This document shows, piece by piece, positions 1-64,000 of a DNA stretch of 64,000 nucleotides. The position numbers and the translations under genes are program-made. Each line of letters begins with the position of its first letter. Position 1 is the first letter of the stretch. Origin of the DNA: Chitinophagales bacterium (GTDB taxonomy: Bacteria; Bacteroidota; Bacteroidia; Chitinophagales; UBA10324); NCBI GenBank assembly GCA_013816805.1, contig JACDDS010000001.1, positions 85,001 to 149,000 of the forward strand, given 5' to 3'. The notes beneath the pieces are model-generated. The model was not told where the DNA came from. It saw nothing but the letters and a program-made list of their open reading frames with translations, and ran no database searches.

Positions 1-52
1 CCGAAATTAACTCTCGGCGTACGATAGTCGAATTTATTGCCGGCACCAATCC

Positions 53-60
53 TACTTTTG
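53..60 (+). promoter_or_regulatory. Putative -7 box upstream of the Tricorn-like protease gene
   Basis: TACTTTTG matches the Bacteroidota sigma-A -7 consensus TAnnTTTG and lies 30 nt before the ATG at 91. A TTG lies 13 nt upstream of the box, which is shorter than the usual spacing to the -33 element, so the promoter call is tentative. Confidence 0.35.
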
Positions 61-90
61 TATTTTGCGCTCTTCACAAAAATAACCAGG

Positions 91-3000
91 ATGATCAAGG
101 AAAATATATCTGCAATTTCGATTTGTTTACCGTTGTATGTTTTAATGTGTTTTCATGCTGAATACCTCAATGCCCAAGTGCCTTCGGAAGCCCGGCTTTT
201 GAGGTTTCCTGCAGTACACGATAATCGTATCGTTTTTTCTTATGCAGGGGATTTGTATCAGGTTTCGAAATCGGGCGGCGTTGCCCGCAAGCTCACCAGT
301 GATGTCGGCTTTGAAATGTTTCCACGATTCTCTCCGGATGGTTCAGATATTGCATTTACCGGTCAATTTGAGGGAAACACCGAAGTATTTGTAATACCTT
401 CTAACGGAGGAATTCCACTACGGTTAACATATACTGCAACTTTGGGCAGGGATGATATCTCTGATCGAATGGGTCCAAATAATATTGTAATGACATGGAA
501 GGATAACAACCATATTATTTACCGCTCCCGAAAGCAATCCTTTAATGATTTCCAGGGACAATTATATTCTGTAAATATAAAAGGCGGCTTATCACAGGAA
601 CTGCCTTTTTCTTTAGCAGGCTGGTGTTCTTATTCACCTGATGGAAAGCAACTTGCCATGAACCGTGTTTTTCGTGAATTCCGCACATGGAAATATTACC
701 GGGGCGGTATGGCTGATGACATCTGGATATTTGACCTTTCTTCTAAACAATGGCAAAATATAACTAATAACGATGCTCAGGATATAGAACCAATGTGGAG
801 CGGAAATAAGATCTATTATCTCAGTGACCGTGATCGCACCATGAATTTATTTGTGTTTGATGTAACCAATAAGCAAACACGCAAGGTTACTAATTACACA
901 GATTTCGATATAAAATTTCCTTCTTTAGGTGATAAGAATATTGTATTTGAGAAGGGCGGATATCTCTATAATTTGAATCTCGACAATGAAGAAATTAACC
1001 AGGTACATATTCAAATGGATAATGATTATGAACAATGGAGCCACCCGGAAATGATTGATGCTTCAAAGTTTATTGAAGGATGGGATTTAGCACCTGATGC
1101 CAAACGACTTTCTTTTGTAGCACGCGGTGATGTATTCACCGTTCCGGCTGAATCAGGGATTACCCGGAATTTAACTCAATCAAATAGCAGCCATGACCGG
1201 GATGCAGTTTGGAGTCCCGACCGAAAATGGATTGCCTATACAAGTGATGCAAGCGGCGAGGATGAAATATACCTCCGCCATCAGGATGGAAGTGGCGATG
1301 AAGTACGCATAACCACAAATGGAGACAACTATAAATACCACCTCACCTGGAGCCCGGATAGTAAAAAAATTTTATGGTCAGACCGAAAGCAAACCTTACA
1401 ATATGTAACCGTCGATTCAAAACAAATTACCCAGGTAGATCATTCTGGTATTGGAGAATTCAATAATTATGACTGGTCTCCTGACAGTAAATGGATCTGC
1501 TATGTGCATCCCGAATGGCAAACGCAAAACCGTATTTTTTTATATAATCTTGTAACTAAGGTTTCAACTCCTGTTACCGATAACTGGTATAATTCGTATG
1601 AGCCCAGCTTTACAAAAGATGGAAAATATTTAATGCTGATATCTGACCGGGAATTTAATCCCACCTTCAGTAACACTGAATTCCAGATTTCATACCAAAA
1701 CATGAGCAAGGTGTATCTAATCACGCTTCTAAAAGAAACACCATCTCCTTTTGCACCTGAAAATGATGAAGTGGAAAACCAGGAACCGGCAACTATAGAA
1801 AGGTCTGATGTGTCTCCAAATAAAAATGCAAGTAAACCGAAAACAGACAAGTCTAAAACTGCGAAAAGCGAACATACATCTGTCAGCCATGATATTAAGG
1901 TTGACCTGGATGGAATAATGAATCGAATAATTTCATTGCCTATAGAACCGGCCCAGTATAATAATATTCAGAATTCAGGTGATAATATTTACTATCTCAG
2001 AAGTAAGGCGGGGGAAGACGGAACCACGCTTTTGGTATTTAAAATAAAGGATAAAAAAGAGGAGACATTGGGCCCAATCGATAATTTTCAAATTTCCGCG
2101 GATGGGAAAAAAATGGCCATTGAAAAGAGCAGGAATTATTCAGTAATTGACCTTCCTCAATCCAAAATTACTACTGATAAAAATGTGGATCTGAGCAATT
2201 TGAAGATCTGGGCAAATCACCATTCAGAATACGCAGAAATATTTAATGAAAGCTGGAGGCAGATGAGGGATTTTTTTTACAACCCCACTATGAACGGTGT
2301 TGACTGGAATTCTATGAAAATTAAGTACGGAGCATTAATACCGTATGTAAATCATAGGGCAGATCTTACTTATGTTATCGGTGAAATGATCGCCGAATTG
2401 AGTATAGGCCATGCCTACGTTGGAGGAGGTGATAAGCCAGAAGTGAAAAAAATACCAATGGGTTTATTAGGAGCCAAACTGATGAAGGATTCTGTTAGCG
2501 GCTATTTTAAAATTATTAAAATTCTACAGGGTGGAAACTGGAGCAGTGACTTGCGTTCTCCTTTAACTGAAGTAGGAGTAAATGCCAAACCAGGTGATTA
2601 CATCATCGCTGTAAATGGAGCCCCAGCTAATCAAATGAATGATATTTATGTATCCCTTATTAACCAGGCTAATAAGCAAGTGGAAATAACCCTTAACAGT
2701 AAGCCGGTAATACAAGGTAGCCGCAAAGTAATAGTTACGCCTGTTGCCGATGAGAAAAATTTATATTACTTCAATTGGGTGGAGCATAACATCCATTATG
2801 TGGATTCTGTCTCCCATGGAAAAGTAGGATACCTGCATATACCAAATATGGGAGTGGAAGGACTAAACGAATTTATGAGGCACTATTACCCACAGCTAAA
2901 TAAAAAAGCTTTAATCGTAGATGATCGGGGTAATGGAGGAGGTTTTGTTTCCTCTTTGGTTGCGCAGCGATTAGCATTAAGCCTGGTCTATTTCAATATG

Positions 3001-3417
3001 GCACGCAATCAAATGGGCGGCACGGATCCTCAAATGATTTTAGGCCCTAAGGCATTACTTGTAAATGAATATTCGGCTTCTGACGGAGATATTATTGCTT
3101 ACCGTTTTAAAGCCCTTAAAATTGGTCCGGTGATAGGAAAAAGAACCTGGGGCGGGGTTACCGGTATTCGCGGCACCTTACCTATCGTAGATGGTGGATT
3201 TTTAAACCGGCCTGAGTTTGGACCTTATGACTCAACAGGTTTCTTAATTGAAGGGCATGGAGTAGATCCTGATATTTCTGTGGATCAGGACCCTGCTCTT
3301 GAGTACCTGGGAATCGATCAACAGCTCGATAAAGGAATACAAGTAGTTATGGACATGCTCAAATCGCACGAGCAGACAGTTCCGGATATTCCAAAATTTC
3401 CTGATAAGTCAAAATAG
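91..3417 (+). CDS. Tricorn-like S41 family peptidase with TolB-type beta-propeller and PDZ domain
   Basis: This is a large exported peptidase resembling the archaeal Tricorn protease, expected to trim peptides in the periplasm. I start it at ATG 91, which gives a clean signal peptide ending in ...LNAQ. A TTG 54 nt earlier is open but adds sequence with no signal-peptide character. The N-terminal half carries repeated WD40/TolB-like blades (SPDG, SPDR and SPDSK motifs). A Lys/Ser-rich linker follows near residues 560-610. Then come the core domain with GHAYVGGG (H774), a PDZ segment (NAKPGDYIIAVNG), the DDRGNGGG loop and the NEYSASDGD segment that holds the nucleophilic serine region (residues 995-998). 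About 1,100 residues is normal for bacterial Tricorn homologues. Family assignment is firm; the natural substrate is unknown. Confidence 0.9.
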   Translation: MIKENISAISICLPLYVLMCFHAEYLNAQVPSEARLLRFPAVHDNRIVFSYAGDLYQVSKSGGVARKLTSDVGFEMFPRFSPDGSDIAFTGQFEGNTEVFVIPSNGGIPLRLTYTATLGRDDISDRMGPNNIVMTWKDNNHIIYRSRKQSFNDFQGQLYSVNIKGGLSQELPFSLAGWCSYSPDGKQLAMNRVFREFRTWKYYRGGMADDIWIFDLSSKQWQNITNNDAQDIEPMWSGNKIYYLSDRDRTMNLFVFDVTNKQTRKVTNYTDFDIKFPSLGDKNIVFEKGGYLYNLNLDNEEINQVHIQMDNDYEQWSHPEMIDASKFIEGWDLAPDAKRLSFVARGDVFTVPAESGITRNLTQSNSSHDRDAVWSPDRKWIAYTSDASGEDEIYLRHQDGSGDEVRITTNGDNYKYHLTWSPDSKKILWSDRKQTLQYVTVDSKQITQVDHSGIGEFNNYDWSPDSKWICYVHPEWQTQNRIFLYNLVTKVSTPVTDNWYNSYEPSFTKDGKYLMLISDREFNPTFSNTEFQISYQNMSKVYLITLLKETPSPFAPENDEVENQEPATIERSDVSPNKNASKPKTDKSKTAKSEHTSVSHDIKVDLDGIMNRIISLPIEPAQYNNIQNSGDNIYYLRSKAGEDGTTLLVFKIKDKKEETLGPIDNFQISADGKKMAIEKSRNYSVIDLPQSKITTDKNVDLSNLKIWANHHSEYAEIFNESWRQMRDFFYNPTMNGVDWNSMKIKYGALIPYVNHRADLTYVIGEMIAELSIGHAYVGGGDKPEVKKIPMGLLGAKLMKDSVSGYFKIIKILQGGNWSSDLRSPLTEVGVNAKPGDYIIAVNGAPANQMNDIYVSLINQANKQVEITLNSKPVIQGSRKVIVTPVADEKNLYYFNWVEHNIHYVDSVSHGKVGYLHIPNMGVEGLNEFMRHYYPQLNKKALIVDDRGNGGGFVSSLVAQRLALSLVYFNMARNQMGGTDPQMILGPKALLVNEYSASDGDIIAYRFKALKIGPVIGKRTWGGVTGIRGTLPIVDGGFLNRPEFGPYDSTGFLIEGHGVDPDISVDQDPALEYLGIDQQLDKGIQVVMDMLKSHEQTVPDIPKFPDKSK

Positions 3418-3624
3418 GATTACGTTAGTTCCGGAAGAAGAACAGATACATAATAAAACGGTATGAAAGATGATTCAAAAGTGCAATTACATAAGTCTTT
3501 GCTTTCCGATAAATTCCTATTTTCACACCTTATAAAGTTGTTCAGAAGGCAAGAATTTAAAATGTTAATTTTTTTATCACAATAGTGCTGCTTCCTGAAT
3601 AATAAAGACTTCAAAAGTTAATTA

Positions 3625-4122
3625 ATGGATTTAAAAGAAATACAAGAGCTTATTAAGCTTCTTAATAAATTTAATATATCGGAGATAAGGCTGGAGCAGG
3701 ATAATTTCAAGCTTACTCTTCGTACACACGACCCTCACAGCTTATTACCTTATATAAAACCGGAAGGAAATACACTTTCTCAGCCAGCTGCTGTTACTCA
3801 GCAACCCGCTCCTGCATTTCCTGCTTTTCAACCTGAAAAGGAAGCAGGCACAAAGGCAGATATATCAAACACTGAATCAAGATTAATTACTATTAAATCG
3901 CCTATGATTGGCACATTTTACAGATCAACTACTCCCGAAAAACCTTCTTTTGTAAATATCGGGGATGAAATCAAACAAGGTACTGTACTATGTATCATTG
4001 AAGCAATGAAACTCTTTAATGAAATTGAGAGCGAGCATTCGGGAAGAATCGTCAAGATATTAGTGGAGAATGCAAAGCCTGTTGAATATGATCAGCCTTT
4101 ATTTCTAATTGAGCCTATTTAG
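3625..4122 (+). CDS. accB: Acetyl-CoA carboxylase biotin carboxyl carrier protein
   Basis: This protein carries the biotin that shuttles carboxyl groups in the first committed step of fatty-acid synthesis. It is 165 residues long. The N-terminal region (1-35) is followed by a Pro/Ala-rich linker (about 50-75) and a C-terminal biotinyl domain. The biotinylation motif EAMKL places the modified lysine at K129. It starts at ATG 3625 after a 207-bp gap from the protease gene. accC follows 44 bp downstream on the same strand, so the two are very likely one operon. Confidence 0.95.
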   Translation: MDLKEIQELIKLLNKFNISEIRLEQDNFKLTLRTHDPHSLLPYIKPEGNTLSQPAAVTQQPAPAFPAFQPEKEAGTKADISNTESRLITIKSPMIGTFYRSTTPEKPSFVNIGDEIKQGTVLCIIEAMKLFNEIESEHSGRIVKILVENAKPVEYDQPLFLIEPI

Positions 4123-4166
4123 ACCAGGTTTTACATTGCATTATTCCCATACCTAAATAATGATTC

Positions 4167-5519
4167 TTGACTAAGAAAAGAAAGTTTAATAAGATACTCA
4201 TAGCTAACCGGGGCGAAATTGCCTTGCGTGTAATTCGCACCTGCAAGGAAATGGGTATTAAAACAGTAAGTATTTATTCCACTGCCGATCGTGAAAGCCT
4301 GCACGTAAAATTTGCTGATGAAGCGGTTTGTATAGGGCCACCCCCCAGCAGGGAATCCTACTTAAATATGGCCAAGATTATGGCTGCTGCCGAAATTACA
4401 GGGGCGGATGCCATACATCCCGGGTATGGTTTTCTGGCAGAGAATGAAAAGTTCGCAGAAATCTGCGGAGAATACGGTATTAAATTTATTGGCCCCACAC
4501 CGCACCAGATTTCAATGATGGGCGATAAGATCACTGCTAAGGATACTATGAAGAAGGCGGAAGTGCCGGTAATTCCCGGAAGTGAAGGTCTGTTGGAAGA
4601 TATCAAGGAAGGCAAAAAACTCGCAAAAAAAATTACGTACCCTGTAATTCTAAAAGCTACGGCCGGCGGCGGCGGTAAGGGGATGCGGATCGTTTGGGAG
4701 GAAAAAGAATTTGAAAATGCCTTTGCAATGGCTCGCACAGAGGCGGGCGCCGCTTTCGGAAATGATGGTGTATATATGGAAAAATATGTAGAGGAGCCAC
4801 GGCATATCGAAATCCAGGTGGCAGGGGACCAATATGGGAAAGCCTGCCATCTTTCAGAACGCGACTGCTCTATTCAGCGTCGTCATCAAAAGTTAACAGA
4901 AGAAAGCCCTTCACCATTTGTTACGCAGGAGCTTCGTGAAAAAATGGGTCAGGCAGCCATTAAGGCCTGCAAAGCAATTGACTATGAAGGAGTAGGTACC
5001 GTAGAGTTCCTCGTGGATAAATACAGGAACTTTTATTTTATGGAAATGAACACTCGTATCCAGGTAGAACATCCGGTAACTGAAGAAGTAATTAATTTCG
5101 ACCTTATTAAAGAGCAGATTAAAATCGCTATGGGGGAGCCTATATCGGGTAAAAATTATTTCCCGGCAATGCATGCTATTGAATGTCGGATTAATGCAGA
5201 AGACCCTTATTCCGAATTTCGGCCAAGTCCTGGAAAAATCACAACCCTTCATACACCCGGAGGCCATGGAGTGCGTATTGATTCTCACATTTATGCAGGT
5301 TATATAATACCTCCATATTATGATTCATTGATAGCTAAGATTATAACTATGGCACAAACGCGTATCGAAGCTATTGAAACGATGGAAAGGGCATTGAGCG
5401 AATATGTAATAGAGGGTATTAAAACAACAATACCTTTTCACCTTGCATTAATGAAAGACAAAAATTTCAGAGAGGGAAATTTTAATACCGCCTTTATAAA
5501 TACATTTAAATTTCAATAA
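4167..5519 (+). CDS. accC: Acetyl-CoA carboxylase, biotin carboxylase subunit
   Basis: This is the ATP-dependent biotin carboxylase that charges the AccB biotin with bicarbonate. It has 450 residues, the usual length. It shows the N-terminal [14 protein letters not shown] motif, the ATP-grasp glycine loop GGGGKGM (about residue 167), the [16 protein letters not shown] catalytic segment and the C-terminal biotin-carboxylase domain. The start is TTG at 4167; an ATG just upstream at 4160 is out of frame and stops after four codons, and no other start fits the conserved N-terminus. It is coupled with accB. Confidence 0.95.
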
Positions 5520-5572
5520 GCTGCAAGGAGTTTTGAGCCGGATAATATTTTATCAATTGATATGCGAAAACT

Positions 5573-6001
5573 CTAATTCATTACTCTTTTAATCTCTCTT
5601 ATTAATTCATGAATTTTAAATGGTTTGCTCAGATAGCCATCCATACCCGCCTTCAGATATTTTTCACGGTCACCAGCCATAGCATATGCTGTCACGGCAA
5701 TAATTTTAGGGCTGTTTTCCTGCAATAAATTCTTTACTTTTTGAGTAGTTTCCTCGCCCCCCAATTCCGGCATTTGTATATCCATTAATATGAGATCATA
5801 ATTTTTTTCCACAATAGCATAAAGCACTTCATTCCCATCTGCAACTATATCAGGACTGTAGCCTTGCAATTCTAAAATGCTTACCAATAATTTTTGATTT
5901 ATAACATTGTCTTCAGCAACTAAAATGGAAAGAGGCAGTTGGTCGCTTAAATGGGATACAGTGGGTTGGGTTCGCTCAAGTGTTGGGGGTTTATAGTTCA
6001 T
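5573..6001 (-). CDS. Stand-alone receiver-domain response regulator
   Basis: A 142-residue protein made almost entirely of one CheY-like receiver domain. Visible landmarks are the acidic pair in AEDN (residues 29-32), phospho-acceptor D74 in LMDIQMPE and the conserved lysine K126 in LSKPF. There is no output domain. A 22-residue polar N-terminal extension precedes the fold. The AEDNxxNQ signature is typical of receivers at the C-terminus of hybrid histidine kinases, so it may act as a phosphorelay intermediate or derive from one. No cognate kinase is adjacent; a TPR hybrid kinase lies about 39 kb away in the window. Confidence 0.85.
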   Translation of the reverse strand: MNYKPPTLERTQPTVSHLSDQLPLSILVAEDNVINQKLLVSILELQGYSPDIVADGNEVLYAIVEKNYDLILMDIQMPELGGEETTQKVKNLLQENSPKIIAVTAYAMAGDREKYLKAGMDGYLSKPFKIHELIREIKRVMN

Positions 6002-6088
6002 TCGGTGCAGTTTAAATTTTGTACTTACTGATGCCGGTTTATAATTATTTAATTCGTTCTGATTACTATTGGTATATCATATTTTTGT

Positions 6089-7360
6089 TCAGGAAATATG
6101 AAATGCCTTTTTAACCTGAGGGATATAATCCAATTTTTCCCATGTAAACAACTCTACTTCACGTTCCTTTAATTTCCCATTTTTTCCAATAGAAATTTTT
6201 GCTTTCACCGGCTCTTTTCCCATATGGCCATAAGCTGCGGTTTTAATGTAAATAGGATTTCTCAATTTAAGTCTTTCCACAATAGCATACGGGCGCATGT
6301 CAAAGATTGTTTGTACAATTTCTGCTATTTTACTATCACTCATTATATTTCCTGATTCATCTTTCACTTTTGCAGTACCAAATGTAGTTACGTATAAACC
6401 TACCGGCTTTGATATGCCAATAGCATAAGCAACCTGCACCTGAACCTGGTCAGCTATCCCGGAAGCCACCAGGTTTTTTGCGATATGCCGAGCAGCATAA
6501 GCTGCTGACCGGTCTACTTTAGAGGGATCTTTTCCTGAAAAAGCGCCACCACCGTGGGCGCTTTTACCTCCATAGGTATCTACAATTATTTTCCTGCCTG
6601 TTAATCCGGTATCACCGTGCGGACCACCAATCACAAATTTGCCTGTGGGATTAATGTAAAATTTTATATCACTGCCAAAGAGTTTCGAAATGCGCCTTGG
6701 TAAATTTTTTATCATTCGTGGAAGCAAGTATCTCTGAATATCTCCAGCAATTTCTTTCTGCATTTTCTCATCGGAATCAAATTCATCGTGCTGGGCAGAA
6801 ATTACAATAGTATCAATGCGGAGAGGTTTGTGATCATCACTGTATTCAATAGTAACCTGCGCTTTCGCATCGGGCCTCAGGTATTTCATAATTTTTTGCT
6901 CTCTCCTGATTTTTGCTAATTCTATTAAAATTCTATGCGCAAGGTCAAGTGCAAGCGGCATGTAGTTATCGGTTTCATTGGTAGCGTAACCGAACATCAT
7001 TCCTTGATCCCCGGCACCTTGATCCTCTTTCCTTTCACGCATTACCCCCTGGTTAATCTCCGCAGATTGCTCATGTATGGTGCTTATAATGCCGCATGAA
7101 TCCGCATCAAACATATACTCTGATTTGGTGTAACCTATAGAGCGGATAACCTCACGGGCTACCTTTTGTATATCTATATAAGCTTTAGATTTAACTTCGC
7201 CGCCAATCACTACCAGCCCGGTAGTTACAAATGTTTCGCAGGCAACTTTAGAATCGGGATCGGTTTTTAAAAATTCATCAAGAATTGCATCTGAAATCTG
7301 ATCGGCTACTTTATCCGGATGTCCTTCGGAAACTGATTCCGAAGTAAAGAGATATGACAT
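6089..7360 (-). CDS. metK: S-adenosylmethionine synthase
   Basis: This enzyme makes S-adenosylmethionine from methionine and ATP in the cytosol. It has 423 residues. It carries the N-terminal [20 protein letters not shown] motif, the central [12 protein letters not shown] hexapeptide region and the [19 protein letters not shown] phosphate-binding loop. The ATG at 7360 is unambiguous. It diverges from carA; the 161-bp spacer holds a TATCTTTG -7 box 24 nt before the start. I looked for a SAM riboswitch in that spacer and saw none. Confidence 0.97.
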
Positions 7361-7384
7361 TTATACGGGAATTTATTGAAGATT

Positions 7385-7392
7385 GCAAAGAT
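7385..7392 (-). promoter_or_regulatory. Putative -7 box for metK
   Basis: Read on the minus strand the site is TATCTTTG, a full match to TAnnTTTG. It sits 24 nt before the metK ATG, giving a short leader. No clear -33 TTG is visible at the usual distance. Confidence 0.45.
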
Positions 7393-7508
7393 AGCGGATG
7401 AATTTTAAAGTATCCGATCATTATTTAAGCCGCCGGGGAGCATAAGTTCACATAAAGGTGATTGTGCAAAAAATGAACTAATTCATTCCATGATTCTTCT
7501 TAAAAATT

Positions 7509-7516
7509 TAAATTTG
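7509..7516 (+). promoter_or_regulatory. Putative -7 box abutting the carA start
   Basis: TAAATTTG matches TAnnTTTG but ends only 5 nt before the TTG start codon of carA. If it is used, the transcript would be leaderless or nearly so. No -33 element is obvious. Confidence 0.35.
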
Positions 7517-7521
7517 CAGAA

Positions 7522-8619
7522 TTGACTACCTCTGAGAAAATTCCTGCAATACTTTTATTGGAAGATAACTCCGTTTACTATGGTTTTTCTAATGGAAGAG
7601 GTATTACTGCAGGTGAGATTTGTTTTAATACCGGAATGACGGGATATCAGGAAATTTTTACAGATCCATCTTACTTTGGGCAGATCCTTATTGCTACACA
7701 CGTCCATATAGGGAATTATGGAGTAAATCACCTTGAAGCTCAGTCTGCCTCCATAAAAATCTCGGGGTTAGTTTGCAAGACTTTTAATTCCTTTTCTTCA
7801 CGCATTCAGTCAGATGGATCAATAGAAAACTATTTTATAAAACAAAACAAGATTGCTATTGAAGGCATCGATACGCGTTCACTGGTGCGCCACATTCGCA
7901 GTCGTGGTGCTATGAATGCAATAATTTCTTCCGAAATATCCGATGTTCCTGCATTAAAAAATAGACTTAATGAAGTTCCTTCTATGAAAGGATTGGAATT
8001 GTCGTCTGTGATTTCCACTCATGAACCCTATGAAGCGGGAGATAAGAGTTCACAATTGAAAGTGGCGGCACTCGATTTGGGTATCAAGCAAAATATTCTT
8101 GATTGTATGGTAGCCCGTGGAATTCACGTAAAGGTATTTCCTGCAAGAACGTCTTACAAAGAGATGAAATCTTTTGAGGCTAACGGCTATTTTATTTCTA
8201 ACGGCCCCGGTGATCCTGCTGCAATGGAATATGCAGTGGATACTGTAAAGGATATTTTAAATGATAATCAGCCGCTTTTTGGTATCTGTCTCGGTCATCA
8301 GTTACTGGCACTGGCCAATAATATTCCAACCTTTAAAATGCATCATGGACACCGCGGGCTCAATCATCCGGTAAAGAATTTAATCAGTGGCCGTTGTGAA
8401 ATCACTTCTCAAAACCACGGCTTTGGGGTAGATCCTGAAGCCATAAGGCAGTCGCCCGATATTGAAATAACCCATATAAATTTAAATGACCGTTCTATAG
8501 AAGGGTTAAGAATGAAAAATAAGCCTGCATTTTCCGTTCAGTATCATCCTGAATCAGCGCCAGGACCTCATGACAGCAGGTATTTATTTGACGAATTTGT
8601 GGAAATGATGAAATCGTAA
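7522..8619 (+). CDS. carA: Carbamoyl-phosphate synthase small (glutaminase) subunit
   Basis: This glutamine amidotransferase subunit supplies ammonia for carbamoyl phosphate in arginine and pyrimidine synthesis. It has 365 residues, normal for CarA. It shows the N-terminal CarA domain (TGMTGYQEIFTDPSY) and a class I amidotransferase domain with nucleophile C256 in FGICLGHQ and the H342/E344 pair in YHPESAPGPHDS. The only in-frame start after the upstream stop at 7501-7503 that preserves the conserved N-terminus is TTG 7522. The large subunit carB is not in this window. Confidence 0.95.
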   Translation: MTTSEKIPAILLLEDNSVYYGFSNGRGITAGEICFNTGMTGYQEIFTDPSYFGQILIATHVHIGNYGVNHLEAQSASIKISGLVCKTFNSFSSRIQSDGSIENYFIKQNKIAIEGIDTRSLVRHIRSRGAMNAIISSEISDVPALKNRLNEVPSMKGLELSSVISTHEPYEAGDKSSQLKVAALDLGIKQNILDCMVARGIHVKVFPARTSYKEMKSFEANGYFISNGPGDPAAMEYAVDTVKDILNDNQPLFGICLGHQLLALANNIPTFKMHHGHRGLNHPVKNLISGRCEITSQNHGFGVDPEAIRQSPDIEITHINLNDRSIEGLRMKNKPAFSVQYHPESAPGPHDSRYLFDEFVEMMKS

Positions 8620-8675
8620 TGCTTTCCCATTCTGTAGGAATTATTTAAAAAGTGCTTGCAAAACATTTCAATTGC

Positions 8676-9515
8676 TTATGATAAATTTAGGCAAACCACT
8701 CTATAATCCTTTTTTAAGTTTATTCTTTTTCTCTTCCGAAAAATTCCATATATCGCAGAGCCGCTTCCGCTCATCGAGGCATATATTGCTCCCTGATCAT
8801 ACAGTTGAGTTTTTATGCTTTCTATTTCCGGAAATTTTTGGAAAATCACCTCTTCAAAATCATTATTTAAATATTGTTTCCATTCTTGAATAGGTAACTG
8901 GGCGGCAGTTATTGGGGAATGATTTTTTTCAGAAGAAAATATGATATCTCTTTTAATGGTTCGGTTTTCGGATAATGCAGTGTAAGCCAGTGATGTGCTT
9001 AGTATTATTCCAGGATAAACAACTACTATAAAAAAACCGGATAAATCAAGATTAACCGGTGTCAGCTGTTCGCCTTTTCCTGTAGCTATACATGGTCGAT
9101 TTTCAATAAAGAAGGGACAGTCTGTTCCGAGCTGTAAGGCAAATTGCTGAAGGCTGCTTAACGGTATTTTCAGATCAAAAAACTGGTTAAGCATTTTTAA
9201 CATGAAAGCTGCATCTGCAGATCCTCCACCGAGTCCTGCGCCTTGGGGTATATTTTTGAGAAGGAATATTTTTACAATAGGGATATTAAATCTGGTTTTT
9301 AATAGCTTATATGCTTTAACGCATAAATTATCTTCTGGTCTTCCATCTATTTGTATTCCAGCCGTTTCAAAAGAAAATTCGTTAGCAGCAACCATTTCCA
9401 GTGAATCAAACCAGTTGATGGGATAGAGGATGCTTTCCAGGTTGTGATAACCGTCTTGCCGTTTATCAAAAATCTTTAATCCAAGGTTGATCTTACAGTT
9501 AGGGAATGAAATCAT
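8676..9515 (-). CDS. ispE: 4-diphosphocytidyl-2-C-methyl-D-erythritol kinase
   Basis: This GHMP kinase phosphorylates CDP-methylerythritol in the MEP isoprenoid pathway. It has 279 residues. Visible are the N-terminal CKINLGLKIFDKRQDGYHN substrate motif, the ATP loop PQGAGLGGGSADAA and the late GSGSAIYGIF motif. The ATG at 9515 fits the family start. It lies 47 bp downstream of the DUF58 gene on the same strand and could be co-transcribed with it. Downstream it converges with carA. Confidence 0.93.
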   Translation of the reverse strand: MISFPNCKINLGLKIFDKRQDGYHNLESILYPINWFDSLEMVAANEFSFETAGIQIDGRPEDNLCVKAYKLLKTRFNIPIVKIFLLKNIPQGAGLGGGSADAAFMLKMLNQFFDLKIPLSSLQQFALQLGTDCPFFIENRPCIATGKGEQLTPVNLDLSGFFIVVVYPGIILSTSLAYTALSENRTIKRDIIFSSEKNHSPITAAQLPIQEWKQYLNNDFEEVIFQKFPEIESIKTQLYDQGAIYASMSGSGSAIYGIFRKRKRINLKKDYRVVCLNLS

Positions 9516-9562
9516 ATCGACAATAAAAGTAAAACGTCGAATGCAAAAAGGAGATCAGGCTG

Positions 9563-10504
9563 TCAGTTAAATTTTATCCGCTTGATTAAATAAGGTACCA
9601 GTATCTGGCGAAATCCCAAATTAATGTCAGCTTCTGCAAAATCTATTTTGTATTGACCACATCGAAGCTTAAGCAATTCATAAAAAGCATTTATCTGCTT
9701 TATGTATAATTCTTTAACTCTATTGGGTGTAAGTTTTACCTGTTCGCCGGTTTCTAAATCCACAAAGCGATATGGACGATTAGCGAATTCAAATTCCAGC
9801 TCTTTTGATTTATCCAGAACATGAAATAAAATTACTTCATGCTTGTTATGCTTAAGATGCTGCAATGCTGAAAAGATGGAACTCGCCTCGTCACTTTCAG
9901 CAGTAACGTTTTCAAACATATCACTAAATATGATTACCAGCGACCGACGATGTATTTTCTCTGCCACTTCATGCAGGCATGCTGCGGCATTGGTCATTTT
10001 TTTACCGGGATCTCTGTCCATTAATTGCTGTAAGGAAGTAAGCAACAGCCTGTTGTGAACAGAACTTGATTTTACTTCACTTTGCTGTTCTACCTGGTTT
10101 GAAAAAATAGTAAGCCCGAATGCGTCGCGCTGTTTTTTTAGCAGCTGCATGATAGACGCAGCTGCGATACAGGAAAAATCAATTTTACGTTGACTGCTTT
10201 GCTGTTCTTTTTCATCCGGGAAGTACATAGAAGAGGAGGCATCTAATACTAACTGGCAACGGAGATTGGTTTCTTCCTCAAATCGTTTTACATATAGCCT
10301 ATCAGTACGTGCAAAAACTTTCCAGTCAATATTCCTGGTGGCTTCACCTGCATTGTAAAGTCGATGTTCAGCAAACTCAACAGAAAAGCCATGAAAAGGA
10401 CTTTTATGAAGGCCTGTTAAAAATCCTTCCACTACCTGGTTTGCAAGCAATTCTAAACTTTGAATCCTTCCCGCTTCATTTATAAATTCGGGCTGTTTTT
10501 CCAA
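9563..10504 (-). CDS. DUF58 domain protein with VWA-like fold
   Basis: This 313-residue protein has the DUF58 signature (GEATRNIDWKVFARTDRLYVKRF) followed by a von Willebrand A-like core starting LVLDASSSMYF, whose DxSxS matches a MIDAS metal site. DUF58 proteins commonly partner MoxR AAA ATPases in envelope-related complexes; here the MoxR gene is about 38 kb away. The only start after the upstream stop is TTG 10504. It diverges from the DUF1361 gene. Family is clear; its cellular role is not. Confidence 0.85.
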   Translation of the reverse strand: MEKQPEFINEAGRIQSLELLANQVVEGFLTGLHKSPFHGFSVEFAEHRLYNAGEATRNIDWKVFARTDRLYVKRFEEETNLRCQLVLDASSSMYFPDEKEQQSSQRKIDFSCIAAASIMQLLKKQRDAFGLTIFSNQVEQQSEVKSSSVHNRLLLTSLQQLMDRDPGKKMTNAAACLHEVAEKIHRRSLVIIFSDMFENVTAESDEASSIFSALQHLKHNKHEVILFHVLDKSKELEFEFANRPYRFVDLETGEQVKLTPNRVKELYIKQINAFYELLKLRCGQYKIDFAEADINLGFRQILVPYLIKRIKFN

Positions 10505-10532
10505 GAAATTATTTTAGAGTTAAACGCATACT

Positions 10533-10540
10533 CAAAAGTA
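10533..10540 (-). promoter_or_regulatory. Putative -7 box for the DUF58 gene
   Basis: The minus strand reads TACTTTTG, a full match to TAnnTTTG, 28 nt before the TTG start of the DUF58 gene. A TTG lies 14 nt further upstream on that strand. Confidence 0.4.
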
Positions 10541-10602
10541 ATCTTTTGTAAAGGCAATATTTATCACCTTACCTTTCATGCCTTTCAGGTAGCTGAAAAT
10601 TT

Positions 10603-11289
10603 ATGCTGAAGACAATCCGAAGTAAGTATTTTCAAGAGCACTACCAGATTACCGTATTACTCATTATCTCTTCCTTATATTCTATTGCATTAGAACTTTT
10701 AAGAATTTACCTGAGCGGGCATAAAAATTATTTTTATTTTATCTGGAACCTGTTCCTCGCCTGGGTTCCATATTTAATCAGCATGTATCTTCCCATAACT
10801 TACTATAAGCTGAAAATAAAAATAATCGCTTATTTTCTTTTAGTTATCTGGTTTTTATTCTGGCCCAATTCACCTTACATTATTACCGATCTGCTGCATT
10901 TAAATGCTAAACAAAATATTCCTTTGTGGTTTGATTTGTGCTTGATTTTATCATTTGCATGGACGGGATTAATGCTTGGATTCACTTCCTTAATTGAGAT
11001 TCAGAATTTAATACGTAAACGCTTTAACCGAGTTATAGCCTGGACTTTTTCAATAGTTACTATTCTTACCGGAAGCTTAGGTATATATATTGGAAGATAT
11101 GTACGCCTCAACACATGGGATGTAGTAGCTAATCCTATGAGAGTATACTTCGATATTGCAAAAAATTTCAATACGCATATGATGCGGACAGAAACTTTAG
11201 GGATGGTAATACTTTATGGAATTTTTTTACTGATAGGATACCTGACAATAAAAATTATTATCAAAATCCCTGACCGTATGGCTTTATAA
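10603..11289 (+). CDS. DUF1361 family integral membrane protein
   Basis: A 228-residue polytopic membrane protein with about six to seven hydrophobic helices across its length. The WFLFWPNSPYIITDLLHL segment, with its conserved N-x-P-Y-x-x-T-D-L core, is the DUF1361 signature. It is transcribed away from the DUF58 gene and ends at a strong hairpin shared with trxA. No biochemical function is established for the family as far as I know. Confidence 0.8.
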   Translation: MLKTIRSKYFQEHYQITVLLIISSLYSIALELLRIYLSGHKNYFYFIWNLFLAWVPYLISMYLPITYYKLKIKIIAYFLLVIWFLFWPNSPYIITDLLHLNAKQNIPLWFDLCLILSFAWTGLMLGFTSLIEIQNLIRKRFNRVIAWTFSIVTILTGSLGIYIGRYVRLNTWDVVANPMRVYFDIAKNFNTHMMRTETLGMVILYGIFLLIGYLTIKIIIKIPDRMAL

Positions 11290-11300
11290 AATATAAAATA

Positions 11301-11334
11301 AAAGAACTCCTTCGCGTAAGCAAAGGAGTTCTTT
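11301..11334. terminator. Bidirectional terminator between the DUF1361 gene and trxA
   Basis: A perfect 12-bp inverted repeat (AAAGAACTCCTT, 11301-11312, and its complement at 11323-11334) flanks a 10-nt loop between two convergent genes. A/T-rich sequence lies on both sides, so it could stop transcription from either direction. Confidence 0.8.
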
Positions 11335-11346
11335 GTTGTAATTTAT

Positions 11347-11664
11347 TTATAAATGTGTCTTTAACTTATTTTCCAATACAGATTTTGGTACTACACCAAC
11401 CTGCTTATCAACAAGAGCGCCATTTTTAAAAAATAAAATGGTGGGAATGCTGCGGATGCCAAATTGCATAGCAGTTTCAGGGTTATCATCAACATTTACT
11501 TTGCCAATAATTACTTTGCCATCGTATTCATGCGATAATTCTTCTACTACCGGTCCTATCATCCTGCAGGGGCCACACCATTCTGCCCAAAAATCTACCA
11601 GTGCTACCTTGCCGGAATTAATCACGGTTTCTTTAAAGTTCGTATCAGTCAATTGTAAAGCCAT
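11347..11664 (-). CDS. trxA: Thioredoxin
   Basis: A 105-residue cytosolic thioredoxin with the active site WCGPC (C30 and C33) and the cis-proline region RSIPTILFF. It is full length with no signal peptide. It lies 114 bp downstream of a small hypothetical gene and dnaE on the same strand. Confidence 0.96.
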   Translation of the reverse strand: MALQLTDTNFKETVINSGKVALVDFWAEWCGPCRMIGPVVEELSHEYDGKVIIGKVNVDDNPETAMQFGIRSIPTILFFKNGALVDKQVGVVPKSVLENKLKTHL

Positions 11665-11778
11665 TTGAAGTTTTTTTAGTGATATAAGTATTGAAACAAT
11701 GAAAATTTTTTAAAGTTCGGACATAGTTATTAAAAATTATTATAATTTCATTTACTTTAAACTCATTCTTCTAAATCC

Positions 11779-12102
11779 TTATTCCTCAAGTTTTTGCTTC
11801 AAACGAAAATGGGGAGGCTTTTTATCAGGGGCTAGCTCAATAAGCCCTTTGCTTTCAAGATCCTGTTTTACTTTGTCAAAATAGTTTTGAAAATCACTGG
11901 AAAAGAGCTCATGGATTTCTTTTTTTGTTTCGGTTTCTAACTTGGCGCCGGAAATTTCATCACGACGCCAGATTACAGTTACTATAGCCTGCCGCATCAA
12001 ATCAATTTTTTCAGGGAGAAAGTTAAATGCAGTATTTTTTTTATTAATTATTTTTTCTGAAGGATTCTTAGATTTTATGGGAACGGAAATATTTTTCTTC
12101 AT
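11779..12102 (-). CDS. Small hypothetical protein between dnaE and trxA
   Basis: I do not recognise this 107-residue protein. The N-terminal third is Lys/Ser/Asn-rich and probably disordered. The rest is charged and helical, with no membrane segment and no cysteine. The start is likely ATG 12102, with a TTG two codons upstream. It lies 37 bp downstream of dnaE on the same strand, which together with its sensible composition supports a real gene. Confidence 0.6.
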   Translation of the reverse strand: MKKNISVPIKSKNPSEKIINKKNTAFNFLPEKIDLMRQAIVTVIWRRDEISGAKLETETKKEIHELFSSDFQNYFDKVKQDLESKGLIELAPDKKPPHFRLKQKLEE

Positions 12103-12139
12103 ACTCAAGCGCTAAGATCGATAACTTATTAATAGACAT

Positions 12140-15100
12140 TCAATTTAACTTAATATCCAACTGAGGACAACTTCTGATTTCGCTCATAAATTCCTCACTA
12201 AGGTTTACGCCTCCCTTCTGTGCGTTGAAACAAAGAGAAAAGTTATCAACCGCATCATTTATCCGGATGGAAAATGGATAATTTCCCTTGTAATGATTAA
12301 ACCAGTTTTCCATTTTTAAAATCAGATCATCTGAAATATCTGACAGGCCAATGTCGAGAGTTATTTTTTTTGTTAATTTTTCACGCACTTCCTGAAGCAG
12401 CTGCATAGATGAGATCTTTAATTCATACCGGTCGTCTCCTGCATACCGGAGCTGGTATTTACCCTTTATAAAAAGTAAATTACCTTTTTCAATAAGATAT
12501 TTAGACCTTAAATAGTCTTCTCCATGGAGTACCATTTCCGATGAACCACTAAAATCTTCTGCACTAAAAACACAAAAGGGTTTACCATATTTATTCATCT
12601 TTTGTTCTACAGAAGTTATCACACCTGCAATGGCTACTTCCTGGTTCTTGTAGCTTTCCAATTCATTCAGAGAGCAGGAACAAAAGTTTTCAATCTCGAG
12701 TTTGTAATCCTCCAGAGGATGACCAGACAGGTACACACCGGTTACCTCTTTTTCCTTCCCAAGCTTTTCAATAGGGGACCACTTTTCTATTTTCGGCAAA
12801 GACGGTATTGCCATTTCACTATGGATGAAATCACTAAAAAGTGATTGAATATTCAAATCAGGTTTTATTTGTTCGCTATTACCAATCTTGATTGCTTTTT
12901 CAATCACTGAAATATTTTCACCTCCCATTATCGTAAAATATTGAGCCCGGTGTGTGTTCTCAAAACAATCGAAAGCGCCTGCCATTGCCAAAGCTTCCAA
13001 CCCTTTTTTATTCAATGCCCGCAAGCTGACCCGCTTAGTTAAATCAAATATATTTTTAAATGCACCTTTTTTTCTTTCCTCAACAATTGCGCAGCCTGCA
13101 GCCTCTCCCATACGCTTGATTGCTAACAGGGAAAAACGGATTTCTCCTTTTTTATTTGCTGTAAATTTTACATCGCTTTCATTTATGTCAGGTCCAAGGG
13201 TTTTGATTTGCATTCTTTTAGCCTCATTCAAATAATGCTGTATATTATCTGTAGAGCCCATGTAATTTGAAAGCGTGGCAGCCATGAACTCAGCGGGATA
13301 GTTTGCTTTAAGATAAGCAGTCTGATAAGCAATGATTGCATACCCGGCAGAATGGGAACGGTTAAAACCGTATTCTGCAAACTTTTCCATGGTAGTAAAT
13401 ATCTCATCTGCCGCTTTTGGATCGATTCTTTTTTTCTTTGCACCCTCTACGAAAACGATCCGTTGCTTTTGCATTTCTGAAAGAATTTTCTTACCCATTG
13501 CTTTCCGCAACAGATCCGCAGACCCCAGGGTGTAATCTGCCATAACCTGTGCCACCTGCATAATCTGCTCCTGATACACCATTATGCCATAAGTAGGCTT
13601 AAGAATATCTTCCAGCAATGGATGTGGGTACGAGATTTTTTTCCTTCCATGTTTTCGCTCTATAAATTCCGGAATATTATTCATTGGCCCCGGGCGGTAT
13701 AATGCGTTCATTGCAATAAGATCTTCAATGTGGGTACATTTAAGATCCTTCAGGTATTTGCGCATACCTGCCGATTCAAATTGAAATATTCCTATGGTTT
13801 CTGCTCTTTGAAAAAGCTCAAAAGTTTTAGCATCATCAAGTGGAATATTTTCAAGGTCAATTGTAATGTTATGATTCAGCTGAATACCTGCAATAGCATC
13901 TTTAAGAATAGATAAGGTTCTAAGGCCAAGGAAATCCATCTTCAGCAAACCTGCATCTTCAATTAATTTACCCTCATACTGGGTTACCAGCAGTTCGGAA
14001 TCCTTGGAATGGATAACGGGCACATATTCCCGTATATCTGTGGGTGCAATGATGATTCCGGCAGCGTGAATACCATGATGACGCGTGCATCCCTCCAAAG
14101 TTTGAGCAATTTTAAGTGTTTTTTTTATGAGCATTTCAGGGCTATTGCGCATTTCCGATAATTCCCTTACTTCAGAGAAAGCACGCTCGAAAGTCATTCC
14201 CGGCATTTCCGGAATAAGTTTGGCAATCCTGTTTGATTCAGTCAGTGGCAAGCCCAGCACTCTTGCTACATCTCGCACTCCGGTTTTTGGCCCCATAGTA
14301 CCGAATGTGATGATTTGAGCTACCTGGTTCTGCCCATATTTTTTAACCACATAATCAATTACCTTTTGCCGGCCCACATCGTCAAAATCAATATCCATAT
14401 CGGGCATTGATATTCGTTCGGGATTTAAAAATCTTTCAAACAGCAGGTTATATTTCAGCGGATCTACATTTGTAATTCCTATGCAATAAGCTACTGCTGA
14501 ACCTGCAGCGGATCCCCGGCCGGGGCCAACCCACACACCAAGCTCACGTGCTGCATTTATAAAATCCTGTACTATAAGAAAATAACCCGCAAAGCCGGTA
14601 GTTTTAATAATTTGCAACTCATAATTCAAGCGTTCTCTCACCTTGTCATTCCCTTCATTATAACGGTTCCTGGCTCCTTGCCATGCAAGATGTTCAAGGA
14701 ATTCCTGATTGGAAGAAAAACCTTCAGGTAAGGGAAAATTTGGAAGTAATATATTTTTTCTCAGATCCAGCTTCTCGATTTTCGAAACTACTTCCATGGT
14801 ATTGTCCAGTGCTTCCGGAATATCCCGGAAACATTCTTCCATTTGCAGTTTTGATTTAAAGAAAAACTGGTCGTTGGAAAAACGCATCCGATTCTGGTCA
14901 TTAAGTAACCTATTGGTCTGAAGACACAATAGTATATCCTGGGCTTCTGCATCTTCCCGGTTAACGTAGTGTGAATCATTGGTAGCTATTACCTTAACCC
15001 TATATTTTCTTGCAAAGCGCAGCAGCACTTGGTTTACCTTATCCTGTTCTGGAATACCGTGGCGTTGTAATTCCACATAATAATCTTCACCAAAAACATC

Positions 15101-15616
15101 CAGCCATTGAACAAAAATCTTTTCAGCATCTTCTTCACTTTTATATAATATGTATTGCGGAATAATTCCTGCAAGACAACAGGTAGAAGCTATCAAACCT
15201 TCATGGTGTTGCTTAATTAGCGCGATGTCAATTCTGGGATTGTAATAATACCCCTCCATAAAACCAATTGAGCATAACTTCATCAGGTTTTTATAGCCTA
15301 CCTCATTCTTTGCTAAGAGTATCTGATGAAATGATTTTTTACCTCGGGTTCCGTCTTCATCGTTTCCAAAGCCACTTATCAATTCTTTTTTATGATGGTC
15401 GGGCACCAGATAAAATTCGCAACCAACAACAGGCAGAATATTTTTTTTGTTTGCTTCTTTTACAAATTCGAAAACACCAAACATATTACCGTGATCGGTA
15501 ATGGCAATAGCTTTCATTTCCTCAGCCACAGCCTTATCTATAAGAGTGGAAATATCTGCTGCTCCGTCAAGAAGAGAATATTGTGTGTGGCAATGTAAGT
15601 GGCAGAAATCGGGCAT
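12140..15616 (-). CDS. dnaE: DNA polymerase III alpha subunit
   Basis: This is the replicative polymerase catalytic subunit. Its 1158 residues are close to the E. coli length. Domains in order are a PHP domain (FCHLHCHTQYSLLDGAADIS), the palm with PDMDIDFDD carrying catalytic aspartates, fingers and the helix-hairpin-helix region, then an OB fold (QEVAIAGVITSVEQKMNKYG) and a C-terminal tail. The PHP metal ligands appear largely intact. The ATG at 15616 is clear. A SUI1-like gene lies 23 bp upstream on the same strand, suggesting an operon. Confidence 0.97.
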   Translation of the reverse strand: MPDFCHLHCHTQYSLLDGAADISTLIDKAVAEEMKAIAITDHGNMFGVFEFVKEANKKNILPVVGCEFYLVPDHHKKELISGFGNDEDGTRGKKSFHQILLAKNEVGYKNLMKLCSIGFMEGYYYNPRIDIALIKQHHEGLIASTCCLAGIIPQYILYKSEEDAEKIFVQWLDVFGEDYYVELQRHGIPEQDKVNQVLLRFARKYRVKVIATNDSHYVNREDAEAQDILLCLQTNRLLNDQNRMRFSNDQFFFKSKLQMEECFRDIPEALDNTMEVVSKIEKLDLRKNILLPNFPLPEGFSSNQEFLEHLAWQGARNRYNEGNDKVRERLNYELQIIKTTGFAGYFLIVQDFINAARELGVWVGPGRGSAAGSAVAYCIGITNVDPLKYNLLFERFLNPERISMPDMDIDFDDVGRQKVIDYVVKKYGQNQVAQIITFGTMGPKTGVRDVARVLGLPLTESNRIAKLIPEMPGMTFERAFSEVRELSEMRNSPEMLIKKTLKIAQTLEGCTRHHGIHAAGIIIAPTDIREYVPVIHSKDSELLVTQYEGKLIEDAGLLKMDFLGLRTLSILKDAIAGIQLNHNITIDLENIPLDDAKTFELFQRAETIGIFQFESAGMRKYLKDLKCTHIEDLIAMNALYRPGPMNNIPEFIERKHGRKKISYPHPLLEDILKPTYGIMVYQEQIMQVAQVMADYTLGSADLLRKAMGKKILSEMQKQRIVFVEGAKKKRIDPKAADEIFTTMEKFAEYGFNRSHSAGYAIIAYQTAYLKANYPAEFMAATLSNYMGSTDNIQHYLNEAKRMQIKTLGPDINESDVKFTANKKGEIRFSLLAIKRMGEAAGCAIVEERKKGAFKNIFDLTKRVSLRALNKKGLEALAMAGAFDCFENTHRAQYFTIMGGENISVIEKAIKIGNSEQIKPDLNIQSLFSDFIHSEMAIPSLPKIEKWSPIEKLGKEKEVTGVYLSGHPLEDYKLEIENFCSCSLNELESYKNQEVAIAGVITSVEQKMNKYGKPFCVFSAEDFSGSSEMVLHGEDYLRSKYLIEKGNLLFIKGKYQLRYAGDDRYELKISSMQLLQEVREKLTKKITLDIGLSDISDDLILKMENWFNHYKGNYPFSIRINDAVDNFSLCFNAQKGGVNLSEEFMSEIRSCPQLDIKLN

Positions 15617-15639
15617 TAATATTTAGCTTTTGAAATATA

Positions 15640-15972
15640 TTATTTTGCTTTGTATTTCATTTCTATCAAAATTTTAAGCAACCTGTCCCTATGTTCACCC
15701 TGAATCAGGATCAATCCATCCTTCACACTTCCGCCTGTTCCACATTTGATTTTAAGCATTTTTCCAAGTGCCTCTAAATCGGAAACGCTTCCAACAAAAC
15801 CATCAACGATGGTAACTGTTTTTCCTCCACGATGATTTTTTTCAACCCGAACACGAAGTTGTTGCTGTGCACCAGGCAAGGTTGAAGAAGCAGGCTTTTC
15901 GTCTTTTATATAGTTGAAATCCGGCAGCGTAGAATAAACAATTCCGCGCAAGCCTTTATTTTTATTGGACAT
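15640..15972 (-). CDS. SUI1/YciH family translation initiation factor
   Basis: A 110-residue homologue of eIF1/YciH. The C-terminal SUI1 domain shows RVRVEKNHRGGKTVTIVDGF, LKIKCGTGGSVKDG and IQGEHRDRLLKIL. I place the start at ATG 15972 because the upstream 25-codon extension (to 16047) has no family resemblance. It may help check start-codon choice on the ribosome, by analogy with YciH. Confidence 0.9.
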   Translation of the reverse strand: MSNKNKGLRGIVYSTLPDFNYIKDEKPASSTLPGAQQQLRVRVEKNHRGGKTVTIVDGFVGSVSDLEALGKMLKIKCGTGGSVKDGLILIQGEHRDRLLKILIEMKYKAK

Positions 15973-16068
15973 GGAATAACCCGACGGGCGTCTAGTTTCA
16001 GCCAAAATTAACTGAAAGAAAAATCTTGTGAATATGGAGTTTTCCACAAAATTACCATCCGAAACCCT

Positions 16069-16908
16069 CTATAATATCTTTGCTTTCAAGCTCAGGTCAA
16101 TGCTATGGTAGGAATGTGTGAGCGCACCTACTGAGATATAATCAACGCCAGTAGCAGCTATATTCCGGACCGTATCTAGATTCACTCCGCCGGAAACTTC
16201 TACGGATATCTGTTGATTGATGCAGGCAACAGCTTCCTTAAGTTCTTCCATATTAAAATTATCCAGCATAATCCGATCAATCCCACCGGATTTTAATATC
16301 AAGACTACATCTTCTAAAGAGCGGGCCTCTATTTCCACCCGTAAATCCAGCTTTTCTTCGGTAAGATATTTTTTAACAGATTCAATGGCATTTATAATTC
16401 CACCAGCATAGTCGATATGGTTATCTTTAATAAGTATCATATCAAATAATCCAAAGCGATGGTTGTATCCGCCGCCAATACGTACGGCCCATTTTTCTGC
16501 CTCACGGAAAAGGGGTGTGGTTTTTCTGGTGTCCAGGATTTTGGCAGGAAAGCCTGCTATTTCTTGTACAAATTTTTTTGTAAGCGTTGCTATGCCGCTC
16601 ATTCGCTGCATGCAATTAAGAACAAGCCGTTCGCCCATTAAAATTTTCCTGGCATTTCCGCTCAGTTCAAATGCAATCTGTGTTTTATCTACCTCCGATC
16701 CATCTTCAATAAAGGAAATAAATTTTATGGAGGGATCAATGTGAGTAAAGATCATTTTTGCCAATTCCATTCCGGCAATAATTCCCTGGTCTTTAATAAT
16801 TAATTGAGCTTGTCCCGTTGCCTCTAAAGGAATACATGAAAGGGAGGTGTGATCTCCATCCCTCACGTCTTCATATAATGATTGTGTTATAAATTCTTCC
16901 CAATTCAC
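16069..16908 (-). CDS. nadC: Nicotinate-nucleotide pyrophosphorylase (quinolinate phosphoribosyltransferase)
   Basis: NadC converts quinolinate and PRPP to nicotinate mononucleotide in de novo NAD synthesis. It has 279 residues. Characteristic segments are DTRKTTPLFR, the GGGYNHRFGLFDMILIKDNH active-site stretch, VEIEARSLED and VEVSGGVNLDTV. The start codon is GTG at 16908. The DUF4783 gene ends 6 bp upstream, a pairing I recall from Bacteroidota. nadA and nadB are not in the window. Confidence 0.96.
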   Translation of the reverse strand: MNWEEFITQSLYEDVRDGDHTSLSCIPLEATGQAQLIIKDQGIIAGMELAKMIFTHIDPSIKFISFIEDGSEVDKTQIAFELSGNARKILMGERLVLNCMQRMSGIATLTKKFVQEIAGFPAKILDTRKTTPLFREAEKWAVRIGGGYNHRFGLFDMILIKDNHIDYAGGIINAIESVKKYLTEEKLDLRVEIEARSLEDVVLILKSGGIDRIMLDNFNMEELKEAVACINQQISVEVSGGVNLDTVRNIAATGVDYISVGALTHSYHSIDLSLKAKIL

Positions 16909-16914
16909 GTATGA

Positions 16915-17298
16915 TCACTGTTTTTCAAATCGCAGTTCCCGAATATACTGTGTATTATCCCGCTGCCTTACCAAAAAATATACGCGATAAATCTGGTTTG
17001 ATGTTTTCAAAGTGCCCACTCCATAAGAAGAACCCTCTCCCGAAGTTCCACGATGGATAATCTCAAATGATTGAACTGAATTTTTTAAGAAAAAATCCCT
17101 CAATACCATTTCAGCCTGAGCATTGCTGTAAACTGATTCATTATTAACGATAGTAATTTCAACTGTAGCATCGAAATATTTAGATAATTCTCTTGAATTG
17201 GCAGAACGTATTGCAGTAGCAATAGTATCGAGAATATCGTTCTTTGATAATGTAATTAATGGAGTGATTATTAATAAAACGAGTAATATCCTTTTCAT
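16915..17298 (-). CDS. DUF4783 family secreted protein
   Basis: A 127-residue protein with an N-terminal signal peptide (MKRILLVLLIITPLITLSKND) and an NTF2-like fold pattern matching DUF4783 (DATVEITIVNNES, VLRDFFLKN, RGTSGEGSSYGVGTL). I use ATG 17298 rather than the longer frame from 17340 because it gives a canonical signal sequence. It is the first gene of the run into nadC. Function is unknown; localisation is likely periplasmic. Confidence 0.8.
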   Translation of the reverse strand: MKRILLVLLIITPLITLSKNDILDTIATAIRSANSRELSKYFDATVEITIVNNESVYSNAQAEMVLRDFFLKNSVQSFEIIHRGTSGEGSSYGVGTLKTSNQIYRVYFLVRQRDNTQYIRELRFEKQ

Positions 17299-17325
17299 CG
17301 TTGACAGATATTTACAATAATTTAA

Positions 17326-17333
17326 CAAAAATA
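17326..17333 (-). promoter_or_regulatory. Putative -7 box for DUF4783-nadC
   Basis: The minus strand reads TATTTTTG, a TAnnTTTG match, 27 nt before the DUF4783 ATG at 17298. Confidence 0.4.
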
Positions 17334-17384
17334 TTGCCAACAGGCTTGGGGATACTGTAATCCGCTGTTTGATGAAATTACAAT

Positions 17385-17392
17385 TAGTTTTG
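17385..17392 (+). promoter_or_regulatory. Putative -7 box abutting gpmI
   Basis: TAGTTTTG matches TAnnTTTG and ends 4 nt before the gpmI ATG at 17397, implying a leaderless transcript if used. A TTG lies 13 nt upstream of the box. Confidence 0.35.
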
Positions 17393-17396
17393 TTCC

Positions 17397-18950
17397 ATGC
17401 CGGAAATGAAGAGGAAAGTAATGTTAATTATTATGGATGGATGGGGACATGGCTTACATCCTGCAAGTGATGCAATTTACCAGGCAAATGTTCCTTTTAT
17501 AAAAAGCCTGTATTCAAAATATCCGCATTGTGAGCTTATAACATGCGGTGAAGCAGTTGGTTTACCACATGGTCAAATGGGTAATTCAGAGGTGGGTCAT
17601 ATGAACATAGGAGCAGGTCGCGTGGTTTACCAGGAATTGATGCGCATCAATAACGAGATTGAAAAAAAGCAACTGCATAACAATCCATCCTTAATTAATG
17701 CAATGGAATATGCAAGGAATAACAACAAATCTCTACATTTCATTGGCCTCGTTTCAGATGGTGGTGTACATTCCCATATTAATCATTTAAAGGCGCTGTG
17801 CGACATAGCTAAAGAATATAGGTTATCGAAAGTGTACATTCATGCATTTACAGACGGTCGTGATACTGATCCTAACAGTGGCTATGAATTTATATCAGAT
17901 TTGGAACAACACCTCCGGCATTCTGCGGGAGAGATCGTTTCTGTTATAGGCAGATATTACGCGATGGATCGTGATAACCGGTGGCAAAGAATAAAGCTTG
18001 CTTATGACCTGTTAGTAAATGGTGAAGGAAAAAGGACTGAAAATATTTTGGAATCAATTTCAGAATCTTACAGTGAAGGAATAACGGATGAGTTTATTAA
18101 ACCCATAATAAAGACGGATAATGAATTAAACCATGTTAAAACAATAAAAGATGGCGATGCAGTAATCTGCTTTAATTTCCGAACAGACCGGTGCAGGGAG
18201 ATTACACGCGCTTTAACGCAGCAGGATTTTCCTGAGTTCGGTATGAAAGCGATGATATTGAATTATACTACGATGACCGTTTATGATCATGTTTATCAAA
18301 ACGTAAATAATATTTTTTCAAATGAAGACTTAAATAATACGCTGGGTGAGATACTTGCCCTACATGGTCTTTCACAGATTCGTATAGCAGAAACGGAGAA
18401 ATATCCGCATGTAACATTTTTTTTTAATGGTGGCAGAGAAAAACCTTTTGAGGGTGAGCATCGTTTTATGGTTCCTTCTCCTAAAGTTGCAACCTACGAT
18501 CTAAAGCCTGAGATGAGTGCTTTGGAAGTGAGAGATTGTGTAATCGGTAAAATTGAGGAATTGCAGTCCCCTTTCATTTGTGTTAATTTTGCGAACCCTG
18601 ATATGGTAGGTCATTCAGGGGTAATGAAAGCTGTAAAATCAGCTGTAGAAACGGTAGATAAGTGTGTGGAAGAAGTAGTAGAAGCGGCATTGAAGCGTGA
18701 TTATGTGATTTTAATTACTTCAGACCATGGAAATGCAGATTACATGATTAATGAGGATGGATCTGCTAATACAGCTCATTCGTTAAACCCCGTTCCGCTC
18801 TTTCTATTGGATAGAAATTATTTACCTCAGTTAGCAAATGGAAAACTTGCAGACATTGCTCCGACTATTTTAGCATTGATGGGAATAGAGAGTCCTGAGG
18901 AGATGACAGGAAATATCTTAATCCATCCCATAATAAACATATACAAATAA
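17397..18950 (+). CDS. gpmI: 2,3-bisphosphoglycerate-independent phosphoglycerate mutase
   Basis: This alkaline-phosphatase-superfamily enzyme interconverts 3- and 2-phosphoglycerate in glycolysis. It has 517 residues, normal length. It shows LIIMDGWG at the N-terminus, the phospho-serine S64 in MGNSEVGHMNIG, DGRDTDPNSG, IGRYYAMDRDNRW and the metal-binding TSDHGNAD near the C-terminus. It opens a plus-strand run running through purB. Confidence 0.96.
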   Translation: MPEMKRKVMLIIMDGWGHGLHPASDAIYQANVPFIKSLYSKYPHCELITCGEAVGLPHGQMGNSEVGHMNIGAGRVVYQELMRINNEIEKKQLHNNPSLINAMEYARNNNKSLHFIGLVSDGGVHSHINHLKALCDIAKEYRLSKVYIHAFTDGRDTDPNSGYEFISDLEQHLRHSAGEIVSVIGRYYAMDRDNRWQRIKLAYDLLVNGEGKRTENILESISESYSEGITDEFIKPIIKTDNELNHVKTIKDGDAVICFNFRTDRCREITRALTQQDFPEFGMKAMILNYTTMTVYDHVYQNVNNIFSNEDLNNTLGEILALHGLSQIRIAETEKYPHVTFFFNGGREKPFEGEHRFMVPSPKVATYDLKPEMSALEVRDCVIGKIEELQSPFICVNFANPDMVGHSGVMKAVKSAVETVDKCVEEVVEAALKRDYVILITSDHGNADYMINEDGSANTAHSLNPVPLFLLDRNYLPQLANGKLADIAPTILALMGIESPEEMTGNILIHPIINIYK

Positions 18951-18969
18951 TGGGCTCAAAAGATGTCAC

Positions 18970-19611
18970 ATGTTTCAGAGTGATTCAATCAATTTGTTGA
19001 GAAAAAATTTTATTTCAGCCTTGGAAAGATTCATGATTTTTTCCTTTGCGTGTATTGTTATTTTTTCATGCACAAAACCGAATACAAACATTGGTTACCA
19101 AAAATTATACTTTGATCTAGCAGGTTTTTTTGATGAACAGGTTGCCCAGCTATACAAAGACTCTTTAGTTGCAATTAAAACATCGGAAATCAATGGTGTA
19201 AGTGATCAGCATCAAATGCCATGGACTGATTGGAAAAAAGAATTTTCACTTTTTTACGGATCAGAAATTAATAAGGCCTCGTACGCCGGAAAATATTCCA
19301 TCGACACGATACACAATGCGCAAAATGATTCCTCCTTAAAAGAAGTCCAATACAAAGCAAAAGACATCAATCTTCGAACACAATTGTTAGAAGTAATTTT
19401 TTATAAACATACCGGTAAAGTGAAAAACATTCATATAATTAATCATGCTTCCAATTTTTTATCAGGCTCGGATGAGGAATTATTCTATGAAGTTTCGCAG
19501 GGATATATTATCAAGACAAAAACAAGTATGAAATTATTCGGGGAAGATAATTTTGCTGTTAAGGGAGAAATGGTAGAAAAAAACAACAATTTTATTCAAA
19601 GCGTAAATTAA
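18970..19611 (+). CDS. Hypothetical lipoprotein
   Basis: I do not recognise this 213-residue protein. A basic N-terminus (RKNF...ER) is followed by a hydrophobic run ending IVIFSC, a plausible lipobox with cysteine near residue 34. ATG 18970 keeps the basic n-region; ATG 19033 would lose it. The rest is soluble and rich in beta-strand with no repeats. It sits 19 bp after gpmI and 5 bp before the NlpC/P60 gene, so it is probably in the same transcript and located in the envelope. Confidence 0.65.
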   Translation: MFQSDSINLLRKNFISALERFMIFSFACIVIFSCTKPNTNIGYQKLYFDLAGFFDEQVAQLYKDSLVAIKTSEINGVSDQHQMPWTDWKKEFSLFYGSEINKASYAGKYSIDTIHNAQNDSSLKEVQYKAKDINLRTQLLEVIFYKHTGKVKNIHIINHASNFLSGSDEELFYEVSQGYIIKTKTSMKLFGEDNFAVKGEMVEKNNNFIQSVN

Positions 19612-19616
19612 ATCCA

Positions 19617-20390
19617 TTGAACTTTGGCATTGGGGATTTATCTGTAATTCCACTTAGAGAGCAACCATCAGAAAAGAGTGAAATGGTTAGCCAGCTTCTT
19701 TTTGGTGAGGTTTTCGAAATACTTGAAAATAGAGAGAAATGGACTAAAGTTCATACTTACAGCGATAATTATATTGGATGGATCAATGAAAAGCAATATC
19801 AGCCCATTTCTTCAACCGTTTATAAAGAGCTTACTTCAATGCCGGTTATTTGTAGCTTATTGCCTTTAGCTCTGGCCAGAAGTGAAAACAAAAACATATA
19901 TATTTCAATGGGAAGCTCACTTCCTTTCTTCAACAATAATAAGTTCATGATTAATGAAGAAATTTTTCAGTTGGAGGAAATGACATTGCAGACCGAAATG
20001 AATAACGAAAGTATATGCGCTTTGGCTTTGTGTTTTTTAAATGCTCCATATCTATGGGGAGGAAGATCCATTTTTGGAGTCGACTGTTCGGGACTCATTA
20101 ATGTAGTATATAAAATGGCAGGCATTAGATTAAAGCGGGATGCTTGGCAGCAAAGTGAAGAGGGCATTTTGCTAAGCTTTATAGAGGAAACCAGACCCGG
20201 AGATATCGCTTTTTTTCATAACGAAGATGGAAAAGTTATCCATGCAGGTATTATACTGGAAGATCAGCGTATTATTCATGCATCAGGTTGCGTGCGTATC
20301 GATCAGATCGATCACTTCGGGATTTATAATCAAACACAAAAAAAATATACTCACCAGCTCCGACTGCTGCGTAGAGTATCGATTGCATAA
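19617..20390 (+). CDS. C40 family (NlpC/P60) peptidase with N-terminal SH3-like domains
   Basis: A probable peptidoglycan endopeptidase cleaving D-gamma-glutamyl-diamino acid stem bonds. The 257 residues comprise one clear SH3b domain (about 5-65), a less conserved second segment and a C-terminal NlpC/P60 domain. The catalytic triad is visible as C157 (VDCSGL), H209 (VIHAGI) and H221 (IIHAS). The start is TTG 19617, 5 bp after the lipoprotein gene; no signal peptide is visible from this start. This SH3-NlpC/P60 layout resembles the YkfC-type cell-wall peptide recycling enzymes. Confidence 0.88.
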   Translation: MNFGIGDLSVIPLREQPSEKSEMVSQLLFGEVFEILENREKWTKVHTYSDNYIGWINEKQYQPISSTVYKELTSMPVICSLLPLALARSENKNIYISMGSSLPFFNNNKFMINEEIFQLEEMTLQTEMNNESICALALCFLNAPYLWGGRSIFGVDCSGLINVVYKMAGIRLKRDAWQQSEEGILLSFIEETRPGDIAFFHNEDGKVIHAGIILEDQRIIHASGCVRIDQIDHFGIYNQTQKKYTHQLRLLRRVSIA

Positions 20391-20408
20391 TCTTCTTAAA
20401 CTGCTCAT

Positions 20409-21914
20409 TTGATTCCAATTCTCTCCGCACAGCAGGTTCGTGCTGCTGATCAATATACTATAGCGCATGAACCTGTAAAAAGCATTAATTTAATGGAGCG
20501 TGCTGCGCAGGCCTTTGTTAATGCATACATTGAATATTATTCTCCCGATTCTCCGGTAATTATCTTTTGTGGCTATGGTAATAATGGAGGTGATGCTTTG
20601 GCAATTGGCCGATTGCTCCATATCAAAAACTACAAGGTGAGCATTTATATCCTGGCCAATAAGCAAAATTATTCTGATCAATTTTCAGAGAACCTGATCC
20701 GGATAAAAAACATAATGCCAGGTATGGAGCATTACCTGGCAGAAGAACAGGATTTTCCGGTAATAAATGACAATGCCGTTGTAATTGACGGGTTGTTTGG
20801 TTCAGGGCTGAATAAAAAAATAACCGGAATTGCGAATTCATTAATAACATATTTAAACAAACAAGATGCACTTAAAGTAGCCATAGATATTCCAAGCGGG
20901 TTGTTTGCTGACGAAGCCTCAACAGGTAATAAATTTAATGCTGATCATACTATTGCTTTTCAAGTCCCGAAACTTTCATTTCTATTTCCTGAAAATTACC
21001 AATCAGTAGGCCACTGGGAAAAGGTGGATATCGGTTTAAATAAATCTTTCATTCAATCACTTCCCTGCAATAATTTTATACTGGAAAAAACGGATGTAAA
21101 AAAATATATAAGGGTTCGAAAAGAATTTGATCATAAAGGCACATATGGTCATGCTTTGATTCATGCAGGTAATACAGGTAAAATGGGTGCCGCCATTCTA
21201 TGCGCACAGGCATGCGTCCATACCGGTGCCGGATTGACGACCGTTCACATTCCTCATATGGAATCGTTCGCATTAAATGTTTCCATACCGGAAGCAATGA
21301 CCCTGGAATACCCAATACTGGAACCCGATCTCGCTATCGATCTGACCAGGTATTCTGCAGTTGCCATTGGGCCTGGTATTGGAATAGAGGTTTTACAGAA
21401 AGACTTTTTATTATCACTCTTAAAGCAAGTTACAGTGCCTTTAGTTTTGGATGCAGATGCCCTCAACATTCTTTCACAGGAAACTAATAGTCTAAGCCTG
21501 CTTCCTGCAAATTCCATTATTACACCTCATCTGAAAGAGTTTGAACGGTTGGCCGGGGAAACTTCAGATTGGCTTGATCGTCATCAATTGCAAGTGGAAC
21601 TGTCAGCGAAGCATTCGATATTTATAATCCTGAAAGGAGCGTATACCTGCATCACAACACCAGGTGGCAGGAGTTACTTTAATCCTACGGGAAATCCAGG
21701 AATGGCAAAGGGGGGAAGCGGGGATGTACTTACCGGGATAATTGTTTCTTTATTGGCCCAGCATTATACACCGCAGGAAGCAAGTTTAACGGGCGTTTAC
21801 CTGCACGGATTAGCTGGTGATATAGCAGCAAAAAAAACATCTGTTTATTCGCTGCTTCCTACCAACATTATACAGTGTATAGGTGATGCTTATAACCATA
21901 TACTGTATGATTAG
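20409..21914 (+). CDS. nnr: Bifunctional NAD(P)H-hydrate epimerase / ADP-dependent NAD(P)H-hydrate dehydratase
   Basis: This repairs damaged (hydrated) NADH and NADPH. Of its 501 residues, about 1-210 form the YjeF_N epimerase (CGYGNNGGDALAIGR, VVIDGLFGSGL, AIDIPSGL). The rest is the ribokinase-like dehydratase (HAGNTGKMGAAIL, LVLDADALNIL, ITPHLKEFERL, GNPGMAKGGSGDVLTGI). It starts with TTG 20409, the only start preserving the conserved N-terminus. It lies 18 bp after the NlpC/P60 gene. Confidence 0.94.
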   Translation: MIPILSAQQVRAADQYTIAHEPVKSINLMERAAQAFVNAYIEYYSPDSPVIIFCGYGNNGGDALAIGRLLHIKNYKVSIYILANKQNYSDQFSENLIRIKNIMPGMEHYLAEEQDFPVINDNAVVIDGLFGSGLNKKITGIANSLITYLNKQDALKVAIDIPSGLFADEASTGNKFNADHTIAFQVPKLSFLFPENYQSVGHWEKVDIGLNKSFIQSLPCNNFILEKTDVKKYIRVRKEFDHKGTYGHALIHAGNTGKMGAAILCAQACVHTGAGLTTVHIPHMESFALNVSIPEAMTLEYPILEPDLAIDLTRYSAVAIGPGIGIEVLQKDFLLSLLKQVTVPLVLDADALNILSQETNSLSLLPANSIITPHLKEFERLAGETSDWLDRHQLQVELSAKHSIFIILKGAYTCITTPGGRSYFNPTGNPGMAKGGSGDVLTGIIVSLLAQHYTPQEASLTGVYLHGLAGDIAAKKTSVYSLLPTNIIQCIGDAYNHILYD

Positions 21915-22009
21915 GTTTTTATGAATTTCTATCACACTTATTTCTATATGTAATGGAGGGATAGTGTAGAATTCGCATTTTAAAAGCTATTGCATCTTAT
22001 CTTTACGGC

Positions 22010-23362
22010 ATGAATTTGTCGCCACTCACTGCAATCTCTCCTATTGATGGCAGGTATCGCGAAAAGATTTCCATCCTCGATCAGTATTTTTCTGAATATG
22101 CTTTAATAAGATATCGTGTATATGTCGAGATAGAATATTTTATTTCATTGATAGAATTGGGTTTGCCACAGCTTTATTCTTTTGATAGGAATAAATATTT
22201 GGAGCTACGTTCTCTTTATAAAGATTTTAATGAAGCAGATGCAATCCGCATAAAGGAAATTGAAAGAACAACGAATCATGATGTTAAAGCAGTAGAATAT
22301 TTCCTCCGGGAAAAATTTCAATCATTGGAGTTCAATCCATACGTCGAATTTATCCATTTCGGGTTAACATCCCAGGATATAAATAATACTGCTATACCGC
22401 TTTCGCTCAAAGAATTTATTGATAGCCATTTCCTGCCATTACTATCTCAAATTACAGAGAAAGTAAAAGAAAGGGGTTTACAATGGAAAGATATTCCTAT
22501 GCTGGCTCATACCCACGGACAACCTGCGTCGCCTACCTTATTGGGCAAAGAATTTTTTGTTTTTGTGGAGCGGCTCATAGAGCAGAAAAGACAGTTACAG
22601 GCTGTTCCGTTCTCTGCCAAGTTTGGAGGCGCTACAGGTAATATGAATGCACATTATGTTGCGTATCCTGAAATGGACTGGGTTGCGTTTGCAAACAACT
22701 TTACAGAGAATATATTAGGCTTAAAGCGCTCACAATACACCACTCAGATCGAGCATTACGATAACCTCGCTGCACTTTTTGATTCTTTGAAAAGGATCAA
22801 TACCATTTTATTAGATTTTTGCCGCGACCTTTGGATGTACATATCGATGGAATATTTCGCACAAAAAATAAAGGAAGGTGAAGTGGGATCTTCGGCAATG
22901 CCTCATAAGGTGAATCCTATAGATTTTGAAAATGCCGAAGGAAATTTGCAGGTAGCAAATTCCATGTACGAATTTTTTTCAGCCAAGCTGCCGATTTCAC
23001 GGCTTCAGCGGGATCTTACCGATTCAACTGTCCTTCGAAATATGGGTGTGCCTGTAGCACACACCATGATTGCCTTTTATTCAATACTAAAAGGGGTGGA
23101 TAAACTGATTTTGGACGAAGGAAAACTGAAGGAAGATCTGGAACGAAACTGGTCCGTTGTTGCAGAGGCAATTCAAACAATTTTGCGGCGCGAATGTTAC
23201 CCGGATCCTTACGGAAAACTTAAAGAATTAACGCGAAAAAATGAAAGAATCACTTCACGGGAAATATTAGCATTCATTGAATCACTCGACATTGATGATG
23301 AGGTTAAACAAGAATTAAAAGAAATAACACCATTTAATTACACAGGCAAGTTTGTGGTTTAA
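22010..23362 (+). CDS. purB: Adenylosuccinate lyase
   Basis: PurB catalyses two beta-eliminations in purine synthesis, on SAICAR and on adenylosuccinate. It has 450 residues. It shows ERTTNHDVKAVEYF, THGQPASPT and the signature loop SSAMPHKVNP with catalytic serines S294/S295. A TATCTTTA element, a near match to the -7 consensus, ends 4 nt before the ATG. The DUF5522 gene starts 16 bp after its stop. Confidence 0.96.
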   Translation: MNLSPLTAISPIDGRYREKISILDQYFSEYALIRYRVYVEIEYFISLIELGLPQLYSFDRNKYLELRSLYKDFNEADAIRIKEIERTTNHDVKAVEYFLREKFQSLEFNPYVEFIHFGLTSQDINNTAIPLSLKEFIDSHFLPLLSQITEKVKERGLQWKDIPMLAHTHGQPASPTLLGKEFFVFVERLIEQKRQLQAVPFSAKFGGATGNMNAHYVAYPEMDWVAFANNFTENILGLKRSQYTTQIEHYDNLAALFDSLKRINTILLDFCRDLWMYISMEYFAQKIKEGEVGSSAMPHKVNPIDFENAEGNLQVANSMYEFFSAKLPISRLQRDLTDSTVLRNMGVPVAHTMIAFYSILKGVDKLILDEGKLKEDLERNWSVVAEAIQTILRRECYPDPYGKLKELTRKNERITSREILAFIESLDIDDEVKQELKEITPFNYTGKFVV

Positions 23363-23378
23363 AGAGTGGAAAAAAATT

Positions 23379-23570
23379 ATGGCGCAATTAACAGAGGGTG
23401 AAGATTACTATATCAATTCAGACGGCATGTTCGTTTTTACGGAGCAGTATCATATAAATCGGGGCTACTGCTGTAAAAACGGATGTCTTCATTGTCCGTA
23501 TGGATATAAAAAGCAAGAGCAGGAAGAAAACATTTTAGCAAATAATCCAGCAATCAATCGGGATCATTAG
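23379..23570 (+). CDS. Small Cys-rich DUF5522 family protein
   Basis: A 63-residue protein with the DUF5522 pattern: DYYIN.DG.FVFTE.Y, then GYCCKNGCLHCPYGYKK. Four cysteines are clustered in CC-x3-C-x2-C spacing, which suggests zinc or iron-sulphur binding, though no function is established. I prefer ATG 23379, just downstream of purB, over an overlapping TTG at 23352. Co-transcription with purB is likely. Confidence 0.8.
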   Translation: MAQLTEGEDYYINSDGMFVFTEQYHINRGYCCKNGCLHCPYGYKKQEQEENILANNPAINRDH

Positions 23571-23669
23571 TCCATTTATCATTTATTTAAACAAAGTGAT
23601 AATGATCTGCCCATACACCATTAATTAAAGCCTGTTAGTTGTAACTCAATAATGCTGCCTTCCATAAAT

Positions 23670-24890
23670 TTATTTAAACCGTATTGCTTTCACAGGAGTT
23701 ATTCTGGAAACCAGATAGGAAGGTATAATCAGCGTAAAAAAACAAACCAATAATGTCCCGATATTTAATCCTGCTATAAAGGCCGGATTAAGCAATACTG
23801 GTGCTACCCGCACATAATAAGAATCTTCCGGCAAAGTAATTACATGAAAATATTTTTGAACAAGGCATAATCCTATTCCAATTACATTCCCTAATAATAT
23901 ACCGGTGCCGGTTATATAGGCGGTCTGGTAAAGAAAAATTTTACGGATCAACCAGTTTGATCCTCCCAGCGATTTCAGGATACCGATCATATTAGTTCTT
24001 TCCAGGATTAAAATTAAAAGCACGGTAGTCATATTTATTATTGCAACCAGAATCATTAAGATCAATATCACATGCTCGTTCATGCTCTGTAATCCCAGCC
24101 AGTCAAACAGATTCGGATTTTCTTCTTTAACAGTTTGTGCAGCTAATTCCTGGCCGGCATATTTTTCATTGATAAGATATGCAAACTTATCCATGTCGTT
24201 TATATCATTTATGGAAACTTCAAACCCCCCCACCTCATCAGCCTGCCAGTCATTCAATTTTTGAATCTGCTCAATATCAACCAGGGCATACAAGCGGTCA
24301 TATTCTGCTAATCCTGTTTTATAAATTCCTGCAATCAAAAGTTTCCGGTATCTCATAGGTTGCTGAACAAAATATACCAACACATGGTCACCTGCTTTTA
24401 ATTGCAGTCGCTCTGCAGTGGATTGCGAAATAATTATTTTATTTCTTGCTGAAGTATCTGCTGCATTAAATGGTTTTCCAGCAACCATGGAATGGTTTAA
24501 AAAGCTCCAATCATAATCGGGTCCAATTCCCTTAAGAACAATGCCTTCAATGTCGGAGTCTGTTTTAAGAATTCCTGCTTTGGTCGCAAAAATCTGGATA
24601 TGACGAATACCTTTTACCGTATCGAGTGAGGGATAAAATGGCTGAATAAATGAAACCGGAACTTCCTCGTAAGAATTACCTTGTTGAATAGACCGTATGG
24701 CGATATGACCCCAGAAGCCAAACATTTTCTCACTGATCTCTTTTTGAAAACCACTTACAATTGAGCCGGCAATAATCATCACTGCAAGACTTAAAGCAAC
24801 GGCTGTAATGGCAACCCTTATGATCAACCTTGAAAATGAAGGAGAGCGGTTAAAAGCGATCCTTTGCGAAATGAAATATTCAAGATTCAT
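23670..24890 (-). CDS. FtsX-like ABC transporter permease (LolC/LolE type)
   Basis: A 406-residue inner-membrane permease of the MacB/FtsX/LolCE family. It has an N-terminal transmembrane helix (about 22-46), a large periplasmic domain, and three C-terminal helices (about 275-300, 320-345, 370-395). Family-typical segments are the N-terminal YFISQRIAF and the GILKSLGGSNWLIRKIF coupling loop. By analogy it would act in lipoprotein release or export. The ATP-binding partner is not adjacent. It diverges from the DUF1343 gene. Confidence 0.85.
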   Translation of the reverse strand: MNLEYFISQRIAFNRSPSFSRLIIRVAITAVALSLAVMIIAGSIVSGFQKEISEKMFGFWGHIAIRSIQQGNSYEEVPVSFIQPFYPSLDTVKGIRHIQIFATKAGILKTDSDIEGIVLKGIGPDYDWSFLNHSMVAGKPFNAADTSARNKIIISQSTAERLQLKAGDHVLVYFVQQPMRYRKLLIAGIYKTGLAEYDRLYALVDIEQIQKLNDWQADEVGGFEVSINDINDMDKFAYLINEKYAGQELAAQTVKEENPNLFDWLGLQSMNEHVILILMILVAIINMTTVLLILILERTNMIGILKSLGGSNWLIRKIFLYQTAYITGTGILLGNVIGIGLCLVQKYFHVITLPEDSYYVRVAPVLLNPAFIAGLNIGTLLVCFFTLIIPSYLVSRITPVKAIRFK

Positions 24891-24950
24891 GATATCTGGA
24901 TGATCCTTTCAAATTATAAGGCTTATTTATTAGCAATGATAAATCTTAGT

Positions 24951-24969
24951 CCGCTATTTTTGCTAGCGG
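24951..24969. promoter_or_regulatory. Palindrome embedding a -7 box between lolC/E-like and namZ-like genes
   Basis: CCGCTA (24951-24956) and TAGCGG (24964-24969) form a perfect 6-bp inverted repeat around TTTTTGC. On the plus strand the left arm and loop contain TATTTTTG (24955-24962), a full TAnnTTTG match 30 nt before ATG 24993. It could be a promoter with an overlapping operator, or a small hairpin. Confidence 0.4.
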
Positions 24970-24992
24970 GCTTCATATATAATAATATCTGT

Positions 24993-26180
24993 ATGCAAAA
25001 ATTCTTTTTAACTGAACTCATTCTCCTCATTTTTTATAGTTCCTGTTTCCCTCAGGTTATACAACCTGAAGATAATGTAACAACAGGTGCAGAACGAACA
25101 GAACAATATGTAAACTATCTTAAAAATAAAAATATTGCCTTATGTGTTAACCAGACTTCTGTTCTTGGAAATAAGAACCTTATAGATACTTTATTGCATT
25201 ACCATCTTACTATAAAAAAAATATTTGCCCCTGAACATGGATTCAGAGGTAAAGGAGATGCAGGCGAAAATATATTGAATACAATTGATTCAGCGACTAA
25301 AATTCCGGTAATTTCTTTGTATGGAAATCACCTGAAACCTCAGCCTGCGGATCTAAATGATTTAGATGTTATTGTCTATGATATTCAGGATGTAGGTGTG
25401 CGCTGTTATACTTACATTTCCACACTGCATTATCTGATGGAATCATGCGCCGAAAACAATATTGAATTGTTCATTCTGGACCGGCCGGATCCAAATGGGT
25501 TCTATGTTGACGGACCGGTATTGGATACTGCTTTCAGATCTTTTGTAGGACTTGATCCTGTTCCATTGGTTTATGGAATGACTACAGCAGAATATGCCCT
25601 GATGCTGAATGGCGAGCGCTGGCTTTCCAATGGTGAACAATGTAAACTGAGATATGTAACGTGCGGTGGATATGATCACAATATGATGTATAGCTTGCCG
25701 GTAACCCCATCTCCCAATTTGCGGGACATGACGGCTATCTATTTATACCCATCACTTTGTTTCTTTGAAGGAACAACAGTAAGTGTAGGCCGCGGAACAG
25801 ATAAGCCTTTCAAGGTGATCGGCTTTCCGCTATTTAAAGGTGGAAATGTTGTTTTCACACCTGTAAGCATGGCCGGAGCAAAAAATCCTCCATACCTGAA
25901 TGTGAAGTGTCATGGTAAGGATTTATCAGGACTTAATACCGGATTTTTTTTTGAAAACAAGAAAATTTTATTGCAATGGCTGATGACAATGTATGAAGCG
26001 ACCCCCGGCAAGGATAAATTTTTTATCCCTTTTTTTGATAAGCTTGCAGGCACAGATAAATTAAGAATACAAATTGAAAAAGGAGTGGCTGAAATGGAGA
26101 TACGCAGAAGCTGGGAACCCGGATTGTCTCAATATAAGGTGACAAGAAAGAAATATTTGCTGTATCCCGATTTTGATTAA
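24993..26180 (+). CDS. DUF1343 protein, NamZ-like exo-beta-N-acetylmuramidase
   Basis: The characterised member of this family, NamZ, releases N-acetylmuramic acid from the non-reducing end of muropeptides. Here 395 residues follow an N-terminal signal sequence (MQKFFLTELILLIFYSSCFPQ). Family segments include CVNQTSVLG, FAPEHGFRG, DLDVIVYDIQDVGVRCYTYI, ILDRPDPNG, YGMTTAEYA and SPNLRDMTAIYLYPSLCFFEGT. I choose ATG 24993 because the longer frame from 24864 overlaps the divergent permease gene and the palindromic promoter lies in between. Confidence 0.88.
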   Translation: MQKFFLTELILLIFYSSCFPQVIQPEDNVTTGAERTEQYVNYLKNKNIALCVNQTSVLGNKNLIDTLLHYHLTIKKIFAPEHGFRGKGDAGENILNTIDSATKIPVISLYGNHLKPQPADLNDLDVIVYDIQDVGVRCYTYISTLHYLMESCAENNIELFILDRPDPNGFYVDGPVLDTAFRSFVGLDPVPLVYGMTTAEYALMLNGERWLSNGEQCKLRYVTCGGYDHNMMYSLPVTPSPNLRDMTAIYLYPSLCFFEGTTVSVGRGTDKPFKVIGFPLFKGGNVVFTPVSMAGAKNPPYLNVKCHGKDLSGLNTGFFFENKKILLQWLMTMYEATPGKDKFFIPFFDKLAGTDKLRIQIEKGVAEMEIRRSWEPGLSQYKVTRKKYLLYPDFD

Positions 26181-26259
26181 TGTATTCACCTTTAGGGAAT
26201 TTATTCAATCGTTATTATTATTCTGTTTATTATTCTGATGGCTGATTTACTTATAAGTT

Positions 26260-27192
26260 ATGAGCGGATTAAAAGAAAATAGTTTAAAAATAGTTTTCCT
26301 TGGTACCCCGGAGTTCGCGGTTCCCTCCCTTGAAATTTTAATCAGAAATAATTATGATATAGTTGCTGTGGTCACTTCTGCTGATAAAGCCGCAGGAAGA
26401 GGATTGCAACTACAATCTTCGCCCATTAAAAAATTTGCATTAAACCATGGGTTGCAGGTTCTGCAACCAAATAATTTAAAGGATGAAAATTTTATTGATG
26501 ACCTTAAGAAACTAAATGCTGATTTGCAGGTAGTAGTGGCATTCCGAATGCTGCCAGAGGTGGTATGGAGCATGCCTCGCCTGGGCACATTTAATCTTCA
26601 TGCTTCTTTATTGCCGTTATATCGTGGTGCTGCCCCGATTAACCGCGCAATTATGAACGGCGAAACTGAAACAGGGTTAACAACATTTTTCCTTAAGCAG
26701 GAAATTGATACGGGTAAAATAATTTTCCAGGATAAAATAAGTATTGTTCAAAATGAGACAGCGGGAGAATTGCATGACCGAATGAAAATAGCCGGAGCAG
26801 AATTGGTGCTGAAGACAGTACAGGCAATCGGAAATGGAGACTATCCGCAGGTGGAACAACCAGTAACAAACAATTTAAAAAAAGCACCTAAAATCTTTAA
26901 AGAAGACTGCAGGATCAACTGGAACGAAAATAGTAATACGATACATAACCAAATCAGGGGATTGTCTCCTCATCCGGGAGCTTTTACGTTTATCAATGAT
27001 AAAATATTAAAGATTTTTTCTGCCGGAAAAATTATGGAAACCCCCACTGTTTCACCTGGTCAGATCAATACTGCAGAAAATTCAGTTTTGCGCTTTGCTG
27101 CTCAAGATGGATGGATAGAAGTGCATGAACTACAACTGGAAGGAAAAAGAATAATGAAAACCGTAGAATTCCTGAAGGGCTTTCGCTTTTAA
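26260..27192 (+). CDS. fmt: Methionyl-tRNA formyltransferase
   Basis: Fmt formylates initiator Met-tRNA. It has 310 residues. The N-terminal formyl-transfer domain shows FLGTPEFAVPSLE and the catalytic set N112, H114 (NLHASLLPLYRGAAPINRA) and D150 (EIDTG). A C-terminal OB-like domain follows (IRGLSPHPGAF). It has its own 79-bp upstream spacer and converges with dapF; def is not adjacent. Confidence 0.95.
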   Translation: MSGLKENSLKIVFLGTPEFAVPSLEILIRNNYDIVAVVTSADKAAGRGLQLQSSPIKKFALNHGLQVLQPNNLKDENFIDDLKKLNADLQVVVAFRMLPEVVWSMPRLGTFNLHASLLPLYRGAAPINRAIMNGETETGLTTFFLKQEIDTGKIIFQDKISIVQNETAGELHDRMKIAGAELVLKTVQAIGNGDYPQVEQPVTNNLKKAPKIFKEDCRINWNENSNTIHNQIRGLSPHPGAFTFINDKILKIFSAGKIMETPTVSPGQINTAENSVLRFAAQDGWIEVHELQLEGKRIMKTVEFLKGFRF

Positions 27193-27206
27193 TATGTATT
27201 TAGTTA

Positions 27207-27998
27207 TTATATCTCCATTTCTCCTCTAAATACATGGGTAACAATGCCTTCTAACCAGACATCGCTGAAAAGATTTTCCTGTTCCCTGCTGAAATCAACT
27301 TTTAGATCACCGCCTAAAGCGTGAACTATCCAACTTTGTTTTAATTCATTCCGCTCTGTATATAAAGAAGCCGCAATGGCGGTTGCCACTGTTCCTGTTC
27401 CACAGGCTAATGTTTCGCTCTCAACACCACGTTCATAGGTACGCATGAAAAGGTCCCCGTTTTCAATCCGGGCAAAATTTACATTAATTCCTTTCTCTCT
27501 ATAAGTTTCATTGTTCCGGATTTTTCTTGCTTCCGGAGCAATTTCAAAATTTAAATTATCTGTGAACACTACGTAATGGGGCGATCCGGTATTTAATACA
27601 AATGCTTCATTCAACTTTTCCACTTTTGAAACCGTATTCATAGAAATCCGGACCAGGTCATTTCCGGTTACTTTCGCTTTATGAATTCCATCATAAGCAA
27701 GGAAGGTAACGTCAGAAGTAACCATGCCTAATTGTCGTGAAAAAATGATCGAACATCTGCCGCCGTTACCGCACATAGATCCAATTAATCCATCTGAATT
27801 ATAGTAGATCATTTCAAAATCAACGTCTTTATGGTTTTGCAATAATATTAACCCATCGGCGCCTATGCCGAAATGCCTGTGGCACATTCGGGCAATTTTT
27901 TCTTGTGCGGAGGGAAATGATAAATTGCGATCATCTACTATAATAAAATCATTTCCTGCTGCATGAAATTTTTCAAATTTTATTTTATTTGCTTTCAT
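27207..27998 (-). CDS. dapF: Diaminopimelate epimerase
   Basis: DapF interconverts LL- and meso-diaminopimelate for peptidoglycan and lysine synthesis. It has 263 residues. The two catalytic cysteines are visible: C76 in GSMCGNGGRC and C199 in ETLACGTGT. The family N-terminal FEKFHAAGNDFIIVD is intact. It diverges from the DegP-like gene. Confidence 0.95.
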   Translation of the reverse strand: MKANKIKFEKFHAAGNDFIIVDDRNLSFPSAQEKIARMCHRHFGIGADGLILLQNHKDVDFEMIYYNSDGLIGSMCGNGGRCSIIFSRQLGMVTSDVTFLAYDGIHKAKVTGNDLVRISMNTVSKVEKLNEAFVLNTGSPHYVVFTDNLNFEIAPEARKIRNNETYREKGINVNFARIENGDLFMRTYERGVESETLACGTGTVATAIAASLYTERNELKQSWIVHALGGDLKVDFSREQENLFSDVWLEGIVTHVFRGEMEI

Positions 27999-28045
27999 AA
28001 GTCTTAAACTACAGGTAACACGTTAAAATTTCACACCTGTCGAAA

Positions 28046-28079
28046 TTTGTTTTTGAACCTCTTTATGTCTTTAAATTTG
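28046..28079 (+). promoter_or_regulatory. Putative promoter of the degP-like gene
   Basis: TTTG at 28046-28049 and TAAATTTG at 28072-28079 are separated by 22 nt, the best match in the window to the Bacteroidota -33/-7 promoter pair. Start codon at 28209 leaves a leader of roughly 120 nt. Confidence 0.5.
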
Positions 28080-28208
28080 TTGTTCAGAATGAATCAATCC
28101 TGTTAAAAATTAGTTAAAGTATTTTGCCTGGTAATTTCAATAAAATACATTCGTTTTTAAAGGCATATTTTTTGAATAATCAACAGCGTAAAAATTAAAT
28201 CACAAACT

Positions 28209-29720
28209 ATGAATATTAAGAAACTTGGCCTCACTGCTTTTGTGGCCATCGTTAGTGCATTGGTAGCTGTATCAGCTTACAAATATCTTGATAATAAATA
28301 CAACCCTGTCTCCTTTGAACAGAGGCAGGCTTCCTCTCATTTTGCGCAGGTTAATTATGACCCTATGCCAAGTGCAGGACTTACAGACTTCAGGTATGCT
28401 GCTAAAATTACAACCCCTGGAGTGGTACATATAAAGACCAGCTATGCTCCCCGCCAGGCTTCCCGTAACGATCAGGCTAATCCTTTTCGTGATTTTTTTG
28501 GGGACGACTTTAATCCATTCGGTCAGCCTTTCCAGCAGCAGCCATCTGAATCATCGGGTTCAGGTGTTATCATTTCTGATGATGGCTATATTGTAACAAA
28601 TAACCACGTGATTGATAAAGGTGATAAAATTCAGGTGATTCTCGCGGATAAAAAAACCTATGAGGCAAAGGTAATAGGAACTGATGCCTCTACGGATCTT
28701 GCTCTTATAAAAATTGATGAGGATAATCTTCCATTCATCTCTTTTGGCAATTCAGATTCCATAAGCGTAGGAGAATGGGTTTTGGCTGTAGGGAATCCAT
28801 TTAACCTGGAATCTACGGTAACAGCAGGTATTGTAAGTGCGAAAGGAAGAAATATCAATATTATTGGACGTGAAAGCAGAGATCGTGGCCAGTCCAACGA
28901 TGCGATTGAAGCATATATACAAACAGATGCTGCTGTAAACCCAGGGAATAGCGGAGGTGCATTGGTTGATACCCGTGGGGCACTGATTGGTATAAATTCC
29001 GCTATTGCTACACCGACCGGAACATTTGCCGGTTATTCATTTGCAGTACCAGTGAACATTGTTAAAAAAGTGGTGAATGACCTTATGAAATTCGGTGTAG
29101 TTCAGCGCGGATTTCTTGGAGTTAGCATTGCAACTGTTACAGATGATCTTGCTAAGGCAAAACACCTCGATAATTTGAATGGTGTGTATATTGATTCCGT
29201 AAACAGTGGCAGCGCCGCTTCTGCCGCCGGTTTAAAGCATGGTGATGTAATAACCAAAATTAATAATAGTATGGTTAATACTTCTCCTGAACTGCAGGAA
29301 CAAGTTTCCCGCTACCATCCCGGTGATAAAATCAGCGTAACTTATTTAAGGGAAGGAAAGGAAAAAACTGCAGATGTAGTTCTGAAAAACAGGGAAGGGA
29401 ATACGGAATACATTAAAAAAGAAGAAGTCAGCTCTCAGGCTACTTTGGAAGCCTTAGGTGCAGAATTCACGGAATTAAATGATAAAGAAAAGAAGGATTT
29501 AGGCTTGAATGGTGGAGTAAAGGTGATTAAGCTTAACGATGGCATTCTCAGCCGTAATACCAGTATCCGTGAAGGATTCATTATTACAAAGCTGGGTGAT
29601 CGTAACATCAACAGTGTAAATGACCTTAAAAATGCTTTAGCAAGTAAAAAAGGTGGTGTAATGATGGAAGGCCGGTATCCTGATTTTCCAGGTCAATATT
29701 ATTATGCGTTCGGATTATAA
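28209..29720 (+). CDS. degP: Do/DegP (HtrA) family serine endoprotease
   Basis: A periplasmic quality-control protease with chaperone ability. Its 503 residues begin with an N-terminal membrane or signal segment, followed by a trypsin-like domain with triad H133 (TNNHVID), D163 (STDLALIKID) and S248 (NPGNSGGALVD), then two PDZ domains (about 300-390 and 415-500). It ends before a clear terminator. Assignment to DegP rather than DegQ or DegS rests on two PDZ domains and cannot be settled from sequence alone. Confidence 0.93.
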   Translation: MNIKKLGLTAFVAIVSALVAVSAYKYLDNKYNPVSFEQRQASSHFAQVNYDPMPSAGLTDFRYAAKITTPGVVHIKTSYAPRQASRNDQANPFRDFFGDDFNPFGQPFQQQPSESSGSGVIISDDGYIVTNNHVIDKGDKIQVILADKKTYEAKVIGTDASTDLALIKIDEDNLPFISFGNSDSISVGEWVLAVGNPFNLESTVTAGIVSAKGRNINIIGRESRDRGQSNDAIEAYIQTDAAVNPGNSGGALVDTRGALIGINSAIATPTGTFAGYSFAVPVNIVKKVVNDLMKFGVVQRGFLGVSIATVTDDLAKAKHLDNLNGVYIDSVNSGSAASAAGLKHGDVITKINNSMVNTSPELQEQVSRYHPGDKISVTYLREGKEKTADVVLKNREGNTEYIKKEEVSSQATLEALGAEFTELNDKEKKDLGLNGGVKVIKLNDGILSRNTSIREGFIITKLGDRNINSVNDLKNALASKKGGVMMEGRYPDFPGQYYYAFGL

Positions 29721-29740
29721 TCAATTTATGAATTCAATTA

Positions 29741-29770
29741 AATCCCTGGTTAGAAGCCGGGGATTTTTCT
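29741..29770 (+). terminator. Terminator after the degP-like gene
   Basis: AATCCCTGG (29741-29749) pairs with CCGGGGATT (29757-29765), with one G-T pair, around a 7-nt loop. A T-rich tail follows immediately. Confidence 0.8.
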
Positions 29771-30011
29771 TTTATGTAAGATCCTGATTCAAATAATTAC
29801 AGCCTTGTTAAACCTATGATGTAAATTTTTGTCTGACCAAGTCATAGCACACATGCTTTTCAATTCTGCGCCTATAGTAATATATCAGGATTTTAATGGT
29901 AATCTATTTTTTGGTACAGGATAATTGTGGTAAATATGCACGTTGAAAATGTATTATACTCTTTCATTTTTATATTCAAAAACAACTTAGCAGATTAAAT
30001 AATGCTTCATT

Positions 30012-33000
30012 ATGAGATACAACTACCTTTTTGTCTTTTTCTTAATTTTTATATCTTTTAAATCGGCTTTCGGATCCACATTTATTGTTACTAACAATGC
30101 AGAAACAGGTCCCGGAAGTTTGGCTCAGGCAATTCTGGATGCCAATGCCCAATCAGGTATTGATTCCATCCATTTTGCAATAGTTTCCAGCTCAGTTGCT
30201 GATCGCACCATTACCTTAACTGCTCCGTTACCCCAAATTACAGGACGAGTTGTTATTGATGCAAATTCACAACCTTTTAGTAAATACTTTGGGTCATCGC
30301 AAACTAGAATACAGATTGTCGGCTCTTCCTATTTAAGTAACTGTTTTTATCTCAGTGGTGATTCCATAGAAATTTACGGTTTCTTTATTCATCATTTTAC
30401 AACCGGACTACTTGTAACCGGCAGCGACTGCCGTATTGGAGGCACTTATGATGGGAATGTTATTTTCGATTGTACTGACCAATGTATTCATGTTGAAGAT
30501 TGCAAGCAAGCCTCAGTCGTTGGGAATTTTATAGGAATTGATACTACAGGAAAAAAAGGTTCTTCAACAACAGGTATCGGTATTCTGATAGAAAATGGAA
30601 GTAAAATTACCATCGGTGGTAAACAAGCCGGGGGTTCTAATATTATTTCAGGAAACACTACAGGCTTATTTCTCGCGGCCTGTACTTACATGGCGATAAA
30701 CAAAAATTACATTGGTACGGACATAAATACCTCTGCAGCTATCCCTAATGCTACGGGTATTTATATAGATAGCTTTTGTAATAATATTACTGTAGGAGGT
30801 GATTCATCAAAAGATATGAATGTTATCTCCGGCAATACTGGCAATGGTATTGAAAGCGGTATGAATGCGTCCAGCATTTTGGGAAATAAAATTGGAACGG
30901 ATAGCACCGGTATCAATCAGGTTGGAAATGGTGGTTATGGTATCTATTTACTATCAGGCTCAAAAAAATTGTTAATCGGTAAAATAGGTGGTACTTCCGG
31001 AAATGTGATTGCTTACAATGATAAGGAGGGCATTTATTTCCAGGAAAAGCTTATTAAAACGGTTACTATTCAGGGAAACAGTATCTTCTGTAATTCGCAA
31101 AAAACCGGTAATGGTGGAATTGTGACGAATGGCGGAAATGAGGGAATTCAGATGCCCGAAATTAAAATTATTGATGCCCAGGGAATTATGGGTACTGCTC
31201 CACCCAGATCTGCTGTGGACATATACTCCGTTAGTACCTGCAATACTTGCGAAGGAAAAACTTTTATTACATCAGCTATTGCAGCTTCAAATGGGGTTTT
31301 TACAGTACTATTTTCAGTTGATGGCAAGGTTACTGCATTGGCCACTGATTCCCTTGGTAATACATCAGCATTTGCAGACTGTAAAGACACATCAGAGAAT
31401 TCCTGCTTAGTCGCTGGTTTTATAAATAGTCCTCCTTCCGCTTGCAGTGGTACCCCTATCACGTTTCTCGATCAATCGCTTAGCGATTTTAATACAGCAA
31501 TTACTTCCTGGTCATGGAGCTTTAGCACCGGGGAAACTTCGACGGAACAGAATCCTACTATTACTTTCAATACAGATGGAAGTTATCAGGCAACCTTAAC
31601 GGTAACCAACAGTTTAGGTTGTACAAGCAGCATTACCAAAACAATAGAAGTAACAACCGGTGCAAAGGCTGGTTTTGTTGCTTCCACAAAGGATCCCTGT
31701 ATAGGTGATTTGGTTATATTTACCGATAATTCAACAAGCACATCAGGCTCGCGTATCGTTTCCTATAATTGGGACTTTGGTGATGGAACTACAGCCGCTT
31801 CTCAAAATACATCTCATACTTATAATTCTATAGCGACTTTTTCAGTAACACTAACTGTGACCACTGATCTTCAATGTTCCAGCTCTCATAGTGAGAATAT
31901 TACGGTACATGATCCACCACAAGCTAAGTTTGGTGCAGATGCAACCGATGTATGTTTAGGTACTCCGATAAATTTTACCGATTCCTCCACAGCAGGTAAT
32001 GGAGCAGTTATCAAAAGTTATTTTTACGATTTTGGGAATGGTGACTCCAGCACACGAAATAATCCTCATTATTATTATACTACTCCCGGTACTTACACGG
32101 TAACACTTACGGTCACTAATAATTTCGGATGTAGCAACTCTTATTCAATAAGTGTTACTACTCACGATTTTCCTATAGCTCAGTTTACCAGTACCCCAAA
32201 GTGTGTCGGTGAAAATGTTCAATTCACGGACCAATCTACCGTTGACAATTCGCTCGACATTGTAAGCTGGTTCTGGGACTTTGGAGATAAAGATTCCACT
32301 TCCACCCAGCAAAACCCAAGGCATCAGTATGAGAGTGTGGGCGTTTATACTGTTACACTGACTATTACAGATAATTTAGGATGTATGGATACCCGCAAAG
32401 CAGAAATCAGTATTGTAACCGGGCCTACGGTTAGCTTTTCCATTTCTGATACCATAGCCTGCCAGGGTACTTTATTGACTTTTACTGACCAGACCGATAC
32501 AAGCGGAACTCTCGTCTTTTGGCATTGGAACTTCGGAGACCAGGCAAATGCAAATTCCCCCGATACTACTCATGCATATCAAACTCCGGGTGTATTTGTG
32601 GTAACACTGGAAGTAATAAACCGATCTCAATGTATGGGAACAGCCCATGATACGGTGACCATACTCGAACAACCTGCTGCTTTTTTCTTTGCACCTGCAC
32701 AAAATTGTCTTAATGAGACTATCAGTTTTCTTGATCAGTCAACAGGAGGCACCGGTGCTACCGTTACAAGCTGGCTTTGGAATTTTGGAGATGGTTCAAC
32801 CAGCGATGTATCAAGTCCATCTCACCAGTACACTGCCGATGGTACCTACCAGGTAACTCTTACAGTACAAAACAGCCTTGGGTGCTTCGGAACGTATTCT
32901 CAAACTGTTGACATAATTTCACAACCCCAGGCAGGCTTTGTTTATAACATTGCCTATCCTTCGGTGGAATTCACCAATACCTCAATAAATAGTACTAATT

Positions 33001-33434
33001 CAGTATATACCTGGGACTTTGGCGACGGAACCACCAGTAATCTGAGTAACCCTATTCATAATTATTCTGCTCAGGCCTCCTATAATGTATGTTTAATTGT
33101 AACAGATAACTCTTGCGGAGCAAGTGACACCATTTGCCAGGCTATTTTTGTTACAGGTATAGCTTCCCTTCCAAACACCATAAGTCAGTATATTTCCGTT
33201 ACGCCTAATCCTGCCGGAAATATTGTTATGGTAAATAGTCTTAAGGAGGATTTAAAAATTGAAGAGATCAGAATGTTGAATGATCTGGGAGCAGAGGTTT
33301 ATTATCATAATTCGTTTGTGTCTAATTCTTCGATACCTGTTTCAATAAGTAATATGGCAGGAGGAATGTATGCTTTACAGATAAAAACGAACAGAGGATA
33401 TGCTTTTAAAAAGATATTTCATCTGGTAAAATAA
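30012..33434 (+). CDS. Secreted beta-helix protein with seven PKD domains and T9SS sorting tail
   Basis: A large surface or secreted protein of 1140 residues. A signal peptide (MRYNYLFVFFLIFISFKSAFG) leads into a right-handed beta-helix region to about residue 465, with repeated 'NVISGN', 'NYIGTD' and 'IGG' turns. I count seven PKD domains, several with the WDFGDGT-type motif. The last about 75 residues form a type A T9SS sorting domain (SVTPNPAGN... GGMYALQIKTNRG). It is probably an adhesin or carbohydrate- or matrix-binding protein; no catalytic motif is evident. It is paralogous to the next gene, which begins 38 bp downstream. Confidence 0.85.
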   Translation: MRYNYLFVFFLIFISFKSAFGSTFIVTNNAETGPGSLAQAILDANAQSGIDSIHFAIVSSSVADRTITLTAPLPQITGRVVIDANSQPFSKYFGSSQTRIQIVGSSYLSNCFYLSGDSIEIYGFFIHHFTTGLLVTGSDCRIGGTYDGNVIFDCTDQCIHVEDCKQASVVGNFIGIDTTGKKGSSTTGIGILIENGSKITIGGKQAGGSNIISGNTTGLFLAACTYMAINKNYIGTDINTSAAIPNATGIYIDSFCNNITVGGDSSKDMNVISGNTGNGIESGMNASSILGNKIGTDSTGINQVGNGGYGIYLLSGSKKLLIGKIGGTSGNVIAYNDKEGIYFQEKLIKTVTIQGNSIFCNSQKTGNGGIVTNGGNEGIQMPEIKIIDAQGIMGTAPPRSAVDIYSVSTCNTCEGKTFITSAIAASNGVFTVLFSVDGKVTALATDSLGNTSAFADCKDTSENSCLVAGFINSPPSACSGTPITFLDQSLSDFNTAITSWSWSFSTGETSTEQNPTITFNTDGSYQATLTVTNSLGCTSSITKTIEVTTGAKAGFVASTKDPCIGDLVIFTDNSTSTSGSRIVSYNWDFGDGTTAASQNTSHTYNSIATFSVTLTVTTDLQCSSSHSENITVHDPPQAKFGADATDVCLGTPINFTDSSTAGNGAVIKSYFYDFGNGDSSTRNNPHYYYTTPGTYTVTLTVTNNFGCSNSYSISVTTHDFPIAQFTSTPKCVGENVQFTDQSTVDNSLDIVSWFWDFGDKDSTSTQQNPRHQYESVGVYTVTLTITDNLGCMDTRKAEISIVTGPTVSFSISDTIACQGTLLTFTDQTDTSGTLVFWHWNFGDQANANSPDTTHAYQTPGVFVVTLEVINRSQCMGTAHDTVTILEQPAAFFFAPAQNCLNETISFLDQSTGGTGATVTSWLWNFGDGSTSDVSSPSHQYTADGTYQVTLTVQNSLGCFGTYSQTVDIISQPQAGFVYNIAYPSVEFTNTSINSTNSVYTWDFGDGTTSNLSNPIHNYSAQASYNVCLIVTDNSCGASDTICQAIFVTGIASLPNTISQYISVTPNPAGNIVMVNSLKEDLKIEEIRMLNDLGAEVYYHNSFVSNSSIPVSISNMAGGMYALQIKTNRGYAFKKIFHLVK

Positions 33435-33472
33435 ATCCTATCTTTCAAAAAAATACCCATAAACTGAATATT

Positions 33473-35869
33473 ATGAAAAACAGATTACTTCTTATTATAA
33501 GTATTTGTCTTTTATTGATGCAGCAGTTACAGGCTTCAATAATTACGGTTACCAGTAATGCTGACGATGGTCCCGGCACATTAAGAGCTGCCATTGATTC
33601 CTCAAATGCAAATTTTGGCGTGGTAGATACCATATATTTCGATTTGCCCAACGATGCCGCATCCAGAATGATTGTGCTGCAACGGGATCTTACTGCGTGT
33701 GTAGATGAGGTAGTAATTGATGCTTCCACACAGAAAGGAGATCCTCTGGGAACTTCCACAGCAAAAGTTGAAATTACTTCGCTCACCCAGGGTTTTAGTG
33801 GAATATCTCTTGCAGCAGATTCCAGCTTTATTTTTGGATTATTTATTCATCACTTTCAATATGGTATATATGTATCCAAATCTTATTGCAGAGTAGGTGA
33901 TATTAATCGCGGAAATGTTATTGTGGATTGTTCTGCTGCATGTATAAGGATTTTGAGCAGCAACCATAATGAAATAAAAGGTAATTACATTGGTATTGAT
34001 ACTTCGGGAAATACCTATGGATCTGTCACCGATGGTATTGTTTGTACCAGTTCGTCTGCAATAATTATAGGCGGAAAACTTCCAGGAGCCAGAAATGTAA
34101 TATCAGGGAATCTGAATGGTATTTATTTACAAAACGTGATTGGGGTCAACATCACAAATAATTATATTGGAACCAAATATTCCGGTGGCGGACAACCTTC
34201 TGTAGGAAATGAATATGGAATTTATGCCCAGGATTTGAACTCAAATATTGATATTGGGGGTGATACCCTAACGGAACAAAATCTTATTTCAGGAAATTAT
34301 CAGGCAGGGATTTATGGCACTTTTTATTCTTCCAGAATCAGGGGAAATGGAATAGGAATAGATAAGAACGGTACGGCTACTGGAAATGGAACCTATGGAA
34401 TTTATCTTGCCAGTGCTTCTTCAGATGTGATTATTGGAGGAGATTCCTTAAGCCAGCCAAATGTGATTGCAAATAATGGAGCCGATGCTATTTTTCTTGA
34501 GGGCAATTGTGAGAGAAATACTTTTTCTCAGAATTCAATTTATAATAATGGCGGGGGAATAACTCTTAATGGCGGAAATGGTGGTATTGATTATCCTGCA
34601 TTGATGACCGTGTCAAATAAGGGGGTTACCGGAAACGCTGTTCCGGGTTATAAGATTGAAGTTTTTGAAGATGATTCTGCCTCGGATTGTGAAGGCCAGA
34701 CTTTTTTAGGTTCAATAATTACAGGAGCAAATGGAGTTTTTACACTAACAGCACCTGTAACAACATTATCTGTAACAGCTACTGCTACAGATACAGCCGG
34801 GAATACTTCAAAATTTACACCATGCAAGGATACTGCTTATCAGAGTTGCATTATCCCAAACATCTTAGCTGATTCGGTTGGTTGTTCGGGTAATTCAATT
34901 GTAGCATGGGATGCCTCACTTACATTACCCGGAACTTCTATAATTTCATGGGCATGGGCATTTGGTGATGGCACTGTATCTTCAGATCAATTCCCTAATC
35001 ATGTCTATTCTGATACTGGCAATTACCAAATTACGCTCTATGTCACCAATGACGCCGGCTGTTCAGGCCAGGCAACTGCAAATATTCATATTAATGCTTC
35101 TCCCATAGCTATCTTAATTACAAATGATGAAATATGTACAGGTTCTCCTGTAAGTCTTCTTAATGAGTCAAGTGGTGGCACAAATGATTCTATTGTTTCA
35201 CTTCTTTGGGACTTTGGTGATGGCACCACTTCCGTTCTGGATAGTCCTGCTCATTCGTATAGTAATCCCGGTACTTACACGATTTCGCTAACGGTAACAA
35301 ACTCTAAAGGCTGCGCAAAGAGCACATCAGTGAATGTTTTGGTGGATCCTTCCCCGGTTCCTTCTTTTAGCTATGATTCCACCGGTGGCCATCATGTGAT
35401 TTTTACTAATACCTCTACAAGTAATGGTACACCTGCGTATACGTGGGATTTTGGTGATAGCACTACCAGTACTTCAACCAATCCTGTTCACGACTATAAC
35501 CAGGATGGAAGATATAATGTGTGCCTGACCGTTTTTGACGATTTATGCCTGCAAAGCATTCAAAATTGTCAAATAGTCGATATTGTAACCGGTGTTCATA
35601 ATATTATTCCTGAGTTGCAAAAGATACTTATATCCCCCAATCCCGCTTCTTCGCATATTATACTTACAAATGGCGGTAATGTGATAAAAATTAGTTCGGT
35701 TCAACTGTTGAATTTAATAGACAACATATCCGTTGCTGAGGGTCAAAAGACTATGTATCAGGGGGATATGCTTACTATTAGCCTTCCTCCGTTATCCAAT
35801 GGTATTTACCTGCTCCATATTGAAACGGATAAAGGTATACTGACCGAAAAAATTCTAATCCAGAGATAA
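33473..35869 (+). CDS. Secreted beta-helix protein with three PKD domains and T9SS sorting tail
   Basis: A 798-residue paralogue of the preceding protein. It has a signal peptide (to about residue 22), the same CSLREA-like opening (ITVTSNADDGPGTLRAAID), a beta-helix region with GNVI/ISGN/NYIGT turns to about residue 460, only three PKD domains, and a T9SS tail (ISPNPASSH... NGIYLLHIETDKG). The shared 'CKDT' segment between helix and PKD block supports common origin. It lies 38 bp downstream of its paralogue, probably in the same transcript, and ends at a strong terminator. Confidence 0.85.
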   Translation: MKNRLLLIISICLLLMQQLQASIITVTSNADDGPGTLRAAIDSSNANFGVVDTIYFDLPNDAASRMIVLQRDLTACVDEVVIDASTQKGDPLGTSTAKVEITSLTQGFSGISLAADSSFIFGLFIHHFQYGIYVSKSYCRVGDINRGNVIVDCSAACIRILSSNHNEIKGNYIGIDTSGNTYGSVTDGIVCTSSSAIIIGGKLPGARNVISGNLNGIYLQNVIGVNITNNYIGTKYSGGGQPSVGNEYGIYAQDLNSNIDIGGDTLTEQNLISGNYQAGIYGTFYSSRIRGNGIGIDKNGTATGNGTYGIYLASASSDVIIGGDSLSQPNVIANNGADAIFLEGNCERNTFSQNSIYNNGGGITLNGGNGGIDYPALMTVSNKGVTGNAVPGYKIEVFEDDSASDCEGQTFLGSIITGANGVFTLTAPVTTLSVTATATDTAGNTSKFTPCKDTAYQSCIIPNILADSVGCSGNSIVAWDASLTLPGTSIISWAWAFGDGTVSSDQFPNHVYSDTGNYQITLYVTNDAGCSGQATANIHINASPIAILITNDEICTGSPVSLLNESSGGTNDSIVSLLWDFGDGTTSVLDSPAHSYSNPGTYTISLTVTNSKGCAKSTSVNVLVDPSPVPSFSYDSTGGHHVIFTNTSTSNGTPAYTWDFGDSTTSTSTNPVHDYNQDGRYNVCLTVFDDLCLQSIQNCQIVDIVTGVHNIIPELQKILISPNPASSHIILTNGGNVIKISSVQLLNLIDNISVAEGQKTMYQGDMLTISLPPLSNGIYLLHIETDKGILTEKILIQR

Positions 35870-35890
35870 TATTTGTTATAAATATTCTAG

Positions 35891-35918
35891 AGGAGATCTC
35901 AGAAGGTCTCCTTTTTTT
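35891..35918 (+). terminator. Terminator after the beta-helix/PKD gene pair
   Basis: AGGAGATC (35891-35898) pairs with GGTCTCCT (35905-35912) across a 6-nt loop, followed by a run of T residues. Confidence 0.8.
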
Positions 35919-36041
35919 ATTAAAATCAATGAGTACACTGCCCTTAATTAATTTAAAACGAGCATTAAAATATGAATTCTCACCTTTATAATGCGAAAAA
36001 GTGTAATTTGCATGTGTTTTATTAACTAAACCAAAAGAAAG

Positions 36042-36254
36042 ATGAGAAATACAGGCAGACCCCCTACCAAACCCGCAAAGCTGGCAGATGGTTTTTACAT
36101 TGAAGTGCGTAATATTGGATCCAAAGAAAAAGCCGTAAAAATCCGAAGTGTGACCAAGGATGCAATGGAAAGTAGCATCAGGCAATATGAAGGCAGCAGA
36201 AAAGAAGTGACTGTGCTTGGAGAATATAAGGATGAAGAATGGCTCACAAAGTAG
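36042..36254 (+). CDS. Small basic hypothetical protein
   Basis: A 70-residue soluble protein I cannot name. It starts RNTGRPPTKPAKLADGFYIEV and is rich in Lys/Arg with a mixed strand-helix pattern; no membrane segment, no cysteine. Single-gene layout, an ATG start after a purine-rich stretch (AAAGAAAG) and its own downstream terminator support a real gene. A nucleic-acid-binding role is possible from charge but unproven. Confidence 0.65.
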   Translation: MRNTGRPPTKPAKLADGFYIEVRNIGSKEKAVKIRSVTKDAMESSIRQYEGSRKEVTVLGEYKDEEWLTK

Positions 36255-36567
36255 GTGTTTATCTGTTTACTATAGAGTGCTTAAAATATATTATGGACCT
36301 AATCTAAACGAGCAGGTCCATTCTTTTTTACAGTTTTATCATCTTCATTCTTACAAGCAATTTAACAGCATCGTAATTGCTTAAATTAATTACGTTTGCT
36401 ACCACAGGCCAACGCTCCATTATAAAGGATGTAGATCTTAATTAAAATATTTTCCTCCTTATTTTATATCTCTATTTCAATATTTTTCATGAACGGTTTT
36501 ATTTGGTAAACGTGCCAGCATGCCATAATTTAGTGATCGTTTTTTCTAACTCCAATCCAAATAATTT
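36255..36567. other. Intergenic stretch without a gene
   Basis: Apart from the terminator at 36293-36328, these AT-rich 313 bp show no open frame with protein-like composition, no tRNA-like fold and no full TAnnTTTG box that I could find. Confidence 0.5.
36293..36328 (+). terminator. Terminator after the small basic protein gene
   Basis: ATGGACCT (36293-36300) and AGGTCCAT (36314-36321) are perfect complements with a 13-nt loop, followed by a T-rich run. Confidence 0.7.
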
Positions 36568-38691
36568 ATGAATAAGCAACAATTACAAAAATGCATTGCA
36601 TCATTTAATATATCGGTAAAAAAAGTTGTTTTAATGGCTGTTCTTTTTTTATTGACTGTTACCTATACAAGGGCTCAAATACAGTTTATAGCTCCATTGT
36701 CCGGATCTAAATATCACAATCCTGAACGAAATATCATTATCCGGCCCGGAGCCTTAATTAACCTGTCATCTGTGCAACCTTACTTATTTCAGATTAAAGG
36801 TTCATTAAGTGGGGAACATGAATTTAAACTCAATGTAGCCCTTGATAGCAAAACTATAGTTTTAAATCCATTGGTACCGTTTTCATACGGTGAAGAGGTA
36901 ACCGTAACTCTTCAACAGGGTGTTAAACAGGCGGATGGAAAAACTATAGAACCTTATTCTTTTTCTTTCTTTATTCACCGCCAGTATACACCGGAAGAAC
37001 AGCAGAGAATGGTAGAATTGAGAAACAAGTCTCTAGAGGAAGAATTTATTGACCCCAAACAACAGGATATAACTTCAAACCGGACTGCAAATCCTTACTA
37101 TTCAATTTTGAAAAACACGACCCCTGCATCAGGAAATGTATTCTTCAGTAATTTCAGTTTTTTGGGTTATGACACCCAGCGGCTTTGGATCATAAAAAAC
37201 AGTGGTGACTCCGTATATTCATTAAAATCCAATTCAAAGGGATTTGACTGGAAGCTTAATTTTAATCACTATCTCACTTCTTATGCCTCTGTGGGGTACG
37301 ATGAGTTCGATTCAAACTATGTAAAGATTAAGACCTTTAATCCTGCCAATGGTTATTCAGCAGATGTACATGAATTTTTGATCTATCCGGATGGCCACCA
37401 TTATATGCTCACGGTGGATAATGAAATTGTAGATATGACCGTCTATGATCCTTCATACCAGCCGGAGGCCCTGGTGATAGGAAATGCCATTCAGGAATTT
37501 GACGCTAACGATAATTTGATTTTTGAATGGCGCACAATAGATCACATTGACGTTCCGGAAGCGCTTCATGAAAACCTTGCCAATGGATCTATTGATGCTA
37601 CGCATGCAAATTCTATGGATGAAGATACCGACGGCAATCTTATTGTATCGTTCCGGCATCTCGATCAGGTTGATAAAATTAATGTAAACAATGGCAGCTT
37701 TATTTGGCGTTTAGGCGGGGTTAAAAATCAATTTACGTTTACGAATGATCCTGCACAATTTAATTATCAGCACCATTGCCTCAGGATAGCAAACGGAAAT
37801 ATTACCTTATTCGATAATAACGTTTGGGGCACCCCTGATTTATGCTATGCTAAGGAATATCAGTTGGATGAAGTAAAAAAGAAGGCAACCTTAGTATGGA
37901 GCTATAATCGCCCGGCAGTAAACGGCGTTTCCATGACGAGTTTTGCTATGGGAAGCGTTCAGCGGCAGAGTAATGGTAATACTTTAATTGGCTGGGGAAA
38001 AATTCCATTAGACAGCGGATTGCCCAGCATGACCGAGGTAGATGCTAATAATAATATTGTTTGGGAAATGGAGTACGATCCCACCTATTATGATATTACT
38101 TACCGTGCTCTTAGGTATAACTGGAACCCATGTGCCCGGCCATCTACTCAATTGCTGAATACCTCCAATATAGCTACCACTTCAGCCAAATTAAATTGGA
38201 ATGATGCTACAGGAGCTGTAAAGTATTATGTAGAGTATAGAAAGAAAGGAAATACTAATTGGACGAGCGTCAAGATTAGTTCCACCAAACACTCCTATAC
38301 CGTAACAGGTTTAAGCGCAGGTAAAAATTATGAATGGCATGTTCAAACATGGTGCGATAAAAATGGTAATAAGAAATCAAATTTTACCCCCATCATTACC
38401 TTTAAAACCGATGCTCAAAAGGTAATTGATGAGACTGGTTTTAATGACATAAGCATTTATCCAAATCCGGCACATGATTTCATGCACTTAAGATGGACGG
38501 CTAATAATGAGAATACGACCTCTGCGATAATTACCGATGTGGCCGGCAGGATATTAAAATCTTGGAATTTAAAATGTTCTTATGGTGAAAATGATCAGAC
38601 GATATCTTTAACAGACATTTCACCAGGCATTTATTTTATCAAGGTGCTTACCCCAGATCAGCAACAATTGCAAAAAATAGTGATAGAATAA
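36568..38691 (+). CDS. Arylsulfotransferase-family protein with fibronectin III and T9SS sorting tail
   Basis: A 707-residue secreted protein. An N-terminal signal anchor region (to about residue 36) leads to an Ig-like segment (about 40-135). A beta-propeller of the arylsulfotransferase family follows (about 175-530, with DATHANSMDEDTDGNLIVSF, IWRLGG, YQHHCLRIANGNITLFDN). Then come a fibronectin III domain (about 535-615) and a T9SS tail (SIYPNPAHD... PGIYFIKVL). By family it might transfer sulphate between phenolic compounds, but many propellers of this family have no tested activity. A strong terminator follows. Confidence 0.8.
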   Translation: MNKQQLQKCIASFNISVKKVVLMAVLFLLTVTYTRAQIQFIAPLSGSKYHNPERNIIIRPGALINLSSVQPYLFQIKGSLSGEHEFKLNVALDSKTIVLNPLVPFSYGEEVTVTLQQGVKQADGKTIEPYSFSFFIHRQYTPEEQQRMVELRNKSLEEEFIDPKQQDITSNRTANPYYSILKNTTPASGNVFFSNFSFLGYDTQRLWIIKNSGDSVYSLKSNSKGFDWKLNFNHYLTSYASVGYDEFDSNYVKIKTFNPANGYSADVHEFLIYPDGHHYMLTVDNEIVDMTVYDPSYQPEALVIGNAIQEFDANDNLIFEWRTIDHIDVPEALHENLANGSIDATHANSMDEDTDGNLIVSFRHLDQVDKINVNNGSFIWRLGGVKNQFTFTNDPAQFNYQHHCLRIANGNITLFDNNVWGTPDLCYAKEYQLDEVKKKATLVWSYNRPAVNGVSMTSFAMGSVQRQSNGNTLIGWGKIPLDSGLPSMTEVDANNNIVWEMEYDPTYYDITYRALRYNWNPCARPSTQLLNTSNIATTSAKLNWNDATGAVKYYVEYRKKGNTNWTSVKISSTKHSYTVTGLSAGKNYEWHVQTWCDKNGNKKSNFTPIITFKTDAQKVIDETGFNDISIYPNPAHDFMHLRWTANNENTTSAIITDVAGRILKSWNLKCSYGENDQTISLTDISPGIYFIKVLTPDQQQLQKIVIE

Positions 38692-38709
38692 ACTTACATT
38701 TTTAGAATT

Positions 38710-38742
38710 AGCGGTGCTTATAGAAAGAGCACCGCTTTTTTA
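38710..38742. terminator. Terminator between the arylsulfotransferase-like gene and msrA
   Basis: AGCGGTGCT (38710-38718) and AGCACCGCT (38728-38736) are a perfect 9-bp stem with a 9-nt loop and a T run after it. It sits between convergent genes and ends next to the msrA stop. Confidence 0.85.
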
Positions 38743-39423
38743 TTTACCATTACCAATTAGGGAATGACCCTCTTTTACCAAACCAGGTAATTGAGACTGA
38801 AATCTTTTTATGCGGGGAATTGATTCATGCTGCACATAAGGATTAGCTGGATTGTGAGCTATATAATTCTGATGGTAATCTTCAGCTTTCCAAAAAATAC
38901 TAAACGGTATTATCTGGGCAGCAATTGGAGAAGCATATTTTCCTGATTTATTAAGCTCTGAAATATAATTTTCCGCCAATTGCTTTTCTTTTAAACTCCT
39001 GTAAAAAATAATGGATCGGTATTGGGTTCCATGGTCCGGGCCCTGCCCATTAACCTGCGTAGGATCCTCAGCAGCAAAATATACTTTAAGCAGCGTTGGA
39101 TAATCAACTACCGATGAATCATAATATACGTTTACTGTCTCAGCATGACCTGTTGAGCCGGTTTCCACTTCTTCATAGGTCGGGTTTTTTGTTTCCCCGC
39201 CTGCATAGCCCGACACTGCTTCCTGAACACCCTTTACACTTTCAAAAACCGCTTCTTCGCACCAAAAACATCCTGCAGCAAAAGTAGCCTGCTTGTAACC
39301 CGAAAGATCACGTTGTGCATCAGCGATGGAAGATGGTTGAGAAATTACCTTGTTTTTCTGAGCACATGATGAAAAACCGGCCGTTAAAAACAGAACCAAA
39401 AACAGGTTTGATAAATAATTCAT
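38740..39423 (-). CDS. msrA: Peptide-methionine (S)-S-oxide reductase, probable lipoprotein
   Basis: MsrA repairs oxidised methionine in proteins. The catalytic motif GCFWCE (C52) is present, with EVETGSTGHAETV and DPTQVNGQGPDHGTQYRS downstream. The 227-residue form has an N-terminal lipobox (GFSSC, C20), so this copy is probably anchored in the envelope rather than cytosolic. Confidence 0.93.
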   Translation of the reverse strand: MNYLSNLFLVLFLTAGFSSCAQKNKVISQPSSIADAQRDLSGYKQATFAAGCFWCEEAVFESVKGVQEAVSGYAGGETKNPTYEEVETGSTGHAETVNVYYDSSVVDYPTLLKVYFAAEDPTQVNGQGPDHGTQYRSIIFYRSLKEKQLAENYISELNKSGKYASPIAAQIIPFSIFWKAEDYHQNYIAHNPANPYVQHESIPRIKRFQSQLPGLVKEGHSLIGNGK

Positions 39424-39540
39424 GGTCTTAATTTAAAATTTATTTACGGAATATCAATGTCGAAAGATTTAGAAATTGCCAGGTATTTTGCCGCTTTCAC
39501 TTAAAAAAAATTAATGTGATGCCTCAAAGCTATTACATAA

Positions 39541-39576
39541 AAAATCCCGCTCAGGAAAAAAACAAAGCGGGATTTT
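39541..39576 (-). terminator. Terminator after the DUF1579 gene
   Basis: A perfect 11-bp inverted repeat (AAAATCCCGCT and AGCGGGATTTT) with a 14-nt loop lies 20 bp past the DUF1579 stop on the minus strand, ending in a T-rich run on that strand. Confidence 0.8.
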
Positions 39577-39595
39577 ATTATCCTGTTCCAAACGA

Positions 39596-40171
39596 CTATC
39601 GGGTCATCTTTATTTCCATTGTTTTCATTTCCTGGCCATTCATGGTCATGTACATTTCCATAAGTTGTGTATTATCATTTTGAAAAGTGAGCACCTGGCG
39701 CATCATCATGTCTTTTCCCGACATAGGATCATTTGTGACACCTCTCAATTCAATGGATTTATTTTCATCTTTCCAGGTACCTGATAACTGAGACATTCCC
39801 GTACTCATATTATCTACCCAACTGCTATAGAACATTTTAGTGGCATTATTATAGGCCATAAGTCCCATTCCTTCAAACGGTTTCCCCATCATAGTGCCTG
39901 TATATTTGGTGGAAAGGTACCTCCCATCCATCATCATATCGTTCCTTACCTTTGCAGTTGTTTTTGAAGCAGGCTGGGATGGATCCATCCACATGGTAAT
40001 ATCGGCCTTCCAATCACCGACTGATTTAGCCATCATGGCTTGTACTTGGCCAGGCATCATATTAGCCATCATTGCCTGCATATCCGGTTGTGAAGGTTGA
40101 TTCTGCGCGAATGTGCTTCTTGACATACTTAATAACAATAAGATTAACAGTAGTTGGGTTTTTGTTTTCAT
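39596..40171 (-). CDS. DUF1579 family secreted protein
   Basis: A 191-residue protein with a signal peptide (to about residue 22, ending TFAQ) followed by a Met/Gln-rich linker and a DUF1579-type beta-barrel region (VGDWKADITMWMDPS, GRYLSTKYTGTMMGKPFEGMG). Methionine content is unusually high. The function is unknown; the family fold suggests a lipocalin-like binding barrel. It is flanked by its own terminator and an intergenic stretch. Confidence 0.8.
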   Translation of the reverse strand: MKTKTQLLLILLLLSMSRSTFAQNQPSQPDMQAMMANMMPGQVQAMMAKSVGDWKADITMWMDPSQPASKTTAKVRNDMMMDGRYLSTKYTGTMMGKPFEGMGLMAYNNATKMFYSSWVDNMSTGMSQLSGTWKDENKSIELRGVTNDPMSGKDMMMRQVLTFQNDNTQLMEMYMTMNGQEMKTMEIKMTR

Positions 40172-40342
40172 CGGAAAAATTTTGCATGAAGATAACTATA
40201 ACTGTTGTATTTCAGAATACACCAAAAGTTATTTAATTAACGAATAGTGAGGTTATCCCCAAGTTGTAAAAAATTGTTTTAACCTGATCTAAAAAAGATA
40301 TTGCTTAACCCGCCTTAATTGACGGACTAAACAAAAATGTAA
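40172..40342. other. Intergenic stretch without a gene
   Basis: AT-rich sequence with no protein-like frame. With the degenerate sorting-tail remnant that follows (to 40500), it forms a 338-bp stretch lacking an intact gene. Confidence 0.4.
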
Positions 40343-40500
40343 TTAAAATAATAATTTAGATACATTATCAATTGATTCACACTTTATTTTAAGTAAGTAA
40401 ATCCCAGGCACGGGTGCGGTAACTCCAAAATTATTGGTTCCTTCTGCAGAATCCGGTAAGTTTTACAACACCTTATCGTCCTTCCTGATTTTGGTTACTA
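40343..40500 (-). pseudogene. Degenerate second T9SS sorting-tail remnant
   Basis: Read on the minus strand up to the stop at 40343-40345, the frame gives NLPDSAEGTNNFGVTAPVP then GIYLLKIKCESI...KLLF, the pattern of the last half of a type A T9SS sorting domain. An in-frame TAA at 40463-40465 interrupts it and no start codon is available. It lies directly downstream of the intact-looking sorting tail of the broken esterase gene. It looks like the leftover of a second cargo gene or a duplicated tail. Confidence 0.6.
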
Positions 40501-40509
40501 AAAATTTAA

Positions 40510-42599
40510 TTAGAATAAAAGTTTTTCAGAGTGAGAGGTGAAGTTTCCTTTTATAGTCACGAGATAGATTCCTTTTCCAGGTGCAGTCAGGTCGAACGAA
40601 CTATCACCGCTGGCAAGGTGTATTTTCTTCTGAAAAACTATTCTTCCCCGCACATCATACATTAGCAAGTCGATAGTTTCGGCCTGATCTGTTTCAAAAG
40701 CAGCAATGTATCCTGAAGCCGATTTTGTAAAATAAAATTGCAAATGGTCTGAATCCTCCGCAGCATCTTTACCGGGTGTGTTCTGGCAATGGGAGATTTT
40801 CAGTGAAAATGATATTTCCGCTCTTATTGACGATCATTCCTTTCAGCGTCATTAAACCTCCTTTGTAAGTAAAGGAGCCACTTTGAATCTTATTGTTAGA
40901 GTTATCAAGATTTTTCCATGTTATGGTGGTACCAGATGATGGCTTAAAATCCTGCAGACGCCGAAACGTGAGATCGGTAGTGCATGTTTTATACTGATCC
41001 TGATCAAGTACTCCGCCTACATAAAAATCTTTTATAAATATATTTACTGAGTAATTGCAGGAATTATCAATTATAGAATCGTCCCAGTCAAGATAGCCAT
41101 TGATAGCGCCATAGGGATCTCCATCATTTTTTGAGCCATTGCCCGGATCCTGATTTATAGAACAATTTGAAAATGCCGGATATGATTTATTGTTTTGATA
41201 GCGGTAGATGTCCGGAGTAGTTTCATCATTAGAAAAATTTTTGCCTCCGCCGCCATGTTCTCTCTGATCCCAATACCAAACACCTCCATAATGGTTGCTC
41301 TGCAGAGAATCAAACCATTCAATCTTTCCATCAGTCCAGCCTACCTTATCATCATTTTTTCCATGAACATCAAAAATTAAGGGAACATCTAATTCGCGGT
41401 TATAATAGGTCATCCTCCGCATATCACTGAGCTTGGTGAATAGCAATGGATCACTGGTTCCTGGAATCAGCACATCAGTATTTAATTTAACAGCGCTGGT
41501 TCCCCATTCTTCCTCATATACCGAAACCCCGTTAGAGCCTATTGAAATTGGTTCTACAATATCATAGACTGCTGAAATTTCTTCAGGATAAATCGCAGCT
41601 GTAAGCAATGCTCCGTATCCGGTATGAGAAGTACCGGTTGTATAAATTCTTGATGCATCGATTGGCAGATGCCGTTCTGCATAATGAACGGATTCAATAT
41701 ATCTTTTTTGCAAATAAGTCTTTACTGTTCCGGTAGTGGGTATTGGATTCTGATCGGTATAAATATTAAAGTTTTGGTGGTAACAACACATGTATGAATT
41801 ATCCCCAAAGGATCCATCTTTCTTTTGAATGGGCAGCCAATCATCGACTAACAGCACATAGCAATTAATAAAATCAGATTTGCCCCCGTTTGCACGGGCT
41901 GCCAATGAAGGGCCATCGTAATGAATGAATAGAGGATAGCTCTCAGCGCTGCCTTTTTTTACGAGTGAAAAATTAAATCCATAAGAGCCCGTACTATTCA
42001 TAGCGGGATAAAGACTGGTCTCCTGATTATTTACAAATTGCGTGTATCTTTTTTTTACTTCACCATTTGACTGAATAATGGAATCCTGGAAAACTGCTTC
42101 TGGTTGTACAATTTTCTCCTTTACAGGAGCCGATAAACTGTTATCACCAGGCAGATTTTTTTTACTTCTGAACCGGTTGAAAGATCAGTTACTGTTACGG
42201 CAAAGTAGTTGAATTCATTATCGGTACACGTAACAGCATACAATCCCTGATTACTCAAAAGCGGATCTCCGTTATCTTTTATTTTGAAAAAGACATCCTT
42301 TGAATCAAGCTGTGAAAGGCGTATATTCTTGGCTGAGTTATCTCTTACAAAACCAAGAAGCAAGGAAGCAGTTAATTGTTTTGGATCTGAAAAAGGTGAC
42401 GCGGAACGGTAAACGTTATACTGCAAGTTGGTTGCATCGGAATTAATCCAGGTAAGGAAAACCTGGCCATTACTATACGTTGCCTTAAGGCCTGATATGG
42501 TGTAAGCAAAGGAATAAAAGGGTAATAAAAAGACACATAAAATGCTAATAAAAAAATGCGCAAAATATGAGAGCGGGCTAAAAGTTGTGAGTGTTTCAT
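40510..42599 (-). pseudogene. Frameshifted secreted alpha/beta-hydrolase with fibronectin III domain and T9SS tail
   Basis: Four pieces in different frames join into one protein. From ATG 42599 a signal sequence (MKHSQLLARSHILRIFLLAF) runs until a shift near 42510-42535. The next frame encodes a fibronectin III-like segment (SGLKATYSNGQVFLTW). A second shift sits at a run of eight T (42156-42163), after which reading resumes as NLPGDNSLSAPVKEK into the hydrolase domain. That domain has nucleophile elbow GTSHTG, an acid loop (DVHGKNDDKVGW) and REHGGGG with the likely catalytic His. A third shift near 40770-40785 separates the sorting tail (GIYLVTIKGN). Neighbouring genes with similar homopolymers are intact, so true decay is more likely than general sequencing error. 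Confidence 0.75.
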
Positions 42600-42812
42600 G
42601 GTGTTTTTGGTTTTAACTAAAACTAAAACATCCTGTTTTTGAAACCAAACAAAAATAAAAAGCACCATATGCCTTAACTCTTATATGTATATCGTATTAT
42701 AAGACCATGCCCCATTATATATTATAGCAAGAAATAACCTATAAACCCGTACCTGAATTGGGTTTAATATTAGCTATCTATATAATGCAAAGAGGGTTGG
42801 TTAATTTTTGCT

Positions 42813-43364
42813 TTATTCCGGTAATGCAAAATCTTCCGGAATTTTTGGAGTTATATTTTTATAAAAGTCCCGGATAATAATAAAATCCTTTTGAATATCA
42901 CCTGAAGGAACAAAGGATGGACCTACACCTGCTTTCTTTTCAGCATAATCCAGATAAGCCATTACTATGGGAACGTCTGCACCGAGGGCAGCGTAATAAA
43001 ATCCTGTTTTCCATTTAGTAACCCGTTTACGTGTTCCCTCAGGAGGAAATACAATAATTGCCCTGTCATTAGATTTAATATATTGAATCATGGCGTCCAC
43101 CATGCTGTTGTTTTGAGTACGGTCCACCGGAACTCCTCCCATTTTAATAAACATGCGCTTGAAAGGAAATTTGAAAAACTCCCTTTTTATTAAAAATTTT
43201 CCTCCGAACCCCAGCCACGCCCGGGCACCTGAACCGTAAATAAAATCCCAACCGCTGGTATGCGGTGCGACCAGCATCACGCATTTTTTAATTTCTGGTG
43301 GCAGATTGTCACCTAACTTCCAGCCTGAGAGCTTATAAAACCATTTAAAAAACAGGTTGAACAA
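42813..43364 (-). CDS. 1-acyl-sn-glycerol-3-phosphate acyltransferase family protein
   Basis: A 183-residue acyltransferase with the catalytic HxxxxD motif in APHTSGWDF (H34 region) and the acceptor-binding FPPEGTRKR. The short length and the KMGGVPVDRT motif are typical of the small Bacteroidota PlsC-like enzymes, which act on phospholipid or ornithine-lipid precursors. It must start at TTG 43364, since an in-frame stop lies just upstream and no ATG exists before the conserved region. Confidence 0.85.
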   Translation of the reverse strand: MFNLFFKWFYKLSGWKLGDNLPPEIKKCVMLVAPHTSGWDFIYGSGARAWLGFGGKFLIKREFFKFPFKRMFIKMGGVPVDRTQNNSMVDAMIQYIKSNDRAIIVFPPEGTRKRVTKWKTGFYYAALGADVPIVMAYLDYAEKKAGVGPSFVPSGDIQKDFIIIRDFYKNITPKIPEDFALPE

Positions 43365-43448
43365 GAAATAGAATTTTTAAAATTGAAATATTCAGTAACC
43401 GTCAAGATAATGAATAAGCCTGTGCCTGCCTTTAATGGTTAGTCCGGT

Positions 43449-43456
43449 TATATTTG
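43449..43456 (+). promoter_or_regulatory. Putative -7 box for the cyclase gene
   Basis: TATATTTG matches TAnnTTTG and ends 9 nt before ATG 43466, implying a leader of only a few nucleotides if used. Confidence 0.4.
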
Positions 43457-43465
43457 TATTCACTG

Positions 43466-44821
43466 ATGGATTTATATAAATATGTAACAACGATACGAAT
43501 CCCTTCCATAGTAAGAAGAATCAAAAGATGGATGTCACCCCGATTTGATCCGGCTTTTGAAGAGCGCTTTCGTGTTGAACTTTCTAAAAGTGAATTGCTT
43601 CGAATTAACATTCTTATCAGGGCCACTATTGCCGGAGCGATTGGAGGTTGCATCAATTTTTTCATAATAAGGGAGGAAAAAGTTTATACTCTTTTAATCA
43701 ATCTCCTGCCGGTATTTTCTATTACTGTTTTAATTTTATTGATATATGAATTTTCTACAAGAGCTTATGTAAAAAAGTGTATTCAACAGAAAAAGCCTGT
43801 TTCAATCTCTTTTCAAATTATTAACCTTATTGCAGAAAGCAGTTTTCCGACTTTAATGATGCTGCTATTGCTGACACGGATGAATACCATTGTATTACTT
43901 TCTACACCGTTTACTTTACTTTATTTTCTATTTATAGTGCTATCAACACTTCATCTGGAATTCCGGCTTTCTGTCCTTACAGGATTTGTAGCAGCAGCAG
44001 GCTATTTTTTAGCAGCTAAAGTTCTAATCCACGTAGTTGAGATTCCGCAGGGAACATCACCATTATTGATATCCACTACCATTATTTTGGGAAGAAGCTT
44101 TGTGATTTTTATTTGCGGAGTAGCATCCGGCTTCGTGGCTCTGGAAATAAAGCGGAGGGTCATAAACACATACCAGGCAGTAAACGATCGTGATCGTATA
44201 CGATTGGTGCTTGGTCAGCACGTTTCACATGCTATTGTAGATCAAATAATAAATGAGAAAAAGGACATACACAATAAACGTTTGTTTGTTGCAGTGATGT
44301 TCCTTGATATCAGGGATTTTACTCCATTGGTTGAAAAACTTGAGCCGGAAGAGGTGCTCGATTTCCAAAATAGATTCTTTGGAATAGGTGTGGAAGTAGT
44401 AAATAAATATCATGGCATCATTCACCAGTTTATGGGTGATGGATTTATGGCGACTTTCGGAGCACCCTTTTCATCCGTAAATGATTGCCAAAACGCAGTG
44501 GATGCGGCATTCGGAATTTTAAAAAAAACGCGGGAAGCAGCAGATCAAAACATATTGCCTTTAATCAGGCTGGGTATAGGAATACATGCCGGAGAGGTGA
44601 TTACAGGAAATATCGGTACGGACCTGCGGAAACAGTATTCCATTGTAGGGAATGTAGTTATACAGGCTGCCCGTATAGAGCAATTGAATAAAGAGTTTCA
44701 TTCCCAACTGCTTATTTCCAGAAATGTTCTGGAAAAAATTAAGAACGAAAATCCTGAGTCTCTTGGTAAAATAAAATTGAAAGGTGAGAGTTCCCTGCTT
44801 GAAATATTTCGTTTGGCATAA
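43466..44821 (+). CDS. Membrane-bound class III adenylate/guanylate cyclase
   Basis: A 451-residue protein with about six transmembrane helices (roughly residues 48-225) and a cytosolic class III nucleotidyl cyclase domain. Both metal-binding aspartates are present: D281 (FLDIRDFT) and D325 (MGDGFMATFGAP), as is transition-state arginine R403 (AARIE). The positions that choose the base and stabilise the reaction differ from the classical set: Q321 where a lysine is usual, S392 where Asp/Thr is usual and I399 where Asn is usual. I start it at ATG 43466; a TTG lies 12 nt upstream. It converges with the TPR hybrid kinase. The product could be cAMP, cGMP or something else. Confidence 0.85.
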   Translation: MDLYKYVTTIRIPSIVRRIKRWMSPRFDPAFEERFRVELSKSELLRINILIRATIAGAIGGCINFFIIREEKVYTLLINLLPVFSITVLILLIYEFSTRAYVKKCIQQKKPVSISFQIINLIAESSFPTLMMLLLLTRMNTIVLLSTPFTLLYFLFIVLSTLHLEFRLSVLTGFVAAAGYFLAAKVLIHVVEIPQGTSPLLISTTIILGRSFVIFICGVASGFVALEIKRRVINTYQAVNDRDRIRLVLGQHVSHAIVDQIINEKKDIHNKRLFVAVMFLDIRDFTPLVEKLEPEEVLDFQNRFFGIGVEVVNKYHGIIHQFMGDGFMATFGAPFSSVNDCQNAVDAAFGILKKTREAADQNILPLIRLGIGIHAGEVITGNIGTDLRKQYSIVGNVVIQAARIEQLNKEFHSQLLISRNVLEKIKNENPESLGKIKLKGESSLLEIFRLA

Positions 44822-44898
44822 TTACAATTCTGTAAAATGTATATGAAGGTGCCACTATTTATTAAAGATGTTTTATTATAGAAAACCAAAGTGAATTA

Positions 44899-47292
44899 TT
44901 ACCCAGTTAATACCGACTGTAATTGTTCCATCAGGTCTGAAGATCGAAAAGGTTTTGATATGTAGCCATCGATGCTTTTTTCAATGCATTTATCCTGCTC
45001 TGTCCTGGTAGCATTAGCGGTAAGCGCAATTATCGGAATATCTTTAAGCGGGGAATCAAATTGGTTCCGTACAAGTTCTGCCATTTCATAGCCATCCATT
45101 TCAGGCATTTGCAAATCAAGTAAAATGACATCAAAAGGCATCGCTTTTAGCTTTTCAAGGGCTATTTTTCCATTCTCAGCAACCTCCACTTTTACGTGAG
45201 GGATTTGAGATTCAAGTGTATCAACAGCTACCAGTTGATTAAACTTATTGTCTTCAACCAATAATACTTTCAAGCCATCAAGAGAAAATGAACTTTCTGA
45301 GACTATTGAATTTATTGGAACATAAGAGAATTCTTCAGCAGCTAATTTTTTGTAAGGAATGGTAAAAGAAAACTGAGTTCCTTCATTCACTTTACTGGTA
45401 ACACCTATCGTTCCACCCTGCATCTCTACAAGATGTTTGGAAATAGACAATCCTAGCCCTGTTCCGCCATACTTCCTGGTAGTGCTTGCACTTGCCTGCA
45501 CAAAACTTTTAAATACATCGTCCATTTTTTGCTCCGGAATTCCAATCCCTGAATCAGTTACTGCAAAATGCACTGCGCAAAATTCTTCATTCTCTTCCTG
45601 AATAGTACATTCAATTTTAACAAAACCATTGTCAGTAAACTTGATTGCATTGCCCGTAAGATTAATAAGAATTTGTTTTAAACGTACAGTATCGCCCGCT
45701 ACTTCTGCTGGCAGATTCTCATCACACGTTACTGAAAATTGGAGATTTTTTTCCTCTGCTTTATAACGCATGGTATTGTATACCATTTCCACAGAATCGC
45801 GAATGCTGAAATTAATTTCTTCCAGTTCTGTTTGTCCGGATTCTATTTTTGAAAAATCCAGAATATCCTGAATAATGCTTAATAGATTATCTGCCGATTG
45901 CCGGATAGCATCCACATATTTTAATTGCAGAGCTTCCAGCTTAGTCTTCGACAGTAAATTGATGAGGCCCACAATCGCATTCATAGGTGTACGGATCTCA
46001 TGGCTCATATTTGCAAGAAACTGCTCTTTGAATTTTTCAGATTGTTCAGCCCGTTCTTTATCTTTAATAGCTATTTCTTTATCACGCTTAGCCGTTTCCA
46101 CTTCATGCAGCAGCATCAGGCCTTTATTCTTACGGCTTGATTCTTCATTGACTAATTCTTCTCTTAAGGCAGTTGAGGATTTAAAATATATCAATGATTT
46201 TTTGAAATCATTTCGTCTTTCATAGGCGCGTGCAAGAGCTAATTGTATTTTATACAGCGTTTCTTTTAATGCATATTGTTCGGCTTCTGCACGCGCTTCT
46301 TCAAGCAAGTGTATTGCCTCCCGGTCCCTTTTTTGTTCCATAAAACATTCACCGAGACAGCATAAGCCATTGCATTCATAATTTTTTCTTCCAAATACAC
46401 GTGCCAGCTCTATGCTTTGACGAATACATTCTTCTGCCTCCTGAAATTTTTTAAGCTTTTGATATACAGTACCGATATTCATAAGGCAGGCACCCTGCCC
46501 CTGTACATGGTTTAATTCTTTCTGGTACTGGAGGCTCAGCCTGAGATGCTGCAGTGCTTTGCTATATTCCCCTAAATCGCGATATACCGTTCCCAGATGA
46601 TATAACGATGCAGCTTCCAGCAGCTTTATTCTCAGAGCCTGAAATATTTTGTAAGAATCCTCAAAATGCTGCATTGCTCTCTTGATTTCTCCAATTTTTC
46701 GAAAAATAATTCCGAGGTTAAGGAGTGCAGCCCCTTCATTAGAGCCATCATTAATGCTTCGGGCAAGTGAAAGCGTTTTTAAATGATGCTCCAAAGCTTT
46801 AGGATAATTACCAATGCATTCGTATACCATTCCCATTACCAGGTTGGCAAATGTTTCGGATTTTATATCGCCTACCTCCTGAGAAAGAGAAATGGATTTA
46901 TGGGCATTTGGTAACGCTTCATCTATTTCTTCAATATTCAACTGCATAAAAGCAATATTACTCAGCGATTCAGCCAGCCCTTTTTTATTGCCCTCTTTTT
47001 CATAAATCTTAAACGCTTCCTGTGAAAGCTGAAGTGACTTCTTAAAGTCTGACCGAATACGGCAGCATAAAGCTTCGCTGTTAAGTGAAGCGGCAATGCC
47101 TTCCTGATCTTTGATTTCTATAGCGAGGCGCCATGCTTCTTTAGCCATTGATTGTGCACGATCAAGAGAGTAGACATACAGCTCGCGCGAAAGGCTGTTT
47201 AAAATTCGTATTCGATCCTGTGGCTCAAGTGCTAAGTTGAGGTCCTCTTCCAGCAAGTGCATTTTATTTTGTATACTCTGGTAATCGGTCAT
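44899..47292 (-). CDS. Cytosolic TPR hybrid histidine kinase
   Basis: A 797-residue signalling protein with no transmembrane segment. Residues 1-390 hold a long array of TPR repeats (for example GEYSKALQHLRLSLQY, KKFQEAEECIRQSIELA). A coiled-coil follows, then the HisKA domain with phospho-histidine H431 (NMSHEIRTPMN), the HATPase domain (LTGNAIKFTDNG, DSGIGIPEQ, GTGLGLSISK) and a C-terminal receiver with D726 (LLDLQMPE). TPRs suggest sensing through protein partners. No downstream output regulator is adjacent. Confidence 0.92.
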   Translation of the reverse strand: MTDYQSIQNKMHLLEEDLNLALEPQDRIRILNSLSRELYVYSLDRAQSMAKEAWRLAIEIKDQEGIAASLNSEALCCRIRSDFKKSLQLSQEAFKIYEKEGNKKGLAESLSNIAFMQLNIEEIDEALPNAHKSISLSQEVGDIKSETFANLVMGMVYECIGNYPKALEHHLKTLSLARSINDGSNEGAALLNLGIIFRKIGEIKRAMQHFEDSYKIFQALRIKLLEAASLYHLGTVYRDLGEYSKALQHLRLSLQYQKELNHVQGQGACLMNIGTVYQKLKKFQEAEECIRQSIELARVFGRKNYECNGLCCLGECFMEQKRDREAIHLLEEARAEAEQYALKETLYKIQLALARAYERRNDFKKSLIYFKSSTALREELVNEESSRKNKGLMLLHEVETAKRDKEIAIKDKERAEQSEKFKEQFLANMSHEIRTPMNAIVGLINLLSKTKLEALQLKYVDAIRQSADNLLSIIQDILDFSKIESGQTELEEINFSIRDSVEMVYNTMRYKAEEKNLQFSVTCDENLPAEVAGDTVRLKQILINLTGNAIKFTDNGFVKIECTIQEENEEFCAVHFAVTDSGIGIPEQKMDDVFKSFVQASASTTRKYGGTGLGLSISKHLVEMQGGTIGVTSKVNEGTQFSFTIPYKKLAAEEFSYVPINSIVSESSFSLDGLKVLLVEDNKFNQLVAVDTLESQIPHVKVEVAENGKIALEKLKAMPFDVILLDLQMPEMDGYEMAELVRNQFDSPLKDIPIIALTANATRTEQDKCIEKSIDGYISKPFRSSDLMEQLQSVLTG

Positions 47293-47494
47293 AGGATTGA
47301 GACAGAAAATATGAAAAATGGCAACTGCTTACCTTAAGTGCTCACGATACTAAATATCATAAAAATAAGTCATAAAGTCTTTATACTTCTTGTATATCCT
47401 AATTAATTAGCTTTTAGTGGTTGCAGTGCATGTGTTGCAACTTTATAAAAAATGCTCTAGATTCATAAAAACAATTCAGTTTCTATCTCATAAA

Positions 47495-48256
47495 TTAAAA
47501 CTTAAATAGTTTAAGCTCATCTTTTTTAAGTAGATATAATCTGTTCCGCTCAATGCTAATATCCATTATATCAATTGAGTCGGGAAGTGTTATCTTTTGT
47601 TCCATTATTGTTGTTACCTGATAGGTGTGAAGAGCGTTCTGAACACGGAATAAGACCTGGTCGTTACGCACCTGGAATTTAGTGATATTTTTAAATGGAA
47701 GTGTTTCTTTATAAATTCCGTAATTGTCAAATATTAAAATACCAATATCTGGATCGGTTATATATACATATTGATCCCGTTCCCGCATGTAGGAGGGATG
47801 GACCGCTTTTCCAATTAATGAAAACATATCACTGCTTTCCAGTGAAATGGCATTATTACGGTCAATTTTTTTTAGCTTATAGTCCTGTTCATCGAACACC
47901 CAAACGGAGTTATCGCGGGAAGCAACACAAGCCACATTAAAATTCAAAATACCAATTTGTCGCAGCCGCATTACAGACAGTTCTGATAAGGTATTATCAA
48001 CCATTACTATTGTTCCATAATCCGGATAGGTAAGTATAATTTTCAATGGATCTGTAGCATCTACAGAGCGTAGAGAGCCGTATAAATTCTGGTTGTAAGT
48101 AAAAAGGATATTGCCTGCAGAATCCATTTTTACGAGCGAGCTGTTTCCGGAAATCAGATAGGCATTCTGTAAATAATCCGTAGTAATAAATGAAGCATCG
48201 ATCTTTACAGAGATTAAAAAAATAAAAGACAGTATAACGTTGACAGCAGGAAGCAT
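47495..48256 (-). CDS. Secreted beta-propeller-like protein of unknown function
   Basis: A 253-residue protein with an N-terminal signal sequence (MLPAVNVILSFIFLISVKIDA). The body is built of repeated strand-turn units such as VKMDSAGNILFTY, VWVFDEQDYKLKKID and YITDPDIGILIFDNYG, which suggests a small beta-propeller. I do not recognise a named family. It lies 72 bp downstream of the MoxR gene on the same strand and may belong to that operon, placing it in envelope biology. Confidence 0.65.
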   Translation of the reverse strand: MLPAVNVILSFIFLISVKIDASFITTDYLQNAYLISGNSSLVKMDSAGNILFTYNQNLYGSLRSVDATDPLKIILTYPDYGTIVMVDNTLSELSVMRLRQIGILNFNVACVASRDNSVWVFDEQDYKLKKIDRNNAISLESSDMFSLIGKAVHPSYMRERDQYVYITDPDIGILIFDNYGIYKETLPFKNITKFQVRNDQVLFRVQNALHTYQVTTIMEQKITLPDSIDIMDISIERNRLYLLKKDELKLFKF

Positions 48257-48328
48257 ATAAATTTAATAAGCTTAAATGTACTTCCAATTCTGCAGGCTTA
48301 TCTCAAGGTGATAAATAATGAGGTCAGC

Positions 48329-49312
48329 TTATAATATTTTTTGAACAATATCTTCAACAGAAATACCATCTGCCTCAGCTTTGTAGTTACGAACAATACG
48401 GTGGTGTAGAATAGGGGCAGCTACAGCCTTAACATCTTCTATGTCCGGTGAGTATTTACCATTAATAGCTGCATGACACTTTGCGCCTAAAACCAAAAAT
48501 TGGGATGCCCGCGGACCAGCCCCCCATGACAGGTAATTATTAATAATGGCAGGAGCTTTTTCAGTGTTAGGCCTGGTTCGCCTGGCAAGTGAAACCGCAT
48601 ATTCCAGAACATTATCAGCAACAGGGATTTTTCTTACCAGTTGCTGAAAAAAAAGAATATCATCTGCTGAAATGATTTTCTGCAGAATTGACTGACGCGC
48701 GCTCGTAGTATTTTTCACCATTTGCACTTCCTCATTCATATTCAGATAATCCAAAGTAATATTAAACATGAACCTATCTAATTGCGCTTCAGGAAGCGGG
48801 TACGTGCCCTCCTGTTCGATTGGGTTCTGGGTTGCAAGTACAAAAAACGGAAGCTGCAGCAAATGTAACTGACCGGCAAAGGTTACCGACCGCTCCTGCA
48901 TTGATTCAAGCAACGCTGCCTGTGTTTTAGGAGGTGTTCTGTTAATTTCATCTGCAAGGATAATGTTTGCAAAAATCGGCCCTTTATTAAACTGAAATTG
49001 CCTCGCTTCGTTTAAAATTTCTGAGCCAATAATATCACTCGGCATCAGGTCTGGTGTAAATTGGATGCGCTTAAAGCTTAGATCAAGCACGTCAGAAATA
49101 GTTTTTACTAAAAGTGTTTTTGCCAAACCCGGAACGCCTACCAATAAACTATGTCCATCACAGAAAATAGAAATGAGAACGAACTTTACCACTTCATCCT
49201 GGCCTATAATAACTTTATGAATTTCCGAAGTCAGTCGTTTATAGGAGCTTGCCAAACCGTCTACTGCAGCCGCATCAGACTGAAATGTTATTGTTGAGTG
49301 TTGTATGTCCAT
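48329..49312 (-). CDS. MoxR family AAA+ ATPase
   Basis: A 327-residue AAA+ chaperone-like ATPase. Walker A is GVPGLAKTLLVK, Walker B is IILADEINRTPPK, with sensor ATQNPIEQEGTYPLPEAQLDRF downstream. MoxR proteins assist maturation of partner complexes, usually with VWA or DUF58 proteins encoded next door; here the preceding genes are SurA-like chaperones and the DUF58 gene is elsewhere. It overlaps the 3' end of the SurA-like gene by 25 bp, implying translational coupling. Confidence 0.93.
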   Translation of the reverse strand: MDIQHSTITFQSDAAAVDGLASSYKRLTSEIHKVIIGQDEVVKFVLISIFCDGHSLLVGVPGLAKTLLVKTISDVLDLSFKRIQFTPDLMPSDIIGSEILNEARQFQFNKGPIFANIILADEINRTPPKTQAALLESMQERSVTFAGQLHLLQLPFFVLATQNPIEQEGTYPLPEAQLDRFMFNITLDYLNMNEEVQMVKNTTSARQSILQKIISADDILFFQQLVRKIPVADNVLEYAVSLARRTRPNTEKAPAIINNYLSWGAGPRASQFLVLGAKCHAAINGKYSPDIEDVKAVAAPILHHRIVRNYKAEADGISVEDIVQKIL

Positions 49313-50643
49313 TTGTCTAAAACCTTACATGTTTGAAATTCCGGTTCTATAAGAATATATGATTTCGAAATACGGTCCTTAAGCCAGCTATTTACGGCTT
49401 CATCCTGTTTTTTCGCAAGAGTAAGACCGGATATTTTATCGTAATCATCTCTCAGGTTTGCCTGATGCGGTCTTGATTTGGATTTCAAATAGATGAGTCG
49501 GAAGCCCGTTTTCCCTTGTTTATCGTGAAATATGGTAGGCTTTGAAACGGCTCCTACCTGCAGCGTATCTGTGGCAGTAACCAGGCTTTGATCATAGGTA
49601 CCAAGATCACTTATATTGAATGCGGAAGTTTGGCTTGCAGGGTTTATAATCATACCGCCATTATTTTTTGATCCTTCGTCCTCACTGAACTTGCTAACGG
49701 CTTCAGCAAATGATGATTTTCCCGATTGAATCAGATAATAAGCGCTATCTGCCAGCTTACCTGCATTCGTGAGATCATAAGAGGTAGTTTTCGGCTTAAT
49801 AAGAATGTGCCGGACATTAATACGATCACCCCGCCGCTCGATCAATTGCATAATATGAAACCCAAAAGCTGATTCTATAATATTAGAAATATCATTAGGG
49901 TTTTTAAGAGAAAAGGCAGCAGCTTCAAAAGCCGGATCCAGCTCACCCCGGTTTACAAATCCTAATTCTCCACCTTTATCCGCTGAGCCTGGATCTTCTG
50001 AATAAGCACTGGCCAATGCTGAGAAGTCTTCTCCGTTCTTAATCCGTGTTAATAGATCTTCCGCTCTTTTGTAAGAATATTCTTTCATCTCAATACTCAC
50101 CTTAGGGTAGATAATTAACGCGCCAAGTTCTTCCTCCGCATTATAGTAGGGTAAGCTATCTGTAGGAATGCTATTGAAGAACTGCTGGACATCTGAAGGA
50201 GTAACTTTTATGTTAGTAATTATGTTTCCCTTTTCTTTATTCGCAATGAGTTGTTCCCTGATCTGGATTCTGAATTCATCCTTAATTTCCAGAATGGATT
50301 TACCATAATACTCTTCTAATTTTTCCACGCTTCCAGCCATGCCTGAAAAAGAACGTACCCGGTGATCCAGCTCATTTTCTACTTCATCATCACTCACAGT
50401 TACACTATCAATTACTGCCTGAGCTATAAGAAGCTTTTCTATAAGGAATTGGTTTAAGATTTCACATTTGAAATCGGCCGGCACTGGTAAAGTACTTTGA
50501 TAAGCATATTGCTGGTATTGGGCTTCCACATCTGAAAGAAGTATGATGCGATCATCTACAATGCCCACCACTTTATCAATCACTTTTTGGGCTGATACAA
50601 TGGTGGTGATAAGAAATAAAAATATAATAATTATAATGCGCAT
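49288..50643 (-). CDS. surA: SurA-like periplasmic peptidyl-prolyl isomerase
   Basis: A 451-residue outer-membrane-protein chaperone. After a signal peptide (ending VSAQ), a SurA N-terminal domain begins KVVGIVDDRIILLSDVEAQ. Two parvulin domains follow, the first with YSEDPGSADKGGELGFVNRGELDPAFE and GFHIMQLIERR, and the second, with INVRHILIKPK, more divergent. It is the third of three tandem folding factors and overlaps the MoxR gene. Confidence 0.88.
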   Translation of the reverse strand: MRIIIIIFLFLITTIVSAQKVIDKVVGIVDDRIILLSDVEAQYQQYAYQSTLPVPADFKCEILNQFLIEKLLIAQAVIDSVTVSDDEVENELDHRVRSFSGMAGSVEKLEEYYGKSILEIKDEFRIQIREQLIANKEKGNIITNIKVTPSDVQQFFNSIPTDSLPYYNAEEELGALIIYPKVSIEMKEYSYKRAEDLLTRIKNGEDFSALASAYSEDPGSADKGGELGFVNRGELDPAFEAAAFSLKNPNDISNIIESAFGFHIMQLIERRGDRINVRHILIKPKTTSYDLTNAGKLADSAYYLIQSGKSSFAEAVSKFSEDEGSKNNGGMIINPASQTSAFNISDLGTYDQSLVTATDTLQVGAVSKPTIFHDKQGKTGFRLIYLKSKSRPHQANLRDDYDKISGLTLAKKQDEAVNSWLKDRISKSYILIEPEFQTCKVLDKWTYNTQQ

Positions 50644-50646
50644 TAA

Positions 50647-51513
50647 TTACTTTTTCGAAGCATAAATTTCAAAATCATTCCTCTGCATGGCATCTTCATA
50701 AATGCTTTTATGAATGCCGCTTATCAGTGTCAGCTTTCTTTTATTAATAATAAGATTTCGGATTTCTTCCTTTACAAAACTAAGAGGTGCAATATTTCCT
50801 TTAGTACGGTATCCTCCAAACTTTACGAGGTAAGCATACTGTGAATCCGGTACTTCGATGTATTTATTATTATATTTGATGAAGCTAAAATTAATCTTTT
50901 CAACAGGAAGCAACGCGGCTACTTCCTGCATATTGTACCATTCGCTATCCCCGATAGCATAATTTATCGCGTACTGTTTACAGAAGCTTCGAAGTTTGGT
51001 GAAATTAAAATCATTAGGATGATTGATCCAAATACGGACTGAGTCAAGGCTTATAACGGTTGTCAGTCTTAATATTACGTACTTCATCCGGACAATATCT
51101 TCTTTTAACTGGAATGTTTCCAAATGGTTTTTAAAGTAGCTATAGACTTCAGAATCATTTACGGAAGTATCGATTTTTTCCTGAAGAAGTGCTTTTTCAT
51201 ATAGATATATTTCAAGGGATTCTTTGTAGTCACGAAGCTGATCATTCAATTGCCGTTGATCGGCGGGCAAATTTTCTTCGGCATAATGCACGATAAGATT
51301 ATGGCGAATCCAGCTGTCAATATAATTTTTAACAAGCTGCAAACTATCTAATGGTGTGGCAGCATCTTTACCTATCCCCTCAATATCAGATTGGTACAGG
51401 TATTTGTCAAATGCACGCGCAATTGGGGTTTTTTCATCTTTTATAGCCGGATGGTAATTGTTGCAGGAACATAACAGAGCAATAAGAAAAAAGCAGTCAA
51501 AAGGAAATTTCAT
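50647..51513 (-). CDS. SurA-fold lipoprotein lacking evident isomerase motifs
   Basis: A 288-residue lipoprotein (signal ending LLCSCNN, modified Cys at about residue 15 or 17). The helical region (residues 40-120) resembles the SurA N-terminal chaperone domain, but the parvulin signatures seen in its two neighbours are absent. It lies between them with spacers of 3 and 30 bp, so it is almost certainly translated from the same mRNA and probably assists outer-membrane or surface protein folding. Confidence 0.7.
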   Translation of the reverse strand: MKFPFDCFFLIALLCSCNNYHPAIKDEKTPIARAFDKYLYQSDIEGIGKDAATPLDSLQLVKNYIDSWIRHNLIVHYAEENLPADQRQLNDQLRDYKESLEIYLYEKALLQEKIDTSVNDSEVYSYFKNHLETFQLKEDIVRMKYVILRLTTVISLDSVRIWINHPNDFNFTKLRSFCKQYAINYAIGDSEWYNMQEVAALLPVEKINFSFIKYNNKYIEVPDSQYAYLVKFGGYRTKGNIAPLSFVKEEIRNLIINKRKLTLISGIHKSIYEDAMQRNDFEIYASKK

Positions 51514-51543
51514 GCTTATTCACAGTACTATAAAAAGAGTGTC

Positions 51544-53523
51544 TTATTTTTTAACAATACTTTGAAAAACCTGCTCATTGATTTTCACGGGATATTTTTG
51601 TCTAAGATCCGCAATCCATTTCTTTTCAAGATTTTCCTGATAATCTGCCACTACATATCCTTTTACATCGGTCAATTGCTTAGGAGCAGGTGGTAAAATG
51701 CTTACAATTTTCATTATTTTAAACACAGAATCGGAGTTTACTGTATATGTAGTGCCAGCCGTTCCCCAACCGAGTTTTTCAATTTCTGATTCTTTACCCT
51801 TTTCGAATTCTGCTGTCGCAATTGTAAGGTTTGTTTTTCCTTTACGGTTTAATTTTGAAAGCAGATCATTATCGCTACTATTTTTAGCCATATATTTCTT
51901 GAGATCTTCTTCACAGTCCTTATTTTTACACATGTAAGTAGTTACCTGAGCCCTTTCCTGCCCCATATAATTATTTTTTCCTGCCTCATAGAAAGTTTTT
52001 AATCCGGTTGTATCTTCCACTGCTTTTGTCCATACCTTATCACTTGCCAGATCAAAAAGTAATATACCATTCATGTATTCTTCCATCAAGTCTCTGAAAG
52101 GGGGGTATTTTGATTCCAGGCGCGCATCTTCAAAGTTACCAGCACTTGCAAGCACAAAGGCATCGTAAAGTTTATTGTACATGCTTTGCAGCCCACCCTG
52201 GTTCAAAAATTTACGCTGATTTTTTAAAATAAAGTCTGCAAAATCCTTTTGAGTATAGCTTTTTTTCTCCGGAACCCATTTGGTATCTGTAAATGTGAAA
52301 AGCACATCATTCATATTCATCATCGCAGAATCATTCCAGTTACCTTTCAGCAGTGATGAATCCATTTTCGACATCAGGACTTTCTTCTTTTCAGGGAACT
52401 CAGTAAACCTGTATTCTTTTTTTACCTGGTTTAAAAACGATTGTTTTGCATATTCTGACCACGGACCATTTTCTACCTTTTTCTTAATGTCGTCCCGGGT
52501 TTGCTCATAGGTGCCAATTGGTTTTTTTTCAATCAGCTTAATAATATGCCATCCAAATTTCGTTTGAACAGGTTCTGACATATCTCCCGGATTTTTTAAC
52601 GCAAATGCCACGTCTTCAAACTCGCCAACCATTTGTCCGGTACCGAATGATGGCAATTTTCCACCATTTGCGGCTGATGTTTTATCCTGTGAATTCTGCT
52701 TTACCAAGTCATCCCAGCTGGCGCCATTCTTTAATGCCTGATATAAAGAATCAATTTTTTGTTTGGCTTTGGTTTTATCCTCGGAGGTAGCGTTTTGCGC
52801 AACTTTTATAAATAGATGTGATGCAGTTATCATTCCCCGTGAGTGTCTAACATCAAGAACTTTAATTAAATGATATCCAAAACGGGTACGTACAATAGTC
52901 ATTTTACCGACCGGGGTGCTGTAAGCTGCAGTTTCAAACGGATATATTACCTGCAGGGCAGTTATATATCCTAAATCTCCCTTATTGTCTTTGGCTGATG
53001 GATCACTCGATGAATCAGCAGCCAGCGTATTGAAATCTTTTTTTCCTGATGTTATTTGATTTTTCCAGTTAGTAATGCGTTTATAAGCTTTTAACGTGTC
53101 AGCCTGGGAAGCATTGGGATCAAGCTTCAGCAAAACATGTTCTATATGTACATCTTTCTGCATGCGGTTATAAGCTTGTCTCAGTATGGTAGTATCAAAC
53201 ATGTAAGCTGGTGTAAGCTTACTGCGGTATGTTTTAAATTCATTTAACACCGCCGCTGTAGTGTCCATCTTCATATCGCGGGACTGCTTTACTTTTAAAC
53301 GGAAATTCACATAAAGATCAAGGTAATCACGAAGTGATTTTTCACTAAAATCTGCCTCACCGCTTACATTGGTTTTTTGATAGACCTTCACAAATTCATC
53401 TTTTGTAACCTGTTCACTGCCAATAGTAAACAATACCGGATTTGTGGTTGAAGGAGCCTGAGCAAAACTTTCAGAGAAGATTAATAGGGTGATTAAGCCC
53501 GTAAGCAGGACAATCATTTTCAT
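51544..53523 (-). CDS. Periplasmic peptidyl-prolyl isomerase with two parvulin domains
   Basis: A 659-residue exported folding factor. I choose ATG 53523, giving signal peptide MKMIVLLTGLITLLIFSESFAQ; a frame open to 53592 adds a non-signal extension. After a SurA_N-like region, two parvulin domains are clear: IEHVLLKLDP ... DLGYITALQVIYPFE and ASHLFIKVAQ ... NGGKLPSFGTGQMVGEFEDVA. A long C-terminal region (about 390-659) has no recognisable domain. A TAGGTTTG -7 box lies about 40 nt upstream, making this the likely first gene of the operon running into MoxR. Confidence 0.85.
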   Translation of the reverse strand: MKMIVLLTGLITLLIFSESFAQAPSTTNPVLFTIGSEQVTKDEFVKVYQKTNVSGEADFSEKSLRDYLDLYVNFRLKVKQSRDMKMDTTAAVLNEFKTYRSKLTPAYMFDTTILRQAYNRMQKDVHIEHVLLKLDPNASQADTLKAYKRITNWKNQITSGKKDFNTLAADSSSDPSAKDNKGDLGYITALQVIYPFETAAYSTPVGKMTIVRTRFGYHLIKVLDVRHSRGMITASHLFIKVAQNATSEDKTKAKQKIDSLYQALKNGASWDDLVKQNSQDKTSAANGGKLPSFGTGQMVGEFEDVAFALKNPGDMSEPVQTKFGWHIIKLIEKKPIGTYEQTRDDIKKKVENGPWSEYAKQSFLNQVKKEYRFTEFPEKKKVLMSKMDSSLLKGNWNDSAMMNMNDVLFTFTDTKWVPEKKSYTQKDFADFILKNQRKFLNQGGLQSMYNKLYDAFVLASAGNFEDARLESKYPPFRDLMEEYMNGILLFDLASDKVWTKAVEDTTGLKTFYEAGKNNYMGQERAQVTTYMCKNKDCEEDLKKYMAKNSSDNDLLSKLNRKGKTNLTIATAEFEKGKESEIEKLGWGTAGTTYTVNSDSVFKIMKIVSILPPAPKQLTDVKGYVVADYQENLEKKWIADLRQKYPVKINEQVFQSIVKK

Positions 53524-53561
53524 AGGGGAAAAGATTTTGATTATAGCGATTTTAAGAGGCG

Positions 53562-53569
53562 CAAACCTA
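53562..53569 (-). promoter_or_regulatory. Putative -7 box for the parvulin-MoxR operon
   Basis: The minus strand reads TAGGTTTG, matching TAnnTTTG, about 39 nt before ATG 53523. It supports the downstream start choice. Confidence 0.4.
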
Positions 53570-53762
53570 CATGAATTCATTTCAATACGCAAATGGTATT
53601 TATTATAATCCTATGAATGTCAGAGAAGAGCTTCCATATTTTGATCCGGCAAAGCTATCACATGACTTAGTTTATATATGTTTCAGAAAAGCTTTTGGTG
53701 ATTACAGTACGAACTTATAACGCGAAATAGACAGCACTAACTCAGAGCATTCAGGAACTGAT

Positions 53763-55352
53763 TCAACGACCCGGGTTTATATACAAAAATTTGCCCCTGG
53801 TATAATAATATCCTACCTTACCCTGAATAAAATAAACACCTGTGGCCATATCTGCAAAGTCGAAATTGAAGGTAGTTTGACTTATTAATGAAAGTTGTTT
53901 TTGATACACCACTTCTCCCATAGAATTTATAATTGCGAGCAATACGGATGGTGCACCAGGATTTTGTATGGTAATATTTAAGCTCGAAGGGGAATCGAAG
54001 GAGACGTCAAATGTATTTTTTGGAACCACACTGGTAATTGTAAAAATAGTGGTCAAAGTATCGTTACTTAAGTATTGATCCTGCTGCTGATTGGGGTCAG
54101 TGCTCCAGACTGTAAAAATATGTCCTCCTTCACCTGTGAATGCTAAAGGCAGCGTGATATTAGCGACATAGCCAGATGGCAAATTGCCCATAAAATCATA
54201 TGTTTGAATATCCTGTCCGTCAATCTGGTATTCAATGTGCAAAAAGGTAAGGTCGTTTTGTCCTTTATTCATGATTTGAACCATAGGATTAAATGACTGT
54301 GCCTTAACCGTATCGCCAGGCACAATTATCGAATTTATTCTTGCATCGTTACTATAAGTATAAGTGGTGTTACATCCTGCAGTAGAGCTTAAAATGCTTT
54401 TACGTGTTGTATTTAAAATCCCTATCATTTCGTTTGCCTGGTCTATCGTAAACATATACATACAGCGATCATCACTATAATCCATATAATTCATAGACAT
54501 GTCCCCATTGTTATCGCAGGTAATGTGAGGAAAGGCCACGCAACCATAATTAGCATCAGCCTGATTTGGAGTATCATCAATATTATCAGACCCATCGCAT
54601 GAGCCACCATCGTCCCCCCAGATATGGGTTAATCCAAGCCAGTGCCCCACTTCATGTGTACAGGTTCGTCCGAGATTATAGCGGGGATCCAAATATTTGC
54701 CTTCCCGACCAAAAGCCCGATAAGTAACTACCACGCCGTCAGTAGGATTTGCTTTAGTTCCCGAGGGAAGAGTAGTAAAACCTAATTTAGGAGGAGTGAG
54801 GTTACAGACCCATATGTTCATATATTTTGTGGAAGGCCATGCATCATCACCACCCTTTTTGGTAAATTTTACACTGTCATCAAGGTCAAAGGAGATATGG
54901 GTGGTAGAGGTGCGAATAATACCCGTAGTTGCATTTCCAAACGGATCAACAGCTGCAAGGCAAAACTCCATTCCGGCATTACCTATTAAGGGTTTATAAA
55001 TTGGTGGAGCTTTAACAGTATCAAAATTCATTGCCTGGTAATCCTCATTCAAAACATCTATCTGACTGCGTATTTGATCATCTGAGATATTTTCAGCAGC
55101 TGTATTATATACTACATGAACCACCACCGGGATTGTGGCAATATTACGTGTGGATGTATGATCCAGGATCCATTGAGCCGCCTGTTCCTGAACTTGTTTT
55201 ATAGAAATTTTGGTTCCTGGGTGCAGCTTTTCATATTGATCCAGGTATTCCATAGTTCCACACCTGTCTGCCTGCTGTCCCAATAACCTGGAATAAAAAA
55301 CAAAAAAAATAATTATTCCTCCAACGAATGACCTTATAAACTTTATATTCAT
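53763..55352 (-). CDS. Secreted M43 (pappalysin-like) zinc metalloprotease with T9SS tail
   Basis: A 529-residue secreted protease. A signal peptide (to about residue 25) precedes an M43 domain with the metzincin motif HEVGHWLGLTH (zinc ligands H233, H237, H243; catalytic E234) and Met-turn region MSMNYMDYS. A beta-sandwich domain follows, then a C-terminal T9SS-type sorting region (SLNITIQNPGAP... MATGVYFIQGKVG). Upstream 430 bp contain no convincing gene. Confidence 0.9.
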   Translation of the reverse strand: MNIKFIRSFVGGIIIFFVFYSRLLGQQADRCGTMEYLDQYEKLHPGTKISIKQVQEQAAQWILDHTSTRNIATIPVVVHVVYNTAAENISDDQIRSQIDVLNEDYQAMNFDTVKAPPIYKPLIGNAGMEFCLAAVDPFGNATTGIIRTSTTHISFDLDDSVKFTKKGGDDAWPSTKYMNIWVCNLTPPKLGFTTLPSGTKANPTDGVVVTYRAFGREGKYLDPRYNLGRTCTHEVGHWLGLTHIWGDDGGSCDGSDNIDDTPNQADANYGCVAFPHITCDNNGDMSMNYMDYSDDRCMYMFTIDQANEMIGILNTTRKSILSSTAGCNTTYTYSNDARINSIIVPGDTVKAQSFNPMVQIMNKGQNDLTFLHIEYQIDGQDIQTYDFMGNLPSGYVANITLPLAFTGEGGHIFTVWSTDPNQQQDQYLSNDTLTTIFTITSVVPKNTFDVSFDSPSSLNITIQNPGAPSVLLAIINSMGEVVYQKQLSLISQTTFNFDFADMATGVYFIQGKVGYYYTRGKFLYINPGR

Positions 55353-55782
55353 GTTATATTATAAAGAGCAGTAAAAGTACAACTTGCGTATTATCTGAAA
55401 AAGACTTGCTGACAGTGGTATACTTACACAATTTTAGAATGACCCGGTTGCTTCGGTTTAAATTTATCGGTTATTCATATACCAAACAGCTTAAAAAGGC
55501 TAAAAAGAAGGTAATGTAGTTGCATTGAAACAGCGTGATTACAGAAACGCTGTAATAACCCAGCCTATTTTGATTGGTGTCGCATTAATTTTAAAAGATA
55601 TTACAGATATTTTCGATTATGGGAGGCAGCGTCAGTATATTAAATGCCAATTTCTGTTGCAAAGCATTTATTACTACAGCCTCAAAATATATCTGTTATT
55701 GAAGCGATGTAGGGAGCCTTATACTTAGTAATTCTGATAGGAAGAATTATCGGAATATCCGGACCTGATAAAAAAAACTTAA
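55353..55782. other. Intergenic stretch without a convincing gene
   Basis: A 430-bp gap. One 67-codon frame (55525-55728, TTG start) is open but has no recognisable composition, so I do not call it. A hairpin of 9 pairs (ATTCTGATA at 55731-55739 with TATCGGAAT at 55748-55756, one G-T pair) lies 27 bp before the next gene with no T-tail, so it could be regulatory or chance. Confidence 0.4.
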
Positions 55783-56208
55783 ATGGAGAACATTACACTC
55801 AGGAGCGTAATTGATGATTCAGGAAATTCTGTAAGTCCTGTTATGGAGCCTGGCACAAAGAATTTTCTGATTGATATCGATGGAACGATTACATATGATA
55901 TTCCGAATGAAGAGCCGGCACGTATGGTAAGTTGCCAGCCGTACGCTGATGCGCTGCTTACCATTAACAGGTGGTACGAGGAAGGTCACATCATATATTT
56001 CTTCTCTTCGCGCACAGAATCTCTCCGTGGGATTACGGAGACGTGGCTTAAAAAACATGGCTTTAAATACCATGGTATTCTGCTTGGTAAACCCCGTGGT
56101 GGTAACTATCACTGGATTGATAACCACATTGTGCGTGCTACCCGTTTTATCGGCAAATTTGGTGATCTTGTGAAGAAGCAACACGAAATAGAAGTGTTTG
56201 AAAAATAG
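55783..56208 (+). CDS. HAD-like phosphatase-fold protein
   Basis: A 141-residue protein with HAD motif I variant FLIDIDGTITYDI, motif II region YFFSSRTESLRG and a late KPRGGNYHWIDNH segment in place of classical motif III-IV. The compact size means no cap domain. Similar Bacteroidota proteins are often listed as putative phosphoheptose-type or uncharacterised HAD proteins; substrate is unknown. It ends just before the DUF3667 fusion gene (17 bp by the ATG start), so the two are probably co-expressed. Confidence 0.7.
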   Translation: MENITLRSVIDDSGNSVSPVMEPGTKNFLIDIDGTITYDIPNEEPARMVSCQPYADALLTINRWYEEGHIIYFFSSRTESLRGITETWLKKHGFKYHGILLGKPRGGNYHWIDNHIVRATRFIGKFGDLVKKQHEIEVFEK

Positions 56209-56225
56209 TTTTGCCTTTTACTTAC

Positions 56226-57650
56226 ATGCTTCCCGAAAATCAATTTTCAACCTTACTTGATGCTGAAAAAGCTGCGTTTGATCAGGGCTTCAAACATCAT
56301 TTTATAGTACATGAAGAGAAATTGACCAGCGTTGAAACACAGCAAACATTTCCTGCGGAAGAAGTTAAAATAATAGCATTTAACAGGGTAGAGGGCAGCA
56401 GCGATCCCGATGAGAGCGCAATCCTTTATTTGATTGAAACAAGATCCGGTTTAAAAGGCACCCTTACCGATGCATTCGGAATTTATGCTGATGCTCAAGT
56501 CTCTGAATTCATGAAAAAGATTGAGATCGACCGGAATGATATAGCAGGAAGATTTGAATCTAAGCTTTGTTTGAATTGCAGCACTCCGCTACGGGGACAA
56601 TATTGCTATTCATGCGGCCAGAGAGACGAACACCTCCATGAACCTTTCTACAACCTGCTTGCACATGGATTTTCTGACTACTGGCACCTCGATAGCAGGT
56701 TTATCCGAACATTTATACCCCTGATTTTTAACCCAGGCTTCTTAACACGTGAATTTATTTCCGGTAAGAGAGCTTCTTATGTACATCCCGTACGGCTTTA
56801 CTTTTTTATAAGCGTTATATTTTTTCTGATTTCTGTAAGTGTATTTAATAAAGAGATAATCAAAACTTTTTCTAATAATCCATTGTCTTTTTTTTCCTTG
56901 AAAGATTCTACGCTACGTACGGATTTGGAGTTAAAAAACAGAATGAAGGGATTAAGTGCTTCCCGGCAAAAACAAATAGTTGATTCCTTAAATAAGAATT
57001 ACAGTGAAAAAATATCCCGTATAATCGGGGATACGTCGGAAAAAGATTCAACCGGGTTAAGGATTGGTTTGCAGCAGTCTGAAAACAAAGGTTCCGACGC
57101 CATCTTTTCATCATCCAGTAAATTACCATCCTCCGTAGAAGCATACGAAGATTCTGTAAACAGGCTGGCTATTAACCAGCGTCCTTCCTGGATTTGTCAG
57201 CTTTTTGAGAGACAACTTATTCATCTGAATATGCGTGCGCATGAAAATGGCAGCGAGCTGATCCAGGAATGGCTGGAATCATTTGTGCATAACCTTCCAA
57301 AACTTTTTTTCCTGTTGTTGCCAATATTTGCGCTTATCATGAAACTGGTATATATCCGGCGAAAGATCTATCTGATCGATCACGGTGTATTTACACTGTA
57401 TTTTCATTCATTTGTTTTTCTGCTTTTTCTTTTAGTATTGCTGGCAGGGAGTGTATTTCATTCAGCCTCATCGCATGCAGGTCTTATCTTTACTATATTA
57501 TTTATTTACCTTCTTATCGCCTTAAAAAGAATATACCGGCAATCGTGGATTAAAACTGTAGTTAAGGAGTTTTTAATACTCTTTCTATATGGTCTGTTTA
57601 TTTTACCGGCAGCATTGCTCGTGTTGTTATTATCAGGAACCACCTTGTAA
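56226..57650 (+). CDS. DUF3667 membrane protein with N-terminal fused domain
   Basis: A 474-residue protein. The first about 105 residues resemble a small Bacteroidota family usually annotated (probably wrongly) as phosphoribosylpyrophosphate synthetase, with FNRVEGSSDPDESAILYLI and GLKGTLTDAFGIYA. This is fused to DUF3667: a four-cysteine zinc-ribbon (CLNCSTPLRGQYCYSCGQ), the HLHEPFYNLLAHGFSDYWHLDSR-type segment and the GKRASYVHPVRLYFF helix, followed by about four more transmembrane helices. ATG 56226 is preferred; TTG 56211 is also possible. The role is unknown. Confidence 0.75.
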   Translation: MLPENQFSTLLDAEKAAFDQGFKHHFIVHEEKLTSVETQQTFPAEEVKIIAFNRVEGSSDPDESAILYLIETRSGLKGTLTDAFGIYADAQVSEFMKKIEIDRNDIAGRFESKLCLNCSTPLRGQYCYSCGQRDEHLHEPFYNLLAHGFSDYWHLDSRFIRTFIPLIFNPGFLTREFISGKRASYVHPVRLYFFISVIFFLISVSVFNKEIIKTFSNNPLSFFSLKDSTLRTDLELKNRMKGLSASRQKQIVDSLNKNYSEKISRIIGDTSEKDSTGLRIGLQQSENKGSDAIFSSSSKLPSSVEAYEDSVNRLAINQRPSWICQLFERQLIHLNMRAHENGSELIQEWLESFVHNLPKLFFLLLPIFALIMKLVYIRRKIYLIDHGVFTLYFHSFVFLLFLLVLLAGSVFHSASSHAGLIFTILFIYLLIALKRIYRQSWIKTVVKEFLILFLYGLFILPAALLVLLLSGTTL

Positions 57651-57656
57651 AATATT

Positions 57657-58355
57657 TTACAACAGTGCTTTTAATTCTGCCAGCGAATAAATTTCATGCA
57701 TCAGAATTTCTTGGTGCAGAACTTTATCCGGATTAAAAAAAACGTGGTCCATCCCTATAGCTTTAGCACCTGCCATATCTGCTTCTATACTGTCGCCAAT
57801 AAAAACGCTGTTTAGAATGAAAGCATTTGTCTTATCAAGAGCATATTTGAAAATTTCACGGTTAGGCTTTTGACTTCCTGCCATTTCCGAGGTAATAACA
57901 TATTTAAAGAAAGAGATGATTTTGGAATGGTGAAGCTTTTTATTCTGTACTTCCTCGAACCCATTAGTAATAATATGTAAAGAATACTTCAGCCTTAAGT
58001 ATTCCAGTATTTCAATAGCTCCGGTATGCAGATGGGTTTTTGTAGGCAGAATTTCGAGGTATTTTTCAGAAAGATTTTTGATTAGAATTTCATCCTGCAC
58101 TTCAAATTCTTTGAGGGTGCTTCTAAAACGTATGATGCGTAAATGTTCCCGCTCAATCAGCCCGTTCCGATATTGATCCCAATAAATAGTATTGTGATGA
58201 TAATACCTGGAGAGAAATTCATCCCGGCCAATACCCTTTTTATCCAGCCGGAACTCCTCATAAATATCGGTCAGCGTTTCTAAAGAATTTTTTTTAAAAT
58301 CCCACAACGTCTCATCTAAATCAAAAAAAATATGCTTGTATTCTCTCTGGTTCAA
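57657..58355 (-). CDS. YjjG-family HAD noncanonical pyrimidine nucleotidase
   Basis: A HAD hydrolase of about 232 residues related to E. coli YjjG, a house-cleaning enzyme for abnormal pyrimidine nucleotides. Motif I FFDLDETLWDF, motif II HIITNGFEEVQ, motif III lysine in SQKPNREIF and motif IV GDSIEADMAGAKAIG are all present, with a helical cap between. I start at TTG 58355, which gives the family N-terminus; the frame stays open to ATG 58415 but adds 20 unrelated residues. Confidence 0.85.
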   Translation of the reverse strand: MNQREYKHIFFDLDETLWDFKKNSLETLTDIYEEFRLDKKGIGRDEFLSRYYHHNTIYWDQYRNGLIEREHLRIIRFRSTLKEFEVQDEILIKNLSEKYLEILPTKTHLHTGAIEILEYLRLKYSLHIITNGFEEVQNKKLHHSKIISFFKYVITSEMAGSQKPNREIFKYALDKTNAFILNSVFIGDSIEADMAGAKAIGMDHVFFNPDKVLHQEILMHEIYSLAELKALL

Positions 58356-58548
58356 AGCCTTAAATAAGTTATAAAAGTATGGGAATAGAATATCACGGCA
58401 GAAAAAATAGTACATCTATGTACCTTCCTATTATCTGGAACCGATACGTAATAATTTACACTATCATATATATTTGGGCGACGGTATTGCATAGTGCTTA
58501 ATATCGTTTCTTATTATCTTCATAAATTATCAGGCAATCTAATTTTAT

Positions 58549-58556
58549 TATTTTTG
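58549..58556 (+). promoter_or_regulatory. Putative -7 box for the tRNA-Cys gene
   Basis: TATTTTTG matches TAnnTTTG and ends 10 nt before the 5' end of the tRNA, as expected for a short-leader tRNA promoter. Confidence 0.5.
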
Positions 58557-58566
58557 CGCTTTAAAT

Positions 58567-58637
58567 GGTCAGATGGCCGAGTGGCTAGGCAGAGCTCTGC
58601 AAAAGCTCATACAGCGGTTCGAATCCGCTTCTGACCT
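58567..58637 (+). tRNA. tRNA-Cys (GCA)
   Basis: The 71-nt sequence folds as a standard tRNA. Acceptor GGTCAGA pairs with TCTGACC, with discriminator U73 as expected for Cys. The anticodon stem GAGCT/AGCTC encloses loop CTGCAAA with anticodon GCA. The T arm AGCGG/CCGCT contains TTCGAAT. CCA is not encoded. Confidence 0.93.
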
Positions 58638-58672
58638 CTTAGAAGTCTCGCATTTAAACAATTCTCCCAGGG

Positions 58673-59413
58673 TTAGCTGGGTTTAAACGATTCCATGGGC
58701 AGGTATAACCTTAATCTACCATCAATGGTTATTTCATCAATATGGCCGGATACTTTTCTATCATCACTAATAAAGTGAAGGTGCATTTTGGTATCATGTT
58801 CTGCGAGAACGCGATACTGTTTCGTACAATAAAAACCAACAACAGTAGTAGTTACATTTTCGCTTCGCCCTTTCAACCCTGAATTTTTTACTTTCTTATT
58901 GGTTATTTCCTTATCGCCAGGGCTCCAATCGCTCACGCGCCAGTTAAGAGAAGACACCGTTCCTTTCAATAGAAAAGGAAAAGCTACCTCAGTATTCAAG
59001 CCGCTCTTAACAGAAGCATCATTTATAAATTTTTCCAACTGCGTGTATGTTTTTACGGCAGCCGGAATTTCTATTTCATTCCAATTTTGCACCTGGGCGT
59101 AAACCAGAAGTGTAGCAGTCGTATTCCAGGATGAATCAATATTTACCTGGTTATTTGTAATATAAGAAGTAAATGGTCTGCTGTTTTCAATTACAATAAA
59201 TCCCTTTAAGTTCGTAACTGAACCCAATGCATAAACATTAGGCTTATCCTGCAATTCTTTTAATGCAATATGCTCCGCCATATTACCCTTCTTAATTAAA
59301 TCCTCGATTTCACCTACTGTTGTAGCATTGTAACTTTTAGAAGTGTTACAATTAATGTGAATCAGTACAACGAAAGTTATCAATAAGTAAATCTTCACCT
59401 GGCTGCAATTCAT
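58673..59413 (-). CDS. Exported acetolactate-decarboxylase-like protein
   Basis: A 246-residue protein (start ATG 59413) with an N-terminal signal segment ending LIHINC, a possible but atypical lipobox. The body fits the acetolactate decarboxylase family: FPFLLKGTVSSLNWRV, VVGFYCTKQYRV and MHLHFISDDRKVSGHIDE, whose HxH...H pattern matches the zinc ligands. If active it would convert 2-acetolactate to acetoin. Known family members are mostly cytosolic, though a secreted one exists in Brevibacillus. Its divergent neighbour is an aldo/keto reductase. Confidence 0.7.
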   Translation of the reverse strand: MNCSQVKIYLLITFVVLIHINCNTSKSYNATTVGEIEDLIKKGNMAEHIALKELQDKPNVYALGSVTNLKGFIVIENSRPFTSYITNNQVNIDSSWNTTATLLVYAQVQNWNEIEIPAAVKTYTQLEKFINDASVKSGLNTEVAFPFLLKGTVSSLNWRVSDWSPGDKEITNKKVKNSGLKGRSENVTTTVVGFYCTKQYRVLAEHDTKMHLHFISDDRKVSGHIDEITIDGRLRLYLPMESFKPS

Positions 59414-59555
59414 GAATAAAATTTGAGTCAAAGATGTCACGATTTTTTAAAAAATAGGATTTCGGCAGGCACGAAAAATCATTTGATTTCCAACTTCTTA
59501 TTCTTGTTACTTACCCTTACACTTTCTTACTTATATTCGCCAGAAGCATTATTTT

Positions 59556-60524
59556 ATGGAGTATAAAAGATTGGGTAATTCGGGACTTCCTGTCAGCATA
59601 TTATCATTTGGATCATGGCTAACGTTTGGACAACAAATTGACGATAGTGTAGCAGAAAAGTGCATGAAAATAGCCTATGATCATGGCATCAATTTTTTTG
59701 ACAATGCAGAAGTATATGCGAGGGGTGAATCGGAAAAGGTGATGGGTAAGATTCTGAAAAATATGAACTGGAACCGGGATTCATATATGGTGTCCAGCAA
59801 GGTTTTTTTTGGAACAGGAAATCTTCCTACTCAGAAAGGACTGCACCGTAAACATATAATGGAGGCATGCCACGCTGCTATGAAGCGTTTAAAAGTAAAT
59901 TACCTCGATCTGTTTTTTTGCCATAGGCCTGATCCTCAAACTCCGATTGAAGAAACAGTGTGGGCAATGCATTCGCTTATCCAACAGGGTAAGGTTTTCT
60001 ATTGGGGCACATCAGAATGGAGTGCAGAACAAATCATAGAGGCTCATACAGTGGCAGAAAAGCACCATTTAATGGCTCCCACCATGGAACAACCCCAATA
60101 CAATATGCTTCACCGTCAGCGCTTTGAAGCAGAATATGCTCCTTTATATGAGCGCTATGGCATGGGAACTACCATTTGGTCTCCTCTCGCTTCAGGAATT
60201 TTAACAGGCAAATACAACAATAGCAAACCTGGTAGCACACGTCTTTTTATGAAAGGCCTGGAATGGCTGAAGGAACAAAAGCTGAATGACGAAAATGTTT
60301 TGGGGAAAATTAAGCTACTTAGCGCTTTTGCGCTGGAAATTGGAATCAGGATGCCTCATCTTGCAATAGGTTGGTGCCTGAAAAATTCTAATGTAAGCAC
60401 CGTAATCCTTGGCGCTTCAAAAACAAGCCAGCTTAAAGAAAATCTGGATGCCCTGGAAATACTTCCTAAACTTACCGATGATGTAATGGCCCGGATTGAG
60501 ACAATTTTACAGAATAAGCCTTAG
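59556..60524 (+). CDS. Aldo/keto reductase (potassium-channel beta-subunit-like)
   Basis: A 322-residue NADPH-dependent oxidoreductase with a TIM barrel. It shows FFDNAEVYARGESEKVMG (catalytic Asp and Tyr), SSKVFFG (Lys) and DLFFCHRPDP (His), plus the C-terminal cofactor stretch VSTVILGASKTSQLKENL. The YKRLGNSGLPVSILSFG start is family-typical. Substrate is unknown; divergence from the acetolactate-decarboxylase-like gene makes a link to acetoin reduction an untested possibility. Confidence 0.92.
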   Translation: MEYKRLGNSGLPVSILSFGSWLTFGQQIDDSVAEKCMKIAYDHGINFFDNAEVYARGESEKVMGKILKNMNWNRDSYMVSSKVFFGTGNLPTQKGLHRKHIMEACHAAMKRLKVNYLDLFFCHRPDPQTPIEETVWAMHSLIQQGKVFYWGTSEWSAEQIIEAHTVAEKHHLMAPTMEQPQYNMLHRQRFEAEYAPLYERYGMGTTIWSPLASGILTGKYNNSKPGSTRLFMKGLEWLKEQKLNDENVLGKIKLLSAFALEIGIRMPHLAIGWCLKNSNVSTVILGASKTSQLKENLDALEILPKLTDDVMARIETILQNKP

Positions 60525-60606
60525 TCATTATAGAAAAAAAACATAATTTAATAATTACAAGGAGAATTTCAGCACTACTAAAATCCTCAAGCAATCTCAA
60601 TACTTT

Positions 60607-63210
60607 TTGAAAAAGATACTTCTCTTCCATGCTCTTATCCTTTGCACCTTTTCAGTTTTTGGACAGGTAACTGATGATTTCTCCGACGGCAATTTCAGCT
60701 TTAATCCGGCTTGGGCAGGTGATACGGATAAATTTATAATTAACTCTCTTTTTCAACTACAACTGAGTGCACCTCCTCCTACTTCTACTTACGATACGGC
60801 TTACCTGCAAACTTCCAACAGCAGGCTTTTGGGTACTGAATGGCAATTTTTCACAGCCTTTAATTTTGCACCTTCCGATCAAAATTATTTAAGAGTATAC
60901 CTGGCAAGCGATCAGAGTAATTTAAAAGATTCATTAAATGGTTATTTTCTTCAGTTTGGGTCACGACTGGATACAGATGCCATTGACCTTTATTTGCAAG
61001 ACGGAACTATTGAAAAATTGATTGCCCATGGCATAGATGGTCATGTCGCCAATCCTGTTTCTATTACGGTTAAGGTTGTTCGCGATGAATCGGGTAACTG
61101 GTCGGTCTATTCTGATCTTTCAGGTGGAACAATTTTTTCATTAGAGGCAACCGGAACTGATACCACCTTTATTACTACTAATTACTTTGGATTTTTGTGC
61201 CGTTATTCAAGCACCCGGGCAAGTGGTTTTTATTTTGATAACGTTTATATAGGTCCACCTGTGAGCGATACAATAGCTCCTTCAGTGTCCTCGCTTATCG
61301 TGCAATCTTCTAACCAACTGGATGTCATCTTCAGTGAACCAGTAGATACAGCATCTTCAGAAAATTTATTCAACTATATCGTAAATAATGGGGTAGGAAA
61401 TCCGATTTCTGCAGCAGGCGATTCTTCTAACCCGGATGTAGTGCACCTTACTTTTGGTATTAATTTCCCTAATGGTTTAATTGATACGCTGGTGATATCA
61501 GGTGTTAAGGATTTTGCAGGAAATATAATTAATGACACCGCTGTAGGTTTTTCTTTTTACACTCCTAAGCAGAATGATATCATCATTAATGAGATTATGG
61601 CTGATCCTGATCCACCTATCGGACTACCAAATTCAGAATATACTGAATTATATAACCGAACATCTTATCCAGTTAACCTTGCAGGCTGGTCATTTAGTGA
61701 TTCTACTTCATCCGTAATACTTCCACCCTTTGTTTTGCCGCCAAACGGATATGTTCTTCTCTGCAGTCAGAGCTATGTTTCAGCATTTTCCGTTTATGGT
61801 GCCGTAATTGGACTTTCTTCTGCTATAAGTCTGAATAATGAAGGTGATGTGTTAACACTTTCTGATGCCAGTGGATTAAAGATAAATTCCGTAAGTTATA
61901 ATGCAACATGGTATCACGACGCAACTACTACAGGAGGAAGATCTTTAGAATTGATCGATCCGGGAAATTTTTGCGGAGGCTTTACCAACTGGAGTGAGTC
62001 AAAAGATTTGAGCGGGGGAACTCCTGACCGGCAAAATTCTATTTATGCTAGTAATCCGGATACTGTGGCTCCACAGCTTCTGGAAGCGGTTATAGTCAGT
62101 TTAACGGAGATAGATCTGTTTTTCAGTGAGGCATTGGATAATTCAAGTGCCTCGGATCTCACCCATTATTCTATTAGTCCATCGGAAACTCTAATAAGCG
62201 TAATTGCAGGAAATACTGATTTTTCTCTTGTAAAGCTTTTTCTGGGAACTCCCTTAGACTCCAGCACTATATATACAATTTCCATACACAACATTTCCGA
62301 TCTGTGTGGAAATATAAACGATGGAATTTCCAATGCATCGCTTGAGCTGGCAATACCTGCTTCAATTTCCATTGGAGATTTAATTATAAATGAGATTCTT
62401 TTCAATCCGAAAACGGGCGGATATGATTACGTGGAAATTTATAATAAGAGCAATAAAATTTTTGATCTTAAGGATTTGCGTATTGCCACTACGGATGCTA
62501 ATGATTCGCTTCTTGATATAATATCGCCTGTTCCCAACGGATATTCGTTTTTCCCTCAGCAATACGTGGTATTTACAGAAAATCCTGACGCAGTGAAACT
62601 ACAGTATGCAGCACAAAACCCGGAATGGTTCATTAAAACTCCAATACCATCATTAAGCAATACAGAAGGAGTAATGGTACTTTTAAATTCTTCTTTGCAG
62701 AGAATAGATCAGCTGCATTACTATGAAAGCTGGCAGTTTCCTCTACTGGCCAGCGATGATGGAGTTGCACTTGAACGCATAAGCTTTAACGCTCCCACTC
62801 AAGATTCTTCAAACTGGCATTCGGCAGCATCAACTGCAGGTTACGGCACCCCATCGTATAAGAATTCAGAATATTATTCTCCGGAAGCAACTAATGCAAT
62901 TTCGATTACACCGCAAGTTTTTTCTCCGGATAATGATGGGTTTAATGATATAGTATCTGTAAATTATCAATTTGATAAACCTGGGTATACTGCTAATGCT
63001 ACTGTTTATGATGCGCAGGGGAGAAAAATAATTGATATTGTTAAAAATCAAATAGTTGGGCAATCAGGCAATTTTACATGGGATGGTATTGATAACAATG
63101 GTGAAAAATCGAGGTTAGGTATCTATATAATATATTTAGAAGTTTTTGACTTGAATGGTAACGTGAAGCATTATAAAAAAGCGTGCGCGTTAGGAGGTAA
63201 AAAGAATTAA
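60607..63210 (+). CDS. Large secreted protein with lamin-tail domains and gliding-type C-terminus
   Basis: An 867-residue exported protein. A signal peptide (MKKILLFHALILCTFSVFGQ) precedes a laminin G-like region (about 20-215), Ig-like segments beginning VSSLIVQSSNQLDVIFSEPV and LEAVIVSLTEIDLFFSEAL, and two lamin-tail domains (INEIMADPDPP... and INEILFNPKTGG...). The C-terminus (SPDNDGFNDIVSV ... GIYIIYLEVFD) resembles gliding-motility-associated T9SS sorting modules. The start is TTG 60607. Role is probably surface binding or matrix; no catalytic residues are seen. Confidence 0.8.
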   Translation: MKKILLFHALILCTFSVFGQVTDDFSDGNFSFNPAWAGDTDKFIINSLFQLQLSAPPPTSTYDTAYLQTSNSRLLGTEWQFFTAFNFAPSDQNYLRVYLASDQSNLKDSLNGYFLQFGSRLDTDAIDLYLQDGTIEKLIAHGIDGHVANPVSITVKVVRDESGNWSVYSDLSGGTIFSLEATGTDTTFITTNYFGFLCRYSSTRASGFYFDNVYIGPPVSDTIAPSVSSLIVQSSNQLDVIFSEPVDTASSENLFNYIVNNGVGNPISAAGDSSNPDVVHLTFGINFPNGLIDTLVISGVKDFAGNIINDTAVGFSFYTPKQNDIIINEIMADPDPPIGLPNSEYTELYNRTSYPVNLAGWSFSDSTSSVILPPFVLPPNGYVLLCSQSYVSAFSVYGAVIGLSSAISLNNEGDVLTLSDASGLKINSVSYNATWYHDATTTGGRSLELIDPGNFCGGFTNWSESKDLSGGTPDRQNSIYASNPDTVAPQLLEAVIVSLTEIDLFFSEALDNSSASDLTHYSISPSETLISVIAGNTDFSLVKLFLGTPLDSSTIYTISIHNISDLCGNINDGISNASLELAIPASISIGDLIINEILFNPKTGGYDYVEIYNKSNKIFDLKDLRIATTDANDSLLDIISPVPNGYSFFPQQYVVFTENPDAVKLQYAAQNPEWFIKTPIPSLSNTEGVMVLLNSSLQRIDQLHYYESWQFPLLASDDGVALERISFNAPTQDSSNWHSAASTAGYGTPSYKNSEYYSPEATNAISITPQVFSPDNDGFNDIVSVNYQFDKPGYTANATVYDAQGRKIIDIVKNQIVGQSGNFTWDGIDNNGEKSRLGIYIIYLEVFDLNGNVKHYKKACALGGKKN

Positions 63211-63351
63211 AAAATATTAGTTATATATATTATATATTATTGTCATAGTACTATCAGGTTTTGCAAACAATTGATCAAATACAACTTTAATCCCTCCTTT
63301 GCGTAAAACAAATTATTTATTTTCTAAATCATTGTATTTAATTAACTATCC

Positions 63352-64000
63352 TTGATTCATTCACTACTTGTTGTCGATGATGACATTCCTTTTACTACGG
63401 TCGTCAAAGATTCTCTGGAAAAGGAAGGTTATAAAGTTCATGCTGTTCATCATGCCAATGCGGCTCTTAGTATGTTGGATGATAATTCAAACAACATTGA
63501 AGTAATGGTGCTCGATTGGAGCATGCCGGATATTTCAGGAATCGAATTGCTAAAAAGAATAAAAAAACAAAAGCGGTTTGAAAACCTTCAGGTGATCATG
63601 CAAACGGTTATGGATAGCCCTGAAAATATACAACAGGGTGTAGAGGCGGGGGCCTTTTTTTACCTCGTAAAACCTGTAAAAACCGAATTGCTTCATTCCA
63701 CCATACGCGCGGCTCTTTTGGATTATAATAGAAATAAAAACTTGCTTCAGCATCTTCGTGAAACAGAGACGGCGCTTCACTTCATGGAAGAAGGGGTTTT
63801 TCGGTTGCGTACGGTTTCAGAAGGAGATAGCCTTGCTGCTCTTATAGCCAGGCAATGTCAACGGCCTGAGGAAGCTATTTATATATCTGAATTATTTGCA
63901 AACGGGGTGGAGCATGGGAACCTTGGAATCACCTACGATGAAAAAACGGCACTTATAGCAAAAAATCAGCTTGCTGCCGAAGTGAATCACAGACTTTCTC
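63352..64000 (+). CDS. Response regulator with GHKL ATPase domain (partial, runs off window)
   Basis: The frame from TTG 63352 stays open to the window edge, so only 216 residues are seen. A receiver domain has acidic D10/D11, phospho-acceptor D55 (VLDWSMPD) and K107. A short helical linker leads to a region with AIYISELFANGVEHGNLG, the N-box of RsbW-like or histidine-kinase ATPases (N184). This layout suggests a regulator that controls an anti-sigma-type or phosphatase output. An in-frame stop at 63343-63345 means TTG is the only usable upstream start. Confidence 0.85.
   Translation, partial: MIHSLLVVDDDIPFTTVVKDSLEKEGYKVHAVHHANAALSMLDDNSNNIEVMVLDWSMPDISGIELLKRIKKQKRFENLQVIMQTVMDSPENIQQGVEAGAFFYLVKPVKTELLHSTIRAALLDYNRNKNLLQHLRETETALHFMEEGVFRLRTVSEGDSLAALIARQCQRPEEAIYISELFANGVEHGNLGITYDEKTALIAKNQLAAEVNHRLS

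Follow-up and report, generated by a model that had tools for sequence, protein, structure and literature searches.

Among the described systems closest to the locus studied here is the ordinary frameshift pseudogene, the singleton class in the cited passages of PMC3711429, with which it shares breaks at unconserved sites, occurrence in one lineage and intact homologues elsewhere. In contrast to that class, three breaks are found in one gene here and the stub of a neighbouring copy lies beside it. According to the same passages, many single, BLAST-validated frame breaks are expected to be sequencing errors, and surface and secreted proteins are frequent in large clusters of frame-broken genes (PMC3711429). 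According to part of another report, assembly artefacts account for many purported pseudogenes of bacteria (PMC11017572).

With respect to the encoded enzyme, an intact orthologue finds its best fold match among esterase D / S-formylglutathione hydrolases (PF00756), with which it shares a GxSxxG motif and the order of Asp and His. However, identity amounts to 11-15% in the best rows, and FN3, beta and T9SS domains are extra here. Extracellular short-chain PHA depolymerases of type 1 (NF050058) and PHB-depolymerase-family esterases are matched weakly, around the nucleophile elbow. The Bacteroidetes PET-active esterases PET27 and PET30 are, in the cited part of their description, likewise secreted serine esterases with a TIGR04183 tail (PMC8767016); the likeness is one of description, not of sequence, and PET activity is not implied here. 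Among the literature matches listed, we found none on the present esterase family, which is not a claim of absence.

A hydrolase gene in four pieces

The window, that is the whole stretch of 64,000 nucleotides analysed, contains on its minus strand (42599-40510) four pieces in three frames that, when aligned with intact relatives, give one protein of about 700 residues, with a signal peptide, an FN3-fold domain, an alpha/beta hydrolase, a second beta domain and a T9SS tail in this order. The proposal of the initial annotation that four minus-strand frames make up one coherent protein was borne out, as the joined pieces reach family length and align end to end with intact relatives. Piece 1 (42557-42599) consists of the start codon (ATG at 42599) and the basic n-region of the signal peptide, its residues resembling the n-region of intact orthologues. 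Piece 2 (42157-42507) encodes the FN3-fold N-terminal domain and is 44-61% identical to 20 relatives. Piece 3 (40769-42157; 462 codons, stop at 40769-40771) encodes the alpha/beta hydrolase and is 58% identical to the intact orthologue L009, and likewise to L010; over a 410-residue hydrolase ORF these two, from genomes G009 and G003, are the closest relatives with 60 and 59% identity, respectively. The first ATG, GTG or TTG of this piece occurs only at 42001, inside the domain fold. The codons for the nucleophile-elbow Ser (41627-41629), the Asp (41351-41353) and the His (41255-41257) of the hydrolase motifs, with positions read by eye, are all retained, and the read-through pieces are free of internal stop codons. 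Piece 4 (40510-40803; stop at 40510-40512) completes the beta domain and adds a T9SS type A sorting tail, as judged from its match to Por_Secre_tail and from the tails of the family.

The breaks were placed by frame-aware alignment to nine relatives. Break 2 was put at 42150-42165 by all nine, in agreement with the earlier assignment to the run of eight T at 42156-42163 (an A8 tract on the coding strand). Break 3 was placed at 40807 with seven of the nine relatives and at 40813 and 40804 with the remaining two; the frame change precedes a conserved stretch that is retained in the other frame, and there is no long homopolymer at the site. The break reported by the initial annotation therefore exists, but the interval given for it (40770-40785) lies too far downstream. 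Break 1 was required in only two of the nine alignments (at 42536 and 42518), since signal peptides vary. Nevertheless, the FN3 frame lacks an ATG, GTG or TTG upstream of 42426 and the fitting start at 42599, with its basic n-region, is in another frame, which locates break 1 within about 42511-42557, inside the signal peptide and in an interval that includes a T7 run (42550-42556). The position of the start codon thus requires the break that had been assigned to 42510-42535, although its place is less sharp than that. When a frame-switch model was applied to the broken gene, only break 2 was recovered under the strictest penalty; break 3 appeared under both of the lower penalties, and break 1 went undetected throughout.

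A/T tracts are common places of replication slippage and are also the usual places of sequencing errors. Apart from the tracts mentioned, the broken gene carries an A8 at 42049-42056 and an A7 at 41954-41960. At the aligned site of break 2, an A/T tract of at least seven was absent in 14 of the 14 relatives checked, and those relatives that have tracts of 7-8 carry them elsewhere, within open frames; break 2 therefore does not sit at a conserved slippery site of the kind associated with programmed frameshifting or phase variation.

The tail piece matched Por_Secre_tail with an E value of 9.4e-6 and 26.3 bits, just below the Pfam cut-off of 27, and 21 of 22 relatives matched TIGR04183 (E <= 0.1). 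The same genome encodes SprA (2498.6 bits versus a cut-off of 200) and at least 150 T9SS tails; among the 150 tails scored, two, counted by eye, stand in open frames of less than 150 codons. With a C-terminal tail at the end of the protein and a genome that has a T9SS, the joined product has the properties of a T9SS type A cargo, and its intact form would be directed by the signal peptide to the periplasm and by the tail to the cell surface or the medium.

Downstream of the broken gene, outside the coordinates covered by the initial annotation and overlooked there, we found a stub of a second esterase copy on the minus strand (40343-40462), in which the final 39 codons of a T9SS tail are followed by a stop. 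Compared with 23 family tails, the stub reached a best score of 85, the maximum of 1000 shuffles being 43, and the T9SS tail of an unrelated gene (36568-38691) scored 39 in this comparison. At the level of DNA, the stub is no copy of the tail of the broken gene. In G009, two intact copies of the broken gene's clade stand in tandem, so the simplest reading is that a tandem pair formerly existed here as well and that the stub is the remnant of its second member, lost by deletion. The gene at 36568-38691, near the broken gene, encodes an arylsulfotransferase-like (ASST) protein with FN3 and a T9SS tail.

Fold and family of the hydrolase

The intact orthologue L009, modelled from 22 relatives, gave a mean pLDDT of 85.9, and esterase D / S-formylglutathione hydrolases were the nearest structural neighbours of its hydrolase domain (Z 18.7, rmsd 3.2, 251 aligned). 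Ser325, Asp417 and His449 (S325, D417 and H449 in L009 numbering) are invariant in all 22 rows and the broken copy keeps all three; from motif and order these would be the putative catalytic residues. The predicted structure of L009 combines an esterase D-like fold with the Ser-Asp-His order; the intact form would be a putative esterase. By sequence, no Pfam family was found for the hydrolase ORF of the window at E 0.001 and no PF00756 match for L009 at E 0.01, a threshold at which 9 of the 22 relatives did reach PF00756 (Esterase). The PHA-depolymerase model NF050058 (NCBIfam) was matched weakly around the nucleophile elbow by 21 of 22 relatives (best E 3.3e-7), and membership in this family of extracellular PHA depolymerases was rejected, L009 reaching 20.1 bits versus a curated cut-off of 150. 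Searched by sequence against solved structures, the hydrolase piece gave a best E value of 0.38; the family profile matched esterases at E 2.7e-4.

For the N-terminal piece, a model with a pLDDT of 93.8 was obtained, and its structural matches (VIA rows) were mostly FN3 or FN3-like, the best match having a Z of 8.5 and an rmsd of 2.1 with 79 of 117 residues aligned. Foldseek returned no match for this piece at E <= 0.001, nor was there a sequence match to Pfam fn3 (PF00041). The fibronectin III-like segment noted earlier is thus upheld by the predicted fold but not by a Pfam match.

Ten intact paralogues are present in the same genome, each as one open frame of 683-755 residues, and the closer six are 44-49% identical to the broken gene. 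Some of the members in this genome stand in tandem (C15, C12). An intact paralogue, L006, lies at G000:C1:150132-152225, about 1.1 kb past the right end of the window and about 23 kb from the broken gene. Within the taxonomic family, 8 of the 16 genomes, counting the own genome, have members of this enzyme family, which is found in none of 24 genomes from other families of the order. Elsewhere in the phylum, none was found in 395 genomes besides the own one, an absence that is soft because only two candidates per genome were scored; a scan of genome contigs yielded a single distant relative only. As sampled, the enzyme family is restricted to one bacterial family. T9SS-tailed esterase-D-like hydrolases are expanded in G000, G001, G003, G004, G007, G008, G009 and G011, with 6-15 matches each.

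In a tree of 25 members, which included 7 of the 10 intact own-genome paralogues, the broken gene and eight intact genes, drawn from six further genomes of the family, formed a clade supported at 100/100 that contained no own-genome paralogue. The broken gene's branch of 0.6 is on the long side of this clade, not strikingly so; among the relatives compared, there was no other genome of the genus. Comparison of the stitched protein with its relatives, as suggested in the initial annotation, found the gene intact in them, both in the open same-genome frames and in the orthologues of six other genomes. In G001 and G008, the orthologue is located directly before a methionine sulfoxide reductase gene (MsrA). 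The orientation is the one found in the window; there, the broken gene and MsrA are separated by a DUF1579 gene. In G009 and G003, the orthologue is near homologues of window 47498-53610.

Background of frame breaks in the genome

In order to estimate how often frames are broken, the frame-switch model was run over the window and fifteen 20-kb stretches of the same genome, 364 kb altogether. At the strictest penalty, only the broken gene and an SDR gene (L032:18464) were found, and lower penalties added one more convincing case, a T9SS cargo (L040:6269), giving two other convincing frame-broken genes in 364 kb. The SDR oxidoreductase gene is split at L032:18457-18524 (G000:C5), and its pieces match PF00106 at 1-76 and 65-190. 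In the T9SS-tailed cargo (L040:6224-6275; G000:C1) the signal peptide is in another frame, and no homopolymer of five or more is nearby. Eight further matches at lower penalties (window 56548, L028:1946, L029:13912, L038:18915, L040:1396, L043:3089, L043:14099 and L044:13285) were judged false by their open frames; by eye they seem to reflect an end effect, adjoining genes or an excursion of the model within an ORF that is intact. Of 59 simulated breaks, the model detected 16, 30 and 40 with the three penalties. Rough hand arithmetic, based on two events and corrected by 30/59, gave a chance of about 2e-6 that three breaks would cluster at random within 2.1 kb.

Within ORFs of at least 200 codons there are 92 A/T runs of eight or more and 155 of exactly seven. 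The T8 near 2271, cited earlier as an intact run, is indeed so, since positions 2271-2278 fall within an uninterrupted ORF of 1126 codons. Taken alone, the homopolymer argument is weak, given that an A/T tract marks one of the breaks and perhaps a second. However, with two other broken genes in 364 kb and 92 long runs in open frames, poor sequence in general was rejected as an explanation. The preference of the initial annotation for decay of a T9SS cargo gene over poor sequence is therefore supported, on the grounds of the low background, the ten open paralogues and the adjacent stub.

Of 47 columns that are invariant in 22 relatives, 44 are kept in the broken gene, and one of the three departures is an artefact of the placement of break 3. 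When each relative was left out in turn, 13 of 22 departed at none of the invariant columns and 6 of 22 at two or more, and fresh decay and error look alike in this respect. The lack of internal stops, together with three departures at 47 invariant columns, indicates either a gene that died recently or a miscall.

Decay, sequence error and other readings

Relative to intact homologues the reading frame is interrupted, as in a pseudogene, and we consider the best explanation to be, with a probability of about 0.78, that a redundant tandem locus for esterase-D-like hydrolases exported by the T9SS has recently undergone pseudogenisation. The breaks would then be present in the organism and not only in the assembly. 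The main rival is a local sequencing or assembly error: the cell would carry an unbroken gene, and the consensus would be wrong at all three sites, perhaps in a stretch with low coverage or a mixture of strains. The A8 at break 2 and the T7 in the break 1 interval would suit such an error, as would the preserved catalytic motifs and invariant columns, the absence of internal stops and the frequency of pseudogene artefacts in assemblies, as stated in part of PMC11017572. However, break 3 is away from long homopolymers, the neighbouring genes (38740-40171 and 42813-44821) are open, the background of frame breaks is low in spite of the many long A/T runs in long ORFs, and the adjacent stub reflects a deletion and not a base-calling fault, so that we regard an error as rather unlikely.

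The tracts could also serve as a switch, in that changes in A/T tract length or slippage of RNA polymerase turn the gene on in some cells or transcripts, and this we hold to be highly improbable. Runs of A over 7 are slippage-prone according to the cited passages of PMC3711429, and besides the A8 at break 2 and the T7 in the break 1 interval the gene offers the two further tracts at 42049-42056 and 41954-41960. However, the relatives lack the tract at the break 2 site, and a single switch could not bring back the tail, there being no long tract at break 3; at most, slippage might rejoin the first pieces and yield an occasional secreted, tail-less hydrolase beside the ten tailed paralogues, for which we see very little likelihood. 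It is scarcely credible that the gene has been split, with the 462-codon piece now expressed by itself as an enzyme that stays inside the cell: this piece is open and spans the whole catalytic domain, yet a product starting at 42001 would lack the first strands of the fold, a signal peptide is missing, and such a short form is absent among the ten paralogues.

Under recent pseudogenisation, decay may have begun with a slippage-type change in the length of an A/T tract or with loss of the second copy by deletion, whereupon selection would have been relaxed, with ten paralogues remaining, and further indels would have followed; the neighbouring copy would have been deleted down to its last 39 codons. 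Signal peptide, FN3 domain, catalytic domain and tail would now be set apart by the three frame changes, of which one coincides with an A/T tract and a second may do so. Both this order of events and redundancy as the reason for the loss are proposals; with ten intact paralogues left, the cell could probably afford to lose this copy. As the complete catalytic domain has neither a start codon nor a joined export signal, the product is almost surely either not made or not exported, and an active exported enzyme is not to be expected from the broken gene.

The pseudogene is an ordinary one, probably real and recent, and belongs to a group of secreted hydrolases that is lineage-restricted and has expanded in tandem. 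On this reading, the locus would represent the end stage of turnover in tandemly expanded secreted enzymes, in which only the tail stub is left of one copy, another has just been broken and ten persist. With regard to function, the lineage-restricted esterase family, of which the hydrolase piece in the window lacks a Pfam match, is the part worth following. Some family matches occur in much longer open frames of about 900-1480 residues.
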